Source: a virus
Length of the DNA stretch: 28,137 nucleotides
Virus record (IMG/VR): IMGVR_UViG_3300015368_000138
Coordinates: 1-28,137 of that record
Strand: one strand, 5' to 3'
Part shown: positions 1 through 28,137 of the stretch, one piece after another
Position numbering within the stretch: the stretch's first letter is position 1
Layout: each line of letters opens with the position of its first letter
Made by a program: the position numbers and the translations under genes
Notes under the pieces: model-generated
Databases searched by the model: none
Seen by the model: only the letters and a program-made list of their open reading frames with translations
What the model was told of the DNA's origin: nothing

Positions 1-71
1 ACGGAATTGAATGGCTTTTCCGACGCTGTTCCGTTAGACGGCGTAGGAGTATTTGTTGAACTGTCGGTCAT
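1..71 (-). CDS. N-terminus of a gene running off the left edge, possibly scaffold or capsid-assembly protein
   Basis: Reading leftward from an ATG at 71, 23 codons are visible before the edge. The peptide is polar and rich in Thr, Ser, Pro and Asn (it begins MTDSSTNTPTP), a composition typical of the flexible N-terminus of phage scaffolding or capsid proteins. It follows portal and the 77-aa gene on the same strand, where short-tailed phages commonly place scaffold and capsid genes. There is no Shine-Dalgarno sequence, as elsewhere in this window. The opposite strand also has an open frame to 138, so the strand call is not secure. The function is inferred from position only. Confidence 0.45.
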   Translation of the reverse strand, partial: MTDSSTNTPTPSNGTASEKPFNS

Positions 72-194
72 GGTTTTTAAAGCGTCCAAGAACGCAAGGA
101 TCAGTGCTGCTCAAGGGCGCAACAAGGGAAGCCCATAGTTTAAGATATGGAGTAAATTTTTACATTTATACAATACCTTTTGAAAAAATAGTCA

Positions 195-214
195 GGTCGG
201 GTAAGGTCGGGTAA
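195..214. repeat. Tandem 10-bp repeat GGTCGGGTAA x2
   Basis: Two perfect head-to-tail copies of GGTCGGGTAA lie in the 92-159 bp gap between the 77-aa gene and the left-edge gene. The same 10-mer occurs once more at 6328-6337, inside the start of the probable small terminase gene. The gap is otherwise AT-rich and shows no clear hairpin terminator. A regulatory role is possible but unproven. Confidence 0.7.
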
Positions 215-230
215 TGTTTTGTTAGTACCA

Positions 231-464
231 TTACATGGAGCCATTGATCTCTTTAGCCTTTTCACGCAACTGATTAAGCAGTAGCAGGAAATCATTTAAG
301 GCTTCTGCGCGACCAGCGGCGTGAGTACGTTCCTCGCCATTGGTTTCGCGACTTATGGCTGTTTCAACTTCGTCTTTTACGGCATCATTCAAAACAAGAA
401 TGATACCGTTCCAAAGATGATTTTCGCCAGAAAAGCCAAAGGCTTCTACGAGTTTAGGCTCCAT
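231..464 (-). CDS. 77-aa phage protein of unknown function downstream of portal
   Basis: The start ATG lies 3 nt after the portal stop codon, so the gene is almost certainly cotranscribed and coupled with portal. The product is acidic and mostly helical: an N-terminal half with hydrophobic helices (around IILVLNDAVKDEVETA), a short polar linker around residues 38-50, and a leucine-rich helix around residues 51-72. There is no signal peptide or membrane segment and no family that I recognise. Position between portal and the presumed capsid/scaffold genes suggests a virion-assembly role, but this is inference. No competing frame covers the region as well. Confidence 0.75.
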   Translation of the reverse strand: MEPKLVEAFGFSGENHLWNGIILVLNDAVKDEVETAISRETNGEERTHAAGRAEALNDFLLLLNQLREKAKEINGSM

Positions 465-467
465 ATG

Positions 468-2600
468 TTAGCTTTCTATAGGTTTTACGCCGTAAGAACC
501 GATTTGTTTGTTCTGTTGTTGCATAATAGACATCTGCAAGTTTTTTGCATAATTTTCCATTAGCTTTTGGAACAATGGATCAGACTTTACAGCTTGTTGA
601 GCTTTTGGATTCTTGCTAACAATTTCTTGAGCATATTGTAACTTAGTCTTAGCAGCAGGATCATTTTGAGTATACATTGCCTCAGTACCTAGCATCATTA
701 GAGCAATATCGCTTTGTACATCCTTGTACATTTTTTGACTTGCTGATGTTTGATCAGTAATCAGATCAGTAGCAGCAGTTGGTGATATAGCTTCAGTAAT
801 TGCCATGATCAACTTGTTGCGGTCAATAACTCCACCTGTATCAAGTGGTACAACAAACTGTGAAATAGCTTTTAGTTTTTCTAGTACATAGTCTGGATTT
901 AAATCACGAACATCAAATCGTAAGATGAAATCAAATTGGCCAGCTATGTCTGATATGTTTTTAGGTAGTTGAGATCCTGTAACACGTTTAATTTCTTCAT
1001 CTGGTAGATATTGCAAGCAAAGTTGAAATACTTGTGAGAATACAATGCTCCAAGTACCAAACCAGTTGTTTAAATTCTGCTGTTGTATCAATTGTGATTT
1101 AACAGGTGATACTGCTGCATGATTTAAACCGAAATAATTAGCGTGGCGTGCATAAGCGCGGTCCATAACTTCTACTGCTTCTCCAATTACGGATGCAGGA
1201 GGTGTCATAAACTCATAATCATCAGACTGAGTGACAGGAAGCTGTACAGCAGGTCCAATCTTATTGATCATACCAATGCGCTTCTTAACTTTAATTGGAG
1301 GAAGCGTTGTAAATGCGGTACGGTCACGCATTGAATCGGCTTGAGCTTTAATTTCGTCTTGGTCTGTGCTTGATAATTCTGGAATACCACGGCTTTCCAT
1401 GATACGACGACGTAAACGCTCGCGACGATAATCAACAAACGGATAATTTCCGTGTGCGTAATCAAGTAATTCGTGTTTTCCAAAAGTTTGATCGCCTACT
1501 AGTGGACAGAACACTGTAAAATAAATTGCAGGTACGCCCTTTTCATCAATTTGACGAACGTAAGCGTATACAACTTCAATTAAATGATCAGTACGAAGAG
1601 CACCAGCTGTATTTAATGCAGTCGAAACAAGATTAATATCATTAAACCATGACTGTCTGCCCTGAGTAAGCGCAGCCTGATTAACAAATTCCTCATCCCA
1701 CTCATCGCTAACAACCATAGCACGCATTTGTACTTCGGTCATGTACTGACGGCGAAAAATTACGCGCGCATCTTGCAAATTAATTGTCTCAGGAGGAAAT
1801 GCAACTTCGTCAAATGGTTTTAATGCAGCAATAGAAGGTAAATTCTTTTGTACATATTCTTCTTCGTACTCACCAGTGCCTGTGGTACGCAGATCTTTAA
1901 TCATTTTACGCAGATCTCCCTTATAAACATCTGGTAGGTACTGCTCAAATATAGCAATCACATTATCTTCATGTTCTTCTGACATGATCATAGCAGGTAA
2001 TTGCAATAGTGGTGACTGTGGATCTTGTTGTGCAGCCTGTTGAACCATTTGTTCAATTTGCTGCATAGTAATAGTCTGTATACGTTTTGAAATCTTTTGA
2101 TCCCAGCAAACGTGTACTACTGCCCACCCATACTGTTGGCAATACTGAGCAAGTAGTTCAGATTCACGTTGTAGTTCTGCTTTCATTTTGTTCTCACGAA
2201 TCCATGTCATTAGATCCGTAGCAGCTTCAGCAGATGCCGCATCTTGAATGTCAACACCAGAAACCTTTAGATCTGCACGTTCAAATGATGTCGTCAAAGT
2301 GGCGACAAGTTCATTTATAGTGCTATCAATTAGGCGAACGCGAATATCGGACGCGCCTTCAAATGGAAATACCTGCTTTCCATCTTGGCCAGTATTTGAC
2401 CATTTCTTTCCGTCGTCAGTCTGTCCTGACCATTTACAGAAACGTACCGCATCATTATCATCGATACGGCTCATGTTATTACCTGAGTATAAGGAACGTC
2501 TAAATTCCCATGATAGGTAGTTTATGTCTGGCTTGTCTTGGTAATGAACTAGGCGATCCGTGTTGGGGCTGCCCGGCGTGAACTGGTATTCGTAACTCAT
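468..2600 (-). CDS. Portal protein, P22-type
   Basis: The 710-aa product matches the length and composition of P22-type portal proteins, which form the dodecameric ring at the capsid vertex through which DNA is packaged and ejected. It opens with the aromatic, acidic N-terminal region seen in these portals (RFCKWSGQ, then PFEGASDIRVRL near residue 80), followed by a long α/β body and a C-terminal segment rich in Gln, Met and Asn (QKLMENYAKNLQM), as expected for the helical barrel or crown region. It sits downstream of large terminase, separated only by a 59-aa HTH gene. The start ATG has no Shine-Dalgarno sequence. Family assignment comes from sequence pattern and gene order, and I am fairly sure of it. 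Confidence 0.9.
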   Translation of the reverse strand: MSYEYQFTPGSPNTDRLVHYQDKPDINYLSWEFRRSLYSGNNMSRIDDNDAVRFCKWSGQTDDGKKWSNTGQDGKQVFPFEGASDIRVRLIDSTINELVATLTTSFERADLKVSGVDIQDAASAEAATDLMTWIRENKMKAELQRESELLAQYCQQYGWAVVHVCWDQKISKRIQTITMQQIEQMVQQAAQQDPQSPLLQLPAMIMSEEHEDNVIAIFEQYLPDVYKGDLRKMIKDLRTTGTGEYEEEYVQKNLPSIAALKPFDEVAFPPETINLQDARVIFRRQYMTEVQMRAMVVSDEWDEEFVNQAALTQGRQSWFNDINLVSTALNTAGALRTDHLIEVVYAYVRQIDEKGVPAIYFTVFCPLVGDQTFGKHELLDYAHGNYPFVDYRRERLRRRIMESRGIPELSSTDQDEIKAQADSMRDRTAFTTLPPIKVKKRIGMINKIGPAVQLPVTQSDDYEFMTPPASVIGEAVEVMDRAYARHANYFGLNHAAVSPVKSQLIQQQNLNNWFGTWSIVFSQVFQLCLQYLPDEEIKRVTGSQLPKNISDIAGQFDFILRFDVRDLNPDYVLEKLKAISQFVVPLDTGGVIDRNKLIMAITEAISPTAATDLITDQTSASQKMYKDVQSDIALMMLGTEAMYTQNDPAAKTKLQYAQEIVSKNPKAQQAVKSDPLFQKLMENYAKNLQMSIMQQQNKQIGSYGVKPIES

Positions 2601-2609
2601 AAGATTTAA

Positions 2610-2789
2610 TTATTTAACTTTTTGATTAACGTATTGTAAAACTTCGTCTCGGTAGAACCGATGCAATCCCCCAAGAGTCTTAAACGTGCGTAGCTCGCCA
2701 GCGATTCTTAGTCGATCAAAATATTTTTCTGATAGACCAGTCAATTGTCGTGCCTGCTTGCGTGTGATTAGTGGAGGAAATTCTTTCAT
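2610..2789 (-). CDS. Small HTH (excisionase/MerR-like) DNA-binding protein
   Basis: This 59-aa gene fills the gap between terminase and portal. Its ATG overlaps the terminase stop as TAATG at 2789-2791, and it ends 9 nt before the portal start. The sequence has the pattern of the HTH_17/AlpA-type winged helix: LITRKQARQLTGLSEKYFDRL (recognition helices, in two parts), then a wing of the form TFKTLGGLHRFYRDEVLQYV ending in a helix. Such folds bind DNA in excisionases, MerR-type regulators and some phage control proteins. Its place within the packaging module suggests regulation of late genes or a role in DNA recognition during packaging. Neither can be decided from sequence. Confidence 0.85.
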   Translation of the reverse strand: MKEFPPLITRKQARQLTGLSEKYFDRLRIAGELRTFKTLGGLHRFYRDEVLQYVNQKVK

Positions 2790-4414
2790 TAGTAAGATCC
2801 GCCGCCAACGGCAGCGAATGATTTTTTATCGTGATGTTCTGGATGCATAACGGCCAAATACCTTAGTCCGTCTATAGGATCTTTAGTGGCTCCCTTTTCA
2901 CCGTCCGCGCCAGTCCATTCACGCAGTGAATAGATTAGGTTTTCGCACTCGGATGAAACGTAGAGTTTAGGCTCATTAATAGTAGAAATTGGTTGTGATG
3001 GATCGTAGTCTAGCCAGTCATTAATCATTGCCACGCCTTCTTCAACTCGTATGCCTGCGGCTGGCGTAAAAAACATTGCAGGATCTGATTCAAGTAACTC
3101 AATTAAACTAGTACCGCCGTCTTTACCTGCGGCCTGCGTTCCACCTGCTCTTGGATCAATGTATCTTTCAAATATAATTTCTTTACCTTCAAGATCGCGT
3201 ATCAGTTCCTTGTAGGCATCAATTCCACGGCCTGCACCGTTTTTTTGTCCAAGTCCCATTTTACCGTCTGCCTTATCTCCTGCAATTGCCCACTCGCCGA
3301 CACTGATGTCTGGCCATTCGCGGTAAATATACTTTCTGCCTTGGTCATCGACTCGCATCCATAGCATAAACCAGTTACGGCTACCTGCTGGATCGATCAC
3401 CATATAATTTGTACCTAGACGAGGTATCTTGTCAGGTGCAATAATGTTATTCTCACCAAATCTAGGAAAATGTGAACCTGTCAGTGACTCAGCCCATCCA
3501 TACGCACGAATCTTTAACTCATAGCTATTTCTACCTTGCAGCGTGCGCTTCATATTATCCCAGTCCGAATACGGATTCATATTCGAGTGAAACCAAATAA
3601 TAGCAGCATTTTTACCGTGGCACTTAGCAGTATATGGCATCGTACCACTAGGCAGTCCCTGCACATTAATTGCACTAGATAGTAGTTCCGCTTTCTTAGC
3701 TTTTTGAAATCTACATCCTGCGACATATTCCTTAACGGTCTGATTGTAACCAGTCACTGGAGTAAACGTCACTAGCAGCACCCCATTCCTAGTAACCAAA
3801 CGGTAACGCAGCGTCTCTATCCAGTCCAGTGGTACTAACTCATCGCACCATATCATATCACACTCTCCGCCCTCAATGACTCGCTTGTCTTGAGCGTAGT
3901 TCATAAAGAAACACTGGCTCTTATTAGGCAGTACAAAACTATTATCAGAGAATCCGTTCTTTTGCGTATAAGAAATATTAGTGATCTTTGTTTTCTTGGC
4001 GTTCTTAAACTCAGGCGGCAAATACTTCCAGACCACGTTTTGCTGCATCTGTATAGAACTTTGATTAGTTGTATGCAGACACCATACCCTAGACTCTGCC
4101 TTGTTAGCCATGATCTGGTTTAACTTCTTTGCCGCATACTCAGTCTTGCCTGCACGATTACCACCCATAACAAGCAGATCCCTATATTCAAGCATCAGCT
4201 TATCGGCATCTTTCCAGTGCGGTGGCTCATACCCATGACGAAATGGGTCCATTTTCTCGGCCATTATCTTATCTTCCCGAATCTGCAATCTGCGAGCCGT
4301 TTCCTCCGCACCATGCTCTGCCACTAACGCCTTGATATCTTCAAGCGTAGGAGCGTATAGCACTGGATGCGGCGTAGGAACGTAGCCTGCAATCTGCTTA
4401 TCGGTTTTGGTCAT
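2789..4414 (-). CDS. terL: Terminase large subunit (packaging ATPase and nuclease)
   Basis: The 541-aa protein drives DNA translocation into the procapsid and cuts the packaged DNA. The ATPase domain shows Walker A GGNRAGKT (residues 84-91), Walker B DMIWCDE (186-192) and the coupling motif LVTFTP (214-219). The C-terminal RNase H-like nuclease domain shows acidic residues in VIDPAGS (D341), RYIDPRAGG (D420) and KDPIDGLRYL (D512/D515), plausibly the metal ligands. The N-terminal 75 residues contain the helical extension that precedes the ATPase core. The ATG is preceded by CTTTCATT with no Shine-Dalgarno sequence. It lies upstream of the HTH gene and portal, in standard phage order. Confidence 0.95.
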   Translation of the reverse strand: MTKTDKQIAGYVPTPHPVLYAPTLEDIKALVAEHGAEETARRLQIREDKIMAEKMDPFRHGYEPPHWKDADKLMLEYRDLLVMGGNRAGKTEYAAKKLNQIMANKAESRVWCLHTTNQSSIQMQQNVVWKYLPPEFKNAKKTKITNISYTQKNGFSDNSFVLPNKSQCFFMNYAQDKRVIEGGECDMIWCDELVPLDWIETLRYRLVTRNGVLLVTFTPVTGYNQTVKEYVAGCRFQKAKKAELLSSAINVQGLPSGTMPYTAKCHGKNAAIIWFHSNMNPYSDWDNMKRTLQGRNSYELKIRAYGWAESLTGSHFPRFGENNIIAPDKIPRLGTNYMVIDPAGSRNWFMLWMRVDDQGRKYIYREWPDISVGEWAIAGDKADGKMGLGQKNGAGRGIDAYKELIRDLEGKEIIFERYIDPRAGGTQAAGKDGGTSLIELLESDPAMFFTPAAGIRVEEGVAMINDWLDYDPSQPISTINEPKLYVSSECENLIYSLREWTGADGEKGATKDPIDGLRYLAVMHPEHHDKKSFAAVGGGSY

Positions 4415-4519
4415 AATGAAAGTCTGTTACATAATCTACCATAACTTTGATAGACCATGTGGAAAATGTGCTCTGCTTTTTAAGATACCACTTGGCCAAC
4501 CATAATCTAGGAAAAGTAA

Positions 4520-4732
4520 CTATACGCCTTCCTCGTCTCCAGATTTCACGAAGTAGGGGCGGTCTCTCGTTAATTCTACGGCGAAGTGGTCGTCCGTCGT
4601 CTTGCCCTGCCATGTCACTTGGTAAAGGGTTCCCCCATCCGCCGTATAGAGAATTCCTGTAACGATACCCGGCAGGTCCTCCGTCTTGTGGAACACTATC
4701 TCCCCGAACGCAAACAGCGGTTGATCGATCAT
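4520..4732 (-). CDS. 70-aa conserved-looking small protein upstream of terminase
   Basis: The product reads as a compact β-rich domain: FGEIVFHKTEDLPGIVTGI, then YQVTWQGKTTDDHFAVELT. This has the look of a small SH3/Tudor-like barrel, with alternating hydrophobics, conserved glycines and a strand ending in W. The ATG overlaps the stop of the upstream 49-aa gene as ATGA (4729-4732), which supports this frame over a longer competing one spanning 4398-4826. The fold is inferred and the function unknown. Similar small proteins often sit between the small and large terminase genes of phages. About 105 bp separate it from the terminase start. Confidence 0.8.
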   Translation of the reverse strand: MIDQPLFAFGEIVFHKTEDLPGIVTGILYTADGGTLYQVTWQGKTTDDHFAVELTRDRPYFVKSGDEEGV

Positions 4733-4878
4733 TTCTTTTTATAGGTGTAGCCACCTTTTTCCGCACCTTTGACTTTGCCTGCGTTGATTGAGGCATAGAA
4801 GACTTGTTTTGCTTTTTGTTCTCCATATTCTTCCTTCATATTACCTAATATCTTTTTTCCTTTTTTGCTGAGTGGCAT
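4729..4878 (-). CDS. 49-aa lysine-rich phage protein (KGKKI...YASINAGK type)
   Basis: This short, highly basic protein begins MPLSKKGKKILGNMKEEYG and continues with VFYASINAGKVKG. This matches a small protein type commonly found near terminase genes in many tailed phages, with the pattern KGKKI followed by YG, a KG/VFYAS core and IKG. Its role is not established. Strong basicity suggests nucleic-acid contact, and its location suggests packaging. It starts 9 nt after the 174-aa gene ends and its stop overlaps the next start (ATGA), as in a coupled operon. Composition, overlap and family pattern agree. Confidence 0.85.
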   Translation of the reverse strand: MPLSKKGKKILGNMKEEYGEQKAKQVFYASINAGKVKGAEKGGYTYKKK

Positions 4879-4887
4879 ATATTTCCT

Positions 4888-5412
4888 TTACCATATACCT
4901 GCGAATCTTGGATGTCGGGCGGCAACAAGTATGTTGTCGTACTGGCGCACAGGTATCACCATGCCCGATATGAAATTGTGACTTGCCTTAACTTTGCAAG
5001 GTACGCGCTTGCCTTCATATTCCACAAGTATCATGCGCTTGTTGGCAAACTTGTTAGCAAAGACAATGGCCTCTTGGTCGGTCCACCAGCCGGGGCGTCC
5101 ATGCGTTGCAATCATCGTATTAGCTTTTATCTTTGGTATCTCCTTAACTCTAATCACTTTCGGCTCAATAGGCTCAACAACAGGCTCCTTTGGCGTTATA
5201 TCGATGTTTAACATCAACTTCATAGCATCCACTCCACTTGAGTGATAAAAGGTCTGTTTAGGCATTCCTTTATAATCCCAGTGCTCACCCTTTATCAACT
5301 TGGCTATACGCCTTTTAGCAAGCTCTGGCTGGCCAAGACCTAGATCTCTGGCTAGTTGCTTTTCACTAATACAAAATTGTACCACCTCAATAGGTTGTAT
5401 ATATTCACTCAT
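4888..5412 (-). CDS. 174-aa protein with N-terminal HTH-like region, unknown function
   Basis: Residues about 14-45 (ISEKQLARDLGLGQPELAKRRIAKL) read as a helix-turn-helix with a preceding helix, and the next segment is a short wing. A proline-rich linker follows (about residues 70-90, with repeated PxV and IPKIK). The C-terminal domain, about residues 95-174, contains PGWWTDQEAIVFANKF and a β-rich stretch LVEYEGKRVPCKV. I do not recognise that domain. The gene lies between the candidate small terminase and the small genes preceding large terminase, and its ATG overlaps the stop of the 29-aa peptide gene. A DNA-binding or packaging-accessory role is plausible but unproven. Confidence 0.8.
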   Translation of the reverse strand: MSEYIQPIEVVQFCISEKQLARDLGLGQPELAKRRIAKLIKGEHWDYKGMPKQTFYHSSGVDAMKLMLNIDITPKEPVVEPIEPKVIRVKEIPKIKANTMIATHGRPGWWTDQEAIVFANKFANKRMILVEYEGKRVPCKVKASHNFISGMVIPVRQYDNILVAARHPRFAGIW

Positions 5413-5498
5413 CTATGTTCGTTGGTTATTACTAACATTACACCTATAGCTATAAATAAAGCTATGATAATTAAGGTTATCTGTATCTTTGCTTCCAT
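5409..5498 (-). CDS. 29-aa single-span membrane peptide
   Basis: The frame starts at an ATG at 5498 and encodes MEAKIQ followed by about 18 hydrophobic residues (TLIIIALFIAIGVMLVI) and a short polar tail TNEHR. This is a classic minimal membrane peptide. Its TGA stop overlaps the ATG of the 174-aa gene (ATGA, 5409-5412), which argues for real translation. The function is unknown; phage peptides of this type include spanin partners, holin modulators and superinfection-exclusion factors. The location, upstream of packaging genes and far from the lysis cassette, fits none of these clearly. Confidence 0.6.
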   Translation of the reverse strand: MEAKIQITLIIIALFIAIGVMLVITNEHR

Positions 5499-5511
5499 AA
5501 ATTAATCACGT

Positions 5512-5703
5512 TAAGAGGCTCCAACTCTTATCCTCGGAATTGATCCCACTACGTCTAATGGGTATCTCCGATGTGCTGTGCTTTGCACCAAACGTGAAAA
5601 GTGCTTTTGTATAAAAAAAATTCGGAGAGGTAATGCGTCAGCAAAATTCCCCATATAGGGGCAAGGCATCCCCCCCTCCCCTAGCCTTACAATATTGTGT
5701 AAG
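5512..5703 (-). ncRNA. Candidate structured noncoding element beside the small terminase gene
   Basis: The 259-bp gap 5499-5757 holds no convincing gene but several hairpins. These are: TAAGAG/CTCTTA (5512-5517 with 5525-5530); a longer stem CGGA, GAT, CCCA with TGGG, ATC, TCCG (5535-5570, one 3-nt and one 1-nt bulge); GTGC/GCAC (5578-5588); CCCC/GGGG (5649-5661); and two overlapping alternatives, AAGGC/GCCTT (5663-5688) and CTTACA/TGTAAG (5686-5703). A 7-base and a 4-base run of C, split by one T, lie at 5670-5681. The element could be a noncoding RNA on the minus-strand transcript, a leader, or a DNA packaging site. The strand is inferred from the flanking genes. Confidence 0.4.
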
Positions 5704-5757
5704 TTGTTGGTTATCATCGACTTAATTGCGGAATACAAAAGTTATTTAACATAATGC

Positions 5758-6351
5758 CTATTGTGCGAAGGAATTACCTTTAGTTGCTGATGATGAGGAA
5801 CTTATATCAATCACATCGTCATCATGTACCTGCTTTATGTTGTTACTGGCCTGTGCTAGCATCATATTGACTGAATGTACGTCAACAGTAAGCCGATGTT
5901 CCGTAACTACTTGAGCTTCACCAGCTAAACTCAGTGCTTTATCGGCAGCAATAGCTACAGTAAGACCGATTGCACTTAAATTGCCCGGCTTCAAATCCGC
6001 TGGATCAATGTTATCTATCGCCTTTTCAAGTAGTTCTGCGCCTTTGGCTGCGACTCTTGCGAGTGTGCCTGATGCTGATCTTCTGTAGATAGCCAGAGCT
6101 GCGGCTGGATCTGATTGTTCTAGTTCGCGCCTTACTGCTGTGACTGTGTGATCTGATACGCTGTACTTTTGTGCGAGTCCTACGACTGATCCTCCGGCTT
6201 TTAAACCTCTGATAATTGATTCACGTTTTTCTGGATCTAGCTTTTCGGTGGTGAAATTGCGCGAAGCTACGTTAGTTTTAAGCCGTTGCGTTGGCGACTG
6301 AAGGTCAACTACGTCAAGGTTAGTCAAGGTCGGGTAAGGTTTATTGGTCAC
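5758..6351 (-). CDS. Probable terminase small subunit (HTH protein)
   Basis: The 197-aa product has an N-terminal helix-turn-helix: DPEKRESIIRGLKAGGSVVG, then LAQKYSVSDHTVTAVRREL (about residues 40-80). A central region follows in which helices lead to LKPGNLSAIGLTVAIAADKALSLAGEA (given here in part only), and an acidic, serine-rich tail ends it. HTH plus the DKALSLAGE-type segment is typical of phage small terminases and related DNA-recognition proteins, and the packaging genes follow on the same strand. No in-frame ATG exists near the start; GTG at 6351 is the only usual start codon after an in-frame TAG. An alternative is a transcriptional regulator. Four small genes separate it from large terminase, which is unusual. 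Confidence 0.55.
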   Translation of the reverse strand: MTNKPYPTLTNLDVVDLQSPTQRLKTNVASRNFTTEKLDPEKRESIIRGLKAGGSVVGLAQKYSVSDHTVTAVRRELEQSDPAAALAIYRRSASGTLARVAAKGAELLEKAIDNIDPADLKPGNLSAIGLTVAIAADKALSLAGEAQVVTEHRLTVDVHSVNMMLAQASNNIKQVHDDDVIDISSSSSATKGNSFAQ

Positions 6352-6478
6352 CTTGGTAGCAGATTTTAAGAAAAAAGATAGGTCCTATGAAAAAATAATT
6401 AAAAATAGTTAACAATAAACTTGCACTGAACCAAACGATAGGTTTTATTCAGTGTGTACTCATTAACCATTAATCCAA
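6352..6478. promoter_or_regulatory. Divergent regulatory region with dyads and a candidate plus-strand promoter
   Basis: This AT-rich gap separates the plus operon from the minus-strand packaging genes. It contains ATAGG-T-CCTAT (6378-6388), a perfect dyad with an odd centre, and CACTGAA/TTCAGTG (6424-6430 and 6448-6454). The hexamers TTGCAC (6421-6426) and TTTATT (6444-6449), 17 bp apart, form a weak σ70-like promoter for the plus operon, and the second dyad overlaps both. GATAGG occurs twice (6377-6382 and 6437-6442). The sites are seen; their function as promoter and operator is inference. Confidence 0.45.
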
Positions 6479-6754
6479 ATGACAACAAAAAATACCAATA
6501 CAGATATATATGTACTTACGCAATCCAATGAAATTGCATACAAAATTGCGCAATCACTAGCGGCAAAAATTGAAAGCAGCTCACCAGACCCAGACTTCGA
6601 TGATGATATAGAAATGATGGTGGACTCTGCTCTGAATGACATCCGCGCTAAAACGATCACCTGCATTAAGCATATGCATAAACTTAAAGACACTTGCGAC
6701 ACTCGCGTGCTACGCATTGACAATCACGGCAACTTCTACCTAGGAGACAAATAA
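6479..6754 (+). CDS. 91-aa unknown acidic-patch protein, first gene of plus operon
   Basis: The first gene of the only plus-strand operon. The product is mainly helical, with an Asp-rich segment at about residues 36-45 (SPDPDFDDDIE) and a more basic C-terminal part containing two cysteines (TCIKHMHKLKDTC). It has no signal peptide, membrane span or family motif that I recognise. The ATG lies about 25 nt after the candidate -10 hexamer. The next gene begins 1 nt after its stop. Early-type orientation and small size suggest a host-interaction or regulatory protein, but no function can be assigned from sequence. Confidence 0.75.
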   Translation: MTTKNTNTDIYVLTQSNEIAYKIAQSLAAKIESSSPDPDFDDDIEMMVDSALNDIRAKTITCIKHMHKLKDTCDTRVLRIDNHGNFYLGDK

Positions 6755-6755
6755 A

Positions 6756-7028
6756 ATGAAATTAATTAAATATATCGATTATTATAACGAAAACACAATA
6801 ACAGCTAAACAGCTTAACAAAGGTAAAAGTTGTTTTAGAGTGTACTTTGTTTACGAGAATAAATGCAGGTATGTTAGACTGTTCGCCCATTGTTTTGACT
6901 TTGAACAGACACAGGAAGCATTTGACGTTTACGCTTCGTTAAAATGCGAGGAGGAATTCATATATGAGTCAGCAATTAAGGCTCGTGACCGTTATTTCCG
7001 CAAAAATACCAATGAAGTGCTAACATGA
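6756..7028 (+). CDS. 90-aa unknown protein, second gene of plus operon
   Basis: This is a lysine- and aromatic-rich soluble protein: an N-terminal basic region (MKLIKYIDYYN), a central β-rich segment CFRVYFVYENKCRYVRLF, then a helical part with EEFIYESAIKARDRYF near the C-terminus. No domain is recognised. The start follows the previous stop by 1 nt and has AGGAG 9 nt upstream, one of the few Shine-Dalgarno-like matches in the window, although that stretch also encodes the preceding protein. The TGA stop overlaps the next ATG (ATGA, 7025-7028). Confidence 0.75.
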   Translation: MKLIKYIDYYNENTITAKQLNKGKSCFRVYFVYENKCRYVRLFAHCFDFEQTQEAFDVYASLKCEEEFIYESAIKARDRYFRKNTNEVLT

Positions 7029-7378
7029 CTAACCGCAAAAAATTAACGATGTATCTGTACGATATCGATGGGCCAGTGCTCGAAGATTTGTATGCCATAC
7101 GCGATGAACTTAACGCTACTGAATCCGATGGTGTCTACTATGACATACTCGATGCATTTATGGAGATGTGGATGCAGGCTAACGACACCGATAACTATGA
7201 ACAGCAGCTATTTGTGCACCGCACGCTGCGCGATGTAGGCTATTACAAGTTAGTGCACAGCGAGTCTGATATAACTATTATTGACCAGTACATCGACGAC
7301 CTGCCGTATTATTGCGAAATGGGTCTAATTAACTGGGTCAGTTTAAAATCTGATGATTCGATTGTTGCGCGCGCGTAG
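7025..7378 (+). CDS. 117-aa strongly acidic unknown protein, third gene of plus operon
   Basis: About 20% of residues are Asp or Glu (23 of 117) against about 9 Lys or Arg, so the protein is clearly acidic. It reads as helical (VLEDLYAIRDELNA, DAFMEMWMQAND) with Tyr and Asp clusters such as YIDDLPYY. The ATG overlaps the preceding stop as ATGA, so it is probably translated by coupling. It has no recognised family. Small acidic phage proteins from such operons can act as DNA mimics against host nucleases or repressors, but nothing here proves that. Confidence 0.75.
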   Translation: MTNRKKLTMYLYDIDGPVLEDLYAIRDELNATESDGVYYDILDAFMEMWMQANDTDNYEQQLFVHRTLRDVGYYKLVHSESDITIIDQYIDDLPYYCEMGLINWVSLKSDDSIVARA

Positions 7379-7384
7379 TGTTCT

Positions 7385-7403
7385 GCAACCACCTTTCAAC
7401 CAT
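7385..7403. repeat. GCAACCAC...CAACCAT repeat, copy 1
   Basis: GCAACCACCTTTCAACCAT lies immediately before and into the start of the 39-aa gene, so its last bases include the start codon. It resembles the two copies at 7751-7769 and 7808-7827. Each copy contains two GCAACCA-like half units about 11 bp apart, roughly one helical turn. Confidence 0.5.
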
Positions 7404-7521
7404 GAAAAACATATACAATGGCCTTATTGACTTAGCGGCGGTGATCATTATCGCGGTGCTCGTGACCGCTATGGTAGTTTTAGGTTACAAGCAAAACGAG
7501 ATAGACGAAGACTGCCAATAG
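7402..7521 (+). CDS. 39-aa single-span membrane peptide ending the plus operon
   Basis: The frame encodes MKNIYNGLIDLA, a hydrophobic span of about 18 residues (AVIIIAVLVTAMVVLGY) and an acidic tail KQNEIDEDCQ. Charge distribution predicts the N-terminus and tail on opposite faces of the inner membrane. It lies 23 nt after the 117-aa gene, and the operon's intrinsic terminator starts about 100 nt later. No family is recognised. A role in host membrane modification or superinfection exclusion is possible but speculative. Confidence rests on the single clean span, the ATG and the operon position. Confidence 0.6.
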   Translation: MKNIYNGLIDLAAVIIIAVLVTAMVVLGYKQNEIDEDCQ

Positions 7522-7619
7522 CCTATTAAACGAACAGCTAGTATCCTACAATCGATTATTTTTTGTTTTTGATACCAACGTAGCCATAAAGTAACAAAAC
7601 TCATTTAAATCGATTCTAA

Positions 7620-7648
7620 CCGCAATTCTTACGATATGCGGTTTTTTT
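7620..7648 (+). terminator. Intrinsic terminator of the plus operon
   Basis: CCGCA (7620-7624) and TGCGG (7637-7641) form a 5-bp GC-rich stem around a 12-nt loop, followed by seven T residues (7642-7648). It lies about 100 nt after the last plus-strand gene and faces the same direction. Confidence 0.75.
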
Positions 7649-7665
7649 GTCTTTGTTTGGTCTCT

Positions 7666-7740
7666 GAACGCGACTTAAGCCCGAAGGAGCTTAAAGGGTA
7701 AGCGTTCCTTTACCTTTAGGTAAGTAGCATCTAGGTGCTA
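7666..7740. other. Three-stem hairpin block of unknown role
   Basis: An outer stem GAACGC (7666-7671)/GCGTTC (7702-7707) encloses TTAAGC (7675-7680)/GCTTAA (7689-7694). Next come TTACC (7710-7714)/GGTAA (7719-7723) and TAGCA (7725-7729)/TGCTA (7736-7740). All arms are perfect complements. Such stacked hairpins in 75 bp suggest a structured RNA or a processing or DNA-binding site. The transcribed strand is unknown. Confidence 0.45.
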
Positions 7741-7750
7741 GCACGTTTCT

Positions 7751-7827
7751 GCAACCACTGTGCAACCATAAAACGTCATTTCAACTACCCCTTAGCATCC
7801 ATGCTTAGCAACCATCTGTGCAACCAC
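7751..7827. repeat. GCAACCA double-unit repeats, copies 2 and 3
   Basis: GCAACCACTGTGCAACCAT (7751-7769) and GCAACCATCTGTGCAACCAC (7808-7827) are near-identical and 57 bp apart. Each holds two GCAACCA units 11-12 bp apart. A third, less perfect copy is at 7385-7403. The phased units resemble a protein binding site cluster; the binding protein is unknown. Confidence 0.6.
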
Positions 7828-7846
7828 CTCACTTGAGGTCTTTTTT
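7827..7846 (+). terminator. Second plus-oriented intrinsic terminator
   Basis: CCTC (7827-7830) and GAGG (7835-7838) form a short stem with a 4-nt loop, extendable by one base pair, followed by TCTTTTTT. It overlaps the end of the minus-strand 48-aa gene. It faces the same way as the first terminator and would stop readthrough from the plus operon into the minus-strand genes. The stem is short, so strength is uncertain. Confidence 0.5.
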
Positions 7847-7975
7847 AACGTCTTGAGCCGCAGTTTTGAGCTTGGCCGCTAGTGCCTCTGCCTTGTCCTC
7901 AACTGTGTCCACTTTGACAAACAGGCTTTTGATCTTGGCGAGCAGATTAGCGAAAAATAACTTAATTGAGTTCAT
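7829..7975 (-). CDS. 48-aa amphipathic helical peptide
   Basis: The peptide starts MNSIKLFFANLLAKIKSLFV, a hydrophobic amphipathic helix with spaced lysines, and continues with a charged helix KVDTVEDKAEALAAK and a lysine-rich tail. The ATG overlaps the stop of the β-helix gene as ATGA (7972-7975), so translation is probably coupled. The pattern resembles membrane-associating or coiled-coil phage peptides. I do not recognise a family. It is the last gene of the long minus-strand replication run. Confidence 0.7.
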   Translation of the reverse strand: MNSIKLFFANLLAKIKSLFVKVDTVEDKAEALAAKLKTAAQDVKKDLK

Positions 7976-8673
7976 AATGTTTCTATTGGATTAATGATAA
8001 ATTCACCAGCGATACCTGTGCGGTGATCGCCAAATCGTTTGTTATATTGCCAGTATAGCCAAGTCATTAATGACGGCCAGACGAAAATGGATGTAGGCGT
8101 GTTGCTTACATCAATAGATTTTGAGTCGCAGTATCTGCCGCGAACGATGATCTTGCCGCCGTTAGGATTGACGCAGTTGTTTAAGGTAACTCGTCTAGTC
8201 TTTGGCCGTTTGATCTGGTCGTAGATGGTCCAGTCGCCTAGCAATATGTCGTTAACTGAGCAGTCGTTGAAAGTGATATCAAACGCGCCTGCCTTAAATC
8301 CAGCGTCGCAAGTCTCGCTTAAACTAAAGTATGCGCTCGTTGTGCGTTTACGTTTGCCTGCGTTGGTAAACTTGCAGCGGTTAAATGTAATCCTGCCGCC
8401 TCGGACCTGATCGTATGCTCTACTGATACCATCGCTGAACGTGCAGTCATTAAACGTGATGTCTAGCGGTACGATAGTCATAGCACCATCAAAAAACGCA
8501 GTGACCTTGCAGCCCCAGTGCACAAAGCCGCCGACAAAGTTGCACCGATTAAATACTAGCGGACAGTCGTCGCCGTTAAGTGTAGCAACGGACTGGCCGT
8601 CCGTGGAGTTGTCGGGCATATCTGGATTAAACGTGTGTGCAACATCGAAGCGTGCGTCGTTTATAATTTTCAT
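7972..8673 (-). CDS. Right-handed β-helix-like protein, unknown role
   Basis: The 233-aa product has repeating strand-turn units with a conserved Asn-x-Cys ladder: LVFNRCNF (39-46), ITFNDCTF (72-79), ITFNRCKF (95-102), ITFNDCSV (133-140) and VTLNNCVN (162-169). Such [IV]xFNxC rungs are typical of parallel β-helices, as in pectate-lyase-like and phage tailspike folds. The last 50 residues (about 185-233) are aromatic-rich (VWPSLMTWLYWQYNKRFGD) and form a separate cap or domain. There is no signal peptide. Unusually, it lies among replication genes, coupled through overlaps to its neighbours on both sides, and not in the tail module. It could still be a virion or cell-envelope-binding protein. 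Confidence 0.75.
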   Translation of the reverse strand: MKIINDARFDVAHTFNPDMPDNSTDGQSVATLNGDDCPLVFNRCNFVGGFVHWGCKVTAFFDGAMTIVPLDITFNDCTFSDGISRAYDQVRGGRITFNRCKFTNAGKRKRTTSAYFSLSETCDAGFKAGAFDITFNDCSVNDILLGDWTIYDQIKRPKTRRVTLNNCVNPNGGKIIVRGRYCDSKSIDVSNTPTSIFVWPSLMTWLYWQYNKRFGDHRTGIAGEFIINPIETL

Positions 8674-8990
8674 TCGTGGAATTGCTTTAAGTGGTCGTTG
8701 TATTTATTTCTTAGCATTCTGTTATCAAATTCTAATTTATCGATACGACGCATCAAATCGCCGATAGTTTCCTCAATAGTCTGATCAGGCACATAACTGC
8801 AACCTTGCCACATATACTGCGGACGCTTGAAGACTATGATCCTGCGATTGCGTAAATAGTGAAACGTCTGCGTGGCCTGCGCTAGATCATAGTCGCAGAT
8901 TTCCATGACGTAAGCTATAACGCACGACTTAGTAAAGTCTCGGTCATGCTTGCGCGGACGCATCTGACAAAATAGTTCACGCAAGTTCAT
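8670..8990 (-). CDS. 106-aa protein with C-terminal coiled coil
   Basis: The N-terminal two-thirds (to about residue 65) contain basic residues and the pattern FTKSCVIAYVMEICDYDLAQ, then LRNRRIIVFKRPQYMW, which could be a winged-helix-like domain. Residues about 72-100 (ETIGDLMRRIDKLEFDNRM) form heptad-spaced leucines, a likely coiled coil. The start overlaps the stop of the primase-helicase gene (ATGA, 8987-8990), and its own stop overlaps the β-helix start. This implies tight coupling to replication. No family is identified. It may be an accessory factor of the primase-helicase. Confidence 0.75.
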   Translation of the reverse strand: MNLRELFCQMRPRKHDRDFTKSCVIAYVMEICDYDLAQATQTFHYLRNRRIIVFKRPQYMWQGCSYVPDQTIEETIGDLMRRIDKLEFDNRMLRNKYNDHLKQFHE

Positions 8991-10765
8991 GCTGTGTAAC
9001 TTTTCTTAGGTTTAACAGGAACGAACTTGGAATACTCCCAGCATATTCCAGATTCGCTGTGCCTAAGTCTAATTGATGTCGTCGGTTTTCCATCCAGACC
9101 TGTCATACCTGCACGTTTGCCTCTCTTGGTCAAGGTGAACGAAAAAACTGGAAGATCCTTTTCTTCGCGCTTGAGTACCGCAACCTCGCGGCTCCAGTTA
9201 GTGAGATCTGCTGATCCTGCTCCAGCGTAGGCCATGTCGGACACTGTGCCTGCCTGCTGATCGTTCTTAGGTTTAGGCATATGATGCAGCCATACCCAAA
9301 CGCATCCTGTATCTTGCAAAACTGGATTAAGTTTGTTGCGCAGAAAAGATGACATGAATTTCTGTTCGCTGATGTCGTCTCCAGCATAAGACAGAAGTGG
9401 ATCAACAAAGATCATATCTGCTTTGTGTTTAATAATAATAGAGCGAGCGAGGCGTATAAACTCGTCGCCAGTTTTTACTGTCTCATCATAAAAGCGCACG
9501 TTCTCATCCAAGAGATTCATTTCGCTTTCTGTTATACGCATTGCAGATACTACTCCCTTAAATGCTTCGGAAAGATCTCCGATGTCATTTTCTGCCTGCA
9601 CTAAGGCCACTCGTAGCGGCTTAATTGGTGTTATGCCAAAGAAATTCTTACCTAGTGCAAACGTAAGTGCCATTTGCATCGCGAACGAACTCTTACCTAT
9701 ACCAGACTGGCCGACGATAGTTAAGCTGCCGCCTTTGCACAGCCACCGCCTGCCTAAAATATTATTGGGGTCATTGTCTGTGTCATATGCGAGAAGCTCG
9801 CTTGGTTTATTAGGTTCGGTGATCTCGTTTTGATCACGCCAGTCAATCCACTCTTCCCAAGTATCAAAACCAATCTTAAGTGAAATAAGTTTCTGTTCAG
9901 TATCTCCGCGCATGATACCAGCCAAGCGGCTGAACCTGCTAGGATTCTTATTTGACTCGCAAGGATTATAATCTGAAAGATATTCGTAAACGGTATCTCT
10001 GCGAGATTCCCATTCCTCTTTATTTGTAGCGTCTACTTTTACCCATGCATGAAGTGATCTGCCGCCAGAGTCTATAATGCAGCTTATAGGCAGCCTGCAC
10101 TCAGTGATAATGGCCAGTTGCTGATCCTTGGATAGTTCATCAAACTCAATAAGTACATGACGGTAAGCGGAAACATTTGAATCGCTTCCGTCGTATCTGT
10201 CTGTATTTGTAGGATTAATACGAATCCATGCACCTTGAGGCTTATCGTTCCACATCAAATCTGGAAACATATCAAGCCACTTGCCGCGAGACATAAAAGT
10301 ACCACTAGAAGCTGGAAACCATTTTGCGCGCTGTTCGTCGTAGCGTGCGTCTGTAGTAATACAGATCCAATCATGTTCACTAAATACTGCATTTAGAAAT
10401 GCTCTGGTAGCATCTACACCGCTTAAATTGGACTGAGTAGGTCTACTATCGACTCGGCGAATGATAAACTTACCGCTAGGCGACACGTTAGACTTATTAT
10501 GCTCAGAACTAGCAAGATGACCAGCAGGCTTATCATGCTGAGTTTTGATAGCTTCATTAATTTTGTGGTTTAGTTCGTTTTCGTTCCAAGCAGGAGTGCA
10601 CTTCAAGTTGTATTCTTTAAGTAGCAGTAATGCATCTGAGCGTGAAAGGTTAAAGCCGTGAGTTAATGCTACGGCAACAGTGAATGTTATATTATGTCCT
10701 CCTGCGCCTGATATGGCTGGTGGACACTTAGCCAGATATGATCTGGCGCGGTCTAATAGTTGCAT
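8987..10765 (-). CDS. Fused AEP-type primase and RecA-like helicase
   Basis: The 592-aa protein combines primer synthesis and DNA unwinding at the phage fork. Residues 1-75 (LAKCPPAISGAGGHN ... NELNHKINEA) match the primase C-terminal-like helical module found in phage primases. The central part contains AEP-like motifs: LIEFDE (205-210), SGGRSLHAW (233-241, histidine at 239) and NPSRFSRLAG (274-283). The C-terminal RecA-like domain has Walker A GQSGIGKSS (352-360) and Walker B MIFVDP (451-456), followed by LHHMPKP and a basic tail. Domain identification is from motif spacing and not a database search. No DNA polymerase gene is visible in the window. Confidence 0.85.
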   Translation of the reverse strand: MQLLDRARSYLAKCPPAISGAGGHNITFTVAVALTHGFNLSRSDALLLLKEYNLKCTPAWNENELNHKINEAIKTQHDKPAGHLASSEHNKSNVSPSGKFIIRRVDSRPTQSNLSGVDATRAFLNAVFSEHDWICITTDARYDEQRAKWFPASSGTFMSRGKWLDMFPDLMWNDKPQGAWIRINPTNTDRYDGSDSNVSAYRHVLIEFDELSKDQQLAIITECRLPISCIIDSGGRSLHAWVKVDATNKEEWESRRDTVYEYLSDYNPCESNKNPSRFSRLAGIMRGDTEQKLISLKIGFDTWEEWIDWRDQNEITEPNKPSELLAYDTDNDPNNILGRRWLCKGGSLTIVGQSGIGKSSFAMQMALTFALGKNFFGITPIKPLRVALVQAENDIGDLSEAFKGVVSAMRITESEMNLLDENVRFYDETVKTGDEFIRLARSIIIKHKADMIFVDPLLSYAGDDISEQKFMSSFLRNKLNPVLQDTGCVWVWLHHMPKPKNDQQAGTVSDMAYAGAGSADLTNWSREVAVLKREEKDLPVFSFTLTKRGKRAGMTGLDGKPTTSIRLRHSESGICWEYSKFVPVKPKKSYTA

Positions 10766-10786
10766 GGATTTTTGACGAGTACAGCG

Positions 10787-10981
10787 TCAGTTATTTTTGG
10801 GATCTATCGGTGTAAGAATATAAATTTCTACATTCTGTTTAAAGTGCATGAGCTTGTTCATTGTATCAGTGATTAATGTAGCCTCTTCTATACTCATCGG
10901 ATATCCTGCGTTGTTCTTCATCAGTAGTAACATCGCGTCCGCTGCTTGACTTAATAATAAGTTTTTTTCGTTTTCTTTCAC
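10787..10981 (-). CDS. 64-aa helical protein overlapping the KGD-type gene
   Basis: The frame is open to 11059, but its first part lies opposite a better-supported gene in another frame, so GTG at 10981 is preferred here. The product is helical (LLLSQAADAMLLLMK, then SIEEATLITDTMNKLMHF) and ends in a short hydrophobic strand VEIYILTP. It overlaps the KGD-type gene by about 116 nt. The distinct amino acid patterns in both frames suggest both are translated. No family is recognised. The alternative start ATG at 11059 would give 90 aa. Confidence 0.5.
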   Translation of the reverse strand: MKENEKNLLLSQAADAMLLLMKNNAGYPMSIEEATLITDTMNKLMHFKQNVEIYILTPIDPKNN

Positions 10982-11063
10982 GCTTGCTCCAGTTAATTGT
11001 TTCAAAGTTATCGCGAAACTGATTGCTAAAGCAATTGCGCGGTGAGTCACCTTTACCATTCAT
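10866..11063 (-). CDS. Small KGD-type phage protein (MNGKGD...FRDNFETINW)
   Basis: The first 25 residues, MNGKGDSPRNCFS and FRDNFETINW, match a small conserved phage protein type characterised by N-x-K-G-D, a following R/P and an F..NF..I.W tail. It is common in tailed phages and of unknown function. The C-terminal part (residues about 26-65) is highly charged and shares DNA with another frame, so it may be less constrained. The ATG lies 1 nt after the DUF6378 gene's stop codon. Length beyond residue 30 is unusual for the type and deserves checking for a frameshift. Confidence 0.7.
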   Translation of the reverse strand: MNGKGDSPRNCFSNQFRDNFETINWSKRERKRKKLIIKSSSGRDVTTDEEQRRISDEYRRGYINH

Positions 11064-11064
11064 A

Positions 11065-11343
11065 TTATTTTTCGGGTTTTTTTCCTGTGATTGACCAGAT
11101 ATAGCATAATATGTATCCGATCATATCTGTAATGTTATCGTCCTTGTGCTTGTGCATCTCCCTGCTCATCTTAAGTCCGACCATCATAAGCATTGCTTCC
11201 TCTGGAGTAATATCCTCCTTAAGTTTGTGTGCTAATAATCCAGACCATATCTTAGAAGTTTTTATGTAATCATCGCGCGGATTTCCGTAAGAAGAATTAC
11301 GGTCACCCAGAACTAGATCACTGGCTTCTTTTAAGTAGTTCAT
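11065..11343 (-). CDS. DUF6378-type phage protein
   Basis: The 92-aa protein shows the DUF6378 pattern: an N-terminal helix ending GDRNSSYGNPRDDY, then KIWSGLL, then a helix AMLMMVGLKMSREMHKH and the C-terminal KDDNITDMIGYI. The spaced G-R-x(3)-YG, K-x-SRE and H-x-D-N-x-x-D motifs are characteristic. The family is widespread in phages and sits near nucleotide metabolism and recombination genes; a nucleotide pyrophosphohydrolase-like activity has been suggested by the arrangement of acidic and His residues, but I know of no settled function. It overlaps the 97-aa gene by 26 nt. Confidence 0.85.
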   Translation of the reverse strand: MNYLKEASDLVLGDRNSSYGNPRDDYIKTSKIWSGLLAHKLKEDITPEEAMLMMVGLKMSREMHKHKDDNITDMIGYILCYIWSITGKKPEK

Positions 11344-11611
11344 GTTGTTTTAATTCGTTACAGATATTTGAAATTGAGCTTACGGATCTATTTAAGTCTT
11401 TTCCAATCGAACTCATTTTGTGTCCGCTTTTCCAAAGTTTAATTATCTCTAATTTTTCTTCTTCACTTATTGGATTAGCTGAACCTCGTGATTTCTTTTC
11501 CTGTACTTTGTTTATTGTTTTTTTACTCATGTATACTGGTTCTTCTAAGTTTTTGCAGTATTTATCAAATAGATACTCAATGGATCTCATACAATCGTTT
11601 GCGTAACTCAT
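11318..11611 (-). CDS. 97-aa HTH protein
   Basis: The N-terminal 25 residues are helical (SYANDCMRSIEYLFDKYC), followed by a basic linker (KKTINKVQEKKSRGS). Residues about 49-85 form a helix-turn-helix of resolvase/homeodomain type: ISEEEKLEIIKLWKSGHKM, then SSIGKDLNRSVSSISNIC. This resembles the GcrA/Hin-like pattern of a scanning helix, SG turn and recognition helix. It probably binds DNA, and its place with the replication genes suggests transcription control. The start is coupled to the 48-aa zinc-knuckle gene by an ATGA overlap. Confidence 0.75.
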   Translation of the reverse strand: MSYANDCMRSIEYLFDKYCKNLEEPVYMSKKTINKVQEKKSRGSANPISEEEKLEIIKLWKSGHKMSSIGKDLNRSVSSISNICNELKQHELLKRSQ

Positions 11612-11754
11612 TTCTTTTTTGGCCTGCCTCCTTTAAGTCCGTTAATGCGAGAAGCTGCTGATTTCTTTTCGCTTTTAATACTACCTAACAGTGATGCTGG
11701 TAGTATATCATTTCCGCAATGTGGACACTGCGTATAGTTTTTCATTTTTTTCAT
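11608..11754 (-). CDS. 48-aa CxxC protein with basic GGRPKK tail
   Basis: The peptide contains a CPHC zinc-knuckle motif (Cys10, Cys13) near its N-terminus, then a helical region (SLLGSIKSEKKSAASRIN) and a basic tail GLKGGRPKKK that resembles an AT-hook. Only one CxxC pair is present, so metal binding would need dimerisation or another ligand. Two ATGs are possible: 11754, used here, and 11745. Its stop overlaps the start of the HTH gene (ATGA). A nucleic-acid-binding role is likely, and its exact target is unknown. Confidence 0.75.
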   Translation of the reverse strand: MKKMKNYTQCPHCGNDILPASLLGSIKSEKKSAASRINGLKGGRPKKK

Positions 11755-11762
11755 GGGAATTA

Positions 11763-13289
11763 TTATGCTCTAATTGGAATGCATTTACTAAATACCTTAT
11801 CTAAATAATCTTTAGCTTCGGTAAATGTTGCTGTGTTGGGCGAGGGGTGGCCCATTTTTCTTAACCAGTTCATCTGCTTTGGGGTTGCTAACTTGGAATT
11901 GCTACGAGTAAAAAGCAAATCAAGAAGTTTGGAAGCGTGTCCTCGATTACGAACCTTTTCGCAGTCAAATCCAAATCCCTTGAGTGCTTTAAGTTGGCCT
12001 TCGGTAGCGGTCATCGAGTGCCATTTCATCGTCTCGGAATAATCGGCCAGCTGCGTGTTGTGTAAATCCAGTGCGTAGGATATAGGATCTATCAAGCTCT
12101 TACTGCGGTACTTTGCTATACCTGCCTCGCGTGCTAACTTCTTTCGCAGAGATTCCTCTCGAATCTTCTGAGCGTCTACCTGCATTACTTCTAAATCTAA
12201 AGCCTCTTGAACATTATTCATATCAGACATAATGTTTGCTACTTCGTCGCTCTCGGCGATTAAGTGAGCAGGCTTAATAAGTGACAGCTTACCTGTGAGC
12301 CATAACGGATCTATGATAAGCAAATGATCTTTATTAGGCATAGGACGAGTGCCGCGCCCGATCATCTGAGAATATAAAGCTCTGCTGCGTGTAGGTCTTA
12401 AAACCATTAGGCAGTCGATAGAAGGCTCGTCGTAGCCTTCAGTAAGTAACATGGAATTGCATAAAAGATTACACTCGCCGCTAGAAAATCGTGATAGTAT
12501 TTGCTCACGATTATTTGAATTGCCGTCGATATGTTCTGCCTTCCATCCGCGAGCTTTACACATCTGTGCAAAAGTTTCGCTAGTCTTAATTAACGGTAAA
12601 AAAGCTAGTACCTTACGGCCTTTAGCGTGCTCAGTTAATGAGTCTGCCGCAGCTTCCAAGTACGGTGCTAAAGCCTCACCTAAATCTGCATCATTAAAGT
12701 CGCCTGCAATCGTGCGAACATTTGATAGATCTATATTTAATGGTACTGATTTTACAAAAATCTTTGACAGGTGCTTTTCTTTAATAAGGTCTAACAGTCC
12801 TATCTCGTAGGCCACTTCTTCGAAGTAGCTGCCTAAATTCTTTTTATCTCCTCGGTCAGGAGTTGCTGTAACGCCTAAAATTTTAGCTCCTTTAAATGCT
12901 GCTAATACTTGCTGATAAGATTCTGATAAAACATGGTGCGCCTCATCAATAATAACTGTAGCAAAGTTATTAGCCCACTTGTCTAGCCTGCGCTGCATAG
13001 TCTGTATGCTCGCTACTATTACTTGAGCATCGCCTGCGTGATGTTCGCCCTGCTCGCGGTCTGCGACTATTCCAGTGCTACGCTGTAATTTATCTTGAGC
13101 CTGTTTAATTAGCTCCTCGCGATGTGCAAGTATAAGTGTCCTGCCGTGTCCGAGTCTTGCTTTAGCTATCTGACTGAAAACTATTGTTTTACCGCTACCA
13201 GTTGGCTGAACAAGCAGTAGCTTATCATAAGTTTTCCATTTATCTAGGATAGCATTAATAGCTTCCTGTTGGTATGTTCTAAGTTGCAT
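11763..13289 (-). CDS. SF2 DEAH-type DNA helicase
   Basis: The 508-aa protein has the SF2 core: Q-like motif RTYQQEA (4-10), Walker A PTGSGKT (29-35), DEAH (115-118), TATPD (141-145) and motif VI QMIGRGTRP (308-316), in normal order and spacing. This matches the RecG/type III restriction-helicase family, as in UvsW-like phage helicases that remodel recombination intermediates. The C-terminal 190 residues are helical and contain a second helicase-associated region (QMNWLRKMGHPSPNTA). It follows the DUF669-type gene and precedes small regulators. It may unwind or reanneal DNA during recombination-dependent replication. Confidence 0.9.
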   Translation of the reverse strand: MQLRTYQQEAINAILDKWKTYDKLLLVQPTGSGKTIVFSQIAKARLGHGRTLILAHREELIKQAQDKLQRSTGIVADREQGEHHAGDAQVIVASIQTMQRRLDKWANNFATVIIDEAHHVLSESYQQVLAAFKGAKILGVTATPDRGDKKNLGSYFEEVAYEIGLLDLIKEKHLSKIFVKSVPLNIDLSNVRTIAGDFNDADLGEALAPYLEAAADSLTEHAKGRKVLAFLPLIKTSETFAQMCKARGWKAEHIDGNSNNREQILSRFSSGECNLLCNSMLLTEGYDEPSIDCLMVLRPTRSRALYSQMIGRGTRPMPNKDHLLIIDPLWLTGKLSLIKPAHLIAESDEVANIMSDMNNVQEALDLEVMQVDAQKIREESLRKKLAREAGIAKYRSKSLIDPISYALDLHNTQLADYSETMKWHSMTATEGQLKALKGFGFDCEKVRNRGHASKLLDLLFTRSNSKLATPKQMNWLRKMGHPSPNTATFTEAKDYLDKVFSKCIPIRA

Positions 13290-13294
13290 GGGAT

Positions 13295-13323
13295 GGGTGC
13301 GCGTTATTAAGCAGTCGCGCCCC
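13295..13323. promoter_or_regulatory. GC-rich hairpin in the helicase leader
   Basis: GGG-T-GCGCG (13295-13303) pairs with CGCGC-CCC (13316-13323), a stem of 5 plus 3 bp around one bulged T with a 12-nt loop. It lies 6 nt upstream of the helicase ATG on the minus strand. It could sequester the start or act as a processing or attenuation site. No U-run follows on either strand, so it is not a simple terminator. Confidence 0.4.
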
Positions 13324-13345
13324 TGCTTGTACCCTTATGCGACCA

Positions 13346-13750
13346 TTAAAACGGATTAGAAGATTTGATATATCTCTTAATCCGTAAGATTGTCTTTTCT
13401 GCGCCGTCCTTCACATAGGTCTCGGCTTCAAGTTTAATGTCGACACGTTTGCCGATAAATAAACTAAAGAAATCAACGAAAACTTGACGTTTGCTGAAAT
13501 CATATTCCGAACCTTCTGGAATGGTGACCTCTGGAATTGCGGCTAGTAACGCATTTACGCGCCAGTAGACCGATTCCTTATTTAGGAAATTATCTGTAGC
13601 CAAACATCCGTCATCTGACCTTAAAGCAAGAGTGACGATACCGTCGCCCTTTGAGGTCAAGCCGGGTTCGGCTTTAACAATTTCAACTGTGTATTGGCCG
13701 GGATTGTTAAAATATTTAACCTCGGCTGATTTGCGATCTATCTTGAACAT
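13346..13750 (-). CDS. DUF669-type, ssDNA-binding-like protein
   Basis: The 134-aa protein has the pattern of DUF669 phage proteins: PGQYTVEIVKAEPGLTSKGDG near residues 17-36, then a β-rich segment ALRSDDGC, and a C-terminal part ending KTILRIKRYI. DUF669 proteins occur next to recombination genes and are thought to bind ssDNA through an OB-like fold, but activity in this one is not shown. It lies between the exonuclease and helicase genes. The conserved features are the GQY/V start, the S/K-G-D-G turn and a central W. Confidence 0.8.
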   Translation of the reverse strand: MFKIDRKSAEVKYFNNPGQYTVEIVKAEPGLTSKGDGIVTLALRSDDGCLATDNFLNKESVYWRVNALLAAIPEVTIPEGSEYDFSKRQVFVDFFSLFIGKRVDIKLEAETYVKDGAEKTILRIKRYIKSSNPF

Positions 13751-13777
13751 AATATTTACTGGTTACTGGGTTTATAG

Positions 13778-14572
13778 TTAAGCAGATGCCCAATCGGGTA
13801 ACTGCATGGGTTGTATATCACTGCCATAGGCTGGCCACGAATCAAAGTCTTCACAACTTTTAAACATCCTCAACTGAGTCATACGATCAGCTTCGGCTCT
13901 AAATAGTTGATTCTTACTTACTTCGTAGACACCCACTCCATATGGAGCCTCTTTCTCAACAGCGATAAAAATGAATTTAGAAACTTTTAGTCCTGCTTGT
14001 TCAGCTAGGAATAAGTAATGTGCCGCCTGCGTTAGATATCGGTAGCGCATTACTGAAACTCCAAATTGTGAAGGCGATGCATCTTCCGTGGTCTTTAAAT
14101 CCACGATGCAATCTTCGCCTACAAAATCAAAACGACCTTTGCAATATACGTTCGTCACTGGACACTTTGCAAACACACTGACTTCAGCTTGGCCTGTTTT
14201 TAGTAATTTACTAGCAGCACGATGCGAAGATACTGCTACCACAATATCTTTAATCATCAAGATATCATCGGCTGAAATAACTTCCTTGCCTGCATTTTCT
14301 TTAGTAAAGATTTCATAGGCTAGCTTACCATCTTTGGTACGCCTATCCACAATTGGAGCCACTGCTGTAGAGCCTGCAAAACGTATAGGTTCAAATACTG
14401 CCATATGCACCAGACTACCGATACGCATGGCCTCTGTAGGTTCAGGTTTTTCAGTGAGCCAGTGTTTATAGTGCATAGGACTGCGCTTGAATTTATCTAA
14501 ACCAGATTTGGATAATCCTTCAGCGGCATGGTACTCGCTCGCTGGCATATCATATTTAATGGTCGCGTTCAT
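13778..14572 (-). CDS. RecE/exonuclease VIII-type PD-(D/E)XK nuclease
   Basis: The 264-aa protein matches the RecE-type nuclease domain (DUF3799/PDDEXK-like). The motifs appear in order: ASEYHAAEGLSKS near the N-terminus, AMRIGSLVH (48-56, histidine 56), E130, GRFDF with D149, IVDLKTT with D158 and K160, and YLTQAAHY with Q182. These form the metal-binding PD-(D/E)XK core, which resects dsDNA 5'-3' to expose strands for an annealing protein. The RecT-like gene lies upstream, with the Dps-like gene between them. No Walker motif is present, so it is not an ATP-driven nuclease. Confidence 0.9.
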   Translation of the reverse strand: MNATIKYDMPASEYHAAEGLSKSGLDKFKRSPMHYKHWLTEKPEPTEAMRIGSLVHMAVFEPIRFAGSTAVAPIVDRRTKDGKLAYEIFTKENAGKEVISADDILMIKDIVVAVSSHRAASKLLKTGQAEVSVFAKCPVTNVYCKGRFDFVGEDCIVDLKTTEDASPSQFGVSVMRYRYLTQAAHYLFLAEQAGLKVSKFIFIAVEKEAPYGVGVYEVSKNQLFRAEADRMTQLRMFKSCEDFDSWPAYGSDIQPMQLPDWASA

Positions 14573-14575
14573 GGA

Positions 14576-14980
14576 TTAGGCCAATCTTTGACGTAGCTTA
14601 TACTGACGTATTTCGGAATCGTCTGCAATGCCTTGCAAAAGATTTTGCGTTCCATCCGTCATGTTAGGAACGTACTCTTTGACGCAATCGCAGATATTTC
14701 GTTCAAAATTAAATAAAGTAGTAAAGAACATTTCTGAATCTACATCTTTAATGGCATAGCTTCCAGCGTCCTTGCCTGCTTCTTTTGTCACACGATTTAA
14801 ATCTACATCGTATCCTAATCCTATCATACGCTCAACTACTGAGTCGTATGCAGATTCATAGGCAGCGTATGCTTTCGATAAAAATTTGTGGTCAGAGAAA
14901 AAGGTTTTACCCTTTGTCATATTATGAGCGTTGTGCGCGTATAGTTGCGCACTGCGGAGTATTATAGCTAGGTCGTGCAT
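14576..14980 (-). CDS. Dps/ferritin-like protein
   Basis: The 134-aa product has the Dps helix-B to helix-D signature: HNMTKGKTFFSDH (residues 19-31), followed by DSVVER (46-51). Measured spacing, H19-12-H31-15-D46-4-E50, equals the ferroxidase set His51, His63, Asp78 and Glu82 of E. coli Dps. The ligand corresponding to Asp67 is Ser35. The C-terminal helix (GTQNLLQGIADDSEIRQYKL) also fits the Dps fold. It lies between a RecT-like and a RecE-type gene, 1-3 nt from each. Members store or oxidise iron and bind DNA; either role during infection is inference. Confidence 0.8.
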   Translation of the reverse strand: MHDLAIILRSAQLYAHNAHNMTKGKTFFSDHKFLSKAYAAYESAYDSVVERMIGLGYDVDLNRVTKEAGKDAGSYAIKDVDSEMFFTTLFNFERNICDCVKEYVPNMTDGTQNLLQGIADDSEIRQYKLRQRLA

Positions 14981-14981
14981 A

Positions 14982-15761
14982 TTAGTTTTTGTTAATTATT
15001 TCTAAAAAAGCGTTTGAATTTGATAAAATCTTCTTTGCGTATTCTTCGTTCAAATCACGAAAGTTTTGGCCTACCCAAATTTGTCCTTTGGATATTAAAT
15101 AAGCATTCACTTTTGCTTCATGTGGTTCAAGCAATGCTTCAAGTTTTTGTATAGTAGTAAATTCAACTTCAATTGCAGGCACTTCAGTGATCGGCAAACT
15201 CTGGACTAAAGGTGCAGTCGAATTAAAATCGCTTACTTCCTCTGGCGTATAGACTCCAAACACTACTTCTGGAGCTAGCAGGCGTACTGCCTCGGAAATA
15301 ACGCGAGCCGTCAGCATCTGCCGTGTAAATTTGCGCCAGTTATCTTTTAGTTTACCATCGCGACCGATTGCTACTCCGTTGGCCACGAAGTCCTCTAATT
15401 TGGCCGTAAAGGTCAGAGAATTGTTTTTTAAGGTAAAGGTAGCCTCTACTACCTTATCGTCGCGCCTAGTCCATTTAACGCTGCCTCCTGAAATCTGAAA
15501 CTTGGCAAGCATAGCATCTGAGCGCATGGATAATTTGCCGTCAATAACATGGTAAGTCTTGGCCAGTTCAAGTGGCGGTTTACGCTCTGATAGACATTGT
15601 AGGGCAAGCACTTGGCCTTGCTCTACTTTGGAACATCCGAACATACCAGAGCTTGCTATGATCTCGCCGAGTTTTTCTACGGCTAGAAGAGGATCATTCA
15701 TCCTCGAATATATATCGCCCTCTTGGGCTGTGACTAACGATTGGTTGTATTGAGTTGACAT
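14982..15761 (-). CDS. RecT-like single-strand annealing protein
   Basis: The 259-aa product shows the pattern of RecT-type proteins: LALQCLSERKPPLELAKTYHVI (about 51-72, quoted in part), DGKLSMRSDAMLAKF (about 73-87), then WRKFTRQMLTARVISEAVR with VVFGVYTPEEV (about 140-178). Such proteins coat ssDNA and anneal complementary strands made by a 5'-3' exonuclease. The C-terminal 80 residues are helical and diverge. Pairing with a nearby RecE-type nuclease supports the call. The ERF and Redβ families are less likely because they lack this SMRSDAML/YTPEE pattern. Confidence 0.75.
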   Translation of the reverse strand: MSTQYNQSLVTAQEGDIYSRMNDPLLAVEKLGEIIASSGMFGCSKVEQGQVLALQCLSERKPPLELAKTYHVIDGKLSMRSDAMLAKFQISGGSVKWTRRDDKVVEATFTLKNNSLTFTAKLEDFVANGVAIGRDGKLKDNWRKFTRQMLTARVISEAVRLLAPEVVFGVYTPEEVSDFNSTAPLVQSLPITEVPAIEVEFTTIQKLEALLEPHEAKVNAYLISKGQIWVGQNFRDLNEEYAKKILSNSNAFLEIINKN

Positions 15762-15799
15762 GGGAAGGATTAAGATAAACTTGACAATGTTACATGGGT

Positions 15800-15852
15800 G
15801 GGGCAGCAGCCTTGCGAGTTAAACTATTTAATCGCTGACAGGCTGCTGTCCC
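15800..15852 (-). promoter_or_regulatory. Mutually exclusive hairpins at the resolvase/RecT junction
   Basis: GGGGCAGCAGCC (15800-15811) and GGCTGCTGTCCC (15841-15852) form a 12-bp stem, 11 Watson-Crick pairs and one mismatch or wobble depending on strand, around a 29-nt loop that holds the resolvase stop codon. A second, shorter stem GACAG/CTGTC (15836-15840 with 15845-15849) uses part of the same arm, so the two cannot coexist. The ATG of the RecT-like gene is 39 nt from the long stem. On the plus strand TTTTT follows, as in a terminator, but no plus gene is nearby. Confidence 0.4.
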
Positions 15853-16304
15853 TTTTTACTCATGGCATAGTCCAAAATCAAAAGGGAGTCTGAAGTTTTT
15901 AACGTAATTTTGTGGGCAGGATAGCGACGCATAGCTTCTGACTTAAGTTTGTTTTTCCACTCAGTTGTTGATGCGCAGTCTTTTTTAGTGCCAAGGTGAA
16001 AATGCTTCTGCCATTCCTGCGGTGTAACCAGTATAGTTCTTATGTTGAGAGTTCCTATAACACCTTCGATGTAACCAAAATTACGAAATAAAACTGCGGT
16101 CGTAGAGCTAGGTATATTGTTACCGACATACTTGGGTACATTTTCAATGTACGCTTCGCACTCATAGCATCCTTTAATAAGATCGCGAAAGAACTCAATT
16201 AAATCGGGCATTGACTCAGGCATAGGTATGCAACCGATTAGATTGTCTTTGTTCCACGCTATGCCGCCTGACGCTCCGGGATCTATTCCAATAGTAATTT
16301 TCAT
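15828..16304 (-). CDS. RuvC-like Holliday junction resolvase
   Basis: The 158-aa product shows the RuvC/RNase H-like nuclease motifs: GIDPGASGG with D8 (6-14), YIENVP with E54 (52-57) and a C-terminal DSLLILDYA with D139 and D145 (139-147). It cuts Holliday junctions that would otherwise block packaging of branched phage DNA. Like other phage RuvC-type enzymes, it is shorter than E. coli RuvC (173 aa). It follows a 26-aa peptide gene and precedes the RecT-like gene. Helices after the E54 motif (VLFRNFGYIEGVIGTL) fit the usual fold. Confidence 0.9.
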   Translation of the reverse strand: MKITIGIDPGASGGIAWNKDNLIGCIPMPESMPDLIEFFRDLIKGCYECEAYIENVPKYVGNNIPSSTTAVLFRNFGYIEGVIGTLNIRTILVTPQEWQKHFHLGTKKDCASTTEWKNKLKSEAMRRYPAHKITLKTSDSLLILDYAMSKKGQQPVSD

Positions 16305-16305
16305 T

Positions 16306-16386
16306 TTAGTAGTTTTCTAAGTTGTTTACAATATCTCTAGTCCGTTGGTTTATTTTCTGTCTTTCTGGCACAGTATCGCTAATCAT
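16306..16386 (-). CDS. 26-aa peptide upstream of the resolvase gene
   Basis: The frame from ATG 16386 encodes MISDTVPERQKINQRTRDIVNNLENY, a charged helix-forming peptide. Its TAA ends 1 nt before the resolvase ATG. This spacing is typical of coupled genes here, and there is no Shine-Dalgarno sequence. Its small size makes coding status uncertain. It could be a leader whose translation controls resolvase expression, or a real peptide. Confidence 0.45.
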   Translation of the reverse strand: MISDTVPERQKINQRTRDIVNNLENY

Positions 16387-16427
16387 ATTTGTTAATAAAT
16401 AAACCAAATGGCTGATAATAAGAATTT

Positions 16428-16799
16428 TTATTTTAAAAATTGTTTAACTCGGTTCCAATACTTTATAGTTGCTGATTTTTTATAACCTAGCGGACCGCCG
16501 TTCCAGATGCGCGCCTGCTGCTCATCGGATCGGTTATTTGCATAATGTTTAAGATATAATTGACATATGCGTATCGATGCGTCGCGGTTAAAACAGTCAT
16601 CATGAATGTAATGCATATGATACAGTTTATTGACATCATCGACCACCTCTTGGTGAATCTGTAAGCAGCCATATGCTTTGCAGTTGTCGCCAACGAGATT
16701 ATTATGGCCGCTTGACTCGACTGCTATTAAAGCAGGTATAAGTCTTTCGGAAGCAGACGCGCTGCTAGCTATAGCTAAAATTAAAATTAACGCTTTCAT
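16428..16799 (-). CDS. Sec-exported lysozyme / lytic transglycosylase
   Basis: The 123-aa product begins with a signal peptide (MKALILILAIASSASAS; likely cleavage after Ala17 or nearby). The mature part has the transglycosylase catalytic pattern LIAVESSGHNN with Glu28 (25-33) and the following motif GDNCKAYGCLQI (37-48). A C-terminal aromatic segment ARIWNGGP and KYW complete the fold. Four cysteines (about 40, 45, 69, 79) could form disulfides in the periplasm. It would be exported by the host Sec system and degrade peptidoglycan. It belongs to the lysis cassette with the phosphoesterase and holin-like genes. Confidence 0.85.
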   Translation of the reverse strand: MKALILILAIASSASASERLIPALIAVESSGHNNLVGDNCKAYGCLQIHQEVVDDVNKLYHMHYIHDDCFNRDASIRICQLYLKHYANNRSDEQQARIWNGGPLGYKKSATIKYWNRVKQFLK

Positions 16800-16812
16800 G
16801 GGTACAATGCCT

Positions 16813-16841
16813 ACCCTAAAAATACATTAACCTAACGTCAA
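16813..16841 (-). promoter_or_regulatory. Weak σ70-like promoter upstream of the lysozyme gene
   Basis: On the minus strand TTGACG (16836-16841) and TAGGGT (16813-16818) are separated by 17 bp. The predicted transcript start would be only a few nucleotides before the ATG at 16799. The -10 hexamer is poor (3 of 6). The 11-bp sequence ATAAACTTGAC overlapping the -35 also occurs at 15775-15785 on the plus strand, and 9 bp of it at 6415-6423. Treat this as tentative. Confidence 0.35.
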
Positions 16842-16878
16842 GTTTATTTTAAATAAAAGTGATTTTCAGAGGAGAAAT

Positions 16879-17748
16879 TTATGTTGTTCCCCTGATTTCA
16901 AACTCAATTATATCGCTCCCATTGGTGCGCCTGCGGCGTGGAGTGATCTCAAATTCTATCCATCCTAGCGTAGCAGGTGAACGGCCAGCGTCTACGTTAT
17001 AGCTGATGCGTCCATTCTCATAAGCTTTAAGGAAGCTGCCTGTGCGTCCAAGCCAAGGCGTTTTCTCTCGCACATTTAGCTCTGGATTATTGCCTGATGT
17101 TGTCAAAACAAGTCTAGGTGTAGATGGGATACATCCCTTTTTATGGTCATGGCCCATGAGGTAAAAATCCGCTATGGCCGTGGTAGACATTTTTTCTAAA
17201 GTATTAAAGGTACTGCCCGGCAATCCACCACCACCCTTACCATGATGCGCAAAGATGTCCAAGCACTGCCTGTGACTAGTACGTCCTTTAAATTTTAAAG
17301 ATAAACGTATAAACGAACACACACCTAAAAATTTTGTTCCTAACGCAGCGGCTAAAACGTGGTCTGTTGTGTCACCATCACCAAAATCAAAGTAATGATT
17401 ACCACCTAGCATACCTATCAGTCGGCCACGCATAAAGGAGAGTTCATTTACTAAAGTCTTTGCCACGCCCTTATAGACATCTTTTAACTTAGTTTTAGTC
17501 GTATCGTGCAGATTGTGGTCGCTTAATACAATTCGCTCGCTGGTACTTACCCCATCAGTATAATCTCCCATGCCCAAAAAAAGCGCATTGTTTTGCTTCT
17601 TAGCATAGGTTAAAAATTGATTCCAGTGAGCGTCGGCAAACATATCCGAATCCCTATGAATATCTCCAAAGGGAATCAGTTTAAATGGTTTATCAATTTC
17701 AACTTCAACGTCCACTCGGTGGGTCGTAAAAAGACCAGTAGTTTTCAT
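16879..17748 (-). CDS. Calcineurin-like metallophosphoesterase
   Basis: All metal motifs are present in order: GDIH (28-31), GDYTD (61-65), GGNH (115-118), AHHG (167-170) and GHDH (199-202). This fits the two-metal calcineurin fold, which hydrolyses phosphoester bonds. The substrate cannot be inferred. The gene lies between the lysozyme and the holin-like gene, a place where phages often keep a host-wall or nucleotide-related hydrolase. There is no signal peptide, so it acts in the cytoplasm. The region is about 79 bp from the lysozyme start and 41 bp from the holin stop. A TTGACA (17784-17789) on the minus strand lies just upstream. Confidence 0.9.
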   Translation of the reverse strand: MKTTGLFTTHRVDVEVEIDKPFKLIPFGDIHRDSDMFADAHWNQFLTYAKKQNNALFLGMGDYTDGVSTSERIVLSDHNLHDTTKTKLKDVYKGVAKTLVNELSFMRGRLIGMLGGNHYFDFGDGDTTDHVLAAALGTKFLGVCSFIRLSLKFKGRTSHRQCLDIFAHHGKGGGGLPGSTFNTLEKMSTTAIADFYLMGHDHKKGCIPSTPRLVLTTSGNNPELNVREKTPWLGRTGSFLKAYENGRISYNVDAGRSPATLGWIEFEITPRRRRTNGSDIIEFEIRGTT

Positions 17749-17789
17749 TAAGTATTAGAACTGCTGATACATTTTATTGAATTTGTCAA

Positions 17790-18230
17790 TTACTGTTTTT
17801 GATAACGTGATCCAAACCACCAGAACAAGCTAGTAAATGCACCGAATACAATCTGATTTAACATTTCTTTTTGTGATTCAACTGGTGACACAGAAAAGAC
17901 ATAAAGCAGCACAAAGAGTAACGCCCAAGTGATGCCCGGCCGTGTAAATCCTTTAAACGCATCTACCGCTAGATAGACATTGACCATTATAGGCGATGCA
18001 TTTGCAGGTATTTGAATTGATCCATTATTTTCCTGAGACTTAGAAAATGCATTCCAAGCCGCCTCTTTTTCAGCAGCCGCAACCTTGGCCTGCATCAACA
18101 TGACATCTACCTCTGCATCTTTCTTTTTGCGCCAAGTTTCAAATATAGATGTTCCAATATGTAATATTGAACCTACAACTCCACCACTTGCTGCGTTAAA
18201 TAATATGTCTGCTAAGTTCATTGTTGCCAA
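17790..18230 (-). CDS. Probable holin, 3TM type
   Basis: The 146-aa product has a weak N-terminal hydrophobic helix (about residues 9-28), a charged central region (WRKKKDAEVDVML ... AAAEKEAA) and two stronger spans at about 98-115 (PGITWALLFVLLYVFSV) and 124-140 (LNQIVFGAFTSLFWWFG), ending GSRYQKQ. This matches the family known as 3TM holins of gene-transfer agents and phages, which form membrane lesions that release the lysis enzyme. The ATG overlaps the stop of the 1409-aa gene by 13 nt. Since the lysozyme carries its own signal peptide, the holin may depolarise rather than transport. Confidence 0.75.
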   Translation of the reverse strand: MATMNLADILFNAASGGVVGSILHIGTSIFETWRKKKDAEVDVMLMQAKVAAAEKEAAWNAFSKSQENNGSIQIPANASPIMVNVYLAVDAFKGFTRPGITWALLFVLLYVFSVSPVESQKEMLNQIVFGAFTSLFWWFGSRYQKQ

Positions 18231-21200
18231 TTGATTGATCCAGCAGCTTGAGATTTACTAGGTATTGAGTGCTCTATAGGAAAATCATAATTTGCTTGAG
18301 TCATAATCTTATTTTTTGTTTTAGGAAACTTTTCATCAATAACATGATAATGTTCTAATTTAGCTGTAGGTTTTCCTTTTAACAAATACTTGTAAGATAA
18401 ATGTTCTGGCACTCCATGTTCTTGTGCGGTTTTAATATCTGCTTTTGATTTAATAGGATCAAATTGTATTATAGCGACCGCCGCACCTTTTGGAATATTT
18501 TTAAATCTTGGATCTTCAATATTATTAACAATTTCTATTGCATCAGGCAAACCTATCTTGGTCATTGATTTTGTAAGCAATGATTGATATGATATTTTAC
18601 CTTTAGTATTACTTTTCTTGTAATACGTTGAAGCTCTTTTTGTTTGAGCCATCGAATCTATTTGTTTTTCTGCCTGATCTAAAGATGTCCATTCTTCAGT
18701 ATGTCCGCTTCCTTTTTTAACTTTTCCTTCGGCATTAACAACATTCTTGGCAAATTTTTCACGAGTATCATTTAATATTTTTAATGCTTTTTCTTCAGTA
18801 ATTTTACCATTACCAATATTTTCTTTAAGATCATTAAACCAAATTTTATTAAATGTTTTATTTCCTATTACATTACCTTCCTGCATTAAAATAAGTTTAA
18901 CATAACCATTATTTACTCTAGCACGATTAGATACTGCAAATGCCGTTCCTTTTGAATTAAATGCCCAAACAATACCATTTTTTAAATTTTCTAATATTGT
19001 AGGATAAAACATACCACCTTGAAGATCTATTCCTTTATAACTACCAACACGCATCCGATCTATATGAATTGCAGCTAATGTTTTAGTCATATACATAAGT
19101 CTATCTAATATTTTAGAATTAATTGTAGGATATGCCGACTCATCAACATTTGGCATAAAATTGCCATCTTTAGGCAATTCCCAATTTATCTTACCTTCTT
19201 TTTTAGATAAACTATCTACACTGGTATCTGGGGCAGCTTGACCGGGTACGGTTTCACTGTTAGATGAATCCACCACGCTTTGATCAGAATGATTTTGAAA
19301 GTCTTCGTTAGCTTTTATTTCAGCGGCGTGCTGCGTATCGTAAATTCCTAGCTTTTCGCCTTCTGGTGAAAATGCGCTAAACTTTCCATTGCGTTCAATT
19401 ACATTATAACCGTCTTCACTAGATGCAATTTTACCGCCCGGTGTTTTACTATCTGGCATCCAGTCTATTTTGCTGCGCTGCCATGCCATGTTATTATATC
19501 CGATACGCTCACCAGTTAGATGTGCTTGAATCATACGATCCAATGTGAAGCTACGAATATAAGCAGCACCTCCCTTTTCTCCAGACTGTACTAAATTATT
19601 TAAGAACGTGGCCTTATCTTGCGTCATGCCAGCCAATTCTCTAGTTCTTAAACCAGATGGATCTGATATGTTGTTAAAATAATTTACTGCATCATTATAG
19701 AATCCTTGGAAATCTTTGCCCCAAGGTCCAAGTTTATTTGATGTTGCTAATTTTTGTGCAGTTTTACGCAACTTAGTTAAATCTAATGCGCGCATATAAG
19801 GCTCATTTGCCCTATTGAAATTTAATTCGTAAGGTACAATTTCGCGCTGTGATCTGCGAATACCATCATTGTATCTCGTATAATACTTTTGAGTAATACG
19901 ATTAAATGCTTTCTTGGTTGCTGCACCATAATCGATAAACATCGTATTAGGTTGGCCAGTTGTCCTGCTGTTTAACGATTGTGAAATCGTATTAAACATT
20001 TCTTTTACCTTATCCCTAATAAGAGGATTTTTATTTATTGCTTCTAACTGAGATTTACTAATTCCATCACCAGTTAATTTTCCATCTACTAAACGAATCT
20101 GCGGCTCATTTTTATCAGGAACTGGTGCAGTTTTTAAAGTATCGTGCAGTATCTGTGACTGTAAATGATCTTCTTTATTTAATTCAGAATCAGGACGCAT
20201 ACTAACCGTCCCATCTGGATTTTGTTTAGCAAGTCCAAGCTCTAATGCAGTTTTGGCAATAGATGGATTAGATAAATGACGAGAATTTATAATTGTGCCT
20301 TCAGTATCGGCCAATTCTATTCTGCTGTCTAAATTAAATTTAGCTCTAACTAAATCTCTTAACATCGCATTTAGTGCAGGCGATGCTTCTTTAAGATTAT
20401 TAAACAATAAAGAATCTACTGGTTTTGTACCATTGCCTAAACGATTTGCTAAACCATTAATAATATCATTTGACTGTCTAGATAATACTTGATCTAGCAA
20501 AGTTCTCGCTGGGCTTGTAAAGCCTCGTAATAATGAATCTGGATTTGATCCTTCAACTAACTTTGAAAGATACTCTGCACCTAATTCTTTACTAACAAGA
20601 TTTGCTTTTTGAGCATCTGTATCAGCAGTATTCCATTCTGGATTCTTTGTGCCAATTTTTGATTTATATTCTCCAAATGCTTTATTAATTTCTTCTGGAG
20701 ATAATAGGCCACTGCTTGCTTGTACTGTAGTACCATCTGGATTGGTTAACCATGTACCTACAATGTGCTGCTGAATTGCTTCAGTTATAGGACGTAATTG
20801 ATCAATTGAATCTGCAAAGTGATATAATTCGTGAGAGAATGTGCGATCTGTAGCAGCTTTATCTACATTAATTTGTACGACAGGAGTATCTCCTGCTGTA
20901 AAACTGAAGCCACGCGAATCTTTTAAATGTTCTGGAGCATCTTCATTATTATAAATCTCCACTTTACCATCGCTCAAGTTGCCTTTAATTAGGCCAACTG
21001 TATCCATTGCGCGTACTGCTGCATTTAATCCATCACGATTATAAATCGTTTGAAATTTTACCGCAGTATCTGCATCTAAATTTGATACAAACTTATTAAA
21101 ATCAGTTACACGATTAGCTTCAGCTAATTTGCCAGTAACTCCAGCGGCTATACTACCAATTGCTCCGCCTGCTCCACCCATCAGTCCACCTGCTCCTGCG

Positions 21201-22447
21201 CCTTGTACAGCACCTTCTGGACCTCCAGTAATGCCTCCTACTAGTCCGCCTATAGTTGCACCTTCTGCTGCACCTCCTGCTGTACGCAATCCTAAATTAA
21301 GTATTGCATCTCCACCAAATCGTCCAGTTGTTGCTAGTGCTCTATCAAGCACAGTAGCATTAGGATTTAATGCTATAGATTCTAAAGCACCCATACGGCC
21401 AGTGCCTTCAGCTATGTTCTGGCCTACTTTCATAGCCGTGTCGCCCATTACATTAGCAACTTTAGCTCCACTGAGTACGGTTGCTGCGGTTTTAATGCCG
21501 GGTATTGTAGAGGCTACAGCTCCCTTTAAAACAGGCGCACCTGTGCCCATTTTTTCAGCCATTTGATCGGCTACCTTATTTGCTACATTTAAAATAGGAT
21601 CTGTAGCCGCAACTGCAATTTTACCACCTGTTGCTATACTTTTTCCAATTGCGCCAGTAGCCATTTCTGCAATACCTAATTCTGGCATTGCAAGCATCGC
21701 AACATTTACAGGATCTGCTATTTCTGATGTTGCATTAGCAAAATCATTATTAATAGCCTGACTTCCATCTGCTGAATTATACTTAGTTAAATTATTATTA
21801 CCTTTTTGTGCATCTTCAGTTCTTTTAGCAAATGCAATATTTTCTTTCCATTTATTAAAACGATTTTCTACAGTATCTGCAACATCAGCATTTCTAGCTG
21901 AATCCGTTCTAAATCTATAAGAAGCAGGATCAGTTGGATGCTCAATACTTCCCCACAAATTTCTTGCAGATCTAGCAATACCTTCAACAACAGACGCTTC
22001 TAGTTCATCTGAAGATTTAAGACTTAATGCAGCTTGGTAAGTGTTTTTTGCAGTATCTATCAAACTCATTGCTCCCTTGCCTAAATTAGGAAGTGCATTA
22101 GCTGCAAAATCTACAAAGTCTTTTGGAGTTAATTTAGACTGTTCTATACGATGTTGTTCGTATTTTTTGTAATCATCCAATGAAATATCAGTTGGATCTT
22201 TAATTCCATTATTTAACTCGTAATTAACATCTGCACCGTTGCGCGGATATTCTTTTTGTATTACTTTTTTAATTGTATCATCAGATGTTCCATTTTCAAA
22301 ACGAAGCGTCACACCTCGTGACGGTAAAGTCACGTTAATGTGATCCTCATAGCCTTGATTTGGATTTTCTGCCGTTATATTTGGAACGGCAGATTCACCT
22401 AATGCAGGCTGTTGAGTTATATCTTCAGTTTGAGTTGATGCGTCCAT
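18218..22447 (-). CDS. 1409-aa internal virion protein with zincin motif
   Basis: This giant protein is likely carried in the virion and ejected with the DNA, as in podoviral internal proteins. Residues about 390-440 are Gly/Ala-rich glycine-zipper repeats (such as GGLVGGITGG), suggesting membrane insertion. SHELYHFAD (538-546) contains the HExxH zincin motif (539-543), and a likely third ligand Glu lies in SKELGAEY about 85-90 residues later. The C-terminal 500 residues resemble large polyvalent protein domains, with MFYPTILENLKNG and FAVSNRARV. Its stop overlaps the holin start. A protease acting on the host envelope or on virion maturation is plausible. Confidence 0.8.
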   Translation of the reverse strand: MDASTQTEDITQQPALGESAVPNITAENPNQGYEDHINVTLPSRGVTLRFENGTSDDTIKKVIQKEYPRNGADVNYELNNGIKDPTDISLDDYKKYEQHRIEQSKLTPKDFVDFAANALPNLGKGAMSLIDTAKNTYQAALSLKSSDELEASVVEGIARSARNLWGSIEHPTDPASYRFRTDSARNADVADTVENRFNKWKENIAFAKRTEDAQKGNNNLTKYNSADGSQAINNDFANATSEIADPVNVAMLAMPELGIAEMATGAIGKSIATGGKIAVAATDPILNVANKVADQMAEKMGTGAPVLKGAVASTIPGIKTAATVLSGAKVANVMGDTAMKVGQNIAEGTGRMGALESIALNPNATVLDRALATTGRFGGDAILNLGLRTAGGAAEGATIGGLVGGITGGPEGAVQGAGAGGLMGGAGGAIGSIAAGVTGKLAEANRVTDFNKFVSNLDADTAVKFQTIYNRDGLNAAVRAMDTVGLIKGNLSDGKVEIYNNEDAPEHLKDSRGFSFTAGDTPVVQINVDKAATDRTFSHELYHFADSIDQLRPITEAIQQHIVGTWLTNPDGTTVQASSGLLSPEEINKAFGEYKSKIGTKNPEWNTADTDAQKANLVSKELGAEYLSKLVEGSNPDSLLRGFTSPARTLLDQVLSRQSNDIINGLANRLGNGTKPVDSLLFNNLKEASPALNAMLRDLVRAKFNLDSRIELADTEGTIINSRHLSNPSIAKTALELGLAKQNPDGTVSMRPDSELNKEDHLQSQILHDTLKTAPVPDKNEPQIRLVDGKLTGDGISKSQLEAINKNPLIRDKVKEMFNTISQSLNSRTTGQPNTMFIDYGAATKKAFNRITQKYYTRYNDGIRRSQREIVPYELNFNRANEPYMRALDLTKLRKTAQKLATSNKLGPWGKDFQGFYNDAVNYFNNISDPSGLRTRELAGMTQDKATFLNNLVQSGEKGGAAYIRSFTLDRMIQAHLTGERIGYNNMAWQRSKIDWMPDSKTPGGKIASSEDGYNVIERNGKFSAFSPEGEKLGIYDTQHAAEIKANEDFQNHSDQSVVDSSNSETVPGQAAPDTSVDSLSKKEGKINWELPKDGNFMPNVDESAYPTINSKILDRLMYMTKTLAAIHIDRMRVGSYKGIDLQGGMFYPTILENLKNGIVWAFNSKGTAFAVSNRARVNNGYVKLILMQEGNVIGNKTFNKIWFNDLKENIGNGKITEEKALKILNDTREKFAKNVVNAEGKVKKGSGHTEEWTSLDQAEKQIDSMAQTKRASTYYKKSNTKGKISYQSLLTKSMTKIGLPDAIEIVNNIEDPRFKNIPKGAAVAIIQFDPIKSKADIKTAQEHGVPEHLSYKYLLKGKPTAKLEHYHVIDEKFPKTKNKIMTQANYDFPIEHSIPSKSQAAGSINWQQ

Positions 22448-23796
22448 TACTGATTATTTGTAATTTCTTTACCTGATGTATCAAACATTCTTACTGATGG
22501 TTGTGAACCTTTTGATTGAGTATTTCCATCTTGTTTCCAACCGAAAGTGTTTTTGTCAACTTGTGCTGCACCATTTGAATAAGTACCAACAGTATTTGCC
22601 AATCTTTCTGCGTTTAAATTAACTATAGTACGAATTTGTTTTTGAGCATTAGAATTTATGTTAAAGAAATCTTCTGGTGAACCAGTCATTGATTTAATTA
22701 TTTTTTCAACTTCTGGATTTATTCGTTTAGAAGATAATGTATTAATAACATTATTTCTAAAATCTGTAATCAATGTTTGCATTTGTGCTCTTGCTTCAGT
22801 TGATGGAATTCCTACTTTTGATCCATTATTTTTAATTAATTGATCAATTTGATCTGCTTGCTGAACCATATTTTTATGAACAGATAAATCATCTCTAAAT
22901 TTTTTAGCTTCTTCTGTGGTAGGAGCAAAGATAGTTGTGTTACCCAATCTAATCGCTTTTTCAAGCATAGCAGGATTATTCATTGGATTTTGTACAAATT
23001 CTGCAGGAGCACCGTTATAATTTATACTTCTTCCAACAAAATTACCTTGTTCATCAAATACGCTTTTAACACCAACTTGAACATTCTTTGGAACTCCATA
23101 TTCAAGTTTTTTAGATTCTAAATCTTGAGTAGATACTTGCCCACCGTTTGCGTTAACTGTATTAATCCAATTAGATAATCTTTTAGTAGGATCAATATTT
23201 TCTTGACCAGCTTGATTACCAGCAATATTAGCAGATGAAACAGCAGCAGCCGTTTTATTTTGATTTTGTGCAGCAGTTAATTGTTGGCCACCTAATGCTA
23301 GATTTTGATTACCTAATGCTAGATTTTGATTACCAGTATCAATTATCTGTTGTTCTTTAGTAGGAGCAAACTTAACGGCAGTTGCACCTAATGATATTTG
23401 ATTTGCTCTTATTGCAGCTTCTTGAGCAGCAGCAGCTTGCTGTGTCTTAAATTGTTGCATTGCCTGATTGGAAGCAATTGTTCCAAGTAATGCCTTGCTA
23501 TCTTCAAGAGTTAATCCACCTGATTGATATTTTTTAATTAACTTAGGATCAATTGATTGAACTAAATTAGGATCTAAATTTTGAGGATTTCCTAAATAGC
23601 CATTTAGCATTCCCATGTTGACTGTACGCTGTTGTTCATTTGCAACGTGTCTAGTCATTGCATCATTAATCGTAGAACCTATATCGTTTAATGCATTACC
23701 AATATTCTGACCAGCAGATGTAGCAGCTTGTAAATAGCCAGAAGGTAGAACGCCAGCGTTCGATCCATTATTTTGAAAGTATGAACTTTTTTCCAT
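22447..23796 (-). CDS. 449-aa internal virion protein (ejection-type)
   Basis: The product is low-complexity, rich in Asn, Gln and Ala, and helical (such as QQAAAAQEAAIRANQ). It contains a repeated heptad GNQNLAL (155-161, 162-168) followed by GGQQLTA. The C-terminal part is more ordered (FAPTTEEAKKF, then LITDFRNNVI). Such proteins sit in the capsid core or are ejected into the host in podoviruses. Its ATG is 1 nt from the upstream gene stop, and its stop overlaps the 1409-aa start as TAATG. No enzymatic motif is visible. The assignment rests on composition and position. Confidence 0.7.
   Translation of the reverse strand: MEKSSYFQNNGSNAGVLPSGYLQAATSAGQNIGNALNDIGSTINDAMTRHVANEQQRTVNMGMLNGYLGNPQNLDPNLVQSIDPKLIKKYQSGGLTLEDSKALLGTIASNQAMQQFKTQQAAAAQEAAIRANQISLGATAVKFAPTKEQQIIDTGNQNLALGNQNLALGGQQLTAAQNQNKTAAAVSSANIAGNQAGQENIDPTKRLSNWINTVNANGGQVSTQDLESKKLEYGVPKNVQVGVKSVFDEQGNFVGRSINYNGAPAEFVQNPMNNPAMLEKAIRLGNTTIFAPTTEEAKKFRDDLSVHKNMVQQADQIDQLIKNNGSKVGIPSTEARAQMQTLITDFRNNVINTLSSKRINPEVEKIIKSMTGSPEDFFNINSNAQKQIRTIVNLNAERLANTVGTYSNGAAQVDKNTFGWKQDGNTQSKGSQPSVRMFDTSGKEITNNQ
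23290..23331. repeat. Perfect 21-bp tandem duplication in the 449-aa gene
   Basis: The 21-bp unit beginning ACCTAATGCTAGATTTTG occurs twice without a mismatch (23290-23310 and 23311-23331). It preserves the frame and encodes the doubled GNQNLAL heptad. Identity down to third codon positions suggests a recent duplication. Confidence 0.9.
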
Positions 23797-23797
23797 T

Positions 23798-25078
23798 TTA
23801 GGCGTGGGCTAAATTTTCAGAGCGTTGTACTACTTCAATTTTAGAATCCATCCATTTACGGATAATCTTTTTTAGAAGTGGTTTGTTTGATATAAAAGCA
23901 GCAAATCGTTCGCCATGCTTTAAGTAAAGATTCTTAAACCACACTGGACCATAATTTAGCATCCAGTTACGGAAGATCATCCACTTTGGATTATCTTCTC
24001 CATATATTTCACGAGCAACCCAACATAAATTACCAAATAAACTACCACCGCCTGTAACAGGAGCAGTCGCAAGTTTTGATAATCCGCCTAAAGCACCGCC
24101 AATCATAGCAGCATTATTGGAAGCTGTTGCAGCAGCAGCAGCATTTTGAGCCTGTGTATTACTAGTATAAATATTGGAAGCGTAACTTGATTCTGGATTA
24201 AATAAAGAAGGTCCAGCAGACGCTGTGTTGGATTGGCCTTGATTATATGTACTTGCCATTGAATTATAAGCACTCGATGGACGGCCAAGTATTGTTTGAA
24301 AAGGATCTCCAAGAGCAGCCTGATTAACGCCTACTAACTGAGTTGCATAACCGCGATCCATTCCAGTCTGCGCATTATTAAGTTGAGCAGCCTGACCAAG
24401 ATTATTGATATAATTCTGATTAATACTACTAGCTGTGCTAATATTCTGTTGATTACGATTATATTGATTAATTAGACGATTTTGAACTTCAGCACCTATT
24501 GCCTGTGGTCCCATTGCCATTCCACGCGCTGCATAAGCTGCACGAGTCTGTTGATCAGCTTGGCGTTGCTCTTCTGGACTTAAAGCACCATTAGTGCTTA
24601 ATAAATTCTGTGCTTGCTGATTTAATGCACTAGTTACGCCACCATTTGTTAATTGTGAATTAAGTAAATTAGTTTGTGCGTTATTGGTTGGCGCATTTAA
24701 AGAATTGGCACGTTGTAACGAAGTATTCAGTAATGGATTAGCATTAAGCAATGCCTGCGTAGCTTGAGGTCCAAGATTGTTTACGTCTGCAATATCAGCA
24801 GAACGCTGCTGTGTATTAGCTGCTGCGCTAATGTTACCCAGTTGAGGCGTTAACTGACTGTACATGGATAGCAAGCCGGGCGTATAATTGCCATTAGCGT
24901 CAGTCGTTCCGTTGAGCGACTGATTGGCCATTTGCAGGTTTAGTGCGTTGTATTGTGGCTGAAATTGCGCTTCAGCAGCATATTGCTGCGGAGCTAGTGC
25001 AAGTTGTGCTGCTAACGTATCGGACGTTTGCTGCGCGTAATTAGGTTGCTGTGCTGCGGTTACGTTTGTAGATCCCAT
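23798..25078 (-). CDS. 426-aa internal virion protein with conserved C-terminal domain
   Basis: The first 320 residues are low-complexity, dominated by Asn, Gln, Ala and Ser (QQPNYAQQTSDTLAAQL). A short Gly/Ala hydrophobic segment (AMIGGALGGLSKLA) precedes a conserved C-terminal domain from about residue 350: CWVAREIYGEDNPKWMIF, then WMLNYGPVWFKNLY and HGERFAAFI, a combination I associate with podoviral internal or tail-linked proteins. The domain has aromatic and basic residues and ends in a basic helix. It is coupled to the GNAT-like gene above (1-nt gap). A role in membrane penetration is inferred. Confidence 0.75.
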   Translation of the reverse strand: MGSTNVTAAQQPNYAQQTSDTLAAQLALAPQQYAAEAQFQPQYNALNLQMANQSLNGTTDANGNYTPGLLSMYSQLTPQLGNISAAANTQQRSADIADVNNLGPQATQALLNANPLLNTSLQRANSLNAPTNNAQTNLLNSQLTNGGVTSALNQQAQNLLSTNGALSPEEQRQADQQTRAAYAARGMAMGPQAIGAEVQNRLINQYNRNQQNISTASSINQNYINNLGQAAQLNNAQTGMDRGYATQLVGVNQAALGDPFQTILGRPSSAYNSMASTYNQGQSNTASAGPSLFNPESSYASNIYTSNTQAQNAAAAATASNNAAMIGGALGGLSKLATAPVTGGGSLFGNLCWVAREIYGEDNPKWMIFRNWMLNYGPVWFKNLYLKHGERFAAFISNKPLLKKIIRKWMDSKIEVVQRSENLAHA

Positions 25079-25079
25079 A

Positions 25080-25511
25080 TTAGCAAAGGCTTGCGGCCAG
25101 TTTGATGTATTTTGAGGTAATTGAAACTTTTTTTCCTTTTCTGAATCCGACTACGTCGACGGAACCAGCAGGCCATTTTTTGAACATTTCGACGAAAAGT
25201 AATAATATTGCACCCGGCTTGGTACTAATTACGTCTAACAGTACCAGTGTGTCTCCCTTTGGATTTGTAGGCTCCCAATTAAAGTATGAGCTTACTTCAT
25301 CAGCATTGCACTGATTTCCCATTCCCATTGCTACAGGCTCATTTTTATCCATTACAAATACAATGGTCTTCTGATGAACGTGAAATGCAAGGTAGTTTTT
25401 AACTGTATCTCTGTGCCAATCCAAGAAACAACCATTTTTGCCATTTGCGATGGCAAAGTCGGTTAGCTTTTCTAGCCAATCGATTTTAGGTTTTTCTTGT
25501 TCAGCTATCAT
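25080..25511 (-). CDS. Possible GNAT-like acetyltransferase, virion-module
   Basis: The 143-aa protein reads as an α/β fold: WHRDTVKNYLAFHVHQ near residue 35, VFVMDKNEPVAMGMGN (strand and turn), a segment LVLLDVISTKPGAILLLFVEMF and the end VVGFRKGKKVS. The strand-GMG-helix shape and the C-terminal GFRKGK resemble GNAT-like virion proteins such as T7 gp13, but the Q/RxxGxG/A coenzyme A loop is not clear, so enzymatic activity is doubtful. It lies between the tail nozzle and the 426-aa protein. Its ATG overlaps the tail nozzle stop as TAATG. Confidence 0.55.
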   Translation of the reverse strand: MIAEQEKPKIDWLEKLTDFAIANGKNGCFLDWHRDTVKNYLAFHVHQKTIVFVMDKNEPVAMGMGNQCNADEVSSYFNWEPTNPKGDTLVLLDVISTKPGAILLLFVEMFKKWPAGSVDVVGFRKGKKVSITSKYIKLAASLC

Positions 25512-27349
25512 TAGGTTTCAGAAATTAAGGTTCTGCCCGGTACGGTTGAAGTAATACGAAGTCCACGAACTGTTGGTCTACCAGTAATTGATTCAATTTG
25601 CATATCTAAACCAAATCCACGACTAGCTATACGAAAACGCTTAGTATAATCTTGAGCAGTTGATGATGAAAAATTAAATACTTGTTTAGTATTGTCAGGA
25701 TTAACTGTATTAGCAGTAACTTTTAATGAGTCACCTGCATTACAAAGAATATCCATTTCTCCCGAAGAAAAATGTTTTGCAGAATAATTATTATAAAAAT
25801 ATCTTCTTGTAATAATTTTACCAGCAATAGGATATTGAGTAAAACCATTACTTATAGTTGCAGGTAATGTAAATGGAAGTGTAGGAGTACCAGTAGTAAA
25901 ATCAAATTCGTCGTAGTTATTTTCTTCAGTTAAAAATATACCTTTTTCCTGATTAATAGCGTAAAGACGTTTTGCAGCACCAGTATAACTTGTTGAAGAT
26001 GTAGTGTATAAGGCTACAACAAAATTATCTATATACATTCCAGAAGGATAAGTATCAATTGATTCCCATTGCTTATTAAGCATGGAATAAATTAATACTG
26101 CATTATTTCTTGTAGCACCATCAATAGGAACAGCCAAGTAATAACGATTGTTAAATACAGTGCCTACCGCATTTGATACATAATCAACATTAATGCGCGA
26201 CATTATATCCGAAATATTATTGGACAACGGTGTCGTATTACCTAGTAATTTTAAATCTAAACTAGGATTGAGTAGGTAAACGCCGTTGTCCGAAAGAAAG
26301 AAAATAAACTCACCAGCTTGTACTATTGAACGTCTTGCTGAACATCCAAATTCTGAGGTAAGAGTTTGAATTGTTGTATTGCCACCGGGAGGTGCGCCAG
26401 AAGTGTAACCGTTAGGATCAACGTAAGCATAATAGATTGAGTTACGTTGAAATATTAAAAATTGATTCTGCTGCCAGTCTTGAAATCCAACAATATAATC
26501 ATTAGCACCAAGATTAATAGTAAACTGTGAAAATTGTAGATCCCAAGTGTCGTTACTTAAGTAATCTGATGCAGCTATTTTATCACGTTGTAATTTATAG
26601 ATTAAACGATTTGTGCTATAAAAACCAAAATCAGAACAAGGCATATTAGCTGCCGCTAATGAACTAGCTCCTTGTGGAGTTACGCTTACTGTTGTGGCTC
26701 CATCCCAAACAAGTGGTGCTTTACCTTTTTGACAATAAATAGTTCCTCCTGCTGGAGTTGTAGGAGTAGTAGAAATTGAATACTGGAAAACATCAGCATT
26801 TATGTAAAAAATAATGAATGAACCATTATAATCAGTTTGAGTTGCTCCAGTAATAATTATTTCGTCACCATTTGAATATCCATGACCATAAAATGTAACC
26901 GTTACTGTTCCACCAACTCGTGCAATCGAATTTGGACTTCTTAAAGGTCCACCAGATCCACGAAGAATATAAAGTACATTATTTGCCTGCACTAAATCAC
27001 AATTATCTGTAGCAGCAATTGTACGACCTGTAGGATAAAGAATTGAACTATTAATTGATTGTGTAGATATATTATAAACGTATAGACGATCATTACTGGC
27101 CAATACGATATATTCTGTGCCATCTAATGCTAGAAATGTATTGCTTGCGTATATAGCGGCACTTGAAATTCCGCTTGGAGTCATACGTTTTAAACCTTTG
27201 CGAACTGCCGCAGTGTTTCTATCCAAACGCATATTCTGCGACAATTGCAGGTAACCCGGCTCAAGCTCTAATGGATTGGTACGCGACTGCATACCGATAA
27301 ATCCATTTTCGGCTTCAACTAGATAATCGTTTGTGAGTGGTTTTGACAT
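25511..27349 (-). CDS. Tail nozzle / hub protein, β-propeller-like
   Basis: The 612-aa product is β-rich with regular repeats of VLASNDRLYVYN, LVQANNVLYIL, ICQAGEFIFFLSDNGVYLL (shortened here) and FNNRYYLAVPI, a pattern of propeller blades as in the nozzle proteins of podoviral tails (T7 gp12-type). The N-terminus has the NPLELEPGYLQLSQNMRL motif typical of this family. The nozzle closes the tail tube and contacts the fibres. It starts one nucleotide after a membrane peptide gene (TAATG overlap) and ends where the GNAT-like gene starts. Confidence 0.8.
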   Translation of the reverse strand: MSKPLTNDYLVEAENGFIGMQSRTNPLELEPGYLQLSQNMRLDRNTAAVRKGLKRMTPSGISSAAIYASNTFLALDGTEYIVLASNDRLYVYNISTQSINSSILYPTGRTIAATDNCDLVQANNVLYILRGSGGPLRSPNSIARVGGTVTVTFYGHGYSNGDEIIITGATQTDYNGSFIIFYINADVFQYSISTTPTTPAGGTIYCQKGKAPLVWDGATTVSVTPQGASSLAAANMPCSDFGFYSTNRLIYKLQRDKIAASDYLSNDTWDLQFSQFTINLGANDYIVGFQDWQQNQFLIFQRNSIYYAYVDPNGYTSGAPPGGNTTIQTLTSEFGCSARRSIVQAGEFIFFLSDNGVYLLNPSLDLKLLGNTTPLSNNISDIMSRINVDYVSNAVGTVFNNRYYLAVPIDGATRNNAVLIYSMLNKQWESIDTYPSGMYIDNFVVALYTTSSTSYTGAAKRLYAINQEKGIFLTEENNYDEFDFTTGTPTLPFTLPATISNGFTQYPIAGKIITRRYFYNNYSAKHFSSGEMDILCNAGDSLKVTANTVNPDNTKQVFNFSSSTAQDYTKRFRIASRGFGLDMQIESITGRPTVRGLRITSTVPGRTLISET

Positions 27350-27528
27350 TACGATTTAATTGCTTTACTATAGTGACGTATGGCGTAGATGCCTGCAATA
27401 ATAGAAATGATAAGTGATATAATCCTTAAAGATTGTTCGACTTCGCTCCATCCTACAATAAGACCAAATAAAGAAGTTATTGCACTTGCTCCGCCTTTAA
27501 TATCTATCATTTCGTGTGTTTCTTGCAT
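27349..27528 (-). CDS. 59-aa two-helix membrane protein, holin-like
   Basis: The peptide has two hydrophobic segments: GASAITSLFGLIVGW (about residues 13-27) and IISLIISIIAGIYAI (about 36-50), with a polar N-terminus and a basic tail RHYSKAIKS. It is placed between the tail fibre and tail nozzle genes, and its TAA overlaps the nozzle ATG. The two-span, small, basic-tail layout is that of class II holins, but its distance from the lysozyme and the presence of another holin candidate leave this open. It may be a virion-associated membrane protein. Confidence 0.65.
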   Translation of the reverse strand: MQETHEMIDIKGGASAITSLFGLIVGWSEVEQSLRIISLIISIIAGIYAIRHYSKAIKS

Positions 27529-27531
27529 AAC

Positions 27532-28137
27532 TTATCCTTCAACTTTAATGCTAAAGTTAGAACTTGCTACGCCATTAATATTTAAAGAACCACCGCTGTC
27601 TTGTTGAGAAGTTACTTGAAATTGCATAAGAGCTAATGTCCAATTTGCAGAATCTGTTGATGGATAAACTGTACTAGTAAATGCTGTTTTACTAATGTAA
27701 TATTTAGAATTTAAAGAACATTTAACAAATGATCCTACAGTATATGTAGTACCAGAAATCCAGAAATTTGCTAATGCAGTTAAGTCAACAATACCAGTTG
27801 CACATGAATCGTAATTACTTGCTAGGCCAGCGTCGCCCGGTATGGCTGCTCCAGCAAAGTTATCACCAAACATACTTTTTATTTTTACTTGTCTATAACC
27901 TGTTCCATTAGAAGCCCAATTTAAACACGCTGCTAAACTGACACGTTTAATACCAATATCATAAGGAACTGTCAGCCATGTTGGACTTGAGCTATTCCAA
28001 AATCCTAAATCATCTAATTTACCAAAATTCCAAGATACAGCGGTTTCGGTAGAGTTAGGTATTGATTGTGCTCCACCAGATAAATTTATAATTGCTGCTG
28101 CGGCTTTTGTTTTATAATTATCATTAATATTTGATGT
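27532..28137 (-). CDS. Tail fibre C-terminal fragment with C1q-like and CBM5/12-like regions
   Basis: Partial at the right edge; 201 residues and the stop are visible. The sequence around AAIINLSGGAQSIPNSTETAV and DIGIKRVSLAA (about 1-90) is the β-sandwich pattern of C1q/TNF-like receptor-binding domains found at the end of phage fibres. Residues about 124-168 (ISGTTYTVGSFVKC, then SKYYISKTAF, then DSANW) look like a CBM5/12-type carbohydrate-binding module inserted in one loop. The last segment (FQVTSQQDSG, FSIKVEG) closes the sandwich. The fibre likely binds a surface glycan. The upstream part lies outside the window. Confidence 0.7.
   Translation of the reverse strand, partial: TSNINDNYKTKAAAAIINLSGGAQSIPNSTETAVSWNFGKLDDLGFWNSSSPTWLTVPYDIGIKRVSLAACLNWASNGTGYRQVKIKSMFGDNFAGAAIPGDAGLASNYDSCATGIVDLTALANFWISGTTYTVGSFVKCSLNSKYYISKTAFTSTVYPSTDSANWTLALMQFQVTSQQDSGGSLNINGVASSNFSIKVEG

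Follow-up and report, generated by a model that had tools for sequence, protein, structure and literature searches.

A Dps-like miniferritin with a putatively rearranged iron site encoded between recT and recE in a viral genome

Dps-like proteins of phages were reported in 2019-2021 for Lactobacillus phages (Iacchus, Semele, LP65) and for the gut 'Gratiaviridae', and were proposed to guard against oxidative stress or damage (PMC6669764, PMC8008677). In canonical Dps proteins the Asp67 residue binds iron site B only via water, and it is dispensable in Nostoc Dps4 (PMC6675082). Dps4 and TeDpsA have a His-type ferroxidase centre, a variant site that likewise lacks the acid at position 67 (PMC6675082). 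Most of the Dps proteins studied bind DNA by flexible disordered tails (PMC13319912). The Pseudomonas proteins PA0962 and PA4880 have a Dps fold, which in the case of PA0962 is stated to lack a basic tail for DNA binding (PMC10002758). DNA cleavage in vitro was reported for both, such that PA0962 is a tail-less Dps acting on DNA in vitro (PMC10002758). Two phage proteins of the domain family DUF5856 (phrog_858) matter here as well. Over-expression of T4 rI.-1 slightly prolongs lysis inhibition (PMC6832632), and ORF078 of the Dickeya phage LIMEstone1 was detected in virions by mass spectrometry with 3 peptides and 28% coverage (PMC3296691, Table 2).

Here we describe a Dps-like gene in a 28,137-nucleotide viral sequence, which as a whole is called the window in the following. 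In the literature searched, which covered the field in part, we found no earlier report of its swapped iron site, of a link to DUF5856 or of a placement between recT and recE.

Gene order and predicted fold

A preliminary description had placed a Dps/ferritin-like gene between a recT and a recE gene. We confirmed all three genes at the coordinates listed in Table 1. They lie on the minus strand in the transcriptional order RecT, Dps, RecE, with intergenic gaps of 1 nt (RecT/Dps) and 3 nt (Dps/RecE). The Dps gene is probably co-transcribed with recT and recE as one unit, as had been suspected. A scan for promoters and terminators at the locus returned the same counts as in shuffled sequences.

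Table 1. Genes of the window around the Dps-like gene, and homologues in other genomes
Feature	Location	Strand	Basis or remark
DNA helicase, downstream	11763..13289	-	phrog_16 E 5e-91
SSB-like single-strand DNA binding protein	13346..13750	-, same direction	phrog_378 E 1e-6
RecE / exonuclease VIII-type PD-(D/E)XK nuclease, 264 aa	13778..14572	-	PF12684 118 bits; phrog_412 'exonuclease VIII' 272 bits; solid identity
Dps-like miniferritin (predicted), 134 aa	14576..14980	-	PF00210 (Ferritin) 28.7 bits, above the cut-off of 24.5; phrog_3636 'DNA binding protein' E 6e-9; AlphaFold2 pLDDT 95.4; MrgA 2chp
RecT-type single-strand annealing protein, 259 aa	14982..15761	-	PF03837 25.3 bits, marginal (cut-off 24); phrog_561 E 2e-18, clear
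Holliday junction resolvase, upstream of RecT	15828..16304	-	phrog_1770 E 7e-20
Holin-like membrane protein	17790..18230	-	weak PF11351 GTA_holin_3TM E 1e-4, below cut-off; synteny
Ligand-less slot gene X between RecT and RecE	L158, L131, L159, L160-L163		
T4 rI.-1	L112:2465-2851		DUF5856 member, beside rI
LIMEstone1 ORF078	L110:4052-4405		DUF5856 relative, Dickeya phage

The AlphaFold2 model, which was built from the family alignment, was confident (pTM 0.90, pLDDT as in Table 1). It contains the helices A (2-21), B (27-54), BC (61-76), C (82-106) and D (109-133), i.e. a four-helix bundle plus the BC helix of the Dps type, in agreement with the ferritin fold proposed previously. Among known structures Bacillus subtilis MrgA (2chp) was the top VIA-align match (Z 18.9, rmsd 1.6 over 130). 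Other Dps and bacterioferritin chains followed closely, with many Dps chains at Z 17-19. The best PDB sequence matches were Dps/NapA chains as well (3kwo, E 2e-4). Based on the modelled fold we identify the gene as a Dps-like miniferritin. With bacterial Dps, MrgA and HP-NAP it shares the BC-helix fold, the H-x11-H-x14-D-x3-E spacing and the Pfam Ferritin domain. It stays, however, far under the NCBIfam Dps cut-offs (16.8 bits against the 114 needed for the equivalog NF006975). Since its sequence has no acid at position 67, we class it as Dps-like and not as canonical Dps.

Searches of IMG/VR provided a family of 35 distinct proteins including that of the window. A profile of this family (A3) retrieved Dps sequences, among them HP-NAP and MrgA, with E values from 1e-9 to 1e-7. 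One member lies on a contig of a Bacteroidetes MAG, which is probably a phage contig and was the only close relative found in the bacterial genomes searched. Among cultured phages, tblastn with the Dps gene gave a best E of only 0.04, with L056 likewise giving no match, and INPHARED held no DNA-level match to the three-gene unit. A sister phage is 87% identical with the same gene order, and the Dps gene evolves under purifying selection relative to it (dN/dS 0.05). With 35 members and such a sister the open reading frame is not a chance finding.

The earlier proposal that the protein condenses DNA is not borne out by its composition: in contrast to bacterial Dps it has neither an N- nor a C-terminal DNA-binding tail, and it is acidic (pI 5.8, net charge -3). 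Because some tail-less Dps proteins act on DNA in vitro, we regard DNA contact as unsupported, without excluding it.

Ligands of the iron site and relatives in DUF5856

The residues noted before, i.e. H19, H31, D46 and E50 together with Ser35 at the position of E. coli Asp67, were all confirmed in the window protein. We take the four ligands to be equivalent to H31, H43, D58 and E62 of the Listeria protein. They are invariant throughout the family (35/35), which therefore has the two His, the Asp and the Glu of the ferroxidase site at Dps spacing, and so are H16 and E42. The family differs from bacterial Dps in three respects. Position 35 (E. coli 67, Listeria 47) has lost the acid, being Gly, Ala or Ser in 33 of the 35 members; position 42 (E. 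coli 74) is an invariant Glu; and the Trp adjoining the first His (E. coli Trp52) is replaced by Asn or His in all members. For comparison we used 13 bacterial Dps sequences from genomes of the same phylum as the MAG. All of these have the Trp and 12 have Glu at position 35, while Ala or Leu prevails at position 42. The single sequence with Gln35 carries Glu42. Another bacterial set (L059-L088) had been dropped, as none of its sequences carries the Dps ligand motif; these are probably ordinary ferritins. The Lactobacillus phage protein that we examined has a canonical site (Trp20, Asp35, Phe42), in contrast to the swapped site found here.

Comparison of the family profile with that of DUF5856 (A5) using hhalign resulted in an E value of 2e-9, and the DUF5856 profile finds Dps chains first when run against the PDB. 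Judged from these profiles, DUF5856 proteins including T4 rI.-1 and LIMEstone1 ORF078 are Dps-like and distant kin of the family. They share the HxxH motif and the pattern of second-helix His, Asp and Glu. They differ by an A-B loop that is shorter in most of them, by the location of the T4 gene in the rI lysis-inhibition operon and by the association of ORF078 with virions. LIMEstone1 and four others have Gly35/Glu42, T4 has Asp35/Pro42, and JSE, KpF2 and Maroon have Glu35/Gln42, such that the complementarity of the two positions extends to DUF5856.

Over 60 Dps-type sequences from five groups an acid occurs at position 42 only in 40, at position 35 only in 18, at both in 2 and at neither in none. 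Thus 58 of the 60 have exactly one acid across the two positions (Fisher p = 2e-13 with kinship ignored). On the tree each position switched at least 5 times. In tree-independent pairs differing at position 35, position 42 changed in the opposite direction or not at all, and never in the same direction; only 2 of these pairs lie on supported branches, which is too few for significance in a phylogenetic sign test.

Glu42 is located one turn ahead of Asp46 on helix B and may provide the carboxylate that otherwise comes from Asp67. We therefore read the site from its sequence as rearranged, with a relocated carboxylate, rather than as broken: the loss of an acid at position 35 goes along with an invariant Glu42, and Asp67 is water-bound and dispensable in Dps4 (PMC6675082). 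The missing ligand with altered iron chemistry that had been suggested earlier is thus better described as a family-wide exchange. The arrangement also differs from Dps4/TeDpsA, where Asp78 is changed to His; the window protein keeps the corresponding Asp46 and adds Glu42.

The recT-recE position and other genomic settings

With the Dps protein as bait the order RecT-Dps-RecE was found only in the 87% identical sister. Using RecT and then the slot gene as bait we obtained seven contigs with the order RecT-X-RecE (six distinct slot sequences; in L131 the contig stops before RecE), whose RecT is 70-73% and whose RecE is 50% identical to that of the window. Counting X, the gene order is hence not confined to the present locus, a confinement that the preliminary description had held to speak against its proposal. 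X shares only 27-29% identity with the window Dps. It carries the changes H16 to C/T, H19 to Y, H31 to E and D46 to E, which leaves acids at positions 31, 35, 46 and 50 and no His. Its AlphaFold2 model is nonetheless a ferritin-type bundle (pLDDT 95, Z 15-16). The median dN/dS of X was 0.14, compared to 0.07 for RecE and 0.10 for RecT, indicative of purifying selection on X. A clade of X and the window Dps was not rejected (p-AU 0.69). X might bind another metal or none. Since fold, place and selection were kept without the histidines, X argues for a role other than ferroxidation in these phages, perhaps together with its neighbours. In this branch the gene was probably not retained for iron oxidation.

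These data raise the possibility that the Dps-like protein is a structural partner of RecT/RecE, i.e. a scaffold or an adaptor of annealase or exonuclease, with iron chemistry being secondary and the iron site lost in one branch. A second, separate link to recombination genes points the same way: in four contigs (L040, L045, L047, L048) genes for a PD-(D/E)XK exonuclease and for a Sak4-like annealase come after the Dps gene. At 27-29% identity X could, however, be a replacement. Furthermore, Dps is missing from RecT relatives with 61-68% identity, in which recT and recE either adjoin one another or have an unrelated 89-aa gene between them, and at 42% identity several relatives have an unrelated 80-aa gene there. 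The slot is thus an accessory position, which argues against Dps as an essential part. Most family members lie away from recombination genes, and by a crude estimate recombination neighbours are not in excess. For the earlier idea of a coupling to recombination the evidence is mixed, the gene order recurring in the sister and with X. Taking the X data and the accessory slot together we consider such a partnership rather unlikely. The broader notion that a ferritin-fold protein is a working part of the phage RecT/RecE system, of which one branch shed the iron site and kept that part alone, appears distinctly unlikely to us.

Outside this slot the family occurs in diverse settings; several labels are from PHROG matches, and those such as capsid, holin or lipoprotein were read from the sequence by us. 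The Dps gene lies between portal and ClpP-like head protease in L028 (L054 looks alike) and near capsid-type genes in L024. In L010 (8001-8408) and L012, with L044 alike, it lies in antisense orientation between the genes for the terminase large subunit and the portal, which implies its own promoter there. In six contigs (L002, L009, L015, L025, L031, L035) its neighbours are holin-like or lipoprotein genes, and in L002 and L009 a homologue of the window's holin-like gene is immediately upstream. Some members are near tail genes. L019 (2004-3992) contains two copies of the same Dps gene with its flanks, inverted relative to each other, which probably arose during assembly. Given these settings and the varying contents of the recT-recE slot among RecT relatives, there is an even chance that the place is incidental, the gene being a mobile accessory in a permissive slot with the same function anywhere, which is compatible with a ferroxidase. 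That a ligand-less homologue has stayed in this slot across long divergence speaks against an incidental place.

A role in the virion is plausible for some family members. In L050 (7893-8711) and L057 (7896-8714) the Dps domain is part of a 272-aa head-module fusion protein; an N-terminal RLRELS motif is common to this protein and its neighbours. The N-terminal tag scored 35 in L057, with 0 of 571 controls. In L034 the Dps protein (1535-2017) has the N-terminal tag MxLDFSxxI in common with the neighbours at 475-1233 and 1212-1541 (scores 42 and 38; 0 of 557 controls), which suggests common targeting of the three. Three BFVD entries that carry the annotation prohead protease (A0A6J7WPK9, A0A6J7XDU5, A0A6J7WIS1; 333-763 aa) match the Dps model, such that Dps-protease fusions seem to exist. 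In L051 (3094-9323) several head-region proteins begin with a MNKYSxxYxxKLA-like stretch resembling capsid-targeting leaders, and the Dps protein carries three ETIEKVAS repeats; as a shared tag the N-terminal repeats were not above controls. If carried in virions, the window protein would act at the start of infection or within the particle, as the detection of ORF078 in virions and the head-module relatives may suggest. ORF078 is only a distant relative, though, and the window protein itself is untagged, lies in the replication/recombination region and gives no pointer to such a role. We regard this as very improbable for the window protein.

Proposed function and implications

For the window protein we slightly favour an accessory ferroxidase of the Dps type that is expressed with the replication genes, taking the X data and the accessory slot into account. 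The ligand-less homologue in the RecT-X-RecE slot and the exchange of the Dps Trp for Asn or His speak against it. Such a miniferritin would probably assemble as a 12-subunit cage with intersubunit ferroxidase sites from His19, His31, Asp46 and Glu50, in which Glu42 would substitute for the canonical Asp at position 35. Produced together with RecT, RecE, SSB and helicase from a gene filling the accessory slot between recT and recE, it would oxidise Fe2+ with H2O2 or O2 and store the iron. In this way it may lessen Fenton damage during phage DNA replication and recombination, the DNA itself being left uncoated.

With its rearranged iron site the family would represent a branch of Dps-like miniferritins that is widespread and specific to viruses, and the rearrangement can be checked by two point mutants. 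Through the relation to this family, T4 rI.-1 and the other DUF5856 proteins, whose annotations do not go beyond hypothetical protein or putative regulator, would gain a structural identity. Finally, the ligand-less homologue between recT and recE makes a service of the ferritin fold to recombination directly testable.
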